From assembly GCF_029953305.1 (NCBI RefSeq), contig NZ_JASBAN010000001.1, positions 1,008,501 to 1,072,500 of the forward strand: a stretch of DNA of 64,000 nucleotides. Direction: 5' to 3'. Shown here piece after piece: positions 1 through 64,000 of the stretch (the stretch's first letter is position 1; the number at the start of each line of letters is the position of its first letter). A program made the position numbers and the translations under genes. The notes under the pieces were generated by a model that was not told where the DNA came from, did not search any database, and saw nothing but the letters and a program-made list of their open reading frames with translations. The stretch is from Commensalibacter nepenthis. Its GTDB lineage: Bacteria; Pseudomonadota; Alphaproteobacteria; Acetobacterales; Acetobacteraceae.

Positions 1-2
1 AG

Positions 3-1664
3 TCTGATGAAAGGAAACTAGCTCCACCAGCATCTACTACTCAAGTGGATAAAAATGCCAAATTATTTACTATTAAACTTCCCAAAAAAGGCGCTTTACA
101 AGAGATCGACACACCTCAAAGTCTGCTATTTATTGGGGCGAATGGCTCAGGAAAAACCCGACTTGGGGCATGGATAGATACTGAATCCAAACAAAAAGAG
201 CGTGTTCATCGCATTTCTGCTCAAAAATCATTGGCAATGCCTGATGATACCCAAATAACTTCAGCCCAAAACGCAATAGACGAATTATATTTTGGTGGAA
301 AGGAGGAATACAGAAAACAAAATAAGTCTAATTTTCGTTGGAATAGTAAGCCTGCTATAACACCATTAGATGATTATAAAAAGTTACTAACTTATCTCTT
401 CTCTGAACATGCTGAAAAAAGCATTCAGTATTTACAAGAATCAAAAAAATCTACTCAAAAAGTTGAACCTCCAATTACTAATATTGACAAAGTTCAAAAA
501 ACTTGGGAGAAATTTTTACCTCATAGAGAACTGATTATTGGTAATGCAAAAGTCCAAACAAAAATCAAAGGATCTGAAAGCAACGTTTATAATTGTTCGG
601 AAATGAGCGATGGGGAACGTGTTATCTTTTATCTGATTGGTCAATGCCTTGCCGCACCCGAAAATGGAATTATCATTATTGATGAGCCAGAAATTCATTT
701 ACACAAATCTATCCAAGTGCCATTATGGCGAGAAATAGAGAGCCTACGACCAGATTGCTTATTCATATATATGACGCACGACGTTGATTTTGCCGCTGCT
801 TTCTCTGACGCTAAAAAGATTTGGCTCAAAAACTATGATGGCAAATCTTGGGATTGGGAAGAAATTCCAGATGTAGCTGGTTTACCAGAAGCTTTGTTAA
901 TTGAAATTTTAGGCAGCAGAAAGCCTGTTGTTTTTGTAGAGGGCGAGAATGGTAGTTATGATGCCTCTCTATATCGGGCTTTGCTGGATGATTTTCTTGT
1001 CATTCCTAGCGGTTCCTGTAGCCAAGTTATTCAAAAAGTAAAGGCTTTAAAAGAGAGTTCTCAATTACATCATATGGAAGTCTTTGGACTTATTGATCGA
1101 GATCGCCGTACAGCAGCAGAAATTACATCGTTAAAAGATAGTGGTATTTATACACTTGAGGTCGCAGAGGTTGAAAATTTGTTCTGTGTTCCAGAGATTA
1201 TCACTTTAATTAGTGAAAAATTTGAGAGAAACCCAAATGAAGATAAACAAGCTGTTGAAAAATTTATAATTAAAGCAGTAAAATCTGAATTAGAAACGCA
1301 AATCTCTTTGCAAGTTGCTGGTGAGATTAAATATCAACTTAATTGCTTTAATGAAAAAGCAAAAGGTATTGAAGGTTTAACACAAGCGCTTGAGACACTA
1401 ACATCCAATATTAAAAATAAAATAGAAAAATTTTATAATAACCTTTCATCTCAGTTTAATGAAGCGATAGATACTCATAATTATTTGCTGCTGTTAAAGC
1501 TTTATAATAGAAAAAGCCTTGCATCTCAAGTCAGTGAATGTCTAGGTCTTTCTAACGGTGAGATACAGACTCTTGTACTTAGAATGGTAAAAGGTAAAAA
1601 TTCATCTAAAGTAAAAGAAGCTCTCAAACCTTATTTTGGTGAATTTGCCAGCAAAATTAAATGA
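3..1664 (+). CDS. Fused ABC-type ATPase / DUF4435 (TOPRIM-like) protein, 5' partial, PARIS-like
   Basis: The N-terminal half is an ABC/SMC-like ATPase. Counting from the GTG at 45, Walker A GANGSGKT is at residues 31-38, a signature-like SDGER near 187, Walker B IIIIDEPEIHLH near 208-219 and an H-loop THD near 243. The C-terminal half matches the DUF4435/TOPRIM-like layout: VEGENGS near 297, DRDR near 350 and EVENLF near 374. ATPase plus DUF4435 are the two components of the PARIS anti-phage system (AriA and AriB), and merged single-gene forms are known. In PARIS the ATPase senses phage anti-restriction proteins and releases the TOPRIM nuclease. The GTG at 45 has no ribosome binding site and the frame is open to the window edge, so the true start is probably upstream. 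Function here is inferred from domain order; another overcoming-lysogenization-defect-type ATPase is the alternative. Confidence 0.7.
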   Translation, partial: SDERKLAPPASTTQVDKNAKLFTIKLPKKGALQEIDTPQSLLFIGANGSGKTRLGAWIDTESKQKERVHRISAQKSLAMPDDTQITSAQNAIDELYFGGKEEYRKQNKSNFRWNSKPAITPLDDYKKLLTYLFSEHAEKSIQYLQESKKSTQKVEPPITNIDKVQKTWEKFLPHRELIIGNAKVQTKIKGSESNVYNCSEMSDGERVIFYLIGQCLAAPENGIIIIDEPEIHLHKSIQVPLWREIESLRPDCLFIYMTHDVDFAAAFSDAKKIWLKNYDGKSWDWEEIPDVAGLPEALLIEILGSRKPVVFVEGENGSYDASLYRALLDDFLVIPSGSCSQVIQKVKALKESSQLHHMEVFGLIDRDRRTAAEITSLKDSGIYTLEVAEVENLFCVPEIITLISEKFERNPNEDKQAVEKFIIKAVKSELETQISLQVAGEIKYQLNCFNEKAKGIEGLTQALETLTSNIKNKIEKFYNNLSSQFNEAIDTHNYLLLLKLYNRKSLASQVSECLGLSNGEIQTLVLRMVKGKNSSKVKEALKPYFGEFASKIK

Positions 1665-1680
1665 TAATTTTTTAATAATA

Positions 1681-1712
1681 AAAAAGGGCTGAGATAACTC
1701 AGCCCTTTTTTA
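1681..1712. terminator. Bidirectional intrinsic terminator
   Basis: A perfect hairpin has arms 1681-1693 and 1698-1710 around an ATAA loop. It has GGGCTGAG in the stem, A-rich sequence on the left and T-rich on the right. It lies between the convergent ATPase gene and pgk and can stop transcription from both sides. Confidence 0.85.
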
Positions 1713-1716
1713 TATC

Positions 1717-2946
1717 CTATAAAGGAATGGTCTCTCTAGCCAATGTTGTCAAGGCAACAATGCCAGGAAGGGCTTTACCCTCTAGCCATTCTAGGAATGC
1801 TCCACCAGCGGTGGAAACATATGACATATCGTGGATTACGCCTGCATGTTTTAATGCAGAAACTGTATCCCCACCACCAGCAACGCTTTCTAATTGACCA
1901 GCTTTGGTTAATTTTGCAGCTTCTTGAGCCACAGCGTTGGTTGCTTTGTCAAATGGTGTAAATTCAAATGCACCCAAAGGTCCGTTCCAAACCAATGTTT
2001 TTAATTCGGTCAGTGCTTTGTTCAACAATTCAACGGTTTTAGGACCAACGTCCAAAATCATTTGATCGTCAGGCACAACACTCACATCAACGATTTGAGT
2101 TGCTGGGTCATTTTTTAATTCAGCTGCAACCACAACATCTACAGGAAGCAGGATTTTACATCCTTTTTCTTTTGCTTTTGTCATGATGTCACGGGCTGTA
2201 TCGTGCATTTCTGCTTCTTGTAATGACTTCCCCACCTTTACGCCCTGAGCCGCAAGGAAAGTATTCGCCATTGCCCCACCAATAACCAATACGTCAACTT
2301 TAGCAATCATATTGGATAAAAGGTCAAGTTTTGTAGAAATCTTTGAACCACCTACAATCGCACCAACTGGACGTTTTGGGTTTTCTAATGCACGGTTAAG
2401 CGCATTGAGTTCTGTTTCCATTAAACGACCCGCAAACGAAGGAAGATATCTTGTCACGCCTTCCGTTGACGCATGAGCACGATGAGCCGCAGAGAACGCA
2501 TCATCAACATAAATATCAGCCAACGAAGCCAAATCTTGGGACAAGGTTAGATCGTTCTTTTCTTCACCTACATGGAAACGAGTATTTTCAAGTAAAAGAA
2601 CATCGCCGTCTTTCATTGCATCCACTGCCTTTTGAGCATCTGGACCAATACAATTATCAGCAAAAGCAACTGGCAGTTTGATAATAGAAGCCAATGCCTC
2701 GCCTACTGGACGAAGAGACATTTCAGGAACCACTTTGCCTTTTGGACGTGCAAAGTGACTGCACACGATAACTTTTGCACCTTTTTTGACAAGCTCTTGA
2801 ATAGTCGGTGCTAAACGCTCTAATCTTGTTGTATCAGAGATTTTGCCATCATGAACGGGGACGTTCAAATCCCCGCGCAATAAGACTTTTTTACCTTTAC
2901 AATCAGCAAGATCATCAAGCGTTTTAAATGCTTTTTGATCGACCAT
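1717..2946 (-). CDS. pgk: Phosphoglycerate kinase
   Basis: Cytosolic glycolytic enzyme that interconverts 1,3-bisphosphoglycerate + ADP and 3-phosphoglycerate + ATP. The 409-residue protein is near the usual family length. It has the N-terminal substrate-binding LRGDLNVP segment near residue 22, SHFARPKG near 64 and the C-terminal nucleotide-binding GGGDTVSAL. It is encoded 2 nt downstream of gap on the same strand, so the two form an operon read through the gap promoter. The minus-strand operon ends at the terminator at 1681-1712. No anomalies are seen. Confidence 0.97.
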
Positions 2947-2948
2947 GA

Positions 2949-3968
2949 TTATTTGCTTCCTAATAATACTGCTGTATCAGACATACGAGTAGAGAAGCCC
3001 CATTCGTTATCATACCAACCCGCAACACGGATCATTTTGCCACCGTCGATAAACCCTGTTTGAGTTGCATCAAAGGTTGAAGATACGAATGTGTGGTTGA
3101 AATCAGAGCTAACCAATGGTTCATCATTATAAGCAAGGATACCTTTTAACGCACCTTCAGCCGCTTTTTTGAAATGTGCGTTCAGTTCTTCAATTGAACC
3201 AGGAATTTTGCTCGGCACGAATTCAAGAGCAACATAAGAAACATTAGGGGTTGGAACGCGAATAGCAATACCGTCCAATTTTCCTTTTAATTCAGGAATA
3301 ACCAAAGCCACGGCTTTAGCAGCACCTGTGGTTGTTGGGATGATATTTTGAGCCGCAGCACGCGCACGATGTAAATCTTTGTGCAATGTATCAACGGTGC
3401 GTTGATCGCCTGTATAAGAGTGGATGGTAATCATGCTACCAAATTCAATTCCAACAGTGTCTTGTAATACTTTTGCAATCGGAGCAAGACAGTTTGTTGT
3501 ACAAGAAGCATTAGAAATCACAGTCATATCACCTGTGATAACATGTTGGTTCACACCATAAACAATTGTTGCATCTACTTCTTTAGCTGGCGCAGAGATC
3601 AATACTTTACGAGCGCCTGCTTTTAAAAGTTCGCTCGCAGCTGCTTTGCTTGTAAATAAACCAGTACATTCCATAGCAACATCAACACCTTGCAGCGGTA
3701 ATTTGCTTGGATCTCTTTCAGCTGTGATTTTAATTGGACCAAAAGTTTGACCTGCATGTTTAATGGTCATGGTATTGTTTTCAACGGTAATATCCGCAGG
3801 CAAACGACCGTGAACAGTATCATATTTCAACAGATGTGCGTTTGCTTCTGCACTACCAAGATCGTTAATCAATACGACTTCTACATCTGTACGACCTTTT
3901 TCAATAATACTACGTAGTACTAAACGACCAATACGACCAAAACCGTTAATTGCAACTTTAATAGCCAT
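2949..3968 (-). CDS. gap: Glyceraldehyde-3-phosphate dehydrogenase, type I
   Basis: NAD(P)-dependent oxidative phosphorylation of glyceraldehyde 3-phosphate to 1,3-bisphosphoglycerate. The 339-residue protein opens with the Rossmann motif INGFGRIGR. It carries the catalytic cysteine in [12 protein letters not shown] near residue 156 and ends with the family-typical WYDNEWGFS segment. A strong Shine-Dalgarno sequence (AAGGAGA) sits about 10 nt before the ATG. First gene of the gap-pgk operon. An AT-rich leader of about 490 bp separates it from the divergent lipoprotein gene and carries a short inverted repeat (4004-4025). Confidence 0.97.
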
Positions 3969-4459
3969 GATTATAAAATCTCCTTAAGATATATTAAGTT
4001 ACTCAGAACTTAAAAACACGTTCTGTAAATTTATCAAGCTTTCAATATCATACTCAAATTTTGAAAATCCGTCACAATTTTTTAATGAATTTAAGGTTAA
4101 AAATTTACATTTTTTCGTCATTTGAAAATTCTTGATTTTCTAGAAATAAATTAGTCTGAGAGCCTTATTGTAAACTTGTCAATAATTTTTTGATTAAAAT
4201 CGAAAATTATAAAGCACAGCCATAGTTACACGATTTTTTTACAAATAGAAGATTGTATTAAATTTTATAATTTCTTATGATGGTAAATCTGTGTGTAGTT
4301 TATGCTGATATCGTTAAATTATTTTTAATTTCATGTTTATTTTACAGGCAATCTTCTTTTGAATATGATAAAAGCAAAATTCTAAGTGCATAACTTAGCT
4401 AAGCTCCTCTTTTTTAAAAAGAACTCTTCAGTCAAGATCGTTTGTAAATAGTATAAAAC
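3969..4459. other. AT-rich divergent intergenic region between gap and a lipoprotein gene
   Basis: No coding frame is convincing in these 491 bp. The region must hold the promoters for gap-pgk (minus) and for the lipoprotein gene (plus), but no clear consensus -35/-10 pair stands out. The one notable element is an inverted repeat, CAGAAC at 4004-4009 and GTTCTG at 4020-4025 with a 10-nt spacer, about 40 nt upstream of the gap start. It could be an operator or a leader hairpin. Confidence 0.4.
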
Positions 4460-4909
4460 ATGACCAGATATTCTCAATTAATTCTTGGCACCAGTTGTCT
4501 TTTGATGCTGGGTGCTTGTCAACTTATTGACCAAAGAACCTTTAACCCCAGTGCGGGGCGCAAACCTGTTCCATATGTTCCGCCTGCACCTCCGGCACCA
4601 CCTCCACCGGCACCGCCAATTGAAATTGTGCAAGGAACGCCTGCTGAACAATGGGCAAAACCTTTACGCAGCTTGGTCAAAGATGCTTTACAAAGAAAAT
4701 CAGATGCCATGTTTATTGTAACGATTTTAACTCCTATTTCTCAGAGCCCAGACGCACAACAAGAACAAATGCAAAAAACAATCCAAGAGAATGCTGCAGA
4801 TGTTGCAAACGCCATCGTCAAAGCAGGGGCAAGACCAGAACAAGTCCATATGGTTGCCAAAGCAGATGGTTCAGTTCAGAAAAATGTGGTTCAAGTAACG
4901 ATTCAATAA
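4460..4909 (+). CDS. Small proline-rich lipoprotein, function unknown
   Basis: The 149-residue protein starts with a lipoprotein signal peptide whose lipobox LMLGAC ends at about residue 20. A proline/alanine-rich linker (residues 38-54) follows, then a folded-looking C-terminal domain of about 90 residues (from AEQWAKPLRSLV to the end) with a helix and a beta-rich end. It is probably anchored to the inner or outer membrane, with the Pro-rich segment acting as a spacer. It precedes hemA by 81 bp on the same strand, but nothing links the two functionally. I do not recognise the family. Confidence 0.75.
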   Translation: MTRYSQLILGTSCLLMLGACQLIDQRTFNPSAGRKPVPYVPPAPPAPPPPAPPIEIVQGTPAEQWAKPLRSLVKDALQRKSDAMFIVTILTPISQSPDAQQEQMQKTIQENAADVANAIVKAGARPEQVHMVAKADGSVQKNVVQVTIQ

Positions 4910-4990
4910 CATACTATTTAATAATAAAGAGCTTTACATCGTTATGCACTTGGAAAAGAGTCTTTATTATCTTTATAGGAGTAAGCTTCA

Positions 4991-6208
4991 GTGACAGAGC
5001 ATGCGAGATCAGCGCATCCTTTTTACGCATATTGTCAGACCGCATTACAAGAAATCGAAGAACAAGGACGTTATCGCAGATTTACTTCGTTAAGCAGACG
5101 ATCCACAGAATATCCTGTATACGATCAAGGAAATATAAAACAACCTGAAAAACCCGTTACCGTATGGTCGTCTAATGACTATTTGGGAATGGGTGTTGAA
5201 CCCGAAGTCATGAACGCTGCCATCGCCGCGATCCAAGAATATGGTGCAGGCTCTGGCGGAACCCGTAATATTGCAGGAACACATCCTTTACATGTGGCTT
5301 TAGAAGCTGAATTAGCAGACTTACACGGGAAAGAAGCTGGCTTATTATTTGTATCTGGTTACGTTTCGAATCACGCAAGTTTACAAACGATCTTGAATAG
5401 TATGTCTGGCGAATGGATTACTTTTTCAGATCAACAAAACCATGCATCGATGATTGCTGGGATCAAAGGCGCAAAAAAATCACAATGCATCATCTTTAAG
5501 CATAATGATTTAATTGATCTAGAGGAAAAACTGGCTTCAGCCCCTACCACAGCACCTAAACTCATCGCTTTTGAAAGCGTTTACTCTATGGATGGCGATA
5601 TTGCTGACATTGGAGCAATTTGTGCATTAGCACGCAAATATAATGCGCTAACTTATTTAGATGAAGTCCATGCCGTTGGCCTTTATGGCAATCAAGGCGG
5701 TGGTATTTCTGAACGAGATCAAGTTGCGGATCAAGTCGATATTATCGAAGGAACCCTAGCCAAAGGCTTTGGCGTTCATGGTGGATATGTTACTGCCAAA
5801 AAAGAAATTATTGAATATTTAAGGTTGGCAGCTTCTGGGTTTATTTTCACCACTGCTTTGCCTCCATCAATTGTTGCGCCAGCCTTGGCCAGTATCAGAC
5901 TTGTTCGCCAACAACAATGGCGCCGCGAGAAATTATTTGAACGCGTCCATAGTTTCCAAAAGAAATTAAAAGCAGCTGGGATCCCCTTCATAGAAACAGA
6001 GAGCCATATTGTACCTGTTATGATTGGGGATGCTGAACGTTGTAAAGAAATCAGCAAACGCTTGTTAGAAGAATATTCTTTATATGCAACCCCAATTAAT
6101 TATCCAACCGTTCCAAAAGGAACAGAAAGATTGCGCCTGACCCCTAATCCATTCCATACAGATGCGATGATGGACGAGATGGTTCATGCGTTAAAAGCAC
6201 TTTTATAA
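4991..6208 (+). CDS. hemA: 5-aminolevulinate synthase
   Basis: PLP enzyme that condenses glycine with succinyl-CoA to give 5-aminolevulinate, the first step of tetrapyrrole synthesis in Alphaproteobacteria; the product feeds both haem and cobalamin. The 405-residue protein shows SSNDYLGMG near residue 58, GSGGTRNIAGTH near 84, the PLP-contacting DEVHAVGLYG and the lysine motif EGTLAKGFG. GTG start with TAGGAGT about 9 nt upstream. A weak long-loop inverted repeat (4921-4929 with 4962-4970) lies in the leader. A terminator follows directly. The abundant downstream corrinoid genes use this precursor. Confidence 0.96.
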   Translation: MTEHARSAHPFYAYCQTALQEIEEQGRYRRFTSLSRRSTEYPVYDQGNIKQPEKPVTVWSSNDYLGMGVEPEVMNAAIAAIQEYGAGSGGTRNIAGTHPLHVALEAELADLHGKEAGLLFVSGYVSNHASLQTILNSMSGEWITFSDQQNHASMIAGIKGAKKSQCIIFKHNDLIDLEEKLASAPTTAPKLIAFESVYSMDGDIADIGAICALARKYNALTYLDEVHAVGLYGNQGGGISERDQVADQVDIIEGTLAKGFGVHGGYVTAKKEIIEYLRLAASGFIFTTALPPSIVAPALASIRLVRQQQWRREKLFERVHSFQKKLKAAGIPFIETESHIVPVMIGDAERCKEISKRLLEEYSLYATPINYPTVPKGTERLRLTPNPFHTDAMMDEMVHALKALL

Positions 6209-6217
6209 ACTATAAAG

Positions 6218-6249
6218 GCGACTATCTCTTTTGAGTTAGTCGCTTTTTC
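6218..6249 (+). terminator. Intrinsic terminator after hemA
   Basis: A 7-bp stem pairs GCGACTA (6218-6224) with TAGTCGC and is followed by five T residues. It lies 10 nt after the hemA stop and just before the end of the convergent thiol oxidase gene. Confidence 0.7.
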
Positions 6250-6259
6250 TAGCTAAACG

Positions 6260-7063
6260 CTATTGAGTAATTGAATTACTTTCAGCAGGTGCCACAGCTT
6301 TATCTTTTAAAATCGTCTTTAATGTATCATAACTGACCGCACCAGGAATGATCTTGGATGCATTAATAACCAAAGCTGGTGTTCCATCAATTCCTAGGTC
6401 TCGTAATAATTTTACATTATCTTCTAAAGCTTGGGTTACAGAGGCTGCTTTCATATCTTGAATCAAACGATCACCATCAAGCTTTTGTTGTTTAGCAATT
6501 GCTTTAATGGTGTCTTCGGTAATTTCTTCTTTGGAATCCATAATTGCTTTCATCATTACAACATAGCCATTTTGACGTGCAGCCGCAGCAATTGCTCTGG
6601 ATTGCAGAACGCTATTTTCACCAAGAATAGGCACAACTTTAAAGATAATTTTTACATTTTTATCTTCTTTGGCTAGTTGAACCAATTCTGGAAGCACTTT
6701 TTTACAATATGGGCAGCGAGGATCGTAAAATTCTACAATTGTATTTTTGGCATTCGGATTGCCAATTATACCATCAGTTGACAACACATTGTTCAAAACA
6801 TTTTTCTTGTCAGCAAGTGTTTTCGTTGCAGATTCTGCTTTTTGTTGTGATCTGGCTTTCTGAGCTGACACCACAGCATCTTCTAAAATAGAAGGATCGT
6901 TTTTCAAAGCATCACGAACGATAGAAACAATTTCTTTACGTTGTTCTGGACTGAAACTATTTACACTTTGTGCATGAGCAGAAAGCGACGCAAATGCTAC
7001 ACCTGATAATAAAGTAAGCGATAGTGGCAAATAAAAAAAGCGCTTTAACGGCGACAATATCAT
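6260..7063 (-). CDS. DsbA/ScsC-family periplasmic thiol:disulfide protein
   Basis: The 267-residue exported protein has an N-terminal hydrophobic signal (FFYLPLSLTLLSGVAFA) cleaved around AHA. A short helical N-terminal domain with an RKEIVSIVRDAL segment comes next, as in ScsC/Com1-type proteins. A thioredoxin fold follows with the redox motif CPYC near residues 117-120 and the cis-proline loop DGTPALVI near 229. It probably oxidises or isomerises disulfides in periplasmic proteins. GGAGA lies 7 nt before the ATG. It is a single gene, convergent with hemA. Whether it is an oxidase or an isomerase cannot be told from sequence. Confidence 0.88.
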   Translation of the reverse strand: MILSPLKRFFYLPLSLTLLSGVAFASLSAHAQSVNSFSPEQRKEIVSIVRDALKNDPSILEDAVVSAQKARSQQKAESATKTLADKKNVLNNVLSTDGIIGNPNAKNTIVEFYDPRCPYCKKVLPELVQLAKEDKNVKIIFKVVPILGENSVLQSRAIAAAARQNGYVVMMKAIMDSKEEITEDTIKAIAKQQKLDGDRLIQDMKAASVTQALEDNVKLLRDLGIDGTPALVINASKIIPGAVSYDTLKTILKDKAVAPAESNSITQ

Positions 7064-7236
7064 TCAAAGTCTCCTGGAATACAAAAGTAAATTTATTTTA
7101 AGTTATATAACATTATACAGGATTATCCTTGTTATGTTATAAAAAAAAACTTATCAATAGAATTGGTATTCTATTTGCTATTTATGGTAAAGTTTAAACC
7201 TGATTTTTATCTGGTTATTCATCGGAGAGCAACCGC

Positions 7237-8769
7237 GTGTCTAAGCGTCATCATACCTTGTATAGTCATTCTTATTCAAAGGCTTGTACCTTTTTAAAAC
7301 AGCCTGTTCATTCTTTTCAAACCAACAATACCTGGTTGAAAAAAACAGGAACAATAGCTTTGTGCTCAATCCTGGCTTTGTCTGTTACTGCCTGTGGTGG
7401 TGGCAATACAGGACATAAAGCACTCAAAAACGAAGCCATGCAAGACCGTGTTACAGGATATGTGGGAAGCATTGCTGCGGATGAACCCCAAGCTGCAATG
7501 GTTGCTCGAGACGTTTTAATCAGAGGGGGCAACGCTGCTGATGCTGCGGCTGCACTGGGCTTTGCATTAACGGTAACCCTTCCTTCTCGTGCCTCACTGG
7601 GTGGCGGTGGTGCATGTATCGCCTATCGTCCAGAACAACCTGCGCAATCGTTTCTGTTCCTGCCACAACCAGGGACAACCAAAGGAAACGCGGATCGACC
7701 AGCAGCAATCCCCATGATGGCACGTGGATTATATTTACTGCAAGCCAGCAATGGTAAAGCCGATATCAATGATATTTTACAAGTTACCAGTAATTTAGCA
7801 GCCAATGGTGTCACTGTTTCCGATATTTTTGCCAGTGATCTAGCCTCTGTTCAAGGGCCATTATTCCAAGACCCTGCAATGCAAAAATTATTTACCCGCA
7901 GAGACGGTACAACTTTACAAGCAGGTGATATGTTATATCAACCCCGTTTGAAAATCATTTATGATCGTTTAACCACCGCTGGAATCTCTGATTTATATAT
8001 TGGCTCTTTGGCACACAGCTATATACTCGGGGCACAAAATGCAGGGGGTGGATTAAGTGGGGCTGGCTTCAGAAATGCTCTGCCTTCTACAGCGCCTGCC
8101 TTATCCCTTTCGCTCCCAAACAAAGAAACGCTCTATTTAGTGTCCCCGCCTGCTGATGGTGGTCTGGGGATGGGAATGGCTTGGAAATTACAACAAAGCA
8201 ATGCTTTAACCACGTCACAAGGAACTGTTGCGTCATGGCGTGCCAGTAACCCCGTTTCTTTCAGTCAAAAAGACATTCTAGCGCAAGAAGAAAAAGCACA
8301 ATCTTTATTAAATGCAGGTCAAGCGGGCAATGGCACTTTGCCATCATTACCCGCATCAACCTCTTTTACAGTTGTGGATAGAAACGGAGAAGCTGTTTCT
8401 TGTGCGTTAACCATGAATAATTTATTCGGAACGGGTCGTATTGCAGGAACAACAGGGATCGTAATGGCTGCATCCCCCAATGCTACACCACAACCTTTAT
8501 TAACAGCAGCGATTGCGACTTATAAAAATCGCTTTCTTGCTGCAATCAGTGCATCTGGACAAAATGACGCCGCTGCCGCTGGTGCAGAAGCCTTAAATAA
8601 CTTACTTGGCTCTGGTAAGAATAGCAAAAATTCAGCTATTGCACATGCTAATACACCACAAGGGCGTGTGAATGCAGTCTATTGCCAAGATGGACTACCA
8701 GGAAATACCAATAAATGCCGTGCTTATACAGACCCTCAAGGAGCAGGGTTGGCTTTAAGTAAAAGATAA
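7237..8769 (+). CDS. Gamma-glutamyltransferase-like lipoprotein with altered catalytic motif
   Basis: The 510-residue protein has a long N-terminal leader ending in a lipobox (SVTAC, cysteine near residue 53). It then follows the gamma-glutamyltranspeptidase fold: GGNAADAAAALGFALTV near 93 and SRASLGGGGACI. The usual nucleophile motif TTH[YF]S at the start of the small subunit reads STSFT here, in PASTSFTVVDRNGEAVS, so the catalytic threonine aligns with serine and the following His is lost. GTG start with GGAGAG 7 nt upstream. It may be a degenerate, non-processing or altered-specificity homologue kept as a membrane-anchored protein. The family call is firm; the activity is not. Confidence 0.8.
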   Translation: MSKRHHTLYSHSYSKACTFLKQPVHSFQTNNTWLKKTGTIALCSILALSVTACGGGNTGHKALKNEAMQDRVTGYVGSIAADEPQAAMVARDVLIRGGNAADAAAALGFALTVTLPSRASLGGGGACIAYRPEQPAQSFLFLPQPGTTKGNADRPAAIPMMARGLYLLQASNGKADINDILQVTSNLAANGVTVSDIFASDLASVQGPLFQDPAMQKLFTRRDGTTLQAGDMLYQPRLKIIYDRLTTAGISDLYIGSLAHSYILGAQNAGGGLSGAGFRNALPSTAPALSLSLPNKETLYLVSPPADGGLGMGMAWKLQQSNALTTSQGTVASWRASNPVSFSQKDILAQEEKAQSLLNAGQAGNGTLPSLPASTSFTVVDRNGEAVSCALTMNNLFGTGRIAGTTGIVMAASPNATPQPLLTAAIATYKNRFLAAISASGQNDAAAAGAEALNNLLGSGKNSKNSAIAHANTPQGRVNAVYCQDGLPGNTNKCRAYTDPQGAGLALSKR

Positions 8770-9136
8770 GCATTCATATAATTTATATCCTCTTTCAATG
8801 TCACTTTTTTATTACAGAAAGTGACATTAATATGCTCAATATTTTAAATTTATTGCCATTCTAAATATTACAGTGAACATATTGTTACCTATGTAATATC
8901 ATACAAAATCAGTATAATGATGGTACTTATATTTATTCCTCTCACGGCACTAAAATCCTTTTAGTATCACTTTTGCAAAATATCAAAAATAGATCTTCTC
9001 TATTTCTTAAATAGGGAATTAATACTATACTCTGCTAAAAACATATCGTGACATATTCAACCAACATGATCTTAAAATCTCTTTTCTTGAGTCAGATATC
9101 ATTATTAACGTTAATAACAAAAGAGCATTGAAATAA
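8770..9136. other. Intergenic region upstream of recA
   Basis: These 367 bp hold no coding frame. Two structures are visible: the hairpin at 8797-8828 just after the GGT-like gene, and a perfect inverted repeat ACTAAAA-TCC-TTTTAGT at 8949-8965. The alphaproteobacterial SOS box (GTTC-N7-GTTC or its complement) was looked for and not found, so how LexA controls recA here is not evident. Confidence 0.4.
8797..8828. terminator. Hairpin downstream of the GGT-like gene
   Basis: A perfect 11-bp stem has AATGTCACTTT at 8797-8807 and its complement at 8818-8828 with a 10-nt loop. There is no T tract after it, so it may be a weak or Rho-assisted terminator or a 3'-end stabilising stem. Confidence 0.45.
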
Positions 9137-10177
9137 ATGGATAAAAATAAAGCATTAGATGGCGCTTTGGCACAAATAGAACGTGCTTTTGGCAAAGGTT
9201 CTATTATGAAAATGGGTGAAAAACCATCCATCCAAGTGGAAACCATTTCAACAGGGTCAATTGGACTAGATATTGGTCTGGGAATTGGTGGGGTGCCACG
9301 AGGGCGAGTTGTTGAAATCTATGGTCCAGAAAGTTCTGGTAAAACAACAATGGCACTGCATATCATTGCTGAAGCTCAAAAATTGGGTGGAACATGTGCC
9401 TTTATTGATGCTGAACATGCTTTGGATCCTGGATATGCACGCAAGTTGGGCGTTGATATCGATAATCTATTAATTTCTCAACCTGATGCTGGCGAACAAG
9501 CGTTAGAAATTGTTGATACATTGGTGCGCTCTGGTGCTATTGATGTTCTTGTCGTTGATAGTGTTGCAGCCCTAGTTCCTCGCGCAGAATTAGAGGGAGA
9601 TATGGGTGATAGTCACGTTGGACTTCACGCACGCCTTATGAGCCAAGCCCTTAGAAAATTGACTGGGTCTGTTTCTCGTTCAAATACATGTTTAGTTTTC
9701 TTGAACCAAATTCGCCAGAAAATTGGCGTTATGTTTGGATCTCCTGAAACCACAACTGGTGGTAACGCACTTAAATTCTATGCCTCTGTTCGTATGGATA
9801 TTCGTCGTATCGGTCAGGTCAAAGATAAAGAGGAAATCTCTGGTAACCAAACCCGTGTTAAAGTTGTTAAAAATAAAATGGCACCTCCTTTCCGCCAAGT
9901 CGAATTCGACATTATGTATGGCGAAGGGATCAGTAAAACAGGCGAGCTTATTGATTTAGGTGTCAAAGCTGGAATCGTTGAAAAAGCAGGCTCTTGGTTC
10001 TCTTGTGACGGTCAACGCATTGGACAAGGACGTGAAAACGTTAAACAATTCCTGCGTGACAATCCTGAGATGGCACAAAGTATTGAACAACGCATTCGTG
10101 AAAAAGCTGGCGTCGTTAATGATGCCATGATGACGGATGATACTGAAGAACCATCAGCAGATCTATTAGACGAATAA
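9137..10177 (+). CDS. recA: Recombinase RecA
   Basis: ATP-dependent strand-exchange protein for homologous recombination and the co-protease for LexA. The 346-residue protein has Walker [10 protein letters not shown] near residues 66-74, Walker [12 protein letters not shown], the L2 loop region around [11 protein letters not shown] and the family-typical acidic tail ending DLLDE. It is transcribed alone and followed by a clear terminator. The ribosome binding site is weak. No anomalies are seen. Confidence 0.98.
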
Positions 10178-10201
10178 TATTCGTTTACAGCATTTAGTTA
10201 T

Positions 10202-10234
10202 AAAAAAAGCCGATATAAATTATCGGCTTTTTTT
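10202..10234. terminator. Bidirectional intrinsic terminator between recA and ftsY
   Basis: The stem AGCCGATA (10208-10215) pairs with TATCGGCT (10221-10228). It is flanked by an A run on the left and a T run on the right, so it works for both converging transcripts. Confidence 0.85.
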
Positions 10235-10254
10235 ATTCAAAAGAATAAACTGAA

Positions 10255-11223
10255 TTACTCTGGATTTTTTTCTTCTACAACTTCAGTCGTTGAAACCTCT
10301 ACATTCGTATTTCCAACTAACCCTGCTGCAAATTCTTCTGCTGAAAAATCACGTAAATCTTCGGCTTTTTCACCAACGCCCACCGCATGAATAGGCAATT
10401 GGAATTGTTGAGCCAAGGCAATCACAATACCACCCCGTGCAGTACCATCTAATTTTGTAATCACCAGTCCGGACACATCCACCATTTCTTTGAAAATACG
10501 AACTTGCTCAATCGCATTTTGTCCTGTTGTCGCATCCAACACCAATAAAACGGAATGCGGAGCCGTCTCATCAAACTTCCGCATAACACGGATGATTTTA
10601 GCCAGCTCTTCCATCAATGCAGATTTATTATGTAAACGACCCGCCGTATCAACAAATAATAAATCTGCACCCTCATTCTTCGCACGCTTTAATGCTTCAA
10701 ACGCCAATCCCGCAGCATCCGCACCAGGTTTGCCAGAAATCACAGGGGCACCAACACGATTTCCCCAAATTTGTAATTGTTCAACCGCAGCAGCACGGAA
10801 CGTATCCCCTGCCACCATCATTGTTTTTAGTCCTTGATCGCCAAAAAACTTGGCCATTTTACCAATCGTTGTCGTTTTTCCAGTGCCATTTACCCCAACC
10901 ATCAAGACAACATGAGGTTTCAACTCTGGATTAGGTTTAAAAGAAACCGTTACAGGTTGTAAAACTTTTGCAATTTCTTTGGCCAACGCATCTTTGATTT
11001 CTGTATCTGTAACTTCAGCTCCGAAACGTGTTTTACGAAAAGTCTCAATTACATTTTCCGCAACCTCTGGACCAAAATCAGCTGCAATCAAAACTTCCTC
11101 TAATTGCTCCAAAGATTCTTCATCTAGTCGGCGTTTTGTAAAAACAGAAGTAAGGTTTGTTCCTAGTTTTTGTGTTGAACGGGATAAACCTTCTTTTAAC
11201 CGTGAAAAAAAACCGAGTGCCAT
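10255..11223 (-). CDS. ftsY: Signal recognition particle receptor FtsY
   Basis: GTPase that docks SRP-ribosome complexes at the inner membrane for co-translational insertion. The 322-residue protein has the N domain (residues 1-100) and then the G domain: P-loop GVNGTGKTTT near 114, DTAGR near 200 and TKLDGTARGG near 260. The long acidic A domain of enterobacterial FtsY is missing, as usual in Alphaproteobacteria. Last gene of the dapF-mtaB-ftsY operon; its ATG lies immediately after the mtaB stop codon, with no gap. Confidence 0.96.
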   Translation of the reverse strand: MALGFFSRLKEGLSRSTQKLGTNLTSVFTKRRLDEESLEQLEEVLIAADFGPEVAENVIETFRKTRFGAEVTDTEIKDALAKEIAKVLQPVTVSFKPNPELKPHVVLMVGVNGTGKTTTIGKMAKFFGDQGLKTMMVAGDTFRAAAVEQLQIWGNRVGAPVISGKPGADAAGLAFEALKRAKNEGADLLFVDTAGRLHNKSALMEELAKIIRVMRKFDETAPHSVLLVLDATTGQNAIEQVRIFKEMVDVSGLVITKLDGTARGGIVIALAQQFQLPIHAVGVGEKAEDLRDFSAEEFAAGLVGNTNVEVSTTEVVEEKNPE

Positions 11224-12483
11224 TTATCTTCTTTCCACTATGATACCATCAGAATTGCCCGAAATTACATGGGCAGAAATTATTTCACCTGGAGTTGCCA
11301 ACTCCCCTTGCAAAGTTGCAAACGCAAACTGTTCAGAGTGACCACGATCTGGTGTTTCCATTAATATATGAACTTCTTTACCAATCAATGATTCATGAAA
11401 AATTGTTGATGAATGAACACCCAATTCTCTTAATTTTGCCGCTCTTTCCTTACGCACAGTAACCGCAACTGCGGGCATTTGTGCTGCTGGCGTATCTTTA
11501 CGCTCGCTATAGGGGAACACGTGTAAATAAGGAAAGGCTTGTGCTTTTAAGAAATCATAGGTTTCTTGGAAATAACCATCATCTTCGGTTGGAAACCCTG
11601 CAATAATATCTACGCTTAAGCCAATATCAGGACGGACAGAGCGTAATTTTTGAACCAACTGATCCACATCTGCGGTCAGATGACGACGTTTCATGCGTTT
11701 TAAAATCATATCTGATCCTGCTTGAACAGATAAATGCAAATGAGGCATTAATCGAGGCTCTGTTGCCAACAATTCCCATAATGTCTCATCAAAACCAATA
11801 GGATCAATTGAGGATAACCTTAACCGTTGTAACCCTGGCACGGTTTTTAAAACAGCCTTACATAAATCCCCCAGAGCCAATTGATCGTCTTGATCACTTT
11901 TCCAAGAGGCAATATCAACCCCAGTTAAGACAACTTCTTTATAATCTTTCTCAACCAACGCTCTGGCTTGATCGATAACACCTGAAATCGTAACAGAACG
12001 TGAAGGTCCACGACCAAAAGGAATCACACAAAAAGTACAACGATGATCGCATCCTTGTTGAACTTGCACAAAAGCCCTTGTTCTGCCTGTAAATTCAGTG
12101 ACAACTTGAGCAGCTGTTTGTTTAACAGACATAATATCGGATACTTGATGACCTGAAGCAATTGCCTCATTTGTCCAATTTTCTGCCTGTAATTTATCTT
12201 CATTCCCCAAGACCTGAACCACACCAGGAAGCTCTGACCATTTTTGAGGGTTTAATTGTGCAGCACATCCTGTGACCACAATGCGCTTTTGGTCATCTTG
12301 ACGATTTAAACGTCGAATGGCTTGTCGTGCTTGGCGTTCTGCCTCGGCAGTTACCGCACACGTATTCACAACAACAACATCCCCCAACCCGTCTGCGTAC
12401 TGTCCCATTACTTCACTTTCATAACGGTTTAAACGACAGCCAAAGGTCAGAATTTCAGGTTTTTGCGGTGTCTTATCGCTCAT
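11224..12483 (-). CDS. mtaB: tRNA t6A37 methylthiotransferase
   Basis: Radical-SAM enzyme that adds a methylthio group to t6A37 of ANN-decoding tRNAs, giving ms2t6A. In the 419-residue protein the N-terminal UPF0004 domain carries Fe-S cysteines (GCRLNRYES near residue 15, NTCAVT near 41, and a later GCAAQ). The radical-SAM cluster motif CDHRCTFC lies near residues 146-153, and a TRAM-like C-terminus follows. The residue pattern after the cluster (VIPFGRGPSRS) favours MtaB over MiaB. It overlaps dapF by 4 nt and abuts ftsY, so translation is probably coupled. Confidence 0.92.
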   Translation of the reverse strand: MSDKTPQKPEILTFGCRLNRYESEVMGQYADGLGDVVVVNTCAVTAEAERQARQAIRRLNRQDDQKRIVVTGCAAQLNPQKWSELPGVVQVLGNEDKLQAENWTNEAIASGHQVSDIMSVKQTAAQVVTEFTGRTRAFVQVQQGCDHRCTFCVIPFGRGPSRSVTISGVIDQARALVEKDYKEVVLTGVDIASWKSDQDDQLALGDLCKAVLKTVPGLQRLRLSSIDPIGFDETLWELLATEPRLMPHLHLSVQAGSDMILKRMKRRHLTADVDQLVQKLRSVRPDIGLSVDIIAGFPTEDDGYFQETYDFLKAQAFPYLHVFPYSERKDTPAAQMPAVAVTVRKERAAKLRELGVHSSTIFHESLIGKEVHILMETPDRGHSEQFAFATLQGELATPGEIISAHVISGNSDGIIVERR

Positions 12484-13304
12484 AAAGGATAATTACCCAA
12501 ATCAAATTGACCTGTGAATGAAAAATGAACAGCACCCGTCATAAGCACATTGTTGGTTTCTTCATCCCATTCAATAATGAGGTTACCACCATCCATTTTG
12601 ACTTCGCAATAACGATCAGCAAACCCACGACGCACGGCATTCACCACAGAAGCACACGCCCCAGACCCACAAGCCAACGTCAATCCAGCCCCACGTTCCC
12701 AAACACGCACGCGCATGCTTTGACGATCCAACATTTGCACGAAACCAATATTCGCACCTTCGGCAAACAAAGGATCTTTTTCCAGCATCTTTCCGGAAAA
12801 TATAGGATCAACAGTTGATAAATCTTCAACAAAGAATGTCGCATGAGGATTTCCCATAGACACTGCTGCTGGGTCACCAGATAAAGGTAAATTCAATGTA
12901 TCCACATCACGAGATAATGGAATTTCTTGCCATTTCGTTCTGGGGTGTCCCATATTGACTTTCATCGTATGGTCATCAATGATTTCAACTGGCAATAAGC
13001 CTGCATTCGTTTGTAAGATAAATTTCTTACGTTGATATTTATGATGCAACCAGCCAGCAACACAACGTGACCCATTGCCACATGCACCAGCTTCATCACC
13101 ACCCTCGTTAAAAAACTGGACATAAATATCAGCGTTGCTGTCCTTTGGTTTAGAAAGAACGATTAATTGATCACAACCAATCCCATAACGACGATCACAT
13201 AATATTTTGATTCGACGTTCACTCAATTCAATATTATGAATAGAATTATCGATAATGACAAAATCATTGCCAATACCATGCATTTTATAAAAAGGAATGT
13301 TCAT
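12480..13304 (-). CDS. dapF: Diaminopimelate epimerase
   Basis: Interconverts LL- and meso-diaminopimelate for lysine and peptidoglycan synthesis, without cofactor. The 274-residue protein holds both catalytic cysteines, in GACGNGSRC (near residue 75) and LACGSGACAS (near 212), and starts with the family-typical FYKMHGIGNDFV. First gene of the dapF-mtaB-ftsY operon, an arrangement common in Alphaproteobacteria. The stop overlaps the mtaB start by 4 nt. Confidence 0.97.
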   Translation of the reverse strand: MNIPFYKMHGIGNDFVIIDNSIHNIELSERRIKILCDRRYGIGCDQLIVLSKPKDSNADIYVQFFNEGGDEAGACGNGSRCVAGWLHHKYQRKKFILQTNAGLLPVEIIDDHTMKVNMGHPRTKWQEIPLSRDVDTLNLPLSGDPAAVSMGNPHATFFVEDLSTVDPIFSGKMLEKDPLFAEGANIGFVQMLDRQSMRVRVWERGAGLTLACGSGACASVVNAVRRGFADRYCEVKMDGGNLIIEWDEETNNVLMTGAVHFSFTGQFDLGNYPL

Positions 13305-13379
13305 TATTCTTCTAAATACAGTTATAGACTATAAATTCAATTTACCAACAAATTATAAAAAGCGCTAACTTTTTACATC

Positions 13380-14015
13380 ATGAACCACTTAAAAGATTTT
13401 CATCCGCGATCTTTCGACATTGCAAGCAACGAAAGTGACCTTCAATATTATACAAAGCACTCTGTTCCTCCTATGCTGGATCAAGGTGGTTATAAGGCAG
13501 TCGAAGCCTTATATCACACTCTGATACAAGAAAGCGATACTATTCTTGACCTAATGTGTGGTGCGGACAGCCATTTACCAACAAATGCGACCTATCAAAA
13601 CCTCATTGGTATTGATTTAAATCCGCAAGCATTAAAAGAAAATACTGCCCTAACTCGCAAAATTACACAAGATATTAACGATAAAACAGATCTGCCTTTG
13701 AAAGATAATAGCGTTGATTATCTTTGTTTATGCTGTGTATTTGAATATCTGCGTCATCCGTTTGCCACACTAGAGGAATGCTTACGCATCTTAAAACCTA
13801 GTGGTCGGATCATTATTTCTTTTACCACCCGATTTTTGCCTTTACGTGCCACGGCTTTGTGGCAAGCGTTAGAGAGTCAAGATCGTCAAGGGTTGGTCAA
13901 AGTATTGTTGACCCGCGCAGGCTTTACCGACTGCGACCAAGGTGAAGTCTATCCACCCGAAGATCAAAGCGTGTGGAAAGATCCGATTTATAGTGTGGTG
14001 GCGAGGAAAGCTTAA
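13380..14015 (+). CDS. Class I SAM-dependent methyltransferase, substrate unknown
   Basis: The 211-residue protein has the Rossmann-type methyltransferase core: a motif I variant ILDLMCGADSH near residues 57-67, acidic IGIDLN at the end of strand 2, DNSVDYLCLCCVFEYL as motif II and ILKPSGRIIISF as motif III. Motif I lacks the usual GxGxG (it reads MCGAD), as in some Methyltransf_11 proteins. It stands alone on the plus strand, with a palindromic IS-derived element 17 bp after its stop. The substrate cannot be inferred. Confidence 0.75.
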   Translation: MNHLKDFHPRSFDIASNESDLQYYTKHSVPPMLDQGGYKAVEALYHTLIQESDTILDLMCGADSHLPTNATYQNLIGIDLNPQALKENTALTRKITQDINDKTDLPLKDNSVDYLCLCCVFEYLRHPFATLEECLRILKPSGRIIISFTTRFLPLRATALWQALESQDRQGLVKVLLTRAGFTDCDQGEVYPPEDQSVWKDPIYSVVARKA

Positions 14016-14032
14016 AACTCATATTATGAAAA

Positions 14033-14101
14033 TGTAAGAATTGATCGCGTTGTTTACAGTGATATGGAATATTACTGTAAACAACGCGATCAATTCTTAC
14101 A
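14033..14101 (+). mobile_element. 69-bp palindromic MITE derived from the IS at 60689-61560
   Basis: A perfect 28-bp inverted repeat (14033-14060 and 14074-14101) surrounds a 13-nt centre. The ends begin TGTA and end TACA like the IS ends. From the left end through the inner CTGTAA it copies the first 48 bp of the IS with few differences, then jumps straight to the right end. Its length equals the 872-bp IS minus the 803 bp between the two CTGTAA repeats. It lies between convergent genes and could fold as a strong RNA hairpin. Confidence 0.85.
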
Positions 14102-14106
14102 AATAA

Positions 14107-14138
14107 GAAAAGCTCTTTTTAATCAGGGCTTTTCTTTT
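14107..14138. terminator. Intrinsic terminator between the methyltransferase and lyxose isomerase genes
   Basis: GAAAAGC (14107-14113) pairs with GCTTTTC (14128-14134), followed by TTTT. It begins 5 nt after the end of the MITE and separates convergent transcripts. Confidence 0.6.
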
Positions 14139-14147
14139 GTTCAATAT

Positions 14148-14831
14148 TTATTTAGCGTTGGGATATTCTGTGCATAACAAACGATAAGGTGCTTCGTCCT
14201 CTTCAATTTTTGGAAAACGCCCCATTTCTTCATAAAAACGATTATCATGTTCATCATCATTACACATGGAAACTTCGCCAAGTAAAACAGGCCCCGTTCC
14301 TTTTTTAATCTCAAAATCATGATACATATAAGGATAAACAGTAATGCTTTCCCCTGGTGTTAATTTGACCTGAGAACCTGCTGGAACTTCTCTTTCACGA
14401 CCATCACAGTGAACTTTGACTGGATTGACTTTATCCAATTCTCCATCTTTGGTAGAATTATACACACGAATTAAGACATTCCCACCACCACGATTAATAA
14501 TGTCTTCCATCTTGTTCCAATGGAAATGCATAGGGGAATATTGACTTTCTTCTAAATAAAGTAATTTCTCTGCATATGTTTTCGTATATTTTTTATTTTT
14601 TAAATTACCATTCCGTAATGTTATTAATGAAAAGCCAATCTTGTTAAAATCCCCTTTGCCATAATCTGTGACATCCCAGCCTAATAAATTATCGCGAATC
14701 TCATCATATTCATGGTTTTTATCCGCCCAATCTTTGGGGGTAAAATGACAAAATGGTGGCAAAGAAAAGCCAACTTTTTCAATCATTCCTTCCATTGCTT
14801 TGATCGCACGATTAATTTCTGAGCGTTTCAT
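14148..14831 (-). CDS. D-lyxose/D-mannose ketol-isomerase (cupin)
   Basis: The 227-residue cupin-fold protein matches D-lyxose isomerase, which interconverts D-lyxose with D-xylulose and D-mannose with D-fructose using a divalent metal. Metal ligands are visible in MHFHWNKMEDI (two His and one Glu) and in the second cupin motif PYMYHDFEI. The Shine-Dalgarno GGAGT lies 6 nt before the ATG. Single gene. The family assignment is from the overall pattern; the preferred sugar is not certain. Confidence 0.85.
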   Translation of the reverse strand: MKRSEINRAIKAMEGMIEKVGFSLPPFCHFTPKDWADKNHEYDEIRDNLLGWDVTDYGKGDFNKIGFSLITLRNGNLKNKKYTKTYAEKLLYLEESQYSPMHFHWNKMEDIINRGGGNVLIRVYNSTKDGELDKVNPVKVHCDGREREVPAGSQVKLTPGESITVYPYMYHDFEIKKGTGPVLLGEVSMCNDDEHDNRFYEEMGRFPKIEEDEAPYRLLCTEYPNAK

Positions 14832-14922
14832 TGGGGTTACTCCTTGATATTTCTTTAAAAAAAACTTATTATGTAGTAATATCTACAAAATAATTTAATC
14901 TATCACATTTTGGCAAAATCGA

Positions 14923-15057
14923 TTATACACAAAAAAGCCAAAATATTTCATATGACATCTCAGGTTTTAATGTATTTGACTGCTCCCACCCATAATCCTG
15001 CTTTTGCATTTGACGATCACCTCTCCTTGGATCATCACTTTTATCATAGTGACTCAT
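14923..15057 (-). CDS. Possible 44-residue protein
   Basis: An ATG-started frame of 45 codons lies upstream of the lyxose isomerase on the same strand. The product is rich in Asp, Lys, Gln and Arg at the N-terminus (MSHYDKSDDPRRGDRQ) and ends hydrophobic (EIFWLFCV). Composition looks more protein-like than the opposite strand, but there is no good Shine-Dalgarno and no recognised family. It could be a small gene or the remnant of one. Confidence 0.25.
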   Translation of the reverse strand: MSHYDKSDDPRRGDRQMQKQDYGWEQSNTLKPEMSYEIFWLFCV

Positions 15058-15116
15058 CCACTTATGTCTCTCTTTTCTTAAATTTTAAGAATAAATAAAC
15101 TTTATCGGATTTTTAG

Positions 15117-17042
15117 ATGCCGTTTACACAAATTAATTCCTCACTTGCTCACGCTCTTGAAAATAAGGGTTACAAATCATTAACCCCCGTTCAGCAAGCT
15201 GTTTTAGAACAACAAGATCCTCATCAAGATCTGTTGGTTTCTGCACAAACAGGATCAGGAAAAACCGTAGCTTATGGTATTGCTATGGCCCCAACTCTTT
15301 TGGGAAACAAAACACATTTTAATGCACCCAGTGCACCTCAAGCGCTGATTATTGCGCCTACCCGTGAGCTTGCGCTACAAGTTCATCAAGAGCTTACTTG
15401 GCTCTATGCAGATACAAATGCAAAAATTATTACTTGTATTGGTGGAATGAACGTTCGCAAAGAATCTTTTGCATTGGAACGTGGATGCCATATTGTGGTT
15501 GGAACACCAGGTCGTTTATGTGACCATGTTCGTCGTCGTCACCTAGATTTATCTGACCTAAAAGTGATGGTTCTAGATGAAGCTGATGAAATGCTTGATC
15601 TTGGTTTCCGTGACGAGCTAGAGGAATTATTATCTGCTTGTGCGAATGAACACAGAACGTTGTTATTCTCTGCAACCATTGATAAAGCAATTGAATCATT
15701 AGCAAAACGTTATCAAAATAATGCCATTCGTATTAATACTGTTTCAACTGCACAACATATCGATATTGAATACCATGCGGTTGTGACACACCCCAAAGAG
15801 GTCGATAACGCCGTTGTCAACTTATTACGATATATTGACAGCCCAACAGCAATGGTGTTTTGTGCAACTCGCGAATTAGTCCGCCATATGCAATCTGCTT
15901 TGATTGAACGTGGATTCTCTTGTGCTGCTTTATCTGGTGATTTGGGACAAGAAGAACGTACCCAAGCTATTAAAAGCCTGCGCACAGGTCAAGTTCGCGT
16001 TTGTGTCGCAACCGACGTTGCAGCACGTGGTCTAGATTTACCCACACTAGATTTAGTTATTCATGCAAGTTTGCCAACCAATCATGCAACCTTACTTCAT
16101 CGTTCAGGACGTACAGGACGTGCAGGACGTAAAGGTGTTTGTGCATTAATCGTTCCAAACAGCCAACGTAACCGCGCCGAACAATTATTACGCAAAGCCA
16201 AAGTGGCTGCTACGTGGGAAATTGCTCCGAGCATTACCGCTATTCGTGAAAAAGATAATGAACGTTTGTTAAATCATCCTTCTTTATTAAACAGTAAAGA
16301 AATATTGGGTGAAGACCAAGCTCTTATTGACCAACTTGCGTCTCAATTCTCTACGGCTGATTTAGCCAATGCAGTTATTTCTTTGTATCGTTCTACCATT
16401 CCTAACCCTGAAGAAATTACTCCAATCTCTCTGGAAAATAGACGATCTTCTGGTTCCGATAGAGAAAGATCAAGAGATGGCAGAAGTCGTGACCGTGATG
16501 GTCGTTCTGATTCTCATTCTTTTGAATCTGGCAGTTGGTATGAAATGCCTGTTGGACGCAGTGATAATGCAGATCCAAAATGGTTAATTCCAATGCTTTG
16601 TAAAATTGCAAATATTCAGAAAAAAGATATTGGTTCTATTCGTATTTCTGACAGAGCAACCAAATTTGAAATTGCCGCTGATAAAGTTGCTGACTTTAAT
16701 AAGTCTATTTCAAGAATCAAAGATGATGAAGTCCAAATCTCTCCATCCACCCCTGTTGCTCCTTCTGAAGGAAGAAGAGAGGGTGGTTACAAAGGCCGTG
16801 GCGGTAGTGACCGCAGAAGAGATGGCGGCGGCGGGAATGGTCGTAGCGGATACGGTGGCGGCAGAGGCCGTGATAAAGAAAGAGGTGAAAGAGGCGCAGA
16901 AACAGGCGAAAGAAGAGAAAGAAGTGGTAGCGGCGGTCGCGGAAGATCAGAAGGTGAACGTTCTGGTAAAAGAAGACCTTCTGCTGCTGCACCATCTGCT
17001 GCAAGAGGAAGTGCTAGTTCTTCTAGAAAAAGAAGAAAATAA
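15117..17042 (+). CDS. DEAD-box RNA helicase with DbpA-type RNA-binding domain and RGG-like tail
   Basis: ATP-dependent RNA helicase, probably for ribosome assembly or mRNA turnover. In the 641-residue protein the Q-motif region and SAQTGSGKT lie near residue 41, PTRELALQ near 83, DEAD near 154, SAT near 185, and HRSGRTGRAGRKG near 327. A DbpA-like domain (about 475-545) recognises RNA. The last 90 residues are an Arg/Gly/Ser-rich tail. The layout matches DeaD/CsdA relatives, which often help in the cold. It is transcribed alone and ends at a 15-bp terminator. Confidence 0.93.
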   Translation: MPFTQINSSLAHALENKGYKSLTPVQQAVLEQQDPHQDLLVSAQTGSGKTVAYGIAMAPTLLGNKTHFNAPSAPQALIIAPTRELALQVHQELTWLYADTNAKIITCIGGMNVRKESFALERGCHIVVGTPGRLCDHVRRRHLDLSDLKVMVLDEADEMLDLGFRDELEELLSACANEHRTLLFSATIDKAIESLAKRYQNNAIRINTVSTAQHIDIEYHAVVTHPKEVDNAVVNLLRYIDSPTAMVFCATRELVRHMQSALIERGFSCAALSGDLGQEERTQAIKSLRTGQVRVCVATDVAARGLDLPTLDLVIHASLPTNHATLLHRSGRTGRAGRKGVCALIVPNSQRNRAEQLLRKAKVAATWEIAPSITAIREKDNERLLNHPSLLNSKEILGEDQALIDQLASQFSTADLANAVISLYRSTIPNPEEITPISLENRRSSGSDRERSRDGRSRDRDGRSDSHSFESGSWYEMPVGRSDNADPKWLIPMLCKIANIQKKDIGSIRISDRATKFEIAADKVADFNKSISRIKDDEVQISPSTPVAPSEGRREGGYKGRGGSDRRRDGGGGNGRSGYGGGRGRDKERGERGAETGERRERSGSGGRGRSEGERSGKRRPSAAAPSAARGSASSSRKRRK

Positions 17043-17094
17043 CACTATCTTCTAGCCTTTGAAACCAGTGTTGGTTTCAGAGTTTATCTAATAA

Positions 17095-17130
17095 AAAAAG
17101 CCATCTATAAAAATCTATAGATGGCTTTTT
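17095..17130. terminator. Strong intrinsic terminator after the DEAD-box helicase gene
   Basis: A perfect 15-bp stem (17095-17109 with 17116-17130) around AAAATC has A-rich left and T-rich right flanks and a CCATC core. Confidence 0.88.
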
Positions 17131-17132
17131 AT

Positions 17133-17524
17133 TTAGAATATTAATTCATCATTAGCACTCTGGTGGCAAATATCCCAAAGGTTAATGATGATATTCTTGT
17201 TAAAATAGTGTTTTTCTAAACTATCTATATTATTTATCCCCTGTTCTGCTGTCACTTTTATAAACTGCTCTATATCAGCCTTGGCTTTTTATCTGATTGT
17301 TTGGAATATTTTGTTTTACGTTGATGTTATTGCATTCCTATAAAGTCATTAAAATTGGTCTTCATTTGCCTACAATACGTGTTGCATATATATTTTGATC
17401 TTGCACAGACATTCGTTTAAATTTTTCTATGTCATACTCACTATTAAAAATTTAGTTTTAAGTCATGAGAACCAACAAAGCTTAATAAAGCAAAAACTAC
17501 ACCGAAAAATATTTTACGATCTAC
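17133..17524 (-). pseudogene. Eroded small secreted-protein gene
   Basis: Reading the minus strand and switching frames gives a continuous-looking product. A signal-peptide-like start (RKIFFGVVFALLSFVGS, about 17462-17520) runs into a stop. A middle part (EYDIEKFKRMSVQDQNIYAT, around 17380-17440) follows. A C-terminal piece of 51 codons begins KADIEQFIKVTAEQGINN and ends SANDELIF at the stop 17133-17135. At least two frameshifts or stops separate them and no start codon remains. The original protein was probably about 130 residues. The family is not recognised. Confidence 0.5.
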
Positions 17525-17571
17525 CTAAAAATTTTTATACAAGATATTCATTTTTATCGCTAAAACCCTCA

Positions 17572-17600
17572 TAAAAAAAAGACCTATTTTATAGGTCTTT
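17572..17600 (-). terminator. Intrinsic terminator of the 17648-18100 gene
   Basis: AAAGACCTA (17578-17586) pairs with TAGGTCTTT (17592-17600). Read on the minus strand, the stem is followed by a run of T residues, as expected for the end of the secreted repeat-protein transcript. Confidence 0.75.
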
Positions 17601-17647
17601 GAAGCAATATCTATTGATATATTTTGTAATCGTTTGATCTATTTTGG

Positions 17648-18100
17648 TTATTGTGGTTTCACATTTTGAATTTGCGCACCCATTTGCTGTTGTGCTTTTT
17701 CCATATAAGCCTTTTTCTGAGCTGGGGTCATTTTATTAAAACGTTCCATTTCAGCTTTCGCTTTTACTCTTGCTGCTTCGAGAGCTGTTTTTTGTTCTGG
17801 CGTTAAATTCTTTGAAATACGATCAAATTGTTCATCAGCTTGTTTTTGAGCTTTTTCCATATAGGCTTTTTGTTCTGCTGGGGTCATTTTATTAAAACGA
17901 TCCATTTCAGCTTGAGCTTTTGTCTGAGCTGCAACAAATTCTTTTTGCTGTTCTGCCGATAGTTTAGGCATTTGTTGTTGCTTTGCAGAAGGAGAGGAAG
18001 AGGATTCTTGACTCTGAGCTTGAGAAGAAACGGTGCTAATAGTTACAAAAGCACTGAAAACACCAGCTAGAAGTATCGCATGTTTTGATAACTTTGTCAT
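17648..18100 (-). CDS. Secreted protein with two AEM-RFNKMTPA repeats
   Basis: About 150 residues. A signal peptide ends near SSQAQS, and a Ser/Gln-rich stretch is followed by two copies of a repeat of about 26 residues containing RFNKMTPA and KAYMEKAQ (one near 68-95, one near 113-140). A Spy/CpxP-like LTPEQKTAL lies between them. The rest is predicted helical and charged. The ATG at 18100 is preferred over the TTG two codons upstream. It is next to another exported helical protein on the same strand with a similar signal peptide (SAF-x-SQA). A periplasmic chaperone- or stress-type role is possible but unproven. Confidence 0.7.
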   Translation of the reverse strand: MTKLSKHAILLAGVFSAFVTISTVSSQAQSQESSSSPSAKQQQMPKLSAEQQKEFVAAQTKAQAEMDRFNKMTPAEQKAYMEKAQKQADEQFDRISKNLTPEQKTALEAARVKAKAEMERFNKMTPAQKKAYMEKAQQQMGAQIQNVKPQ

Positions 18101-18223
18101 AAACAATTACCTTATAAAGTAGAATGAGAACAAAAATTCGAAATGAATATCAGATCAGCTTTATTGAAAAACCTTGTTCTTTCAATAGAAAAATAAGGTT
18201 TTTCAAATTTTATTTCTGTATAA

Positions 18224-18718
18224 CTAGCGACCAAAAGGACTTGATAGATCTTTAACATCACGTTTTGTGTTATTTTTCAAATCTTTCCATTGTTGACGTT
18301 GTTCTTTTTGTCTTTGTAAAGATTGTTCTTTTCTATCTTCCATATTTTTTTTGAACTGATTTTTCTTATCTTCGAATTGCTTTTTTTGATCTTTTAATGG
18401 ATCTTTATAATGATCTAATTGTTCTTGTCTTTGTTTTTTGTCAGCTTCAAGTTTATCTTTGAATTCTTTCTTTTGATTTTCTAAACGCTCTTTTTGATCT
18501 TTACCCATGTTCTTATAACGATCTATTTGATCTTGCTGCTTTTGCATACGATCTTGAACGTTTTTATTATGTTCTGTCATTTTATTATGTAGATTATCTT
18601 CTCTTTGTTGTAAATTTTGTAATACACCTTGTGCCTTTGCTTGAGAAGCAGCACCCACAGCAATAAATGCACTAAACAGGCTTGCTGATAATATAATTTT
18701 TTTTGATGTCATTTTCAT
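18224..18718 (-). CDS. Exported Lys/Gln-rich coiled-coil protein
   Basis: The 164-residue protein has a signal peptide (IILSASLFSAFIAVGAASQAK) cleaved near KAQ. The rest is almost entirely Lys, Gln, Asp, Glu and Arg in heptad-like order with repeated KDQKKQFEDKK-type units, so a long highly charged periplasmic helix is expected. AAGGT lies about 9 nt before the ATG. Its signal sequence resembles that of the downstream repeat protein, suggesting related origin or common export. No family is recognised. Confidence 0.7.
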   Translation of the reverse strand: MKMTSKKIILSASLFSAFIAVGAASQAKAQGVLQNLQQREDNLHNKMTEHNKNVQDRMQKQQDQIDRYKNMGKDQKERLENQKKEFKDKLEADKKQRQEQLDHYKDPLKDQKKQFEDKKNQFKKNMEDRKEQSLQRQKEQRQQWKDLKNNTKRDVKDLSSPFGR

Positions 18719-18855
18719 AACTTAAATACCTTATTCTTTAATGAAGTTGTGCCTAGGAAAGTCTATAATTTGGGCGACAATATGGCACTCTTGTAACAAA
18801 TTCTATAAATTCATATCAACCTATCCAGAACAATTACGATTATAAATTACTAAAG

Positions 18856-19074
18856 CTGTCTATATTTAAATATGATTCTGCTAGACTATTATTTGCAACA
18901 TTATTCGTAATGTTCTTTATTTTCTTATTACAGCAAGACTATTTCAATCAAAATCGTATTAATTTAAAATTCTATAAAAACGGTCACATACTCTATACAA
19001 ATCCAGATAGCAGAGGCGCCTTGACCCATGATGTACAACAACTTTATCTTCAGGATCAGGCCATTTTGAAATAA
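18856..19074 (+). CDS. Possible small single-pass membrane protein with no standard start codon
   Basis: A plus-strand frame that is open from about 18770 translates into a convincing small protein: a basic cytoplasmic stretch, a membrane segment RLLFATLFVMFFIFLL, then a polar domain ending LYLQDQAILK. There is no ATG, GTG or TTG before the membrane segment. A CTG at 18856 gives 72 residues; the first ATG (18910) cuts the membrane helix. Its 3' end overlaps the convergent cobC by 19 bp. It is either a gene with a CTG start or one that has lost its start. Not recognised. Confidence 0.4.
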   Translation: MSIFKYDSARLLFATLFVMFFIFLLQQDYFNQNRINLKFYKNGHILYTNPDSRGALTHDVQQLYLQDQAILK

Positions 19075-20060
19075 CTTTTGACCGTTTTTTCAACCCTATC
19101 CCATTGTTGATAATGGGACAAACCAAAACGCAACCAATGTGTATTATATTCAAATTTACGCACCCAAATCCCTTTATTAGCCAAATATTCCCATAATGCT
19201 TGTGAGTTTGCATATTCAATTAATCTAAATAAATGGTTACCACCAATCACTTTACATTGGTGAGTTATAAATAGTTGATCTAACTGTTGTATTTGTTTGG
19301 ATAATTGTTGTTGAGATTGTAAAAACCAAAATCGATCTTGCAAAGCTTGTAATCCGATTTGTAAAGCGCCTCCACTGACTGCCCAAGGTCCCAACATGTA
19401 TCGAATTTTTTCTACACGATCAGGATTAGACAATAAAAATCCCAAACGAACCCCCGCCAGCCCGTATGTTTTTCCAAAAGAACGTAAAATCATTAACGCA
19501 GGATGGGGTAAAAGACTGCCTGCTCCTTGTCCTTCAAAATCCATAAAGGCTTCATCTAGAATCAGATAATTATTATACTGTGCCCAATAATTTGCAATCT
19601 CTAGGATCCGTTGGGTCGAAAATAAACGACCATCAGGGTTATTAGGGTTACAAATGACTCCTACCACTTGTTCTTGTGACGCAAACCGCATCAATTCTTC
19701 TAAAGAATAGACTTGATGCACGATCACCCCCGCTTGCTGCCAAGAGTGAATATGTTCCATATAAGTGGGACATAAAACACAAACTTGTTTTGATTTAAAA
19801 ATATAAGGCAGTAAAGAAATCAACACTTGCGTGCCAGGTGCCGCAACTACATAGCGTTCATTTCTAGCCCCATAAGACTTGGCTGCAACGCTTCTTAACT
19901 GGTGTTCGTCATGGATACTCGGTAACTCTGTCCAGCGTTCCATCGATATTGGCGTAAATGGATAAGCATAAGGATTAATCCCCGTTGAGAGATCAACCCA
20001 AGGAGATACAGCATCAGGAAATTGTTGTTTGGCTTCTTGCAACTGCCCCCCATGAATCAT
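19056..20060 (-). CDS. cobC: L-threonine-phosphate decarboxylase-like PLP enzyme of cobalamin synthesis
   Basis: Aminotransferase-fold PLP enzyme that supplies (R)-1-amino-2-propanol phosphate, the linker of the cobalamin lower loop. It starts MIHGGQL, typical of CobC/CobD. Also seen are CNPNNPDG, the PLP-lysine segment RSFGKTYGLAGVRLGF, and LRFGL near the C-terminus. The ATG at 20060 is chosen because AGGTGAG lies about 10 nt upstream; a GTG at 20102 would add 14 residues. It is divergent from cobD 80 bp away, so the two linker-attachment genes share a promoter region. Confidence 0.9.
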   Translation of the reverse strand: MIHGGQLQEAKQQFPDAVSPWVDLSTGINPYAYPFTPISMERWTELPSIHDEHQLRSVAAKSYGARNERYVVAAPGTQVLISLLPYIFKSKQVCVLCPTYMEHIHSWQQAGVIVHQVYSLEELMRFASQEQVVGVICNPNNPDGRLFSTQRILEIANYWAQYNNYLILDEAFMDFEGQGAGSLLPHPALMILRSFGKTYGLAGVRLGFLLSNPDRVEKIRYMLGPWAVSGGALQIGLQALQDRFWFLQSQQQLSKQIQQLDQLFITHQCKVIGGNHLFRLIEYANSQALWEYLANKGIWVRKFEYNTHWLRFGLSHYQQWDRVEKTVKSYFKMA

Positions 20061-20139
20061 TATGCTTTGCTCACCTTTTTTATAAAAACCTGATATAGTC
20101 ACATGATTACCCCTTTTACGTGATGGTTTATCAGATCTA

Positions 20140-21159
20140 ATGAAAAAAAACTTTATTTATTGTATCCAAATATTTCTTTTACGCCATTTAAAAATAATGG
20201 CGATTGCTATTTTCATTGATGCAGTATGGGGTGATCCTAAATCAATTTATAATAAAATTCCTCATCCTATTGTTTGGATTGGTAATCTTATCGGATTCTT
20301 TGATAAAAAATTAAACCATCCTCACCATACACCTCGACAACAAAAAAGAAATGGTTTCATTACCCTTGGCTTGACCATTGCCACTTCAAGCATTTTTGGT
20401 TTTTTTCTACAAAAAATTCTATTTAAATATTTACCCAAACCCATTGCATATCTTACCTCTGGAATAATCGGGAGCATATTTATTGCCAGACACTCTTTAT
20501 ACGAGCATGTTCAAAACGTAGCAGATGCATTAAACTATCCTGACATAAACATTGCCCGCCACACAGTTAGCCAAATTGTTGGTAGGAATACAGAACAATT
20601 AGACCAATCAGGAATTGCCAGAGCTGCGATCGAAAGTCTTGCCGAAAATTTCTCGGACGGTGTAACTGCGCCTATATTCTGGGGATGTATTGGTGGTTTA
20701 CCAGGAATTATTGCCTATAAAGCCATTAATACAGCTGATAGCATGATTGGTCATAAAACCGAAAAATATTTATTTTTTGGGTATGCCGCCGCCAAAACGG
20801 ATGATTATGTGAATTTTCCAGCATCTAGGCTTTCTGCATTATGGATTGTTTTAGCAGCTAGCAAAAACCCAATAGCTGATTTCCAATATGTTGCTAAAGA
20901 GGCGAAAAAACATAACTCACCCAATGCTGGTTGGCCAGAAGCAGCGATGGCAAACTGTTTATCGATTTATTTAGCAGGTCCACGCCAATATCATAATGAC
21001 ATGATTAATACCCCTTGGATAGGCAAAGGAGAGAAAAAAATAAGTAAAAGTAATATAACAAATGCATTAAAAATATTTTCTTTGTCCTGTAATTTATATT
21101 ATTTACTCATTTTATTATCTGTCTATATATTAAATAAAAGTAAAAATGATAAAAATTAA
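20140..21159 (+). CDS. cobD: Adenosylcobinamide-phosphate synthase (CbiB/CobD)
   Basis: Integral membrane enzyme that joins the aminopropanol (phosphate) linker to adenosylcobyric acid. The 339-residue protein shows the CbiB signature: IDAVWGDPKSIYNKIPHPIVW near residue 27, ESLAENFSDGVTAPIFW near 165, and NTADSMIGHK with FGYAAAKTDD. Several hydrophobic segments are present, including one at each end. It lies divergent to cobC, whose product makes the substrate. An AT-rich 3' region with a candidate small RNA follows. Confidence 0.94.
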   Translation: MKKNFIYCIQIFLLRHLKIMAIAIFIDAVWGDPKSIYNKIPHPIVWIGNLIGFFDKKLNHPHHTPRQQKRNGFITLGLTIATSSIFGFFLQKILFKYLPKPIAYLTSGIIGSIFIARHSLYEHVQNVADALNYPDINIARHTVSQIVGRNTEQLDQSGIARAAIESLAENFSDGVTAPIFWGCIGGLPGIIAYKAINTADSMIGHKTEKYLFFGYAAAKTDDYVNFPASRLSALWIVLAASKNPIADFQYVAKEAKKHNSPNAGWPEAAMANCLSIYLAGPRQYHNDMINTPWIGKGEKKISKSNITNALKIFSLSCNLYYLLILLSVYILNKSKNDKN

Positions 21160-21244
21160 TTTTATTAAATAAGTAATTAATAAATAATTAATAAATATTA
21201 ATCATTTTTATTACAAAAATATAATTAATACTGTAAAATATTTA

Positions 21245-21273
21245 TTGACAAAATGCAAATAATAACTTTATTT
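21245..21273 (+). promoter_or_regulatory. Candidate sigma-70 promoter for a small RNA
   Basis: A perfect TTGACA (21245-21250) is followed after 16-17 nt by the weak -10-like TTTATT/TTATTT. It lies in non-coding AT-rich DNA upstream of a run of hairpins ending in a terminator. Confidence 0.35.
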
Positions 21274-21279
21274 ATTTTC

Positions 21280-21476
21280 TTTATCGAAAAATTCTTATTG
21301 CCAAAATACCTAAAATAGAGATATACATAAACAAGGTTGTCATTTACTGGTTTCACGACTAGTAATCACAACCCAAGACTGCTTAGAGATTACCATCTAT
21401 TTCCTTACTTAATCTCTTTATATTAACTACCTAACTACTTAACTTGACCTCTCTATTTATTTAGGGGGGTTTTTTT
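21280..21476 (+). ncRNA. Candidate small RNA downstream of cobD
   Basis: There is no reading frame here, but three ordered hairpins are visible. The first is GGTTGT (21335-21340) with ACAACC (21368-21373), plus inner TTACT/AGTAA. The second is GAGATTA (21386-21392) with TAATCTC (21410-21416). The last is a CCTCTCT/AGGGGGG stem (21448-21454 with 21463-21469) followed by seven T. A TTGACA box lies upstream. It may be an independent sRNA or the structured 3' end of the cobD mRNA. No known family is recognised. Confidence 0.35.
21448..21476 (+). terminator. Intrinsic terminator facing plus
   Basis: A 7-bp G-rich stem with several G-T pairs is followed by T7, directly next to the cobQ stop codon of the opposite strand. 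Confidence 0.6.
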
Positions 21477-21477
21477 A

Positions 21478-22935
21478 TCAAATATAGTGCAATAAAGTTT
21501 CTATATCTAAATTCTGTTCGATATGCTGCGCCCACTGATCTAAATTGGCTTCAATCTGTAAAGAAAAATCAAAACTTTGAGCCCTGACACCAAAATAATT
21601 CAACAAAGCCCGACGTGCTTCATTATGATGAAAAATTCCGTGTAAGTAAGTTCCTAAAACCCGACCATCGTTTGAAATAACGCCATCAGCTCTTTCTTGC
21701 TCTAATTTGATCAAAGGACTATATGCATGATGATGGATTGTTGCTCCTAAATGCATTTCATATCCCGAACATTCTATATTTTCGATACAAAGCTGCCCGA
21801 CAACGTTGTTCAGTTTTTTAGAGGTTTCTAGGATAGTTGATATATTCACCAAATCTAGTCCTTTGATCTGTGATATATCCCCCTCTATACCATGTGGATC
21901 TGTAATCTCTGTGCCTAGCATTTGGTAGCCACCGCAAATCCCCATCACATACCCGCCTTGCCTTACATGGGCTTTGATATCAATATCCCATCCTGTTTCA
22001 TACAAGACTTGTAAATCTGTAATCGTTGTTTTAGAGCCGGGAATAATAATAACATCTGAATTTTGGGGAATAACATCTCCTACTTTTATAAAATTCAATT
22101 GCACATTTTTTTCATACTTCAACGGATCAAAATCATCAAAATTCGCAATCGTAGGTAAAAGCAAAATGGAAATAACGAGCATCCCCTGTGAATGTTGATA
22201 AATGACTGATTTTAAATCCGCAGCATCCTCGGCTGGCAATTGGCTTAGTCGTGGGAAACAAGGAAGTAATCCGATATTGCTCCATTGCGTTTGTTGGCTA
22301 ATCCAGTTCATTGCTTCTGTAAATAAAGAAGGATCGCCTCGCATTTTATTAACAATAAAACCTTTAATAAGTGATAAATCCTCTTGTGATAAAACAGCAT
22401 GAGTCCCAATGAGGCTAGCAATAACGCCTCCCCGATCAATATCCCCAATCAAAAATACAGGCGCCTTAACTGCTTGAGCAAAGCCCATATTGGCAATGTC
22501 ATGCTCCCGCAAATTAATCTCTGATGCAGACCCTGCCCCTTCGATTAAGACAATATCTGCTTGCTTGGATAAAATCTCAAAACTTTCCAACACATAAGGC
22601 ATTAGTTGCGGTTTAATCTCTTGATATTCCCTAGCTTTTGCTTGCCCCCATATTTTCCCTTGTACAATAATCTGAGAGCCAACCTGACTTTGAGGCTTTA
22701 AAAGAACAGGGTTCATATGAACACTCGGTTCTACACCACAAGCCAATGCCTGTAATGCTTGCGCACGTCCTATCTCTCCACCCTCTTTGGTAACAGCTGC
22801 ATTATTAGACATATTTTGAGGTTTAAATGGTAATACTTTGAATCCTCTGTGCCTTAATGTTCTGGCAATTCCAGCAACCAATACCGATTTCCCAACACTA
22901 GAACCCGTTCCTTGGAACATCAAGGCACGTGCCAT
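21478..22935 (-). CDS. cobQ: Cobyric acid synthase
   Basis: ATP- and glutamine-dependent amidation of adenosylcobyrinic a,c-diamide side chains b, d, e and g. In the 485-residue protein the N-terminal dethiobiotin-synthetase-like P-loop GTGSSVGKSVL starts near residue 10. The C-terminal triad-type glutamine amidotransferase has the cysteine in GICGGYQMLG near 333. Last gene of the cobP-cobO-cobQ operon; its ATG overlaps the cobO stop by 1 nt (TAATG). Confidence 0.96.
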   Translation of the reverse strand: MARALMFQGTGSSVGKSVLVAGIARTLRHRGFKVLPFKPQNMSNNAAVTKEGGEIGRAQALQALACGVEPSVHMNPVLLKPQSQVGSQIIVQGKIWGQAKAREYQEIKPQLMPYVLESFEILSKQADIVLIEGAGSASEINLREHDIANMGFAQAVKAPVFLIGDIDRGGVIASLIGTHAVLSQEDLSLIKGFIVNKMRGDPSLFTEAMNWISQQTQWSNIGLLPCFPRLSQLPAEDAADLKSVIYQHSQGMLVISILLLPTIANFDDFDPLKYEKNVQLNFIKVGDVIPQNSDVIIIPGSKTTITDLQVLYETGWDIDIKAHVRQGGYVMGICGGYQMLGTEITDPHGIEGDISQIKGLDLVNISTILETSKKLNNVVGQLCIENIECSGYEMHLGATIHHHAYSPLIKLEQERADGVISNDGRVLGTYLHGIFHHNEARRALLNYFGVRAQSFDFSLQIEANLDQWAQHIEQNLDIETLLHYI

Positions 22936-23543
22936 TAGAATTCAACCCCTTTTTGTGCTTTTACCCCAGCTTCGAAATGATGCTTTATTAAATTCATTTC
23001 TGTTACTAAGTCCGCAGCGTCAATCAATTCTTTCTTAGCATTACGCCCAGTAATCACCACGTGCTGCATTGCTGGTCTGTTACGTAATCCATCAAGCACA
23101 GTTTCCATCGCAATATAATCATACCGCAATGCAATATTCAGTTCATCCAACACCACCAACGCAATACTTTCATCTTGTAAAAGCTTCAAAGCTACATCCC
23201 AAGCTTTGGCACAAGAGGCAATATCTTTTTGTTTATCTTGAGTATCCCAAGTAAAGCCTTCACCTAATGTATGCCACTCTAGTAAATCAGGAAAATGGTC
23301 CGCCATTTTTCGTTCGCCTGTTTGCCATTCTGGTGCTTTAATAAATTGGACAACCGCACATTTACGACCATACCCTAAGTTCCTGAAAACCAATCCAAAA
23401 GCAGCTGTAGATTTTCCTTTACCCGAGCCTGTATGCACCATCACCAACCCTTTGGTTTCTGTTTTAGAAGATACAAGCTCTGTTTGCAGCTCTTTTCTTT
23501 TCTGCATTTTCTTTTTATGCAACTCAGCATCATAATCTGTCAT
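22935..23543 (-). CDS. cobO: Cob(I)yrinic acid a,c-diamide adenosyltransferase
   Basis: Transfers the 5'-deoxyadenosyl group of ATP to Co(I) corrinoids (CobA/CobO/BtuR family). The 202-residue protein has the P-loop HTGSGKGKSTAAFG near residues 37-50, WHTLGEGFTWDTQD and VLDELNIALRYDY. It is encoded 12 nt after cobP with coupled translation into cobQ, consistent with adenosylation just before cobyric acid formation. Confidence 0.95.
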   Translation of the reverse strand: MTDYDAELHKKKMQKRKELQTELVSSKTETKGLVMVHTGSGKGKSTAAFGLVFRNLGYGRKCAVVQFIKAPEWQTGERKMADHFPDLLEWHTLGEGFTWDTQDKQKDIASCAKAWDVALKLLQDESIALVVLDELNIALRYDYIAMETVLDGLRNRPAMQHVVITGRNAKKELIDAADLVTEMNLIKHHFEAGVKAQKGVEF

Positions 23544-23555
23544 TTTTTCCCATCC

Positions 23556-24056
23556 TTAAGATTTCATTATAATTGGGTAACCAGCCACCATAAATATAAA
23601 CTGATCGGCTATTTGAGCAATTTGTTGATGTAATATACCAGCATAATTACGAAACGCCCTCGACATTGAATCAGCAGGCACAATTCCTTGTCCAACTTCA
23701 TTACTGACAATCAAAATATCCCCACCGTAAGATTGCAGCGCATCGATAAATTGTTTGGTTTCTTGTTCAATGTCTCTATTATCCATCATCAAATTAGTTA
23801 ACCACAACGTTAAACAATCAATTAAAATAGGTGTGTTTTTCGACTGTTTTAAATAATTTGCTATTTGAATGGGCTCTTCAACAGTGACCCACCCCAGCCC
23901 TCTACGCTCTTGATGATGTTGTATCTTTTGTTTCATTTCATCATCCCAAGCTCTGCCCGTTGCTAAATATATCCAGGGTTGAACATATTGTGTCATTTGC
24001 ATTTCTGCATAGTGGCTTTTCCCCGATTTAGCACCGCCAAGAATAAAATGAATCAT
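23556..24056 (-). CDS. cobP: Adenosylcobinamide kinase / guanylyltransferase
   Basis: Bifunctional enzyme (CobU/CobP family) that phosphorylates adenosylcobinamide and adds GMP to give AdoCbi-GDP. It shows P-loop ILGGAKSGKSHYAE at the N-terminus, YLATGRAWDDEM, and NEVGQGIVP with a downstream FRNYAGILHQQIA. The ATG at 24056 is preferred to TTG at 24065. First gene of the cobP-cobO-cobQ operon. No riboswitch is visible upstream. Confidence 0.94.
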   Translation of the reverse strand: MIHFILGGAKSGKSHYAEMQMTQYVQPWIYLATGRAWDDEMKQKIQHHQERRGLGWVTVEEPIQIANYLKQSKNTPILIDCLTLWLTNLMMDNRDIEQETKQFIDALQSYGGDILIVSNEVGQGIVPADSMSRAFRNYAGILHQQIAQIADQFIFMVAGYPIIMKS

Positions 24057-24172
24057 CACATTCAACTTACTGTTTAATTAAATTTTACAAAGAAGGTCAT
24101 AATATGCCTATAATTGACCAACATTCAATATGAACAATTTATTCCCTTTAATAGATTAAGGACAAATCTATA

Positions 24173-25105
24173 ATGAAACCTCATATTTTACAACTTGTTC
24201 CCATGAACAACTCTATCCAAGAACAAATCAATCAACAATTTACTAATCATATTCATATCGATGAATTACCCTCTGCTGATATTTTAAACAAAGCCGAAGC
24301 TATAATTACCAATGGTGTCATTGGTGCGCCGACTAAAATGTTGGATAAATTACCTAACTTAAAGCTCATTACGGTACATGGGGTTGGGTATGATAATGTC
24401 AACATAGAACTGATTAAACAAAGAAATATTAAACTAAGTATTGCAACCAATGCTCCAACACAAGACGTTGCAGACATGGCAATTGGTTTATTACTGGATG
24501 TAGCGCGTCAATTAACGTTGCGAGATCAGTTTATCCGTGCAGGGCGATGGGAAAGCGAACGTTGTGCTTATCAAGGGACTTCTGTTTCCAACAAAAAGAT
24601 CGGCATTATGGGAATGGGGCCGATTGGCAGAGCTATTGCACAACGAATTGCTGCATTCGATAACGAAGTTTCCTATACGGCACGTCATCAGCACACAGAT
24701 GTACAATGGAATTTTGTGCCATCTTTACTAGACTTAGCTAAACAATCAGATATCTTTATTATCGCAGCCAGCGGTGGGGATAACTCTCGTAAAGCAGTCA
24801 ATAAAGAAATTATCGAAGCCATTGGGGAGCGAGGATTTTTAATCAATATTGGTCGTGGTGTCACTGTTGATGAAGAGGCACTGATCCAAGCTTTACAAAA
24901 CAAAAAAATAGCGGGTGCTGGACTGGATGTGTTTGCCAATGAACCCCATGTCCCACAAGCATTAAAAGACTTGCCCAATGTTATCATGGCGCCACATTCC
25001 GCAGGGGCAACTTATGAAACATCCAAGAAAATTGCAGAAAAAATATTAAATTCATTGGAATTATTCTTTGCTGGGAAACCATTACCTGATGAAGTAAAAT
25101 TATAA
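24173..25105 (+). CDS. D-isomer-specific 2-hydroxyacid dehydrogenase
   Basis: NAD(P)H-dependent reductase, most like glyoxylate/hydroxypyruvate reductases. The 310-residue protein has the Rossmann motif GMGPIGRAIA near residue 147, the substrate-binding/catalytic Arg region INIGRGVTVDEEAL near 227, and the catalytic-His segment MAPHSAGATYE near 277. It stands alone between cob operons and ends at a terminator. The exact substrate is uncertain. Confidence 0.88.
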   Translation: MKPHILQLVPMNNSIQEQINQQFTNHIHIDELPSADILNKAEAIITNGVIGAPTKMLDKLPNLKLITVHGVGYDNVNIELIKQRNIKLSIATNAPTQDVADMAIGLLLDVARQLTLRDQFIRAGRWESERCAYQGTSVSNKKIGIMGMGPIGRAIAQRIAAFDNEVSYTARHQHTDVQWNFVPSLLDLAKQSDIFIIAASGGDNSRKAVNKEIIEAIGERGFLINIGRGVTVDEEALIQALQNKKIAGAGLDVFANEPHVPQALKDLPNVIMAPHSAGATYETSKKIAEKILNSLELFFAGKPLPDEVKL

Positions 25106-25145
25106 TTAAATTGTAATACTCAGTATAAAGATTTAATATTTTTAT

Positions 25146-25174
25146 AAAGCCATCTAAACTTACAGGTGGCTTTT
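25146..25174 (+). terminator. Intrinsic terminator after the 2-hydroxyacid dehydrogenase
   Basis: AAAGCCATCT (25146-25155) pairs, with one G-T, with AGGTGGCTTT (25164-25173), followed by T residues. Confidence 0.75.
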
Positions 25175-25304
25175 ATTCTATGACCCTTTCTTCAAAAACA
25201 ATCGGATCAACATAAACTTTAAATACTGCCTCAAGCAGGCTCTATCCTTTTAATACGAAAAGCAAAATTAGTATAAAAAATACCTGAATAATTTTTAAGA
25301 GACA

Positions 25305-25612
25305 TTAATATTGATCTTGAAACCCTTGACTTGTTGGATATTGAGTAAAAAAATAAATTTGATTATCTTGAGGAATAGACAGATTAAATATTCTCATTTG
25401 GCTATCTTTTAAAACCAAATCATATCCTATGTAAATTTTTGCCTCTACTTCACCAAGCAACGTAAATGCCATATCTGCGACAATACTATTTATTCAACAA
25501 TGAACACTATAAGTTCCTCAGGAAAAGAATATTCTAAAAAATCTGCACGAAAATAATATTGAATATCACCTTCTTTTTGATAGTTAATTTTAGCATATAC
25601 TTTTTGTGTAGT
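25305..25612 (-). pseudogene. Frameshifted remnant of a protein gene
   Basis: The minus strand reads TTQKVYAKINYQKEGDIQYY and on to ELIVFIVE before a stop near 25490. Shifting frame at 25488-25497 continues smoothly as NSIVADMAFTLLGEVEAKIY and runs to GFQDQY at the stop 25305-25307. About 100 codons survive without a start codon. It sits just downstream of an exported hypothetical protein on the same strand and may have been a sister gene. The family is unknown. Confidence 0.55.
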
Positions 25613-25630
25613 TAAAAAATATATAATCTA

Positions 25631-26020
25631 TCATAATCCATTCTTCTCTTTACGGCATTGGTCAAAACCACCTGCATATTTCTGATTAAATGATAATTTT
25701 ATAGGATGCTCATTTAAATCTGCTGAATTATTCCATAGAATATGGTTAGTCACGTCATATTTAATCCAACCAATAGAAACAAAACTAGAATTATCTGGTT
25801 GTGGTATGACATCATAAACCACTTGTGCAGTAATCATATTGGGTTGATCGTCATCAATCAGTAAATTGATCTTATTGTTTGTAACGTCACGCACAGGAAA
25901 ATTACTGTTGCGAACCATCTCTGTTAAATACCCATAACAACGAGCGGATTCTTTTGCTGTGGCTGTTGTCGTTAATAATAATGTTACTATTCCTGTTACC
26001 AATATTCGTTGATAAATCAT
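25631..26020 (-). CDS. Small exported protein, function unknown
   Basis: About 129 residues from the ATG at 26020 (a TTG at 26038 would add six). The signal peptide ILVTGIVTLLLTTTATA is followed by a mature domain with two cysteines (ARCYGYL near the start and FDQCRKEK near the end) that could form a disulfide. The frameshifted remnant at 25305-25612 lies directly downstream on the same strand. Not recognised. Confidence 0.6.
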   Translation of the reverse strand: MIYQRILVTGIVTLLLTTTATAKESARCYGYLTEMVRNSNFPVRDVTNNKINLLIDDDQPNMITAQVVYDVIPQPDNSSFVSIGWIKYDVTNHILWNNSADLNEHPIKLSFNQKYAGGFDQCRKEKNGL

Positions 26021-26119
26021 CACCTTACCCTTCACCAAAAACCTTCTTTTCGATATATCACACCCTTTAAAAATTATAAAATCAATATAGTCTTTTCAAG
26101 CAATTGAGGTTATAACAGC

Positions 26120-26290
26120 TCCCTTGATGGTTCCGTTGGAATAATAGGGAATATAGTGTAAATCTATAGCTGCCCCCGCAACTGTTAATAGTTGGTTATT
26201 TCTATATCTCACTGGAATATATATTCTGGGAAGGGTGAAATAATGTGTATACTATGAAGTCAGGAAACCTGCCATCATCATTCGTCAACG
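26120..26290 (+). promoter_or_regulatory. Cobalamin (B12) riboswitch
   Basis: Conserved elements occur in order: GGTTCC near 26129, the GCTGCCCCCGCAACTGT segment at 26169-26185, CTGGGAAGG near 26226, and the B12 box AAGTCAGGAAACCTGCC at 26257-26273. It lies upstream of the Ni/Co transporter on the same strand, about 120 nt before the start codon. A U-rich tract (26345-26356) follows in the expression platform. High adenosylcobalamin is expected to switch the transporter off. I could not settle whether control acts on transcription or translation. Confidence 0.92.
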
Positions 26291-26391
26291 TGAAAACATT
26301 GGGCGGGGTGCCTCGATGCGATAAAAAAGATGCCATTGTTGCCTCTTTTTTCTTTTCATAATGACATGAACATTACCGTAAGGCACTATTC

Positions 26392-27426
26392 ATGTTTACC
26401 GCTATTAAACAACTTTTTGATGAGAGCTCACCTAATTTAAAAGCACGCATCATTACCATTTATGTCATCTTGGCCATTATTAATATTGGGGCTTGGGTGT
26501 GGGCATTTATTGCCTTTTATGATAAACCCACATTACTTGGGGTATCCTTAGTGATTTATGGCCTTGGATTACGCCATGCTGTGGATGCAGACCATATTGC
26601 TGCCATTGATAACGTTACCCGTAAACTTATGCAAATGAACCAACGTCCTGTAACTGTTGGTTTTTTCTTTGCTATGGGACATTCAACTGTTGTCTTTATC
26701 GCTGCCACTTTAGTCGCAATTGCTGCAAACACATTAAATAGCTTTGGAAAATTTCAAAGTGTTTCTGGTATTATTGGAACATTAGTCTCTTCAACTTTTT
26801 TACTGGCTATTGCTATTATGAATATATTCATATTCATATCGATCTACAAAACATATAAAAGAGTTAAAGCTGGTGGTAAATATGCAGAAGAAGACTTAGA
26901 TATTTTATTAAATAACCGAGGCTTTTTATCACGCTTGTTCCGCCCGATGTTTAAATTAGTCACCAAAGGGTGGCACATGTTTCCTCTAGGATTCTTATTT
27001 GGACTAGGCTTTGACACCGCAACCGAAGTCTCTATGTTTGGGGTCTCTGCTGCTCAAGCTAGCCAAGGGGTGCCCATGACTTCTATTCTAGTTTTCCCTG
27101 TTCTCTTTGCGGCAGGAATGTCTTTGGTAGATACATCAGACGGCATCATGATGCTCAAAGCTTACGATTGGGCTTTTGTAAAACCTATGCGTAAATTATT
27201 TTATAATATGTCCATTACCCTTGTCTCAATCATTGTCGCCATTTTTATCGGCGGCATCGAAGCTCTGGCATTACTCGCAGATCAGCTCCAATTAACAGGT
27301 TTTTTTTGGGACGTTATCAGCGATTTAGGAAATAATTTTAATGATTTAGGTTATGCTATTATTGGATTATTTATCTTAGCTTGGTTGATTTCTTATGTCA
27401 TTTACAAAAAACAAAATATAGAATAA
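26392..27426 (+). CDS. High-affinity nickel/cobalt transporter (NiCoT/HoxN family)
   Basis: Inner-membrane permease of 344 residues with several hydrophobic segments. It carries the family signature GLRHAVDADHIAAIDN in the second transmembrane region (residues 59-74), FFAMGHSTVV near 97, and LGFLFGLGFDTATEV near 205. The B12 riboswitch upstream and the surrounding corrinoid genes indicate that cobalt for the corrin ring is the relevant substrate. It is convergent with cobJ. Confidence 0.93.
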   Translation: MFTAIKQLFDESSPNLKARIITIYVILAIINIGAWVWAFIAFYDKPTLLGVSLVIYGLGLRHAVDADHIAAIDNVTRKLMQMNQRPVTVGFFFAMGHSTVVFIAATLVAIAANTLNSFGKFQSVSGIIGTLVSSTFLLAIAIMNIFIFISIYKTYKRVKAGGKYAEEDLDILLNNRGFLSRLFRPMFKLVTKGWHMFPLGFLFGLGFDTATEVSMFGVSAAQASQGVPMTSILVFPVLFAAGMSLVDTSDGIMMLKAYDWAFVKPMRKLFYNMSITLVSIIVAIFIGGIEALALLADQLQLTGFFWDVISDLGNNFNDLGYAIIGLFILAWLISYVIYKKQNIE

Positions 27427-27477
27427 TCAATCAACACTTATACAGGATAAAGGCTACTTTACCCTGTATAAAATCAT

Positions 27478-28230
27478 TTATAATTTTAAAGACCTTGGCG
27501 TATAAAACCATATTTTTTGTTGTGTGGTCAGTAATTGACTATACCGACTGCCAATCAATACAAGCGTTTGCATATTCCCCATAGAAGCTTTGGCATCTTT
27601 CAAATTGGTAATCTCAATATGCTCATTTTCTCTGGAAATTGCCTGACAAAACGCAACGGGAATATCCAAAGGCAACTCCTCTCTTAACAACTCAAAAGCC
27701 GTATCAAGCTGCCAAGGACGAGCTTTGGAAACAGCATTATAAAGCGCAATCACAAAATCCGCCTGTGCAGCTAATCTAAGGCGTTTCAAAATGACTTCCC
27801 AAGGTTTTAAATTCTCTGACAAAGAAATCGCACAAAAATCATGTCCTAATGGCGCACCTAGCCGAGAAGCCGCCGCAAACATTGCAGAAATACCAGGTAA
27901 AACCGATACTTCAATTTCTTTAAATGAGGGATCACCGTGGTCAATCGCTTCGAAAACCGCACTCGCCATCGCAAACACCCCAGCATCTCCAGAAGAAACC
28001 ACCCCAACACGATGCCCTTGCTGTGCTAAAATTAACGCATGATTTGCACGATCTAATTCTTCACGATTATCAGAACTATGTTTGCGAATAGTATCAGGAA
28101 CCTGAACCCGTTGAACATAAGGACCATATCCAACCAAATCCGTCAAAGTTGGTAAAAGATGCGCGACCTCAATCGTTTGTAAATTTTGATCCCCAGGACC
28201 CAGACCAATGATATAGATATGTCCGTTCAT
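27478..28230 (-). CDS. cobJ: Precorrin-3B C17-methyltransferase
   Basis: SAM-dependent methyltransferase that drives ring contraction to precorrin-4. The 250-residue tetrapyrrole methylase starts IYIIGLGPGDQNLQT, contains VGYGPYVQRV, VVSSGDAGVFAMAS and VLPGISAMFAAASRLGAPLG, and ends with a LIGS motif. Last gene of the cobW-N-G-H-I-J operon, 5 nt after cobI. cobM, cobK, cobL, cobF and cobB do not follow. Confidence 0.95.
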   Translation of the reverse strand: MNGHIYIIGLGPGDQNLQTIEVAHLLPTLTDLVGYGPYVQRVQVPDTIRKHSSDNREELDRANHALILAQQGHRVGVVSSGDAGVFAMASAVFEAIDHGDPSFKEIEVSVLPGISAMFAAASRLGAPLGHDFCAISLSENLKPWEVILKRLRLAAQADFVIALYNAVSKARPWQLDTAFELLREELPLDIPVAFCQAISRENEHIEITNLKDAKASMGNMQTLVLIGSRYSQLLTTQQKIWFYTPRSLKL

Positions 28231-28235
28231 AATTA

Positions 28236-28949
28236 TTATGACCCTGCGATAAGAATTAAAGAAAAATACGGCGCTTTAGATTCTGTATATTGCGTCAATG
28301 GCATCTTTTTTTCTTCCATTTGAGTGCCTCGCTCAACATAAATCGCTTTGTCCAACAAGCCTGTTTCTTGCAATGCTTGCTTTACCTTGGATAAATTACG
28401 TCCCATCTTCATAATCACAACTGCATTACAAGAACGAAGTTTCTCAATTAATGCTTCCAACGGTAAGGTTGCAGGTAAAATCGTCAGGGTCTGTTCATAT
28501 TTCACAATCGGCAATTGTACATTACTCCAGCATCCACTCATCGCTGTAATCCCAGGAACAATCTGTGTTTCGTAATTGGATTGTAATCGCTCTAAAATAT
28601 ACATAGCTGAACCATATAATAAAGGATCACCTTCACATAACAACGCCACATCTTGTCCATTTTGCAAATATTGTTCTATCGTTGCCGCAGATTGATCGTA
28701 AAACAAAGAAATGGTTTGTTTATATTCATCACTTTGATGAGGGATTTCGGTTGTTATGGGATATTCAAAACGTAACTCTTGATGACTTGCACTAAGCATA
28801 TCATTTGCAATTTTCCTTGCATGCCCCATTTCCCCTTTTTTGGCAAAATGAGCATAAATCAATATTTGTCGTAAAACACGTTCTGCCTTGCGCGTTACAA
28901 GCTCAGGATCCCCAGGTCCCATCCCAAGAATATATAAATGCCCACTCAT
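28236..28949 (-). CDS. cobI: Precorrin-2 C20-methyltransferase
   Basis: SAM-dependent methyltransferase that makes precorrin-3A. The start is placed at the ATG at 28949 (MSGHLYILGMGPGDPEL), giving about 237 residues, the usual size. A start at 29030 would overlap cobH and has no family match. Motifs are CEGDPLLYGSAMYI and VPGITAMSGCW. An AGGA lies about 12 nt upstream. It is separated from cobH by 4 nt. Confidence 0.94.
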   Translation of the reverse strand: MSGHLYILGMGPGDPELVTRKAERVLRQILIYAHFAKKGEMGHARKIANDMLSASHQELRFEYPITTEIPHQSDEYKQTISLFYDQSAATIEQYLQNGQDVALLCEGDPLLYGSAMYILERLQSNYETQIVPGITAMSGCWSNVQLPIVKYEQTLTILPATLPLEALIEKLRSCNAVVIMKMGRNLSKVKQALQETGLLDKAIYVERGTQMEEKKMPLTQYTESKAPYFSLILIAGS

Positions 28950-28953
28950 ACCG

Positions 28954-29589
28954 TTATAATTCCTGCTTTTGTGCCAAAGCATTAATCGCAGCAACCGCCA
29001 TCGCGCTGCCACCTTGACGTCCCTTGACAATCAAGTAAGGGATTTTTCCCCACTCAACCAAAGCATCTTTTGATTCCATTGCTCCAACAAACCCAACAGG
29101 AACACCAATAATGGCAGCAGGATATGGAAGTTTTTTATCTTCTAATAAATTAATTAAATGAAACAACGCGGTTGGTGCATTTCCAATGACCACCACCGCT
29201 CCTTCTAACGCGTCTCCCCATAAATGAATAGCTGCCGCAGAGCGCGTATTTTGTAAATTTTGTGCAAGTATTGATGTATCAGGATGGTTAAGCATGCAAA
29301 TAATTTTATTATTTTGAGGCAATCTTCGTTTCGTAATACCATGTGCTACCATCTCTGCATCACAAAAAATCGGTTTTCCTTGCTGTAATGCAGCCTCAGT
29401 TGCCGTAATGACATCAGGGTGAAAAACAAGTTGTTCGGTAATTTCAATACGACCACACGCATGTATAATCCGCACAGCAATCCGTGCTTGATCTTCGGTA
29501 AATTGAGATAAATCAGCCTCACGACGAATAGTCGCAAAAGATTGCTTATAAATCGCTTGTCCATCATGGATATAATCATATAAAGACAT
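28954..29589 (-). CDS. cobH: Precorrin-8X methylmutase
   Basis: Moves the C11 methyl group to C12, producing hydrogenobyrinic acid. About 211 residues with RIIHACGRIEI, DAEMVAHGITKRRLP (the conserved His is in this segment), and VGFVGAMESKDAL near the C-terminus. The ATG at 29589 is preferred to two upstream TTG codons. Part of the cobW-cobJ operon. Confidence 0.94.
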   Translation of the reverse strand: MSLYDYIHDGQAIYKQSFATIRREADLSQFTEDQARIAVRIIHACGRIEITEQLVFHPDVITATEAALQQGKPIFCDAEMVAHGITKRRLPQNNKIICMLNHPDTSILAQNLQNTRSAAAIHLWGDALEGAVVVIGNAPTALFHLINLLEDKKLPYPAAIIGVPVGFVGAMESKDALVEWGKIPYLIVKGRQGGSAMAVAAINALAQKQEL

Positions 29590-29604
29590 CAACAACTGCT
29601 TTTC

Positions 29605-30810
29605 TTAATGAGAAGAAAGAAACCCTGTTTGTAGCAAATTGATGATTTCTGTCAATTTCAGATTTTGATACGGGGTCTCATAATCGGCTTTACCATTTAA
29701 AATCAAATGATACCCTTTGGCAGTGCCACATAACGCTACAGCATTAATCTGGGGCGAAGCACACCCTTTAGCACATCCAGATACATGAAGCATTTTTGTT
29801 TGATTTTTCCAAACTGGTAAAAGTAAAGAAGCATCTTCCATGGTTTCCTGTTGACCTTGAGAGCAAAGAGGCTTTCCAGGACATACACTCATATATAATC
29901 TTGGATCGTCTTCAGTAACGATGAATTCAGACAGAATAGACAACCCCTCTTGAGAACAATGAGGTAAAATAATACTACGCCACGGTGTAAATCGAATGGT
30001 TCCATTCCCAAATCGATCAGAAATATCTGCAAGATGCAATATCTGGCTTGCTTTCAACAATCCAAAAGGAACACCAATATGAACAATAGGTGCCATAGGC
30101 AATTCAATATATCCAATCGGTAAACGCTTTGGAGAAGGAGGATTAATATATTCAACGGTTGGATACACAACATGTTGTAAATATCGCCTTGCATTCTCAA
30201 GATTTAATAATCGTTTTAACTGATGGTCCATACAAAATCGTATAATGTCTACTGCAATTTTTACTAAATCTTGTCGATTACATACAATAACCTGCTTATC
30301 ACGTCCCAGTTGAATGATCCAATAAGGAGGATAAAATCGAATATTCACATCTGCATATAAATCTTGCAATCCATAATACTCTCCCCCATCAATTAAAAAG
30401 CTAAATTTTGCTGTTAAAGGATGAATGTCTTGATGATCTTGCAGTGCTGTTTGTAACTCATAAGCAATCTTATACACTTCTGAATGATGTAATGGATCAA
30501 TATCCCATAAAGGGGAAATCATAATATTACGCTTTTCTTCCATCATCGCATCATCTGACCCTAACTGTGCTTGAATGACTTGAGGAACAACGACGTCTAT
30601 CGTTTCACGTATAAAACCACGTAATTGTAAATTCCCTTTTTGAGAAAGATTACTATATCCATTCCCATATTGCTGAGATAACTCTGCAATAAAACGTGCC
30701 TGATCGCTTGTAATCGAAGAAAAGAAAGGCTTAATACGACATAAAAACCCATCCCCAGTCTCCATAGGTTTAAATAAAGAAGGACACCATCCTCGACGAA
30801 TAGCATTCAT
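29605..30810 (-). CDS. cobG: Precorrin-3B synthase
   Basis: Oxygen-dependent Fe-S monooxygenase of the aerobic cobalamin pathway, related to sulfite/nitrite reductases. In the 401-residue protein the 4Fe-4S/sirohaem-type cysteines appear as CPGKPLC and, about 35 residues later, GCAKGCASP. The N-terminal half has KGNLQLRGF. Its presence shows that corrin synthesis here is the late-cobalt, aerobic type. It starts 3 nt after the cobN stop. Confidence 0.93.
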   Translation of the reverse strand: MNAIRRGWCPSLFKPMETGDGFLCRIKPFFSSITSDQARFIAELSQQYGNGYSNLSQKGNLQLRGFIRETIDVVVPQVIQAQLGSDDAMMEEKRNIMISPLWDIDPLHHSEVYKIAYELQTALQDHQDIHPLTAKFSFLIDGGEYYGLQDLYADVNIRFYPPYWIIQLGRDKQVIVCNRQDLVKIAVDIIRFCMDHQLKRLLNLENARRYLQHVVYPTVEYINPPSPKRLPIGYIELPMAPIVHIGVPFGLLKASQILHLADISDRFGNGTIRFTPWRSIILPHCSQEGLSILSEFIVTEDDPRLYMSVCPGKPLCSQGQQETMEDASLLLPVWKNQTKMLHVSGCAKGCASPQINAVALCGTAKGYHLILNGKADYETPYQNLKLTEIINLLQTGFLSSH

Positions 30811-30813
30811 TAC

Positions 30814-33800
30814 TTATTCCTCATCCAAGATCATTGCCGCACTGTTTGAACGAGGATGCCATAACCCACGATCTCGTGCTTCTTTAAAACGATTTTGAAT
30901 AGAAAGCTTTGCGTCATTATTGGCTTCTTTCAAAAAATGATGAATTTCATCATTTCCTAACGTTGCGTCGAACACTAAATTAAATTGTTGATCGAAACGA
31001 TGTGATAACGTCGCTGCAAATGCAAACAAAGCATCAACGGAACGTGCGATCTCAGCAGCCCCTCGATAAGAATGTTTTGTCATAGAGTTAATCCATACAG
31101 GATTGGCAACGCGTCCGCGTGTGATACGATTGACTTCTTCAACCAATAATCGGATTTTTGGCGTTTCGGCTTTAGATGTATCGGCATGGTATAAAGCTGG
31201 TTCGTTATCAAATAACGCAGCAGCAGCGGCAAAACCACCTTCATGAGCGGCATAATCAGGACTGTCCAGTAAATCAATTTCAGCATGATCTTGGCTATGG
31301 AAAAAAGCTTGCGTTGCTTTCAAACGATCGGTAAGCCCCTCTTGATTATATTCACCTGCTTTATCTCGACCGTACGCATAAGCTGAATTCTTTACCCATA
31401 ATTCGCCTAATTCCTTTTTATCTTGCCAATCCCCAGTCGTCAGAGAATGTTCAATCCCTGTCCCATACGTGCCTTGAGCTGTTCCGTAAATACGTGTTAA
31501 CATCTGATCTTTCTGATTATCTGGCATTGTTTGATACAAACCAGCCAATGGATTCCATTCCTCAGGTTCTTCACGTTTGGCAATTGCTTCAACCGTTTGA
31601 TCAAAATTATTGATTTGCACCTCAAATGCATCTCTGAAAAAACCAGAAATCCGTAAGGTCACATCCACACGAGGTCGATCCATTTCTGGCAAAGGAATAA
31701 TTTCTATGGCATGCACTCTGCCTGACGTAGGGTCCCATAATGGTTTTGTACCCATCAAAATATAAGCCAGTGCAAGATCTTCTCCACCCGTTCTCAGGTT
31801 TGTGCTGCCCCATAAATCAATAACAAGATGACGTAAATGATCGCCATTTTCTTGCATATATCTTAACAATAATTGATCTGCTGCTTTTTGAGCTAACAAA
31901 TAAGCGGTTTGGGTTGGAATAGATCTGGGATCAACTGTATATAAATTACGCCCTGTTGGTAAAACGTCTAGCCGTCCACGCGTCGGCGCACCTGCAGGAC
32001 CTGGTTCTATAAATTGCCCCGATAATGCGTTTAATAACGCAGATTTTTCTTGCTCTGCACAATTATCAAGTTTTTGTTCCAATTCCCCTATTTTATCAGG
32101 AGCATAGGCTTTTATATTCTCTAAAAGTTGCTGTTTTTTAACAAGAGACATGCCAAAAATATGCAGCCCTTCTCTGATCTGTAAATCTTTGACATCACAT
32201 AAATAGGCATCCAAATGACTTAACGCAATTTCATCGCCTGTTTCTTTACGATTAATCCCTGTTTCAGCCAATAAACCACAAATTTCTGCTTTATCTAAAA
32301 TCGCACCAATCAAGAGCTGGCTACGTCTACGATCTAGTCCATCGGCCTCTGCATAATCATCAATTAACCGTTCCAACTCTGCCGCTGGTCCACTTAAAAC
32401 CGCTTTGTTCACTGGAGGCGTTAAATGACCGATCGTTACAGCCCCTAATCGTCGTTTGGCACAAGCTGCCTCACCAGGGTTATTCACAATAAATGGATAA
32501 ATCACGGGTAATCCACCCAATAACACCGCAGGCGAGCAATCTTCTGATAACGCCGTTGCTTTCCCCGGTAACCATTCCATCGTGCCATGTGTCCCTAAAT
32601 GAATCATGGCATCAACATGTTGTTTGTATCGTAACCATAAATAGGTCGCAATATATCCATGGGATGGTGGTGTATCTGGATCATGATATAAAGATTTGTG
32701 ATCGTTCAACTCACCACGTTCAGGTTGGATGGCAATCGTAACATGCCCAAGGATTATATAACGTAACGTAAAATATCCATCCTGAATGGTTTCATCATCC
32801 TCAATCTTCGGCCAGTTTTTTAAAACTATTATTTGAAATCCAGTGGGAAGTTTTGCAAAAAGCTGTTTATATTCATCAATACTAAACGTAGGCGAAGATT
32901 CTTTTTTACATAAGCTCTGCGTTAATTCAGAGATCAATGGAATAGTCTCTGAAACTTTATATTGCTCTTCTTTCAGCCATTGTAACATATGATACAGGCT
33001 AGCAAAACTATCCAACCCAACAGCATGTCCTTCTTGCCCACCAACCCCAGGATAATTCGATAAAAATAACGCTATTTTTTTATCTTGATTACGTTTTATA
33101 ACAAGATTAATCCATCCCATGACACGATCAACAACAAGTGCTATGCCTGCGGGATAAGGTTCATATTGAATTTGATTGTTTAGCTCTTTTTTAAACCCAA
33201 TCGCCGTTGTTAATAACTTACCATCCAACTCTGGCAAAACCACCTGCATCGCAAGATCAGTTTGCGATAACCCACGAAAACTGCTTTCCCATAATTCTTT
33301 GGTATTGCCAGGTTGCAAGATTTGTAAAACAGGCACATTGATGTGTTTAAACAGAGAATATTGAACCTCTTGTTGAATCGAAAAATACGTTGCATTTAAA
33401 ATAATGGTTGGATTTATTTTCGCGAAAAAATCAGCAACCCAACAAGAAACAACAGGATCTTTTAAAGAAGAAACATAAACGCCTTTGATATTCATATTTC
33501 TTTGTGAAAGTTGAGATGCCAACGCGATGATTGGATTGATATTATTGGCAAGCAAATGGGTGCGATAAAATAACAAAATAACCGTTGGCTGATTGGCTTC
33601 TTCAGGGTGTAAAAAGTGATATTCACCAACCATGGGTAAATTTTCAGGATCAGCTTGGTAAGATTCTTGTGCTAGATAATGCGTTGTCAGTTGTAAAATA
33701 TGCGTAAAATTATCAACACCGCCTTCATAAAAAAACTTTTTATATTGTGCTAATAATAAAGAGGAAACAGTGCAAAGCCTATCCAGCTTTGGATCTTCGT

Positions 33801-34155
33801 ACCCTTCACCCGAAAGAACCAGCAAAGGGATATGATGCGCCTTACAAGTAGCGACAATTTCCTCGGTTCCATACCGCCAATATTCAATCCCACCCAATAA
33901 GCGCAGGATCACAAATTTTGCTTTTTTTAAGGTGTCTTCAATATAAATATCAACGGACATGGGATGACGAAGCCGTTGTAAAGGAACCAATCGAATGGAA
34001 GTCTTTTGGAATTCTGGCTTTTCCAAGCAATGCGCCATAATATTCAGGTCACTGTCTGAAAAAGATAAAAACAAAATATCCGCTGGCTCGTGTTGCAAAT
34101 CCTCAGCAGGCGCTTGTTCATCCAAAGTTTTAATTTCACGAACCAGTAAATGCAT
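30814..34155 (-). CDS. cobN: Cobaltochelatase subunit CobN
   Basis: Large subunit of the ATP-dependent CobNST complex that inserts cobalt into hydrogenobyrinic acid a,c-diamide. At 1113 residues it is shorter than the more usual 1250 or so. Family motifs remain: IHLGTHGTMEWLPGKATALS near residue 525, PGEAACAKRR, RGRLDVLPTGRNLYTVDP near 735 and TKHSYRGAAEIARSVD near 1030. The partners CobS and CobT are encoded 18 kb away at 52-55 kb. It is the third unit downstream of cobW, with a broken gene between them. Confidence 0.95.
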   Translation of the reverse strand: MHLLVREIKTLDEQAPAEDLQHEPADILFLSFSDSDLNIMAHCLEKPEFQKTSIRLVPLQRLRHPMSVDIYIEDTLKKAKFVILRLLGGIEYWRYGTEEIVATCKAHHIPLLVLSGEGYEDPKLDRLCTVSSLLLAQYKKFFYEGGVDNFTHILQLTTHYLAQESYQADPENLPMVGEYHFLHPEEANQPTVILLFYRTHLLANNINPIIALASQLSQRNMNIKGVYVSSLKDPVVSCWVADFFAKINPTIILNATYFSIQQEVQYSLFKHINVPVLQILQPGNTKELWESSFRGLSQTDLAMQVVLPELDGKLLTTAIGFKKELNNQIQYEPYPAGIALVVDRVMGWINLVIKRNQDKKIALFLSNYPGVGGQEGHAVGLDSFASLYHMLQWLKEEQYKVSETIPLISELTQSLCKKESSPTFSIDEYKQLFAKLPTGFQIIVLKNWPKIEDDETIQDGYFTLRYIILGHVTIAIQPERGELNDHKSLYHDPDTPPSHGYIATYLWLRYKQHVDAMIHLGTHGTMEWLPGKATALSEDCSPAVLLGGLPVIYPFIVNNPGEAACAKRRLGAVTIGHLTPPVNKAVLSGPAAELERLIDDYAEADGLDRRRSQLLIGAILDKAEICGLLAETGINRKETGDEIALSHLDAYLCDVKDLQIREGLHIFGMSLVKKQQLLENIKAYAPDKIGELEQKLDNCAEQEKSALLNALSGQFIEPGPAGAPTRGRLDVLPTGRNLYTVDPRSIPTQTAYLLAQKAADQLLLRYMQENGDHLRHLVIDLWGSTNLRTGGEDLALAYILMGTKPLWDPTSGRVHAIEIIPLPEMDRPRVDVTLRISGFFRDAFEVQINNFDQTVEAIAKREEPEEWNPLAGLYQTMPDNQKDQMLTRIYGTAQGTYGTGIEHSLTTGDWQDKKELGELWVKNSAYAYGRDKAGEYNQEGLTDRLKATQAFFHSQDHAEIDLLDSPDYAAHEGGFAAAAALFDNEPALYHADTSKAETPKIRLLVEEVNRITRGRVANPVWINSMTKHSYRGAAEIARSVDALFAFAATLSHRFDQQFNLVFDATLGNDEIHHFLKEANNDAKLSIQNRFKEARDRGLWHPRSNSAAMILDEE

Positions 34156-34189
34156 TTAGGGGTCTCTTTTAAAATATTGAATAATTCAT

Positions 34190-34745
34190 TTAGAAAAATG
34201 TCCAACCTTTAATAGTTTCAAATTGAATGTATGGTTTTATTTTCTCTTCGAGCTTTGTAAGGCTTTCTTTAAAATTTTTTCTGGCATCGTTAGCTATTTT
34301 TTCAAGATTTTGAAATTCTGGTATATCATGCGAATCTATGACAATCGTTTTAGTGTTATCTAAGCTTTTAAGAACCATTTGTTTATCATCTGAACTTATG
34401 ACCTTATAATCGTTTCTATAAAGTTCATGTTGAAGAACACAATCACAATGGCTCTTCATTTGTTTTAAAATTTCATGAATACCACTATCCTCTTTAAAGA
34501 GAAACATCGCTTCTCCACATGATTCTATGAGTTCGAATTGACACTTGAGTATTTCTTTAAATATCCATTTTATGACATGCTTGATAGCAACTCAACGCAG
34601 TCATATACACGTTAAAACGGCGTTCATATAAATCCAGTTTTACTTTTGCACTCGCTATTTTCATCTGAGAATAAGCAATAACACACGTAATAATACCAAT
34701 AAAACCCGTCGAAATAGCTACGGATAAAGTGACATAATTAGTCAT
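34190..34745 (-). pseudogene. Frameshifted membrane-anchored protein gene between cobW and cobN
   Basis: Two short frames belong together. The upstream one encodes a membrane helix and the motif KVKLDLYERRFNVY, then stops after CHKMDI. The downstream frame opens as KWIFKEILKCQFELIE and runs to KGWTFF at 34190. Removing one A from the four-base run at 34568-34571 (TTTT on plus) restores one frame of about 185 codons, giving CHKWIFKEIL. The KLDLYERRFxVY motif after an N-terminal helix is common in small bacterial membrane proteins of unknown function. Recent single-base frameshift, or a sequencing error. Confidence 0.65.
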
Positions 34746-34792
34746 TTTCTAAAACCTTACTTATCTTAATCATCACGAAATATTCTAAAATC

Positions 34793-35824
34793 TTATTGCA
34801 ATGAAGATTGAATCGCCTCTTGATCGATCCCAGTTTCCCCAATAATAATCAATTTACTCTCACGACTTTCATCTGCACGCCATGCGCGATCAAAATGGTA
34901 ATTAAATCGCTGACCCACGCCGTGGATTTCTAAACGCATAGGTTTATTCGCAATATTCACATACCCTTTGATGCGTAAAATATCATATGTATTTGCAACT
35001 TGAATTAATTTTTGCACAAGGCTTTCTGGATCATTTGCGGTTGGGATCGTTACCACAAAACTGGTAAAGTCATCATGTTCATGATCTTCGCCTTCCCCAT
35101 CATGATGAGAAGGACGAGACTGTAAATCATCTTCTGCTCCCGCATTAATTCCTAAGATAATTTCAGGATCAACTTGTCCATTCGATGCTTGAATAATTTT
35201 AACCGCTTTAGGAATTTCCTTTTGAATATCTTGCGTTAATTGTTGCGCTTGTTCTGGTGTAATTAAATCGACTTTATTTAAAATAATCAAATCCGCAGAA
35301 CAAAGCTGGTCTTCGAACACTTCATGCAAAGGATTATCATGATCCAAAGAGGGATCAGCTGCTCGTTGCTGCGCCACTGCTTCAGGATCATCCGCAAATC
35401 GCCCCGCCAATACTGCGGGAGAATCAACCAAAGTCACCACACCATCAACCGTCATTCTGGTTTTAATACTGGGCCAATTAAAGGCTTTGATTAACGGTTT
35501 GGGCAGTGCTAACCCAGAGGTTTCAATAATAATATGTTCTGGTGGGTCTTTGCGATCTAACAGAGCCTCCATCGTTGGCAAAAATTCATCCGCAACCGTG
35601 CAACAAATGCATCCATTCGCAAGCTCTACAATATTATCCTCGGTACAACCAGGAACCCCACAATTTTTAAGAATATCGCCATCTATGCCTAAAGAACCAA
35701 ATTCATTCACAATAATTGCAATTTTTTTATGCGTTGATTTTTCCATCAAGGAGCGAAGCAGCGTGGTTTTTCCTGCACCTAAAAAACCAGAAATAATAGT
35801 AGCGGGAATACGAGTCGATTGCAT
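34793..35824 (-). CDS. cobW: CobW-family GTPase / metallochaperone
   Basis: G3E-family P-loop GTPase of 343 residues, thought to deliver cobalt to the chelatase. Walker A GFLGAGKTTL is near residue 13, the metal-binding GCICCT (CxCC) near 71, a NKVD-type specificity motif (ILNKVDL) near 185 and a His/Asp-rich loop (SHHDGEGEDHEHDD) near 240. First gene of the cobW-N-G-H-I-J operon; AGGA lies 8 nt before the ATG. No B12 riboswitch is visible upstream. Confidence 0.94.
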   Translation of the reverse strand: MQSTRIPATIISGFLGAGKTTLLRSLMEKSTHKKIAIIVNEFGSLGIDGDILKNCGVPGCTEDNIVELANGCICCTVADEFLPTMEALLDRKDPPEHIIIETSGLALPKPLIKAFNWPSIKTRMTVDGVVTLVDSPAVLAGRFADDPEAVAQQRAADPSLDHDNPLHEVFEDQLCSADLIILNKVDLITPEQAQQLTQDIQKEIPKAVKIIQASNGQVDPEIILGINAGAEDDLQSRPSHHDGEGEDHEHDDFTSFVVTIPTANDPESLVQKLIQVANTYDILRIKGYVNIANKPMRLEIHGVGQRFNYHFDRAWRADESRESKLIIIGETGIDQEAIQSSLQ

Positions 35825-35926
35825 CTGTTTATCCTGTTTTGTCAGTAAAAATTAATAAGACAAGTTTACTATTTTTATATCAGGAAGAAAAGAGAGGATT
35901 ATGATATGATTTTTTAATGAATTCAT

Positions 35927-36246
35927 ATGCCAATATTCATTCTGGCTTCTCCCCTACGAGACAGTCAAAAACAATGTAATGGGATAATTCCTCGATCCAT
36001 TTCCAAAGACAAATTTAATAATATTCACTGGTTTACTCATTATTCCCCTGAATATTTATTAAACTCAATTACTTATCTTCCTCTTGAGTAACATTGGAAT
36101 AAAAAAACGCTCTTTTTTGGCAATGACAATACAACCCCATCGCCATGCTTTATGAAGATAATAAAATTAATGAGATTTATTACAGAATGGATGTTCGATC
36201 AAAGGATATTCTGATTATACTGCAAGACTATTCAAATAAAAGATAA
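35927..36246 (+). pseudogene. Eroded gene upstream of oprB
   Basis: A plus-strand frame from ATG 35927 gives 54 residues (MPIFILASPLRDSQKQ to TYLPLE), a TAA stop, and then continues in frame as HWNKKTLFFGNDNTT. A frame change near 36145 yields PIAMLYEDNKINEIYYRMDV and on to QDYSNKR at the stop 36244-36246. One stop and one frameshift are enough to explain it. The product would be about 105 residues. Not recognised. Confidence 0.45.
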
Positions 36247-36579
36247 TGAATATATAATCATTCAATGTTAGAGACATGCTTTAAAAAAAATAATTATAAC
36301 GAGATCATAGATTGATGCGTCAATAATATTACTTGAACCCAACTCATACATAATAAACAAATCTTTTATATGTAAATAGTAAATTGTTTAATAAAAGATT
36401 GTTATATTAATTACCTTATTAAAACGTAATTATAGCAATTATATTACTATAAATAAAAAAATTTAAAATTTCAATAAATGTGTTTTAAAGAATAATAGTC
36501 AAATGTTACTTTTTTTATAGGAATATTCCTCCTAATTACTTGCTGCAAAAATTAACATTTTCATTATGGGTTGATCTGT
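36247..36579. other. AT-rich region upstream of oprB
   Basis: No reading frame or strong hairpin stands out in these 330 bp. Several A/T runs and TATAAT-like strings are present, so the oprB promoter is probably here, but I cannot place it with confidence. Confidence 0.3.
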
Positions 36580-38034
36580 ATGGTTACTAAATATTGTCTG
36601 AGAACTGTATATATATATTCTGCTTTTCTATTAAGTTGTCATTTAACTACCACCGCGTTTGCAAAAACAGATTATGCGACCAATAAAGACAACATAACTG
36701 GGGCACAATCTTCAAAAGATAAAGAATCAATTATTAAAGCCAATACCACCGTGCCAGAACCGATACCTTATCATATTGATACATCTTTTGACCCAGACGA
36801 AGAGCTATTTTTTACAGGGGCAAATAAATATTTAGAACAATATGGCGTGCAATTTGGGTTAAATTACATCAGTGAAACAGTTGGCGTGGTTCGTGGTGGC
36901 AAGAAAAAAGGTGCTGATTACGCGCACGAAGTTGAATTCGCACTGGATATGGATTGGGAAAAAATAATTGGTTGGAAAGGATTTTCAACCCATTTGATTT
37001 TAATGAATCTTGCGGGACAAAATGCCAGTAAAAACTATGTTGGCGATCCCTTTATGCAAGCCCAAGAAATCTATGGCAGCAGTAATGATCGCTTTTTGCG
37101 TTTATATAATTTATATGCAGAACAAGCATTATGGAACAATAAGATCAACCTAAAAGTAGGACGCTTTAATCCAGGCGATGATTTTGCTGTCAGCCCTTTT
37201 GCCTGTGAATATGTCACCGCCTCGACCTGTAATCAGATGACCAGTATGGGCTCTCAACAAGGCTATTCCGCATGGCCAAACAATGTATGGTCTGGTCGAA
37301 TCATATATAATTTTTCCGAACAATTCAGCTTGGCAGTCGGCGCCTATGAAAGTACCCCCTTTGGCGACACAGGACAAGGTGGACCGGCAGGTTTCTCATG
37401 GGGAACCAAACATGCAACAGGGGCATTTATTCCCATTGAATTCAGCTATATTTCTAACTTTGGCAAGAAACAATTAAACGGATATTACCATGTCGGTGGG
37501 GGATATGATACCAGCAAATATGATACATGGTCATCTCAAGTCTTGGAAACTGGTAAAAGGGATAATGCTTCGCAATATTGGTTCATGTTCGGACAAATGA
37601 TCTACAGAAACGACCCAATGGAGAATCACGGTTTATATATATTGGGCAACTGGAACCATCAATCTCCCTCTACAAGCAGTTTTAAAGACTTTTATAATAT
37701 TGGTTTACTTGATCGTGGTTTTTGGCATGCGCGCCCTTATGACCAAATTGGGTTTATGATGACTTATTATACCATTCCACGCTCCTTAAGACGTGCGCAA
37801 CGTTTTCAAATGTCCCAAGGCAGCACCTTTATGGAAAATGGCACATTCAGCTTGTTAAATAATGCCGAAGCCGCACAAACAAATGCAATGGTATTTGAAG
37901 TAAACTATGGTGCCGCAGTATATAAAGGGATAAAAGTAATGCCTGTTTTTGAATATTTTCACAAAGTCGGTGCGTATAAAAACCTTTATAATGATGCTGT
38001 CGTATTGGGTGTTCACGTAAACGTCGTCTTTTAA
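36580..38034 (+). CDS. OprB-family carbohydrate porin
   Basis: Outer-membrane beta-barrel for sugar uptake. About 484 residues with a signal peptide (SAFLLSCHLTTTAFA), a polar linker of about 50 residues, and then the OprB pattern: YLEQYGVQFGLNYISE, LKVGRFNPGDDF, a cysteine pair in SPFACEYVTASTCNQ, and a final strand VLGVHVNVVF ending in phenylalanine, as needed for barrel assembly. The ATG at 36580 is preferred to TTG 36571. Single gene ending at a terminator. Confidence 0.88.
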   Translation: MVTKYCLRTVYIYSAFLLSCHLTTTAFAKTDYATNKDNITGAQSSKDKESIIKANTTVPEPIPYHIDTSFDPDEELFFTGANKYLEQYGVQFGLNYISETVGVVRGGKKKGADYAHEVEFALDMDWEKIIGWKGFSTHLILMNLAGQNASKNYVGDPFMQAQEIYGSSNDRFLRLYNLYAEQALWNNKINLKVGRFNPGDDFAVSPFACEYVTASTCNQMTSMGSQQGYSAWPNNVWSGRIIYNFSEQFSLAVGAYESTPFGDTGQGGPAGFSWGTKHATGAFIPIEFSYISNFGKKQLNGYYHVGGGYDTSKYDTWSSQVLETGKRDNASQYWFMFGQMIYRNDPMENHGLYILGNWNHQSPSTSSFKDFYNIGLLDRGFWHARPYDQIGFMMTYYTIPRSLRRAQRFQMSQGSTFMENGTFSLLNNAEAAQTNAMVFEVNYGAAVYKGIKVMPVFEYFHKVGAYKNLYNDAVVLGVHVNVVF

Positions 38035-38057
38035 TACAACAAGTCGGTTTCATCACG

Positions 38058-38107
38058 GTTAAGATAAGCAAAATATATTCTCTCTTGTTTATCTTAACTT
38101 TTATTTT
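38058..38107 (+). terminator. Intrinsic terminator after oprB
   Basis: GTTAAGATAA (38058-38067) pairs perfectly with TTATCTTAAC (38089-38098) and is followed by a T-rich tract. The loop is 21 nt. Confidence 0.65.
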
Positions 38108-38471
38108 GATTGTGGGTAATTATTCATTCTTTGAAATAAACTGACTCTGCTTTCTAAAACATCCCGCTTTAAATAAGAATCTGTTTTAAAATGTCCTTTT
38201 TCCAGTTCTATTTTCCCAAGCATGTATTTAGTCCCTGTATCATCAGATATATGCATCATGGGTAACAAATAATATTACCCCAACATCATAATATTTTTAT
38301 CTAATATCTGAATGGCTTTTTGATACTGTTCAGCCTCTAGCAAATTATTCGCCTTTTTCAAATCGACAACTATTCCAAGGAATTGCTGACAAGTTTAAGT
38401 GTTTTGAAAGGGATTGAAACAATAGACGGTCGGGGAACAGAATCAACATAGTAAATTAGTGTGTAATCCAT
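38101..38471 (-). pseudogene. Eroded small gene 1 between oprB and catalase
   Basis: AAGGA and an ATG (38471) open a frame reading MDYTLIYYVDSVPRPS to VSNSLE. A frame change near 38385 gives IVVDLKKANNLLEAEQYQKA to ILDKNIMML, and another near 38285 gives YYLLPMMHISDDTGTKYMLG down to YPQSK at the stop 38101-38103. Joined, this is a plausible protein of about 120 residues with two frameshifts. The middle resembles a tetratricopeptide helix pair. The ribosome binding site is still present. Confidence 0.55.
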
Positions 38472-38499
38472 AATATTCCTTTGTAAATATTATTAAACA

Positions 38500-38733
38500 T
38501 GATCCGTTTAACCAAGAACGCTTCTCATCTTTCAGATAAAAAATATACAAACTGTTACTATGTATCATGAACACTTAAACTAATTTTATATATCACAGAA
38601 TTATGCCTGGCTGCGTAAAAGAATCTACATCCTCAGATCTTTATTACATACAAAAATATTATGCATCATTCTGAGAGAATAAAACGTCAAAACCAATTCT
38701 ATTATAAGCACTTTTAATAATCAGATTTTTCAT
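38500..38733 (-). pseudogene. Eroded small gene 2 between oprB and catalase
   Basis: Upstream of the previous remnant on the same strand, an ATG at 38733 opens MKNLIIKSAYNRIGFDV to SQNDA and then a stop. Further coding-like pieces follow in other frames (DVDSFTQPGIIL, then HSNSLYIFYLKDEKRSWLNG). Several stops separate them. It may be the first gene of a decayed two-gene operon. Weaker evidence than for its neighbour. Confidence 0.35.
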
Positions 38734-38870
38734 CCATTGCAGATGTGTTCATCAATCGCAGGTTGATTAAAAGACAAGAATACGATTTAATCAAAAAAGA
38801 TATATTTTATAATAATTACATAACAGTAATATATAAAATATATTTATTACAGATACATAAACAACGATTC

Positions 38871-38889
38871 TTATCGTGATCGTCGATAA
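38871..38889. promoter_or_regulatory. Palindromic operator-like site upstream of catalase (OxyR-type spacing)
   Basis: TTATCG-N7-CGATAA forms a perfect 6-bp inverted repeat about 110 nt before the catalase start. The ATxG-N7-CxAT arrangement matches the half-site spacing of LysR-type regulators such as OxyR, which commonly control catalase. No second copy is evident. The regulator identity is inferred. Confidence 0.35.
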
Positions 38890-39001
38890 TCTATATTTAT
38901 TTTTTTCGTTTGATTAAACAAAACAAAACTCTATCATCAAAGAGATCAAGAAATACCTACCAACTGCTTTCTTAATGAAAATCAACCTAAGGAGCTTATC
39001 A

Positions 39002-40444
39002 ATGAGTAAAAAACTTACAGGTGCCAATGGTGCCCCAATCGCAGACAATCAAAACTCTCGCACAGCTGGTCCTAGGGGTCCAGTGCTTATCGATGATTTC
39101 CACTTGCTAGAAAAACTGGCTCATTTTAACCGTGAAAATATTCCCGAACGTCGTGTTCATGCCAAAGGTGCAGCCGCACATGGAACCTTTACAGTTACAA
39201 AAGATATTACACAATACAGCTCTGCAAAACTGTTTGATACGATTGGCAAACAAACACCAATCCTTTTAAGATTCTCTACTGTTGGTGGTGAAAGAGGCTC
39301 AGCCGATACCGCGCGAGATCCACGTGGTTTTGCGCTGAAATTTTATACTGAAGAAGGCAATTGGGATATTGTTGGAAACAACACACCTGTATTCTTTATC
39401 CGTGATGCGATTAAATTTCCAGATTTTATTCATACCCAAAAAAGAGTTCCTCAAACAAACCTTAAAGACCCAAATATGATGTGGGATTTCTGGTCTCACT
39501 CTCCCGAAGCATTACACCAAGTCACAATCCTGTTTTCTGATCGTGGTATTCCTGATGGTTTCAGATTTATGCATGGTTACGGCAGCCATACCTATAGCCT
39601 TATTAATAAAAATGGTGTCAGAACATGGGTAAAATGGCATTACAGAACCCAACAAGGGATCAAAAATCTAGCTCCTGAAAAAGCCACTGAATTAAATGGC
39701 AGCAATCCAGATTACGCAACTGAAGATTTATTTAATGCGATCGAAAAAGGCGATTATCCTAAATGGGGCGTATATATCCAAATCATGACCGAAGAACAGG
39801 CCAAAAATTATAAAGAAAACCCTTTTGATGTGACTAAAGTATGGTCTCAAAAAGAATTCCCTTTGCATGAAGTCGGTTTCTTTGAGCTCAACCGCAATCC
39901 AGAAAATTACTTTGCAGAAGTTGAGCAAGCAGCATTCGCACCAAGTAATGTTGTTCCTGGCACAGGTCTATCCCCAGATAAAATGCTTCAGGGTCGTGTA
40001 TTTGCTTATGCGGATGCACAACGTTACCGTATTGGTACAAATTATCAACAATTGCCAATTAACGCACCCAAATGCCCTTATGCCAATTATCAACGTGATG
40101 GTGCGATGCGCCTAGATAGTAACGGTGGTTCTGGTCCAAATTATGAACCAAACAGCGATACAAATACACCCAAACAAACCAACAATCCAGAACCTTTGTT
40201 CCCTGCTGACCTTTCTGGCGCTGCTGGAATATATGACCATAGAACTGACGGAGATTATTACAGCTGTCCCGCAGCATTATTCAAATTGATGAATCCAGAT
40301 CAAAAAGAACTGCTAATCAATAATATCGCAACCTCTTTACAATCTGTAAAAAGAGAAACCGTGGAACGTGTCTTGGCACATTTCATCAAAATTGATCCAG
40401 AATATGGTCATGGAATTGCCAAAAAACTGAACATATCGCTCTAA
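39002..40444 (+). CDS. Monofunctional haem catalase
   Basis: Cytosolic enzyme that dismutates hydrogen peroxide. About 480 residues, the small-subunit clade-3 size. The distal His lies in RRVHAKGAAAHG, Asn in VGNNTPVFF, and the proximal haem-ligand Tyr is in the conserved RVFAYADAQRYRIG segment. The ATG at 39002 is chosen because AAGGAG lies 10 nt upstream; an in-frame ATG at 38975 would add nine residues. It is isolated, with a possible OxyR-type site upstream and a weak 9-bp stem-loop (40460-40492) after it. Confidence 0.95.
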   Translation: MSKKLTGANGAPIADNQNSRTAGPRGPVLIDDFHLLEKLAHFNRENIPERRVHAKGAAAHGTFTVTKDITQYSSAKLFDTIGKQTPILLRFSTVGGERGSADTARDPRGFALKFYTEEGNWDIVGNNTPVFFIRDAIKFPDFIHTQKRVPQTNLKDPNMMWDFWSHSPEALHQVTILFSDRGIPDGFRFMHGYGSHTYSLINKNGVRTWVKWHYRTQQGIKNLAPEKATELNGSNPDYATEDLFNAIEKGDYPKWGVYIQIMTEEQAKNYKENPFDVTKVWSQKEFPLHEVGFFELNRNPENYFAEVEQAAFAPSNVVPGTGLSPDKMLQGRVFAYADAQRYRIGTNYQQLPINAPKCPYANYQRDGAMRLDSNGGSGPNYEPNSDTNTPKQTNNPEPLFPADLSGAAGIYDHRTDGDYYSCPAALFKLMNPDQKELLINNIATSLQSVKRETVERVLAHFIKIDPEYGHGIAKKLNISL

Positions 40445-40557
40445 TAACTCATACCTGTTTAGAATATATGAATCAAATTTTCGTATATTCTATAAAACTA
40501 TCTAAATATGTTATATAATAGTCACGTGACTTAGAAATTACATAAGGACAAATATCT

Positions 40558-41706
40558 ATGAGTACCACATTTTTTATCCCTTCAGTTAACGTTATTGGGG
40601 AAAATGCTTTAAGTGATGCTGTATCCCATATTCAAGGGCATGGCTTTAAACACGGTTTGATTGTTACAGATTCTTTCATGAATAAATCTGGTGCTGCTCA
40701 GCAAGTTTCTGATTTGCTTGGCAAAGTTGGCATTAAAACATCAATCTATGATGGCACAAATCCAAACCCGACCATTACCAACGTTAATGATGGATTAAAA
40801 ATTCTTAAAAGCAATAACTGTGATTGTGTTATTTCTCTGGGTGGTGGATCTCCTCACGATTGCGCAAAAGGTATCGCGCTGCTTGCAACAAATGGTGGGG
40901 AAATCAAAGATTATGAAGGTCTAGACATTCCTAAGAAACCTCAATTACCCTTAATTTCTATTAATACAACCGCTGGAACAGCCAGCGAAATTACACGTTT
41001 CTGTGTTATTACGGACGAAGTACGCCATATTAAAATGGCAATCGTTACGCCTATGGTAACGCCGATTCTGTCTGTAAATGACCCAGCATTAATGGCTGGT
41101 ATGCCTCCTGGGTTAACAGCTGCAACAGGTATGGACGCATTAACCCATGCTGTTGAAGCCTATGTTTCTATTGCGGCATCCCCAATTACCGATGCTTGTG
41201 CATTAAAAGCAACGACCTTGATTTCTGAAAACCTACGCACTGCTGTGAAAGACGGTAAGAATATGGTTGCTCGTGAAAACATGGCTTATGCACAGCTTTT
41301 GGCAGGTATGGCTTTTAACAATGCTTCTTTGGGCTATGTTCACGCAATGGCTCACCAATTAGGTGGTCTTTACGGTCTTCCTCATGGGGTATGTAATGCG
41401 GTTCTTCTTCCTCATGTTGAAGAATATAACACACCGAAATGCGCTGGTCGTCTAAAAGACATTGCCAAAGCAATGGGTGTAAATGTTGATAATATGAGCG
41501 ATGAAGAAGGCGCAAAAGCATGTATTGCTGCTATTCGTGCATTGTCAAAAGATATAAATATTCCAGCAAACTTAACCGAACTTAAAGTAAAAGCAGAAGA
41601 TATTCCAACACTAGCAACAAACGCATTAAAAGATGCTTGTGCAGTAACCAATCCTCGCGTTGGTAACCAAGCAGAAGTCGAAGGCATCTTCAAAGCTGCT
41701 ATGTAA
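40558..41706 (+). CDS. Iron-containing alcohol dehydrogenase (AdhB type)
   Basis: NAD-dependent group III dehydrogenase of 382 residues, closely patterned on Zymomonas alcohol dehydrogenase II. It shows [16 protein letters not shown] near residue 95, [13 protein letters not shown] near 138, and the metal ligands Asp and His in [10 protein letters not shown] and in [15 protein letters not shown]. Probably interconverts acetaldehyde and ethanol. AAGGA lies about 10 nt upstream; a strong terminator follows. Confidence 0.93.
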
Positions 41707-41730
41707 TTTATTTAATTACATAAGGTGATA

Positions 41731-41766
41731 AAAAGCGTCATATTCGAAAGAATATGGCGTTTTTTT
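41731..41766 (+). terminator. Intrinsic terminator after the alcohol dehydrogenase
   Basis: An 11-bp stem (41735-41745 with 41750-41760, two G-T pairs) closes a GAAA tetraloop and is followed by seven T. Confidence 0.88.
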
Positions 41767-41828
41767 ATGGCGTTTCGATGACACCGAAAACGATTATGTC
41801 ATAAGTAAAAGATCATTTCTTACAAAAA

Positions 41829-42773
41829 CTAGTCCCCATAAGCTGTTTTAAACCGTTTCAATAACCAATCTCGACAAGTAACAGGTGGATATTTAGGTGG
41901 GTTTTGTTCATCAGAGCATTGAGGCAGGCACTGAATAAGTTGATTTGGATGAGGTTCTGTAAAAAACGGCATTGAAATACGATTTTGACCAATATTAAGC
42001 ACTCTGTGCGAGGTACTTTTGTAGCGGTCATTCGTCCACATTGCCATCATATCGCCGATATTAACAACAAAGCCATCTTTGATCGGAGGCACATCAACCC
42101 ATTGATTATCCTTACTTTTGACTTGTAACCCACCAACGTCATCTTGATGTAAAATGGTTAAAATCCCATAGTCGGTATGCGCTCCACAAACAACCCGATT
42201 ATGTTGCTCTGGCAATCCTGGATAGTGGATGACCCTGAACGTGCTTAACGATTCAAAAAACATATCATTGAAAAAATTCTCTTCTAACTTTAAGCTCAAA
42301 GCAATAATTCGAAATAGAACTTTAGCAAGTTCGGTCATATTGCTGTAATGTGTTTCAAAAATATCTGTCCAGCCCGAAATTAAATGTTCTGGATGCTGAT
42401 TGGGGCCCCTGAAAGGCTCTTTTCTTTGCACTTCAGGATGAGTATTATCTAGAGGATACCCCATATCAAACATTTCTTTGTAATCAATACTATGCTGAGA
42501 ATCTAGCTGTTCCATTTCATGACTGCTATATCCTCTATAAATATGATTATTTAAAATATTAATAGTTTGTTTTTCTGCCATCGGAAGGCTAAAAAACTGT
42601 CGTGCAAGCCTTTTAACGCATTGGATATCTTCCTGTAAAATATGATGTCCTGTAATACAAAAAAAACCTGAATGACGACACGCCTCATCAACACGCTGAG
42701 CGATATTTAAATATTTACTTTTATCACTTTGATAGATATCAGAAATATCAATAATAGGGATATATTCCTGCAT
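41829..42773 (-). CDS. 2-oxoglutarate/Fe(II)-dependent oxygenase (isopenicillin N synthase-like)
   Basis: The 314-residue protein has the non-haem DIOX_N domain (IIDISDIYQ start) and the catalytic jelly roll. Iron ligands are in CGAHTDYGILTIL (His, Asp) and in YKSTSHRVLN (His). The 2-oxoglutarate-binding RxS motif is in NRISMPFF. Bacterial relatives act on small molecules and are often annotated as ethylene-forming or gibberellin-type oxygenases. The substrate is not evident from its neighbours. Confidence 0.85.
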   Translation of the reverse strand: MQEYIPIIDISDIYQSDKSKYLNIAQRVDEACRHSGFFCITGHHILQEDIQCVKRLARQFFSLPMAEKQTINILNNHIYRGYSSHEMEQLDSQHSIDYKEMFDMGYPLDNTHPEVQRKEPFRGPNQHPEHLISGWTDIFETHYSNMTELAKVLFRIIALSLKLEENFFNDMFFESLSTFRVIHYPGLPEQHNRVVCGAHTDYGILTILHQDDVGGLQVKSKDNQWVDVPPIKDGFVVNIGDMMAMWTNDRYKSTSHRVLNIGQNRISMPFFTEPHPNQLIQCLPQCSDEQNPPKYPPVTCRDWLLKRFKTAYGD

Positions 42774-42920
42774 TCTCTAGATATCCTTTGCATGAAGAGA
42801 CAATGTAAAGAATATTATATGCATTACTTCTCTCTATTCAACAATAGATAAGAATATCCACAGCCTGATGACATAAAATTATATATAAATTTTTGATCAA
42901 ATCAAAATGACAAGCTAACT

Positions 42921-43766
42921 TTAATTTTTTAAAGCATCTTCCAATGAAACAGAAAACTGTCCTGGCTGTAAAGGTTGCGATTGTGAAGAATCAGGTCCCC
43001 ATCCTGTTAATACTGCAAAATGTAGCGGAACTGATAACTCCCCTTGCTCTTGCAGCTTTGCCATACAGCTGGCCATAAATGATCTGCTCGTAAAAGTTTC
43101 TTGTTGTTCCATCAACGCATTGGTTTCACCAGAAAACCGCAAATCTTGCATTAACATCATCGCTGAGCGATAGACCAAAGGCAATGCCTCTTTATCAACG
43201 ACGGGTAAAGCAAATCCAGCACGTTGCATTAATGTAGCACAAGCTCGCAAATCCGGAAAAGGTGATATTCGAGGGAAAACCCTGCCACACAACTCAACCT
43301 CTTCCTCTGCCATTATATGACGTAACATAGACAATGTTGGTAATATCGGTACAGTGGCTAAAAATAACCCATCTGGACGCAGAATTTTCCTGATCTGCAA
43401 TAATGTGCCAGGCAAATCATTGACCCAATGTAGATTAAAATTTGCAATGACTAAATCAAAACTATGCGCCTGAAAAGGAAAATATTCTTCATCCATACAA
43501 ACAGAGGGAACAGAATTTAAAGAAACCAATCGATGCGATAAATCAGCTGAAACAACATTCATCCCTTTGGATTGCAACATAGGAGCAATAACACCTCTGC
43601 CACCAATTTCCAACACATTCATAAAAGAACGCTGTATATCATCTAAGCGATCTACTATTCTATCCGCACAAATCTGAACAATATCTTGAATTGTTTGATG
43701 ATGTAATGCTGCCCTGTCACGATGATATCGAACAAGTTTACGATTAAATATAACAGGAACAGTCAT
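42921..43766 (-). CDS. BioC/NDUFAF5-like SAM-dependent methyltransferase
   Basis: The 281-residue class I methyltransferase starts with the alphaproteobacterial NDUFAF5-like pattern (FNRKLVRYHRDRAAL). Motif I LEIGGRGV is near residue 51, VSADLSHRL near 72, FDLVIANFNLHWVNDLPG near 104 and ILRPDGLFLATV near 128. Relatives are annotated as BioC or as complex-I assembly hydroxylase/methyltransferases. Single gene; substrate uncertain. Confidence 0.8.
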   Translation of the reverse strand: MTVPVIFNRKLVRYHRDRAALHHQTIQDIVQICADRIVDRLDDIQRSFMNVLEIGGRGVIAPMLQSKGMNVVSADLSHRLVSLNSVPSVCMDEEYFPFQAHSFDLVIANFNLHWVNDLPGTLLQIRKILRPDGLFLATVPILPTLSMLRHIMAEEEVELCGRVFPRISPFPDLRACATLMQRAGFALPVVDKEALPLVYRSAMMLMQDLRFSGETNALMEQQETFTSRSFMASCMAKLQEQGELSVPLHFAVLTGWGPDSSQSQPLQPGQFSVSLEDALKN

Positions 43767-43879
43767 TTTTATAAAAACTCACAATCTTTTTTATCAAGAA
43801 TAAACTAGTATTATCATATTAATAACGATTAATATGTAACTAATACAACTTGCATATAATCATTAATAGATAATAGCCC

Positions 43880-44674
43880 ATGAGTTCAGTTACATCCATA
43901 GCCAATAAAGCAAAACAACCACAAGGTGGTTATTTACCATTAAAAACTTTTCAGAAAATATCAATTCCAGCGCATAACTGTTTGCAACCAGATGAGAATA
44001 TACATGCTAGCCTTATTGGAATGACCGTTCACAACTTAACACATTTTATCCTCAGCTCATGTTTAGATAGTGCATTTTATACTGCCGAAGAAGGTTCTTA
44101 TTTATTATCACTTTACTCTAAGAATAACAAATTAGATGAAGCGTATAAATTAAAAAATAAAATTAGAGGATTAGATGACAAGTCCATCATAAATGCCTGT
44201 AAATTAGCTGGATATGAATGTATATATAGGGCAGGAATACATACATATAAACCCATCAATGAAATAAATCCAAATAAGACAACTATTCATAACATCAGAA
44301 CGATGGTTGAAAATAATTTGAGGTTTTTTACAATTTACGGACCTTTGATTGGATGTGAATATGACTTTCAAGGCGGATACACACAGACGATCACTAAAGG
44401 AAACTGCGACTTTGTAACAGACGATGGGATATGGGATATCAAAACGAATAAAACGCCACCGACAAATAAACACAGTTTACAAATACTGATATATTATTTA
44501 CTTGGTATTCACTCGGACAACACAGCACTACATCAAATATCCAAAATAGGAATCTATAACCCAAGGCTTAATAATGCTTATATTATAGCAATAAAAGATA
44601 TTCCAAAAAACATCATTACATCCGTTGAGCAAGATATAATAAAACGTAAATCAATAAAGACGCAAGATTTATAA
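43880..44674 (+). CDS. PD-(D/E)XK nuclease-like protein, lone gene
   Basis: The 264-residue protein has the RecB/Cas4-type nuclease core: an aspartate in NCDFVTDD (near residue 180), DIKTN as the (D/E)xK element near 188, and LQILIYYLLG near 201 giving the QxxxY motif. Motif spacing fits a PD-(D/E)XK fold. The N-terminal 150 residues are of unknown type. It has no methyltransferase or helicase partner nearby and only a poor ribosome binding site. Its A/T-rich codon use and isolation suggest acquisition by transfer. A role in defence or DNA processing is possible, not shown. Confidence 0.6.
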   Translation: MSSVTSIANKAKQPQGGYLPLKTFQKISIPAHNCLQPDENIHASLIGMTVHNLTHFILSSCLDSAFYTAEEGSYLLSLYSKNNKLDEAYKLKNKIRGLDDKSIINACKLAGYECIYRAGIHTYKPINEINPNKTTIHNIRTMVENNLRFFTIYGPLIGCEYDFQGGYTQTITKGNCDFVTDDGIWDIKTNKTPPTNKHSLQILIYYLLGIHSDNTALHQISKIGIYNPRLNNAYIIAIKDIPKNIITSVEQDIIKRKSIKTQDL

Positions 44675-44707
44675 CTGCGCCTTTATTATAAATCATCTAA
44701 ATCAAGT

Positions 44708-46096
44708 TTAGACTTCTGGCAATTCGACTCCAGAAGCACTCAGTTGAGATTTTAGTGCACTCTTGAGATTTTCAAGACCGTCGCCTGTTGTGCTTTCAGC
44801 TCTTGCAACCAACGATGCCTGAGTATTAGAAGCCCTTAATAACCACCAACCATCAGGCGTGTTCACACGAACACCATCAATTGTCACCACATCTGCATTT
44901 TCAGCTTTTAGACGTTCTGCGACCTCGTAAACAACACTAAATTTACGATCATCTGGACAATCAAAACGAATCTCTGGTGTAGAAATTGCTTTTGGCAAAG
45001 ATTCAGTAATTTCAGAAAGAGGTCCTTTTAAACGGCTCACGATATCCAACGTTCTGATCGCAACATACAGCGCATCATCAAAACCATACCATTTATCAGC
45101 AAAGAAAATATGTCCTGACATTTCCCCACCCAATAATGCTTTGGTTTCTGCCATCTTTGATTTAATCAAAGAATGCCCCGTACACCACATTAATGGATTA
45201 CCACCAGCTTTTTTGACTTCTTCAAATAAAATTTGGCTTGCTTTAACATCTGCAATAATTGTTGCACCTTGATTATCAGGCAAAATGTCACGGCTATAAA
45301 CGATCATTAACTGATCGCCCCACAAAATATTGCCCTTATCATCAATCACGCCAATACGATCAGCATCGCCATCAAAAGCAATCCCAATATCCGCTTGACG
45401 TTTAGCAACCTCATCTTGTAATTGCACTAAATTCTTTGGTACAGTAGGATCTGGACTATGCGCAGGGAAATTCCCATCAACAGTACCATTTAATACAATA
45501 TGCTCACCTGGCAATTGTTGGACTAATTTCGTTAAAACTTCACCAGCAGCACTATTGCTATTATCCCAAACCACTTTTAGCTTACGCTCAGTAGCATCAA
45601 AATCTTTTAGAAGGCGAGTAACATACTCATCGACAATATCGACCTTACGAACACTGCCAATTCCTTCTGGAACAACATCACCCTTGGCAACTTGCACACC
45701 AAGCTCTTGGATTTGCTTACCATAAAAGGATTTGCCCGCCAGCATGAATTTCATGCCGTTATATTCTTTGGGGTTATGGCTGGCTGTCACCATCACTGCA
45801 CCGTCTGCTTGCATTGTCGTTGCAGCATAATATAACATCGGCGTTGGACCACGACCAATACGAATAATTTCTAATCCGCATTTTTTCAATCCATCAACCA
45901 AGGCAGCTTCTAAATCAGGTGAGCTGACACGTCCATCATAACTCACAACAACTTTTTTACCATTATTACGAACAATCAGACTGCCAAAAGCACGCCCTAT
46001 TGCGTAAGCGTCTTCAATGAAAAAAGTTTTATCGTAAATGCCACGAATATCGTATTCACGCAAAATGCTGGCATCAATATTTCTTTGATGTTCCAT
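44708..46096 (-). CDS. Phosphomannomutase/phosphoglucomutase
   Basis: Interconverts hexose 1- and 6-phosphates for nucleotide-sugar synthesis. The 462-residue protein has the phosphoserine loop TASHNPKEYNGMK near residue 103, the Mg-binding DGDADR near 240, the sugar-binding GEMSGH near 325 and a C-terminal phosphate-binding segment RASNTQASLVARAE. Its ATG overlaps the galU stop by 1 nt, so UDP-glucose precursor enzymes are co-expressed. Confidence 0.93.
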   Translation of the reverse strand: MEHQRNIDASILREYDIRGIYDKTFFIEDAYAIGRAFGSLIVRNNGKKVVVSYDGRVSSPDLEAALVDGLKKCGLEIIRIGRGPTPMLYYAATTMQADGAVMVTASHNPKEYNGMKFMLAGKSFYGKQIQELGVQVAKGDVVPEGIGSVRKVDIVDEYVTRLLKDFDATERKLKVVWDNSNSAAGEVLTKLVQQLPGEHIVLNGTVDGNFPAHSPDPTVPKNLVQLQDEVAKRQADIGIAFDGDADRIGVIDDKGNILWGDQLMIVYSRDILPDNQGATIIADVKASQILFEEVKKAGGNPLMWCTGHSLIKSKMAETKALLGGEMSGHIFFADKWYGFDDALYVAIRTLDIVSRLKGPLSEITESLPKAISTPEIRFDCPDDRKFSVVYEVAERLKAENADVVTIDGVRVNTPDGWWLLRASNTQASLVARAESTTGDGLENLKSALKSQLSASGVELPEV

Positions 46097-46980
46097 TATT
46101 TTTCACCTTCATGGGCATATTTTCTTAAAATTTGACGCATAGAGGATTGCAAATCTGGACGTTGCAAAGCAAAAGCGATTTGAGCTTCTAGGAAACCAGC
46201 TTTGCTGCCACAATCATAACGAGTTCCTTCATAACGCAACCCGTGAAACGGCATCTGACCAATTAGTTTTGTCATAGAATCGGTTAACTGCACTTCATTA
46301 CCTGCACCACGCTCCATTTTAGACAAATGAGTCATAATTTCTGGTGCTAAAATATAACGCCCAATCACAGATAAATTAGAAGGCGCATCTTCTGGTTCTG
46401 GTTTTTCAACGACACCAGATACTTTGACTAAGTGCCCATCATCGGAAGCCACATCAATAATACCATAACTTGAGGTTTTTTCTTTTGGCACTTCTGAAAC
46501 GGCGACAACGTTACCGCCATATTGATTGTATACTTCTACCATCTGAGATAAACAACCACGTTCACTAAGAATTAAGTCATCTGGCAATAACACAGCAAAT
46601 GGATCATCTCCTACGAAAGTACGTGCGCACCACACAGCATGCCCTAATCCCAAAGGATCCTGTTGGCGCAATGCGGTCAAAGAACCTGCTTGGATACTTG
46701 ATGGTTGTAACGCTTCCAAAGCGTCCTTTTTCCCTTTTTGACGTAATGTATCTTCTAATTCATATGCAATATCAAAATAATCGATCAAAGAATCTTTGCC
46801 ACGTGCGGTAATCAAACAAAATTGTTCAATGCCAGCGGCTCTTGCTTCGTCGATTGCGTATTGAATTAATGGACGATCCACAACAGGCAACATTTCTTTT
46901 GGCATAGATTTCGTCGCAGGCAAGAAACGCGTACCAAATCCAGCAACAGGCAATACAGCCTTACGTAGAGGTTTAATCAC
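46096..46980 (-). CDS. galU: UTP-glucose-1-phosphate uridylyltransferase
   Basis: Makes UDP-glucose from UTP and glucose 1-phosphate for envelope polysaccharides. In the 294-residue protein the nucleotide-binding GFGTRFLPATKSMPKEMLPV starts near residue 14, LPDDLIL near 130, and GVVEKPEPEDAPSNL near 190. First gene of the galU-pgm operon; the 288 bp upstream are AT-rich and contain no frame. Confidence 0.95.
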   Translation of the reverse strand: MIKPLRKAVLPVAGFGTRFLPATKSMPKEMLPVVDRPLIQYAIDEARAAGIEQFCLITARGKDSLIDYFDIAYELEDTLRQKGKKDALEALQPSSIQAGSLTALRQQDPLGLGHAVWCARTFVGDDPFAVLLPDDLILSERGCLSQMVEVYNQYGGNVVAVSEVPKEKTSSYGIIDVASDDGHLVKVSGVVEKPEPEDAPSNLSVIGRYILAPEIMTHLSKMERGAGNEVQLTDSMTKLIGQMPFHGLRYEGTRYDCGSKAGFLEAQIAFALQRPDLQSSMRQILRKYAHEGEK

Positions 46981-47268
46981 AAAATTTTACCTTAATTTAG
47001 TTTTCATTCATGTTTAGCTATACCAAAAACTGTTCATAGTTTAAAGTATTTTACTTTCTACTTATTTAATAAATAATATATCATAACCATATCTTATATC
47101 AAAAAAATAATAAAATACCTTAATCTCCACTGAAAATTAGCAGTTCTATCATGATTTTCACAGGACGATATTCATACATTATGAAACCAATATGCTGAAA
47201 ATATATCTTTAAAAACACCCTATTTCCTTATTTAAATAGATAGAAAATAGAGCGTTTGAATATAAGAG

Positions 47269-49539
47269 TTATAACGATTGTTTAATGGAAATCATTGCCA
47301 AATTAACAATTCCGCGTGCCGTTGTGCTTTCTGTTAAAATATGTAATGGCTTTGTTGCACCAAGCGTTATTGGACCAATTTGCAACGCATCACCAACAAC
47401 ACGACTCAAAGAAAGACCAATATTCGCAGAGTCTAGACAAGGCATAATTAATAAGTTGGCATTACCTGTCAAAGGAGAATCATCAATCAAACGATTACGC
47501 ACCGTTGGGCTGAGCGCTGCATCCCCTTGCATTTCACCATCAATTTCTAATTGAGGATTTTGACTTTTAATCATTTCCAACGCTTCACGCATTTTTTGAG
47601 CAGAACCAGATGTACCAGTTCCAAATGAAGAGTAAGACAATAATGCTGCACGTGGGGGAAGCCCAAATTTAGAAACAGCTTCAGCAGCTAACAAAGTCAG
47701 CTCTGCAATTTCTTCTGCAGATGGGCTTAGGTTTAAATAAGCATCCCCCATAAATAGTACGACATTGGATTGAATTAACGCAGAAATTGTATGGAATTTT
47801 TTCACATCAGGACGTCTTGGGATAATACCTTTTAAATATTTAAAATGTCGGTACCATTCACCATAGCCACCAATTAATGAGACATCAACATGTCCCTCTC
47901 TTAACAGCATCGCTGCCATTACAGATTTACGACGATAAAGCTGTTCATAAGCCAAAGATGAAGGAATCCCTTGCCGTTCAACTAGTTTTTTATAGGGTTC
48001 TTCCAAAGATTGTAATAACGGATCATTTCTGTTTGGTTCAAACACACCCACATGCTCATCAACCCGCAAACTTAACCCAAGACTATTAATCTTGGCTTGA
48101 ATACGTTCCTTATTCCCAATAACATAGGGCTTGGCAAGCTTATCATTTACTAATGTTTGTATTGCACGTAATACACGACCACTTTCCCCTTCAGAAAAAA
48201 CAATCTTTTTCAATTCTGGTTGTCTGCGCACCGCTTCAAAAACCGGCTGCATCACTTGGCTGCTACGGAACACAAATTCTTGCAAATGATCTGTATAGGC
48301 TTGGAAATCTTCAATCGGTTGTGTAGCAGCCCCACTATCCATCGCAGCTTTGGCTACTGCTGGGGCAATATGTAAAATCAATCTTGGATCAAAAGGTTTT
48401 GGTAAAATATATTCTGAACCAAAAGAAGGCGCATCCCCACCATAGGCAGCAATCACCGCTTCATTTGCCTCCAAAGTTGCTAATTTTGCCAAGGCGTATA
48501 CAGCAGCATGTTGCATTTCTTCATTAATTTGTTTGGCACCAACATCCAAAGCACCACGAAAAATAAATGGAAAACATAAAACATTATTCACTTGGTTCGG
48601 ATAATCTGAACGTCCTGTTGCAATAATTGCATCCGTTCTGACCTTTTTAACCTCATTGGGCGTAATTTCTGGCTCTGGATTAGCCAATGCCAAAATAATC
48701 GGCTTTGGCGCCATATGCTCCAAATATTCTGGTTTCAATACACCTGCTGCGGATAATCCAAGGAATATATCTGCCCCGTTAATCACCTCGTGTAATTTAC
48801 GAGCATTGGTTTCTTTGGCATAGCGTGCCATATTTTCTGGCATATTTGGATCGCGACCTTTCCAAACCACACCATCTATATCGGTTAAGGTCACATTCTC
48901 GACCTTGAGCCCCATACCAACCATCAAATCAACACAAGCCATTGCCGCAGCACCCGCACCAGAAGTCACCAGCTTTACGTCTTCTAGTTTCTTATTTTGA
49001 ATGCGCAAAGCATTGACCAATGCTGCGGTTACAACGATTGCGGTTCCATGTTGATCGTCATGAAATACAGGAATGCTCATTCTGGATTGAAGATTTTTTT
49101 CAATTTGGAAACATTCTGGTGCTTTAATATCTTCCAGATTAATCCCACCGAATGTAGGCTCTAATGCAGCAACGACATTACAAAAATGTTCGGGATCCGT
49201 TGCGTCGACCTCGATATCAAATACGTCGATTCCAGCGAATTTTTTAAATAAAACCGCTTTTCCTTCCATCACAGGCTTGCCTGCCAATGCACCAATATTG
49301 CCCAATCCCAATACGGCAGTACCATTGGAAATAACAGCAACCAGATTGCCTCTGGCGGTATATTTACTTGCTAATGAAGGATCTTTTTGAATTTCTAAAC
49401 ATGGAGCCGCCACACCAGGGGAATATGCTAAAGACAAATCACGTTGTGTTGCCATCCTTTTCGTTGGCGTGATCGTTAATTTCCCTGGTTTTGGGTATTG
49501 ATGATAATCAAGTGCTTCCTGTTTAAATTTTTGATCCAT
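47269..49539 (-). CDS. maeB: NADP-dependent malic enzyme with phosphotransacetylase-like domain
   Basis: Oxidative decarboxylation of malate to pyruvate and CO2. The N-terminal 430 residues are malic enzyme ([45 protein letters not shown]). The C-terminal 320 residues are a PTA-like domain ([25 protein letters not shown]) thought to be regulatory, typical of MaeB. The start at ATG 49539 is preferred over TTG 49554 because AGAGGAAG lies just upstream. It is transcribed away from tRNA-Leu. Confidence 0.95.
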
Positions 49540-49634
49540 GTCTTCCTCTGTCAATGGTTAATTTTAAAGCATTACTATATCTTAAAACAGATACAATAAA
49601 AAGAAAATCTCTCTTTTTTGACAATTGAAACATA

Positions 49635-49720
49635 TGGTGCGGTCGAGAAGACTCGAACTTCCACGGGGTTACCCCCACAAGCACCTCAAGCTTGCGCGTA
49701 TACCATTCCGCCACGACCGC
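49635..49720 (-). tRNA. tRNA-Leu (GAG)
   Basis: A cloverleaf on the minus strand: acceptor GCGGTCG pairs with CGACCGC, the anticodon stem CAAGC/GCTTG encloses loop TTGAGGT with anticodon GAG, a long variable arm with GTGGGGGTAACCCCG marks a class II tRNA, and the T loop is TTCGAGT. CCA is encoded. Length is 86 nt including CCA. Confidence 0.95.
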
Positions 49721-49793
49721 ACATGACAACCATTCTGTATGATGGTATCATCAAATATGTTAATCTCTATAACCGATCAAAAGATTTCATGCA

Positions 49794-50477
49794 ATGGCAT
49801 TTCATCCGATATTTATACAAAAAAGTAAAAAACCTATTTCATATCCCAGTGCGTTACAGCATATGGAACACTATGTACAAGAAATTTATAATGAAAAACA
49901 ACCAGAATGCCTATGGTTTCTTGAACATCCCCCTTTATATACAGCAGGAACCTCAGCCAAAGATCATGATTTAATCAATACCCAAAACTATTCCACTTTT
50001 TATACAAACCGAGGTGGTCAATGGACTTATCACGGTCCTGGACAACGTATTATTTATATCATGATGGATTTACGAAAAGATCATCATACTTTCCCCGCCA
50101 GAGACATTCATGCGTTTGTCAATGCAATTGAGGATTGGATTATTTTAACTTTGAAACAATTTAATATCCATGCCGAAAAGCGCAAAGATCGTATTGGACT
50201 ATGGGTTGTTGATCCCATTACCCAAAAAGAAGAAAAAATTGCAGCCTTGGGAATAAAATTAACTAAATGGATCAGCTGGCATGGAATTGCACTCAATATA
50301 TCCCCTAATCTCAACGATTATTCTGGTATTATCCCTTGCGGATTGGCTGAATATGGCGTTACCAGTATGGAAAAATTAGGGGGTCATTATTCTATGGATG
50401 AGGTGGATCAAGCTTTACTTGCACAATGGAGCCATATTTTCCCTCACCCTTTACAAGAAAAAGATTTATTTACTTAA
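49794..50477 (+). CDS. lipB: Octanoyl-[acyl-carrier-protein]:protein N-octanoyltransferase
   Basis: Transfers octanoate from ACP to lipoyl domains, the first step of lipoate formation. The 227-residue protein has RGGQWTYHGPGQ near residue 73, the catalytic Lys in AALGIKLTKW near 151 and the catalytic Cys in GIIPCGLAEYG near 183. The Shine-Dalgarno is poor. Its 3' end overlaps the convergent LolA-like gene by 8 bp. Confidence 0.94.
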   Translation: MAFHPIFIQKSKKPISYPSALQHMEHYVQEIYNEKQPECLWFLEHPPLYTAGTSAKDHDLINTQNYSTFYTNRGGQWTYHGPGQRIIYIMMDLRKDHHTFPARDIHAFVNAIEDWIILTLKQFNIHAEKRKDRIGLWVVDPITQKEEKIAALGIKLTKWISWHGIALNISPNLNDYSGIIPCGLAEYGVTSMEKLGGHYSMDEVDQALLAQWSHIFPHPLQEKDLFT

Positions 50478-51114
50478 TCGCTGCCTGCTCATCAGGATAA
50501 GCAAAATATGTTACAGGTACGTGGATACCCTCGTGCACGTTTTCAATATCCATAATGCTGCGCCGTTTTCTGACATCCACCGCTTGCATTTGCCGCAAAG
50601 TTAATTTGCCATCAGCCTCCGTGAATAATAATGTTAATAGCCCTTGTGATGGATTATCTGAACTGGCTAATGAGATTTGCAGCAGTCCATTTTTATGCTG
50701 GATATTGGTTACTAAAATAGGGCGAGACAAATGAACAGGTGTTTTTAACATTAATCCCAAAGGATTACGAGATAACCCAATATGCGTCACAGATTGATTG
50801 CTGAAATCTTTTGCCACCATACGCTTGTCTTTGGCCACCACAACCATCGGCGCAGGATAGTCATAATTTAATCGTAACTTGCCTGGTTCGTAAATAATAC
50901 GCCCTGTAGATTTACCACCATCAGGCCAAGTCTGAGTAAATTGCCCTGTAAACCCTTGAGAATTATTTAAATTAGCCTCTACTCGCGCAATTGCTGTTAG
51001 TTCACATGTTGGACGCAACTCTTGTCCACCATGACAGGCTGCCAATAAAATTGGCAACAAAAAAAATAGGCTTCTTCGCATCCACTTCATGTTTTTCCCT
51101 TTTTTATTATTCAA
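50470..51114 (-). CDS. LolA-like lipoprotein carrier family protein
   Basis: The 214-residue protein has a lipobox signal (PILLAAC, cysteine near residue 27) and then a LolA-type open-barrel pattern: QGFTGQFTQTWPDGGKSTG, a P-GKLRLNYDYP-type motif, a VVVAKDKRMVAKD strand and a long beta C-terminal half. Classical LolA is a soluble periplasmic carrier; an N-terminal lipid anchor makes this a variant, perhaps acting at the membrane. Convergent with lipB. Confidence 0.8.
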   Translation of the reverse strand: MNNKKGKNMKWMRRSLFFLLPILLAACHGGQELRPTCELTAIARVEANLNNSQGFTGQFTQTWPDGGKSTGRIIYEPGKLRLNYDYPAPMVVVAKDKRMVAKDFSNQSVTHIGLSRNPLGLMLKTPVHLSRPILVTNIQHKNGLLQISLASSDNPSQGLLTLLFTEADGKLTLRQMQAVDVRKRRSIMDIENVHEGIHVPVTYFAYPDEQAAIK

Positions 51115-51369
51115 TCAATATAGTCAAACATTATAATAGTGCCAGGAATAATAGCTATAATTCATCGAAAGCTAAACAATTTTGATTATCTTGAATATTT
51201 CTTTCGTTTCTAAGCGAAATAAAAATAAATTTTATCGAATAATATAAAAGGCTTACCATATTTCATTCATGATGAACATGGTATTATACATATTGTTTTT
51301 TAGAATTTAGATATAATATGATAATATTACTCTCCTTTGCTTTATTGAAATCTGATATTTCCTTATAAA

Positions 51370-51960
51370 ATGACTGCTCATAAAAAACGTTTCCGTGCTT
51401 TTGATCCTAATCCTGATTGTCCCGACAATAAATATTGTGACATGCCCAGTTGCGACCAACCCGCAGGATATAAAGCCCCCAAATCACGCCAACAGTTAAA
51501 TGATTATTACTGGTTTTGTTTAGACCATATCAGAGAATACAATAAGAAGTGGGATTATTGTAAAGGCATGACGCCTGCGCAAATTGAACAGCACCTCAGA
51601 AATTCGACCGTATGGGATAAGCCTTCTTGGAAATTAGGACAATTGGGTAAAACAGATTTGCTCAAAGAAAAATATTTCAAAGATTCCTTGGGGTTATTTA
51701 AAGACCACCCAAGATTCAAAAATAATAAAACCAACCCGACAGTACCTCAAGCCCCCAAAGAATTACAACATTCCTTACAAACCTTGGAATTAACGTGGCC
51801 TGTTTCCTTACAAGATTTAAGAAAACAATATACTATATTAGCACGCAAATTCCATCCTGATACCAATCACGGGGATATAGCCCTGACAGAGCAATTTAAA
51901 AATATTAATGCTGCTTATACAAAATTACGTACGCATTTAATGAATTCTGTTGAAATATAA
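51370..51960 (+). CDS. J-domain (DnaJ-like) protein upstream of cobS
   Basis: The 196-residue protein has a cysteine-containing N-terminal region (NKYCDMPSCDQPA and a nearby FCLDH, possible metal site) and a C-terminal J-domain with the HPD motif in KFHPDTNHGD near residue 160. It is expected to stimulate a DnaK-type ATPase. It sits 64 bp before cobS on the same strand, an association that recurs in Alphaproteobacteria and suggests help in folding or assembling the cobaltochelatase. Only the J-domain is certain. Confidence 0.85.
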   Translation: MTAHKKRFRAFDPNPDCPDNKYCDMPSCDQPAGYKAPKSRQQLNDYYWFCLDHIREYNKKWDYCKGMTPAQIEQHLRNSTVWDKPSWKLGQLGKTDLLKEKYFKDSLGLFKDHPRFKNNKTNPTVPQAPKELQHSLQTLELTWPVSLQDLRKQYTILARKFHPDTNHGDIALTEQFKNINAAYTKLRTHLMNSVEI

Positions 51961-52024
51961 TCTAACTTATACTTCATTATTTATATGAATGACTGAAAAA
52001 ACCACTCAAAAGGATCTTTAAAGA

Positions 52025-53041
52025 ATGACTGAAAAGCCTGCACAGCCAATACAAGACACCAACGCTGGACTTCCCCCCACTTCTATTCTTTCTGAACCCG
52101 ATGTTAACTATAACGTCAGAAAAACATTTAATATTGATCTAGATATGGAAGTTCCTGGTTTTTCAGTTAAAACATCCTTGGTACCCGATCTGGATGCCAG
52201 CTATTGCTTTGACAAAGAAATTACTCAAGCCATTTTGGCAGGTTTTCGTTATAATCGTCGTGTGATGGTGCAAGGATTTCACGGCACTGGAAAATCCTCT
52301 CATATCGAGCAAATCGCAGCCCGTTTGAACTGGCCTTGTGTTCGTATCAATCTGGACAGCCATATTTCTCGTATTGATTTGATTGGTAAAGACGCCATTG
52401 TTTTAAAAGACGGTAAACAAATCACCCAATTCCAAGAAGGGCTATTACCTTGGGCATTGGAAAACCCTTGTGCATTAATCTTTGATGAATATGATGCGGG
52501 TCGTCCTGATGTGATGTTTGTTATCCAGCGTGTGCTTGAAGCCGAAGGAAAATTGACTTTATTAGACCAAAACAGAGTCATTCGTCCCAACCCTTATTTT
52601 CGTTTATTTGCCACCGCCAACACAATTGGTCTAGGCGACACGACTGGTCTTTATCACGGCACCCAACAAATTAACCAAGGACAAATGGATCGTTGGAGCA
52701 TTGTTGCGACCTTAAATTACCTGCCCCACGAACAAGAGTCTAATATTATCATGTCTAAAATGGGAGTTACCAAAGACGATCACGAATCAACTCAAATGAT
52801 TAATTCAATGGTTGCACTCGCCAACCTAACACGAACAGGATTTGCAACAGGTGAACTCTCAACCGTCATGTCCCCAAGAACCGTCATTACTTGGGCAGAA
52901 AATTTTGAAATTTTCAAAGATTTATCTCTGGCTTTTCGTCTAACTTTCTTGAATAAATGTGATGAAGCAGAACGCCAAACGGTTGCTGAATATTATCAAC
53001 GTTGCTTTAATGTTAATCCCTTAATTACTGATTTAATTTAA
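52025..53041 (+). CDS. cobS: Cobaltochelatase subunit CobS (AAA+ ATPase)
   Basis: MoxR-type AAA+ ATPase of 338 residues that forms a ring with CobT and powers cobalt insertion by CobN. Walker [11 protein letters not shown] is near residue 84, Walker B LIFDEYD near 150, sensor region [18 protein letters not shown] near 197, and the arginine-finger region QMDRWSI follows. cobT starts 19 bp downstream after an AGGAGGA site. Confidence 0.96.
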
Positions 53042-53060
53042 TTTATCAAAGGAGGAACTT

Positions 53061-54956
53061 ATGTCAGAAGAGTCCAAAACACCCAAATCTTCCCCTCAAC
53101 TTCCTCCTGAAAAAAACGAATATAATTCTGAACGGTTTAAACAAGCGACCATCGGGGTTATTCATGCACTCAGTGGTCGCCAAGATACGAATATCCATTT
53201 TTATTCTGGATCTTCTTTACGCAATCATTCTCCACAGAATACGATTAACCCAAGCTCTGTGCATTTACCGACACCTCCTGAAATTCATGATCCCATCATG
53301 ATGAACCAATTACGAGGTGCCGCAGACGCAATCGCACTGCGCTTGAAATATCATAATCAAAAAATACACAAAACAATGCAACCCACCATTACCGACGCCA
53401 AAGTTGCTTTTGATGCGTTAGAACAAGTCCGCGTTGAGGCTTTGGGAAGCCGGTATATGCAAGGTGTAGCTGCTAATTTACGTTCTGTTCAAGAATATAA
53501 CAGCCATGCTGAAGGACATGCACGCATGGACAAAGCAGAACAGCTTGCTCCTCAAACGGCTTTGGCTTTATTAGCCAGAGAAAAATTGACAGGTGAGCCT
53601 GTTCCAAAAGCCTCTCGACGCATTGTCCAACTATGGCGTAACCGCTTAACCAAAAGCGGTGAAGACGCTCTGGATCAAATGTTACAGCATATTAATAGTC
53701 AAAAAGAATATGCCGCTGCATCACAACAATTATTAACAGCCTATCAACTTCTGGAAGATTTAGAAGAAAAAGAACAAGATTCTTTTAATAATCAAGAAAA
53801 CGAAGATCCAGACTCTCCTGAAACATCAGACAATCCATCAGAGGAAAACACCCCAGAAAAACAAGAGCAAGAACAACCAGAAGAGCAATCCCCTCAAGTC
53901 ACCCAAGGAATGGATAGTAATGAATCTTCTGATGCTGATGAAGGTGAAGGTTTTGAAACACAAGACACACCTGCTGGTCCCAAAGAAGGTGAACTCCCTC
54001 CTTTAGGTGAAGTAGAAGATTCAAACTATCATATTTATACAAAGCAATTTGATGAAACGATCTCTGCCGATCAAGTTTGTAATGCCGAAGAGTTAGCCTA
54101 TTTACGACAACAACTCGATCAGCAACTTCAAACCATGCAGAATATTATTGCAAAACTTGCCAATCGCCTACAACGAAAACTTATGGCACAACAAAGAAGA
54201 CGATGGAATTTCGATCAAGAAGAAGGGTTATTAGATGCCAGCAAATTGCCACGTATTATTACGAACCCGATGTATTCACTCAGCTATAAATATGAACAAG
54301 AAACAGAGTTTAAAGATACAATTGTCACTTTGTTAATTGATAATTCTGGTTCTATGCGCGGCAAACCCATTACGATTGCAGCCATGTGTGGAGATATTTT
54401 AGCCAGAACCTTAGAACGCTGTGCAATCAAAGTTGAAGTTTTAGGCTTTACCACCCGAGCATGGAAAGGTGGGCGCAGTCGTGAGGACTGGCTGAAAAAT
54501 GGCAAACCTGCACAACCAGGGCGTTTAAACGATTTGCGCCATATTATTTATAAATCCGCGGATCAACCTTGGCGACATGCCCGTAAAAATTTGGGATTAA
54601 TGCTACAAGAAGGGCTACTCAAAGAAAATATTGATGGTGAAGCCTTACACTGGGCTTGGCAACGCCTGCGCGCTCGTCCAGAAAAGCGTAAAATCCTGAT
54701 GATTATTTCTGATGGGGCACCTGTCGATGATAGTACTTTGTCCAGTAATAATCCAGATTATTTAGAAATGCATTTACGCCGCATGATTGCTCGGATTGAA
54801 TCCCAACCTGACATCGAACTGACCGCTATTGGCATTGGACATGATGTAACGCGATATTACCAGAATGCCGTCACCATCACCAATGCTGAACAATTAGGGG
54901 GAACAATGATGCAAGAATTAGCAGCGTTGTTTGATTCTAAAAAACACTTAATATAA
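53061..54956 (+). CDS. cobT: Cobaltochelatase subunit CobT (VWA domain)
   Basis: The 631-residue partner of CobS. The N-terminal helical part is followed by a very acidic Glu/Ser/Pro linker (about 235-330), then a C-terminal von Willebrand A domain with the MIDAS motif DNSGSMRG near residue 427 and ISDGAPVDD near 553. A strong Shine-Dalgarno (AAGGAGG) precedes the ATG. A palindromic MITE begins 9 bp after the stop codon. Confidence 0.96.
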
Positions 54957-54965
54957 ATCAAAAGA

Positions 54966-55040
54966 TGTAGGAATGGATCGCGCTGTTTACAGTAATATTC
55001 CATATCACTATCACTGTAAACAACGCGATCAATTCCTACA
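54966..55040 (-). mobile_element. 75-bp palindromic MITE, second copy, inverted orientation
   Basis: Arms 54966-54993 and 55013-55040 form a 28-bp inverted repeat with two mismatches. The 19-nt centre, read on the minus strand, is the same as in the 69-bp copy plus a 6-nt duplication (GATAGT before GATATGG). It ends in TGTAGG/CCTACA, matching the left end of the IS more closely than the 69-bp copy does. It sits between convergent cobT and the DUF4432 gene. Confidence 0.83.
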
Positions 55041-55077
55041 TATAAATACATACACATCATATCCAATCGTTTCTTTG

Positions 55078-56286
55078 TTATTCTTTGGCAATCGGAGTAT
55101 GTACAAATGTTGTTTTTTGCGCTCCTTGAATATCGGCAACTGCTTTTTTTGCTTTATCAACAGCTTCTTTATTCATTAAAGCACTATATTTAATTTTAAA
55201 GTGAACGGTTTGTTCTGACTCAATTTGTCGAATGCGTCCTTGTTCGCGTTCGATACTAGTTGCATAAGCGTAATTGGTTCCTGGTTCAATTCCTGTTACA
55301 TAGCCTTGTTTTTCAGTATCTGTATTTTTCCATAACGTTAAATAGGGCAATTCTTGAATATTAAATTCAATCGTAACACCTTTACTGCCGTCCTTATTAT
55401 GGAGTGCAGCAAGGGTTGAACCATCATTTTTTGCAAAAGGAACGATATTGAAAACCATTTCATCGAAATCTTTGGTAGGTTCTAAGTAAGTCGCCCAATC
55501 TTGCAAACCCTTGTGTGCGTAATCATTAAAAGGGCTAATTTCTTTGATGGGAGCGACGAATTGTGCGTCTTTTTCCAATAAAGGTTTGCTGAAATTACTG
55601 TGATACATAATTTGATAGTCACGAGGATAATCTGAATGATTGGTTAAACGATCATGAATCGTAAAACTGTAAGTATCAGGAATATAGCAAATTTCTGCGA
55701 CGGTTTGTAAATCAGCTTTTTTAAAGGTGCTTTCTTTGATTAAGCCTCTGATTTTGATTTCATAAGGTGCAATTTCACTGATCTCAATTTCGACTTTAGA
55801 GGCTGGGGTATTGCCTGCTTTACCATGTAAAGTGCGCATTTCTCCGTTTTCAATCCCTGGATGACCAGCCCATTCAAAGCCACAGCGAACCATCATTTCG
55901 TTAAATCCTTCCAGCCATCCAGCACCATTGCGGCTCTCTAGGTTGATAAAAGTGGGGTTCACGACTTCTTTGACAGGGGAATCCCATCCAAAACGTATAT
56001 CTTGACCTGTTACGTTCATAATGCTCATCCCTCTGGTTGGACTGAGGGTAATGGTCAACCCATTGGGGCTGGTCAGTATAATAATTTTTGAGCCTTCTTG
56101 TTTGCCGCCATGGAGTATTTTTTGCTCGATTGAAAAAAAACTATCGATAATGCCTAGTTGTGTGCTGTCGATTTTCCAGTTGCCGACCTCAATATTATGT
56201 TCTGTGCTGGACAACGTAAATATTCGTGCATTGGCTTTGGTAGCGTATAATGCGGGGGAAACACTGGCAGCTAAAAATTTATTCAT
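55078..56286 (-). CDS. DUF4432 / aldose 1-epimerase-like protein
   Basis: The 402-residue protein of the galactose-mutarotase-like superfamily matches the DUF4432 pattern: LTITLSPTRGMSIMNV near residue 78, RNGAGWLEGFNEMMVRCGFE near 115, HGKAGNTPAS near 150 and IMYHSNFSKPLL near 225. The first 20 residues (MNKFLAASVSPALYATKANA) could be a weak signal peptide. Likely binds or epimerises a sugar. Its neighbours give no pathway. Confidence 0.78.
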   Translation of the reverse strand: MNKFLAASVSPALYATKANARIFTLSSTEHNIEVGNWKIDSTQLGIIDSFFSIEQKILHGGKQEGSKIIILTSPNGLTITLSPTRGMSIMNVTGQDIRFGWDSPVKEVVNPTFINLESRNGAGWLEGFNEMMVRCGFEWAGHPGIENGEMRTLHGKAGNTPASKVEIEISEIAPYEIKIRGLIKESTFKKADLQTVAEICYIPDTYSFTIHDRLTNHSDYPRDYQIMYHSNFSKPLLEKDAQFVAPIKEISPFNDYAHKGLQDWATYLEPTKDFDEMVFNIVPFAKNDGSTLAALHNKDGSKGVTIEFNIQELPYLTLWKNTDTEKQGYVTGIEPGTNYAYATSIEREQGRIRQIESEQTVHFKIKYSALMNKEAVDKAKKAVADIQGAQKTTFVHTPIAKE

Positions 56287-56314
56287 TATATATTCCTTTA
56301 TGTTTACATAACAT

Positions 56315-57949
56315 TTAATGAATTAACTGTTGTAAAACCTCATGAAAATTATCAAGATCAATAACACCTTCATGATTATAAAAATCATCTTTTTCCCCAA
56401 TAATATGCGATAAAAGAAAAGGTGGGTTATGATCGATATCCGTAACGCTTAGTGTATTCCAAAATGGCTTGATGTAATAGTCAAAAGCTTGAACAAGGGC
56501 ACATTGATCGATACACCAATTGAGAGGATTCTTTGGATCATAGGCATAATTTACATATTGTTTTAAGAATTGCAAAATAGCTTTGGTTTTCTCCAAATCC
56601 CCGAGATATAAAATGCCAGCCCCTAGGCACCAAGGCTCGCCAGAGATTTGATTGCCGTAATGGTCGAAAGCATAAATGCGTAAGCCAAAATCATATTTAT
56701 TTTTGATGTTTTTTAGCCTTGAATAAAAATCTGAGTAAGCAAAAGCATCAATGTCAACAATAAATGTTTGCGTAGGATAAAGCGTAAATAATTCTGGAGC
56801 AAATAAATAACGGACACTCGCAAAATAAGCCCCATCTTGATAAGGGCATAATCCATAACCGAATGTTAAATAAAAATAAGGAATATGGAGATGAATATAT
56901 TCTGCAGTCTTACGTAAGAATTTTATTTGCTCGGGGGAGGGATTATCAAGACATATACTGATAACTGTTTTTTCTTGATAATTATTTTGTATATGCGCTT
57001 TAATTAATGAAAAAAGAAATTTAGGGAAATATCTAAAATATTTAAAATCACAACCCAAGATAATAGAGATGTCAGGATGATTTTCTTTGAGATCAGCATA
57101 AAACCATTGCCACATTTTAAGTTGAAATGGATCTTGATCCTTTTGAAGTTGTGGAAGATTTTGGATTTCTTCATCAGATAGCCACGTATAAACGCCACAA
57201 TCCCCTGTGGTGAAAATGATGTTTTGTTTAATAGAGAGTTTTTTGGCTTGTTTAAAATGGAAGTCGGCTTGTTTTCGGTCGTGTAATATCCAAGCAAGCC
57301 TGCCCATACATAAATGATACCAAGGGCTAGAGCCATTTACATCATATTCAATCGCTAATAATGTTGTTAATTGCCCATTATCTACCCACTTTAATGTATT
57401 ACAAAACATCACAAAATAGACGCTGTAATAATATTGTATCATTTGATCTTTGTTGGTTAGATCATAAGGCAATATAAATATGTTAAATTCTCTTTGAGTC
57501 AGAGGCAAATTAAATTCTTTTAAGAGGTTATCTATAAAAAAAATACAATGTTTTTTAAAATTTTCATCTTGGAGACGATTTAGAATATGCTTTTTTTGAG
57601 TCTCAGAGGTCTGCATGATCTGTAACATTTTCTCGATTGCAAGCATTGTGGCGGGAATATTGTTTTGTTTAAAATAAAGGATAGCTTGAAAATAATGATA
57701 TTCATGTTGATGAGGATATAATTCTGTTGCCAAGTCTAGTAATTGAATTGCAAGCGGATAATTTTTATAAAAAGCACAATATTTAGCCAGCTTCTTGAGG
57801 TTTATGAGCGTATGAGGGGTGTGTTGAAACGCTGTAATAACAGGGGGAGTATCTTGTAAATCTTGATCTAGCAATACTGGTGGGGCAGTATCTTTATGAG
57901 AAACAACAAAGTTAATAACATTTTCGGTCAAGTTGGTAATGTCGGTCAC
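56315..57949 (-). CDS. TPR-containing protein with glycosyltransferase-like C-terminus, unknown
   Basis: The 544-residue protein has an N-terminal TPR-like section (residues 45-115, with YPLAIQLLDLATELYP) and a second TPR-like helix pair (CMGRLAWILHDRKQADFHFKQ) near 220. The C-terminal 250 residues contain alternating strands and a DID motif in TFIVDIDAFAYSDF, which looks like the metal-binding DxD of GT-A enzymes, followed by GEPWCLGAGILYLGD. No signal peptide. 28 bp upstream of the DUF4432 gene on the same strand. The glycosyltransferase idea is inference. Confidence 0.55.
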   Translation of the reverse strand: MTDITNLTENVINFVVSHKDTAPPVLLDQDLQDTPPVITAFQHTPHTLINLKKLAKYCAFYKNYPLAIQLLDLATELYPHQHEYHYFQAILYFKQNNIPATMLAIEKMLQIMQTSETQKKHILNRLQDENFKKHCIFFIDNLLKEFNLPLTQREFNIFILPYDLTNKDQMIQYYYSVYFVMFCNTLKWVDNGQLTTLLAIEYDVNGSSPWYHLCMGRLAWILHDRKQADFHFKQAKKLSIKQNIIFTTGDCGVYTWLSDEEIQNLPQLQKDQDPFQLKMWQWFYADLKENHPDISIILGCDFKYFRYFPKFLFSLIKAHIQNNYQEKTVISICLDNPSPEQIKFLRKTAEYIHLHIPYFYLTFGYGLCPYQDGAYFASVRYLFAPELFTLYPTQTFIVDIDAFAYSDFYSRLKNIKNKYDFGLRIYAFDHYGNQISGEPWCLGAGILYLGDLEKTKAILQFLKQYVNYAYDPKNPLNWCIDQCALVQAFDYYIKPFWNTLSVTDIDHNPPFLLSHIIGEKDDFYNHEGVIDLDNFHEVLQQLIH

Positions 57950-58219
57950 AGAGCTACTCTTTGGGTTCGGAAAATATATTTAGAATTTGAATATATCATA
58001 TCTTTATAATGATATATTTTATATTTAGAGTTTACTTATCTCTTTATATGATAGACCAAAATATAATTTCATTATTTACTTTGTCTAGTTGATGAAAATT
58101 AAGAATTTATATAGATTTAACTTTTTACTGTTTTATACTAAAAAGCAGGGATATTAGAAAAAACTTTTCTTGTAGTCAGATTACATACAAGATTTATTGT
58201 TACATTTGGAATGGTTAGA

Positions 58220-59425
58220 ATGGATATTATATCAGATCGTCTAAAACAAATACAGCCGAGTCAAACATTGGTTATTTCTGCTAAAGCACGTGAAATGAAG
58301 GCAAAAGGACGTGATATTATCAGCCTTTCTGCAGGTGAGCCTGATTTTGGTACTCCCGAGAATATCAGCCAAGCGGGGATCAGAGCCATCCAAACTGGGC
58401 AAACAAAATATACGGATGTTGAGGGGACTTTACAAGTTCGTCAAGCCATCGCTAATCGCTTGAATAAAGATTATGGTTTGGATTATACAGCCGAAGAAAT
58501 AGCGGTTTCTTCTGGGGGTAAGCAAGTTATTTTTAATGCCATGATGGCCAGCATTAATCCCAAAGATGAAGTGATTATTCCGACACCTTGTTGGGTATCG
58601 TATCCAGATATCGTGACATTGGCTGGTGGGAAACCCGTTATGGTGGTTTGCGATGAAAAAACGACCGGATTTAAATTGCAACCTCAATTATTAAGAGAAG
58701 CAATTACAGATAAAACAAAATGGTTAATTATTAATTCACCTTGTAATCCAACGGGCGTGACTTATTCCAAAGAAGAGTTACGAGCATTATGTGATGTATT
58801 ATTAGAATTCCCACAAGTGTGGATTCTAACAGATGATATTTATGCGAAATTGACTTATGATGGCTTTGTGGCTTCTACAATTGTGCAAGTAGAGCCAAAA
58901 TTAAAAGAACGTACTGTAACCATGAATGGTGTATCAAAAGCCTATTCTATGACAGGGTGGCGTATAGGCTATGCTGCTGCTCCAGTAGGGTTCATCAAAG
59001 CAATGATGAAATTGCAAGGGCAATCAACGACAAATGCTTGTTCAATCAGTCAAGCTGCAACGATTGAAGCGGTATCTGCGTCACAAGAATTTGTGCAAGA
59101 CATGGCGAGTACATATCAAAAACGCCGTGATATTGTTTTGGGACAACTTAATTCTACTCCTGGGCTCAGTTGTATTAAACCAGAGGGCGCATTTTATCTA
59201 TTCCCCTCTATCCATAATTGTATAGGCAAAACATCAAAAAGTGGCGTAAAGATCGTAGATAGCGAGTCTTTCGTAACAGCGTTACTTGAAGAAGAAGGTG
59301 TTGCTGCAGTTCATGGGGCTGCCTTTATGATGGAAGGCTATTTTCGTATTTCTTATGCGACGAGTACTGAATTGTTAAAAGAAGCATGCACACGGATCAA
59401 ACAATTTTGTATGAATCTTCAATAA
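58220..59425 (+). CDS. PLP-dependent aspartate-type aminotransferase, copy 1
   Basis: Fold type I, class I aminotransferase of about 401 residues. It shows SLSAGEPDFGTPENI near residue 40, NSPCNPTGV near 170, the PLP lysine in GVSKAYSMTGWRIGY near 235 and a C-terminal FRISYATS with the substrate-binding Arg. Similar enzymes transaminate aspartate or aromatic amino acids or prephenate. The ATG at 58220 fits family starts. The next gene is a clear paralogue 18 bp downstream. Confidence 0.9.
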   Translation: MDIISDRLKQIQPSQTLVISAKAREMKAKGRDIISLSAGEPDFGTPENISQAGIRAIQTGQTKYTDVEGTLQVRQAIANRLNKDYGLDYTAEEIAVSSGGKQVIFNAMMASINPKDEVIIPTPCWVSYPDIVTLAGGKPVMVVCDEKTTGFKLQPQLLREAITDKTKWLIINSPCNPTGVTYSKEELRALCDVLLEFPQVWILTDDIYAKLTYDGFVASTIVQVEPKLKERTVTMNGVSKAYSMTGWRIGYAAAPVGFIKAMMKLQGQSTTNACSISQAATIEAVSASQEFVQDMASTYQKRRDIVLGQLNSTPGLSCIKPEGAFYLFPSIHNCIGKTSKSGVKIVDSESFVTALLEEEGVAAVHGAAFMMEGYFRISYATSTELLKEACTRIKQFCMNLQ

Positions 59426-59443
59426 AACGAAATAGGTTTATCT

Positions 59444-60670
59444 ATGGCTATTACTTCTTTACAAACCGAGCCTAGTCTTTCTTTGAAAATGGAAGGGTTT
59501 CAAGCTCCGGCAACGATTGCAATGTCAATGCGCGCTAGAGAGTTGGCTGCACAAGGCAAAGATGTTATTTCCCTTGCTTTGGGACAGCCCGATTTCTTTA
59601 CCCCCAGAGTTGCTTGTGATGCGGCTTATGAAGCGGCACTGGATGGTAAAACCAAATACCCACCAATTGATGGGATTTTATCGTTAAAACAAGCCGTGCA
59701 GCAGAAATTCAAACAAGAAAATAATTTAAATTATGCTTTAGATGAAATTATGGTGGCGAATGGTGCTAAACAAATTTTGTTTAATGCGTTTATGGCGACT
59801 TTGAATGATGGGGATGAAGTTGTAGTGCCCGCACCTTATTGGACAAGTTATCCAATTATGGCACGCTTCTTGGGTGGCATACCCGTCGATGTTATTTGTT
59901 CAGAAGAAAATAATTTTTCTTTGAAGGCAGCAGATTTACGCAAGGTTTTAACGGATAAAACCAAATGGTTAATCATAAATTCCCCAAGTAATCCAACAGG
60001 TGCCGTTTGGTCAAAGCAAGATTTATTAGAGATTGCTGAAGTCTTACGCGATTATCCTCAAGTTTGGGTGTTCGCAGACGAGATTTATGAACATTTGGTT
60101 TTTGATGGGCAAGTTCATTATTCCTTGGCAGCGTTAGCTCCGGATTTAAAGGATCGGATTTTAACCGCGAATGGTGCGTCTAAAACCTATGCCATGCCTG
60201 GATGGCGTATTGGGTATGTTGGTGGAACAAAAATTTTAATCAAAGCGATGATGAAGATCCAAAGTAATTCAACTTCTGGTGCATCTAGCATTAGCCAAGC
60301 TGCTGCAACGGCTGCGTTACATCATTGTGCAAATGATGTGGAGGAAATGAAAAAAGCCTATGATCGTCGTCGTCAAATGATGAAAGAAGCTTTTTCCAAT
60401 ATGCCAGGTGTGACTTGTGCTGTGCCTCAAGGGGCATTCTATGTATATCCTGGAATTAAAGGATGTATTGGAAAAACCAGTGCAGGCGGACGTAAAATCG
60501 AGAACGATCAAGATTTTGCCGAGGCTTTACTAGAGGAGCAATATGTTGCTGTGGTTCCAGGTCATGCGTTTGGGTTAAGTCCCTATTTGCGGATTTCATA
60601 TGCTGCGGATGATGCGGTGTTGGAAGAAGCCTGTAAACGAATTGCGAAGTTTGTAGAGCAATTAACGTAA
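59444..60670 (+). CDS. PLP-dependent aspartate-type aminotransferase, copy 2
   Basis: A 408-residue paralogue of the upstream gene with the same motif order: SLALGQPDFFTP, NSPSNPTGAV, PLP lysine in GASKTYAMPGWRIGY, LRISYAAD. Likely formed by tandem duplication, then diverged throughout. Both may be in one operon. An 872-bp insertion sequence begins 18 bp after the stop codon. The substrate split between the two copies is unknown. Confidence 0.9.
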   Translation: MAITSLQTEPSLSLKMEGFQAPATIAMSMRARELAAQGKDVISLALGQPDFFTPRVACDAAYEAALDGKTKYPPIDGILSLKQAVQQKFKQENNLNYALDEIMVANGAKQILFNAFMATLNDGDEVVVPAPYWTSYPIMARFLGGIPVDVICSEENNFSLKAADLRKVLTDKTKWLIINSPSNPTGAVWSKQDLLEIAEVLRDYPQVWVFADEIYEHLVFDGQVHYSLAALAPDLKDRILTANGASKTYAMPGWRIGYVGGTKILIKAMMKIQSNSTSGASSISQAAATAALHHCANDVEEMKKAYDRRRQMMKEAFSNMPGVTCAVPQGAFYVYPGIKGCIGKTSAGGRKIENDQDFAEALLEEQYVAVVPGHAFGLSPYLRISYAADDAVLEEACKRIAKFVEQLT

Positions 60671-60688
60671 CGCGATTAAAACTTAAGG

Positions 60689-61560
60689 TGTAGGAATTGG
60701 TCGCGTTGTTTACAGTGATATGGAATATTACTGTAATGAACATACATAGAAAAACGAAGCTTACGTTGTATCATCGAGAGGAGATATGGCGATTATATCA
60801 TCAAGAGAAAGTCACGATAACGGATCTGGCTAAGCGTTTTATGGTCAGCAGACCTACGATTTATGTTGTATTAAGGCGAGCTCGGTTGCAATTATTTGTG
60901 CCGATGTCCAGCACAAATGAACGTTATAAAACAATCAAATATGGCATTAAACGCCTTGCTAAGATTGAAAAAACACTTGAGGACAAGCTCAGACGGCAAG
61001 CCAAAAAATATAACAACTCTTATCCTGGGGAGATGGTGCATGTTGATACAAAACGGCTTCCTTTGTTAAAAAATGAGACTAAACAGCAAACTCGGGAGTA
61101 TCTTTTTGTAGGTATTGATGATTTTTCTCGAGAACGCTATGCAGGGATTTACAACGATAAATCTCAGTTTAGTGCAGCTCAGTTCCTACAAGACGATGTG
61201 CAGGTTCAATGCCCTTATACGATCGAATGTGTTTACTTTGACAATGGCAGAGAATACCAAGGAACGCTTGAACATCTGTTTGTTAAATCTTGTTATACCA
61301 ATCGGATTAACCAGAAATTTACCAAGCCAGCTTGCCCTCAAACCAATGGCAAAGCAGAGCGCGTCATTCGCACACTCATGGAAATGTGGCATGAGCGTGA
61401 ATTGTTCGTCAATGCTCAGGATCGAAAGTTAAAGTTGAAACGATTTATTAATTATTATAACATTGTTAAACCTCATAAAGGCATTCAAGGAAAAACACCC
61501 TATGAGGTTTTAGATGGTTATTTTAAACAAAATCTGTAAACGACGCGATTAATTCTTACA
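60689..61560 (+). mobile_element. Complete 872-bp insertion sequence, IS481-like
   Basis: Terminal inverted repeats at 60689-60715 and 61534-61560 match at 23 of 27 positions and begin TGTA. One intact transposase gene fills the interior. The left end also contains the short inverted repeat TTACAGT...ACTGTAA around the centre shared with the MITEs. No clear target-site duplication is visible (left flank CTTAAGG, right flank GATTATA). It lies between the aminotransferase pair and tRNA-fMet/rRNA. Confidence 0.85.
60736..61539 (+). CDS. DDE transposase, IS481-like
   Basis: About 267 residues. An N-terminal helix-turn-helix (REEIWRLYHQEKVTITDLAK, then SRPTIYVVLRRARL) is followed by an RNase-H-type integrase core. 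The catalytic acids are Asp in MVHVDTKRL, Asp in VYFDNGREYQ and Glu in NGKAERVIRTL. The C-terminus has the integrase FINYYNIVKPHKGI. The ATG overlaps the last base of the left CTGTAA and the stop TAA is the end of the right CTGTAA. An in-frame TTG at 60697 lies inside the terminal repeat and is not used. Intact, so probably active. Confidence 0.88.
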   Translation: MNIHRKTKLTLYHREEIWRLYHQEKVTITDLAKRFMVSRPTIYVVLRRARLQLFVPMSSTNERYKTIKYGIKRLAKIEKTLEDKLRRQAKKYNNSYPGEMVHVDTKRLPLLKNETKQQTREYLFVGIDDFSRERYAGIYNDKSQFSAAQFLQDDVQVQCPYTIECVYFDNGREYQGTLEHLFVKSCYTNRINQKFTKPACPQTNGKAERVIRTLMEMWHERELFVNAQDRKLKLKRFINYYNIVKPHKGIQGKTPYEVLDGYFKQNL

Positions 61561-61579
61561 GATTATACATGTATTTGAT

Positions 61580-61656
<77 letters not shown>

Positions 61657-61936
61657 GGGGTGTATATGCCTTTGTAGTTGAGGGATGCATGATTTCCCTA
61701 TTGGCATATGAGAACTGAATTAACATGAATTGAGTTAATCTCAGTTAATTTTAGATCTGAGAGTTATCGTTCTTTATTTTGAAGGATAGTTCAGATCGTT
61801 ATTTTCTTACTCTGCGAGGTATATTGGACAGAGTATAAATGATAATCCTATTTTATTTATAATAGTAATAGAAAGTTTAAACTGAGTGTTTAGTTTAATG
61901 GGGATTATTTTATATTTAGAGGGGGGTATATTAGAA
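61657..61936. other. Spacer between 5S rRNA and tRNA-fMet
   Basis: 280 bp of AT-rich spacer in the rRNA transcript. Apart from partial repeats around TCAGATC and AGTTAAT, I see no gene or clear terminator here, so tRNA-fMet is probably processed from the rRNA precursor. Confidence 0.4.
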
Positions 61937-62055
61937 GACCTGGCGGCGACCTACTTTCCCATGCCTTAAGACATAGTATCATGGGCGCTGGGGGTTTTCA
62001 CGGCCGAGTTCGGGATGGGATCGGGTGGTTCACTCCCCGCCATTGCCACCAGGTC
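61937..62055 (-). rRNA. rrf: 5S ribosomal RNA
   Basis: About 119 nt. Complementary ends CCTGGTGGC and GCCGCCAGG close helix I, and the conserved CCCATCCCGAACTCGG loop lies inside. It sits about 110 nt downstream of the 23S gene on the minus strand. Confidence 0.95.
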
Positions 62056-62164
62056 ATCTAATATACCCTTGTGTGTTGGTTGGTATTGTGAGTGTATGGT
62101 TGGTTAATTGGAATTGGTTATTTTATAAGAGTGACTGATATGAGTGTATGTGTGTTTTATAGTG

Positions 62165-64000
<1,836 letters not shown>

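Follow-up and report, generated by a model that had tools for sequence, protein, structure and literature searches.

The birth of MITEs is often inferred from single remnants. A transposon can lose its interior by the nearly precise excision known from Tn10-type elements, which leaves a short remnant of both ends and is independent of transposase and RecA. For a Tn10-related transposon, the relevant section of PMC12524634, citing d'Alencon et al., ascribes this excision to copy choice between short direct repeats. The locus described here resembles the Tn10-type case, as presented there, in that an interior is lost between short direct repeats lying near inverted repeats; it differs in that the repeats are furnished by a start-codon palindrome and by the right terminal inverted repeat (TIR), that the remnant keeps both complete terminal repeats, and that the same junction is found in natural genomes of at least two genera. 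The bacterial MITEs derived from insertion sequences (ISs) by internal deletion provide a second precedent. Ours are likewise short and gene-less and have both TIRs in common with a resident IS, but their one junction is set by the architecture of the IS and occurs in different genera, and their arms covary in the genome studied. A third is quasipalindrome mutation by template switching, a process that makes and mends hairpins and in which, according to PMC8794818, one arm is copied onto the other with compensatory changes; here, as judged from sequence, the process would have left such changes in MITE arms and in the start-codon palindrome of four full IS copies. Finally, the element recalls the IS481 family in its rve-type transposase, single gene and inverted repeats, and departs from it in its length of 872 bp, in scoring below the NCBIfam cut-off and in the 7-bp NNTNANN duplication of its best-preserved relative, most IS481 members having a 6-bp duplication according to the pertinent part of PMC10045372. 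A search of open-licence papers found no literature on MITEs of this IS.

The window analyzed is a stretch of 64,000 nucleotides of the Commensalibacter nepenthis genome (contig NZ_JASBAN010000001.1, positions 1,008,501 to 1,072,500); its features are collected in Table 1 along with same-junction MITEs from elsewhere. We took the ATG at 60736 as the transposase start, the open reading frame as listed beginning at an upstream TTG. The protein matches the Pfam profile rve_3 above its cut-off. Its top NCBIfam match is NF033577 (transpos_IS481; E=1.5e-51), with a score of 175.6 bits that lies below the cut-off of 224 and an alignment that spans only profile positions 104-283 of 284. Putative DDE residues, assigned their roles by eye, are D104, D169 and E208, found in VHVD, YFDNG and KAER, with 38 residues between the second and the third. 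The element has terminal inverted repeats (27 bp), as IS481 members do, and the 7-bp target duplication lies within the 2-15 bp that PMC10045372 gives for this family. Among nine genomes of the genus searched, the transposase is present only in G000 and G023, the latter having one copy with an internal TGA. Relatives with 44-89% identity (L106-L127) come from Parcubacteria and Jacksonbacteria bins, Neisseria, Moraxella, Acinetobacter, Gilliamella and Ignatzschineria, a wide taxonomic spread that probably reflects horizontal transfer.

Table 1. Features of the insertion sequence and of the MITEs sharing its deletion junction
Feature	Location	Strand	Remarks
IS481-like insertion sequence	60689..61560	+	872 bp, TGT...ACA ends; at least 15 two-ended copies in genome
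Left terminal inverted repeat, 27 bp	60689..60715	+	TGTAGGAATTGGTCGCGTTGTTTACAG
Right terminal inverted repeat, 27 bp	61534..61560	+	Inverted, TGTAAGAATTAATCGCGTCGTTTACAG; 4 mismatches to left repeat
Transposase gene, 267 aa, rve-type	60736..61539	+	Assigned by profile matches
Start-codon palindrome TTACAG...CTGTAA	60710..60736	+	Adjoins start codon; predicted RNA fold of left 50 bases, -11.0 kcal/mol
CTGTAA, copy 1	60731..60736	+	Inner palindrome arm; last A is the A of the ATG at 60736
CTGTAA, copy 2	61534..61539	+	Inner end of right terminal inverted repeat; TAA is the stop codon
MITE, 69 bp	14033..14101	+	Arms identical (27/27); predicted RNA hairpin of 33 pairs, -48.6 kcal/mol
Second MITE, 75 bp	54966..55040	-	Same junction plus 6-bp tandem duplication (GTGATA) in loop
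Same-junction MITE L239	G100 C19:129302		
Same-junction MITE L242	G100 C35:111696		
Same-junction MITE L243	G100 C35:118976		
Same-junction MITE L179	G006 C95:834		

The initial annotation of this DNA had drawn attention to two CTGTAA repeats, one overlapping the start codon of the transposase gene and one ending in its stop codon. Both are read directly in the sequence, and they do bracket the gene; what the comparison with relatives alters is the cause of the bracketing. We surveyed 19 of the 22 transposase loci and found a palindromic left end in 13 (L106-L112, L115-L117, L119, L122 and L123). In these, TIR sequence ending in TTTACAGT is followed by a loop and an ACTG-like inner arm, with the ATG within a few bases, the layout being degenerate in some (L116, for example). 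Five of the remaining loci are rearranged, cut off at the left end or without a palindrome, and L114 has a longer-looped version. The loop contains GGAG, which is Shine-Dalgarno-like, in two Ignatzschineria, in Gilliamella Choc4-2 and in Neisseria elongata. One may speculate that the palindrome influences how the transposase is translated. At the other end of the relatives, the right TIR starts within the last codons and supplies the stop codon. The combination of gene, palindrome and right-TIR stop codon also characterizes elements from Gilliamella, Ignatzschineria, Moraxella, Acinetobacter and Neisseria. Because both complement the inner left TIR sequence, the palindrome's inner arm and the right TIR necessarily form partial direct repeats. 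Their common length varies: 6 bp here (CTGTAA), 5 bp in most Gilliamella copies (TGTAA), TGT in most of the Ignatzschineria family and mostly TG in Neisseriaceae and Moraxella. The bracketing thus follows from a start-codon palindrome combined with a stop codon inside the right TIR, and not from repeats placed there by coincidence.

The layout of the relatives also bears on the order of events. One could envision, as the initial annotation did in passing, that a MITE came first and captured a transposase; the MITE would have been palindromic, the gene would have entered it in the middle, and the CTGTAA repeats would be the scar left behind. The gene does lie between direct repeats, as after an insertion with a 6-bp duplication, and the right ends of the Commensalibacter IS read CTGTAAAC, with the base typical of a left end, in contrast to the GTGTAAA of the other relatives whose right end could be read. 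We find this scenario scarcely credible all the same, given that the arrangement of gene and palindrome is common to relatives in families where no MITE was recognized, and is thus independent of MITEs, and that among genomes with pattern matches a MITE was found in only 2 of 14 in the Orbaceae and 1 of 23 in the Neisseriaceae.

A whole-genome search with the IS ends, suggested in the initial annotation as a check, found at least 15 two-ended IS copies, 835-873 bp long, and at least 11 two-ended copies devoid of the gene; one of these 11 measures 75 bp and the others 69 bp. These numbers are minima from scoring the best 40 of 54 and the best 40 of 72 first-look candidates. Also present are further IS pieces (one with the right TIR destroyed, two at contig ends and about 12 one-ended), a truncated MITE, a half MITE and a remnant. 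Being short and gene-less, and having both TIRs of an autonomous element of the same genome, the 11 copies of 69-75 bp qualify as MITEs. All 11 have their junction at the palindrome; the junction 12-mer ATTACTGTAAAC is exact in eight and has one substitution in the other three. A deletion from one repeat to the other had been calculated to remove 803 bp (61534-60731) and to leave 69 of the 872 bp, the length and junction of the element at 14033-14101; we arrive at the same figures, the computed product differing from that element at 4 of 69 positions. The element at 54966-55040, absent from the initial annotation, is the sole 75-bp copy among the 11.

The 6-mer alone is weak evidence, since CTGTAA is commoner in the window (65 occurrences) than shuffles predict (30.6). 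When up to 3 mismatches are allowed, the 17-base inner TIR sequence is found at 6 places in the window, where 0.15 would be expected. Chance repeats, considered as an explanation, are ruled out by the number of copies with the same junction, though CTGTAA itself is common. Six of the 15 IS copies carry deletions of 9-36 bp elsewhere in the element, and the one junction is seen only for complete gene loss, not for partial deletions. Two observations had been named in advance as speaking against an origin by deletion. The first, junctions elsewhere in the element, was made in the Orbaceae for partial gene loss (14 two-ended rows with other, smaller internal deletions, some of them the same site in two genomes), and never for complete loss. 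A candidate second junction in the Gilliamella remnants L173, L181 and L224 was discarded, their common flanks pointing to one old insertion. The second, MITEs much older or more diverse than the IS, finds no support in the mean pairwise differences, which are 0.081 for the left arms of 11 MITEs against 0.071 for 15 IS, and 0.121 for right arms against 0.096 for 14 IS.

Exact target duplications are well preserved in an Ignatzschineria-family genome (G204) in which a related IS has expanded (L298-L323; 41 left ends): 19 of the 20 copies examined have exact 7-bp duplications, all of the form NNTNANN, with T3 and A5 invariant in 19/19. In the present genome an exact 7-bp duplication was found in 2 of 15 IS and in none of 11 MITEs. 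The flanks fit NNTNANN on 20 of 30 IS sides against a background of 0.135, and on 13 of 22 MITE sides against a background of 0.122 (p=2e-7), so that IS and MITE ends sit at true insertion sites. The two 7-mers that adjoin the window IS, CTTAAGG at one end and GATTATA at the other end, fit as well. The unmatched sides of most copies look as after recombination between copies or adjacent deletions, both of which are named as causes of unmatched flanks in PMC11708052.

Several rearranged neighbourhoods were encountered along the way. No clean empty site for the 14033 MITE was found in four congeners; its flanks (window 13633-14501) lie about 1.6-2.9 kb apart in G022, G023, G025 and G026, so that this MITE marks the point of a deletion or rearrangement. 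The sequence that follows the window IS on its right (61561-61656, beside a tRNA-Met gene) recurs at C1:1465666, C1:1608112 and C1:953809, where an IS copy or remnant adjoins it with either the left or the right IS end facing the flank. The outer TIR sequence TGTAAGAATTAATCGCG travels with this flank, which looks like exchange between repeated neighbourhoods. Plasmid matches to the IS region were set aside: among the best 20 of 435 records, the match is to the neighbouring tRNA stretch and not to the IS. A repeat with TTTGCGACAAGACC (or a close variant or its complement) abuts or truncates IS copies at C1:1117065, 1077567, 1159399, 1120842, 1588331 and 139246, and is probably a second mobile repeat.

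A junction repeated within one genome could simply be inherited. If a single founder MITE had been spread by the IS transposase, one would expect what is seen in Commensalibacter, namely 11 copies with one junction, flanks that fit the target motif and, by exact-pattern search, no MITE in eight congeners. By eye, no private variant is common to the ten aligned MITEs, whose sequences are short, and inheritance leaves unexplained why the same junction is found in Gilliamella together with Gilliamella loops and right ends. For Commensalibacter itself we come close to accepting a single founder, while leaning slightly against it. Spread within one genome is in any event compatible with recurrence between genera.

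The 44 genomes of the Gilliamella family contain four MITEs with the same junction (Table 1), and the loop of each is also found in IS left ends of that family. They were recognized among 10 places of a first search, of which L144, L147, L148 and L149 look unrelated. L143 and L150, from two Gilliamella-family genomes, represent a second short palindromic element with a similar loop and different ends. The pattern search returned 67 rows, about 50 of them IS left ends as judged by the loop. Left and right ends can be told apart in Gilliamella (TGTAGAAATTCCTCGCGTTGTTTACAG and TGTAGGAAAACGCCGAGTTGTTTACAC are examples): IS right ends read GTGTAAA, in a search allowing C or G there, and left inner arms mostly CTGTAATG. 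L239 and L242/L243 read CTGTAAAC, with a left-type C before TGTAA and a right-type AC after it, the product expected from deletion within TGTAA. The arms were typed by comparing their outer 17 bases with 45 left and 15 right distinct Orbaceae ends. By this measure the L239 right arm is identical to a right end, its closest left end being 5 mismatches away; the right arm of L242/L243 has 1 mismatch to the closest right end and 5 to the closest left end. The left arms of L239 and L242/L243 differ from a left end by 3 and 2 mismatches, and from a right end by 9 and 4. Hence, in these three MITEs the junction lies within the direct repeat, one copy is kept, and the flanking bases come from each side, which is not the case in L179. 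L242 and L243 have about 17 bp of right flank in common. As loop and arms differ between L239 and L242/L243, we count them as two births, apparently independent. By joining left arm to right arm at TGTAA, they bear out the original proposal that deletion between the repeats accounts for the MITE.

L179 does not conform to this proposal as a complete account, since plain deletion does not give its two left-type arms. For its right arm, the closest left end is 4 mismatches away and the closest right end 7, and the two arms of L179 disagree at 3 of 27 positions. A MITE of this kind might have arisen from the left end only, duplicated in inverted form: a nascent strand that had reached the inner arm would fold onto the outer arm and copy the left end outwards, the right end being uninvolved. 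Such fold-back would yield identical arms at birth. It might also help with the Neisseriaceae, where one MITE (L287) exists though left ends mostly lack the TGTAA repeat (ACTG is followed by AAACATG, CCATG or CATG). Typed against 21 left and 13 right ends, itself excluded, L287 is equivocal: its right arm leans left, with 3 mismatches to the closest left end against 5 to the closest right end, and its left arm has 3 to each. As a general origin we judge fold-back improbable, for the right arms of L239, L242 and L243 are right-type, three Commensalibacter MITEs have 3-6 arm mismatches, and fold-back alone leaves the gene at the locus. In Commensalibacter, the two ends resemble each other too closely for deletion and fold-back to be distinguished.

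The 83 Neisseriaceae genomes gave 108 rows in 23 genomes, comprising the one MITE (two rows) and about 104 IS left ends as judged by the loop. No MITE was recognized in the Ignatzschineria family (18 genomes; 49 rows, of which a single genome accounts for 41) or in Moraxellaceae (299 genomes of a larger group; 43 rows, about 21 of them IS-like by loop), a MITE there being one place matched on both strands, so that MITEs with altered arms would escape. A trend of MITE occurrence with repeat length is suggestive, MITE counts depending on amplification as well.

Deletion between two inverted ends had also been expected, in the initial annotation, to explain why the MITEs are near-perfect palindromes. 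This expectation needs revision. Arm-arm mismatches number 10 in L239, 5 in L242, 3 (of 27) in L179 and 5 in L287; a MITE that is newborn or uncorrected can therefore be a poor palindrome. In the 11 Commensalibacter MITEs (0, 2, 0, 0, 4, 1, 3, 6, 1, 1 and 2 mismatches), the total of 20 compares with 29.1 when arms are paired at random (p=0.0006, 20,000 shuffles), whereas the 15 IS copies have 37 against 35.7 (p=0.75). This test left aside IS 178280 (right TIR destroyed), both C11 contig-end copies, all one-ended copies, the truncated MITE 338579, the half MITE 1212823 and the remnant 1465666. Position 12 is A/A, T/T or G/G in 8 of 11 MITEs, while the arms match there in only 5 of 15 IS, and MITE 586197 carries private changes at positions 4 and 15, both of which are present on its two arms. 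In ten of the MITEs (the 75-bp copy omitted), and with shuffles that ignore relatedness, two-sided compensatory cells number 7 against 1.8 (0/500 shuffles), pairs with a two-sided change 4 against 1.2 (1/500), and the covariation score is 0.099 against 0.065 (0/500); further pair types are not raised (12 against 10.8; 123/500). The arms of the MITEs covary and the IS ends do not, so the palindromes are not simply inherited from the two ends of the IS. Arm identity in Commensalibacter thus needs a second process beyond deletion, the covariation implying either copying from arm to arm or selection on the hairpin.

Selection would apply if the hairpin served as a two-way terminator or as an RNA-processing site between convergent genes. 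The strength of the predicted RNA stem (Table 1) is in keeping with such a function, as is the location of the MITEs: 7 of 12 lie between convergent genes against 2 of 15 IS (Fisher p=0.037), and 0 of 12 against 5 of 15 between divergent genes (Fisher p=0.047), counting one truncated MITE and taking as genes all open reading frames of at least 80 codons. Both MITEs of the window are flanked by convergent open reading frames. These are small numbers and two tests on one table, and a convergent location may reflect terminator use or mere tolerance. Moreover, selection on the hairpin leaves unexplained two matches found elsewhere. Four full IS copies have a G20A change in the left arm together with the inner arm CTGTAAATAAC, an exact 11-bp complement of that left arm, in place of the usual CTGTAATGAAC. 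They do not form a clean clade and two have their left flank in common, so that they may represent one event spread by recombination. The second match is in L242/L243, where the inner 14 bp, CGATTTGTTTACAG, are common to both arms while the outer halves remain left- and right-type. We thus regard selection as unlikely to be what keeps the arms identical, without dismissing it.

We think it likely, if well short of certain, that the MITEs are gene-less IS copies generated by palindrome-guided slippage, followed by template switching that aligns the arms. In this scheme, replication would slip from the inner arm of the palindrome (CTGTAA or TGTAA) to the identical sequence in the right TIR. The inner arm and the right TIR can both pair with the outer left arm (TTTACAG), which would offer a polymerase two equivalent landing sites on a single strand. 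Slippage between them would remove exactly the transposase gene, and both ends would survive in a hairpin of about 69 bp. One arm would then be copied from the other by template switching inside this hairpin, making or keeping the arms alike and producing the covariation. In at least one case, that of Gilliamella G006, the second arm may have arisen outright when the left end was copied by fold-back. The resulting MITEs would be moved in trans by the transposase of the IS.

Known principles, slippage between short direct repeats near palindromes and quasipalindrome correction, account for these steps; what appears to be new is their combination as a recurrent, architecture-set route from IS to MITE. 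With more doubt than conviction, we propose that the IS has a built-in route of miniaturization, by which the same 69-bp MITE is reborn in unrelated bacteria, more often where the repeat is longer, and kept palindromic by template switching. Rather than a single remnant, the system offers parent IS and product MITE side by side, the junction again in another genus, where bases are diagnostic of left and right ends, and relatives with shorter repeats as a natural comparison. If the proposal is true, the anatomy of an IS would allow MITE birth to be predicted, a simple reporter would suffice to measure it, and the compensatory changes in MITE hairpins that are usually attributed to structural selection could be a by-product of template switching.
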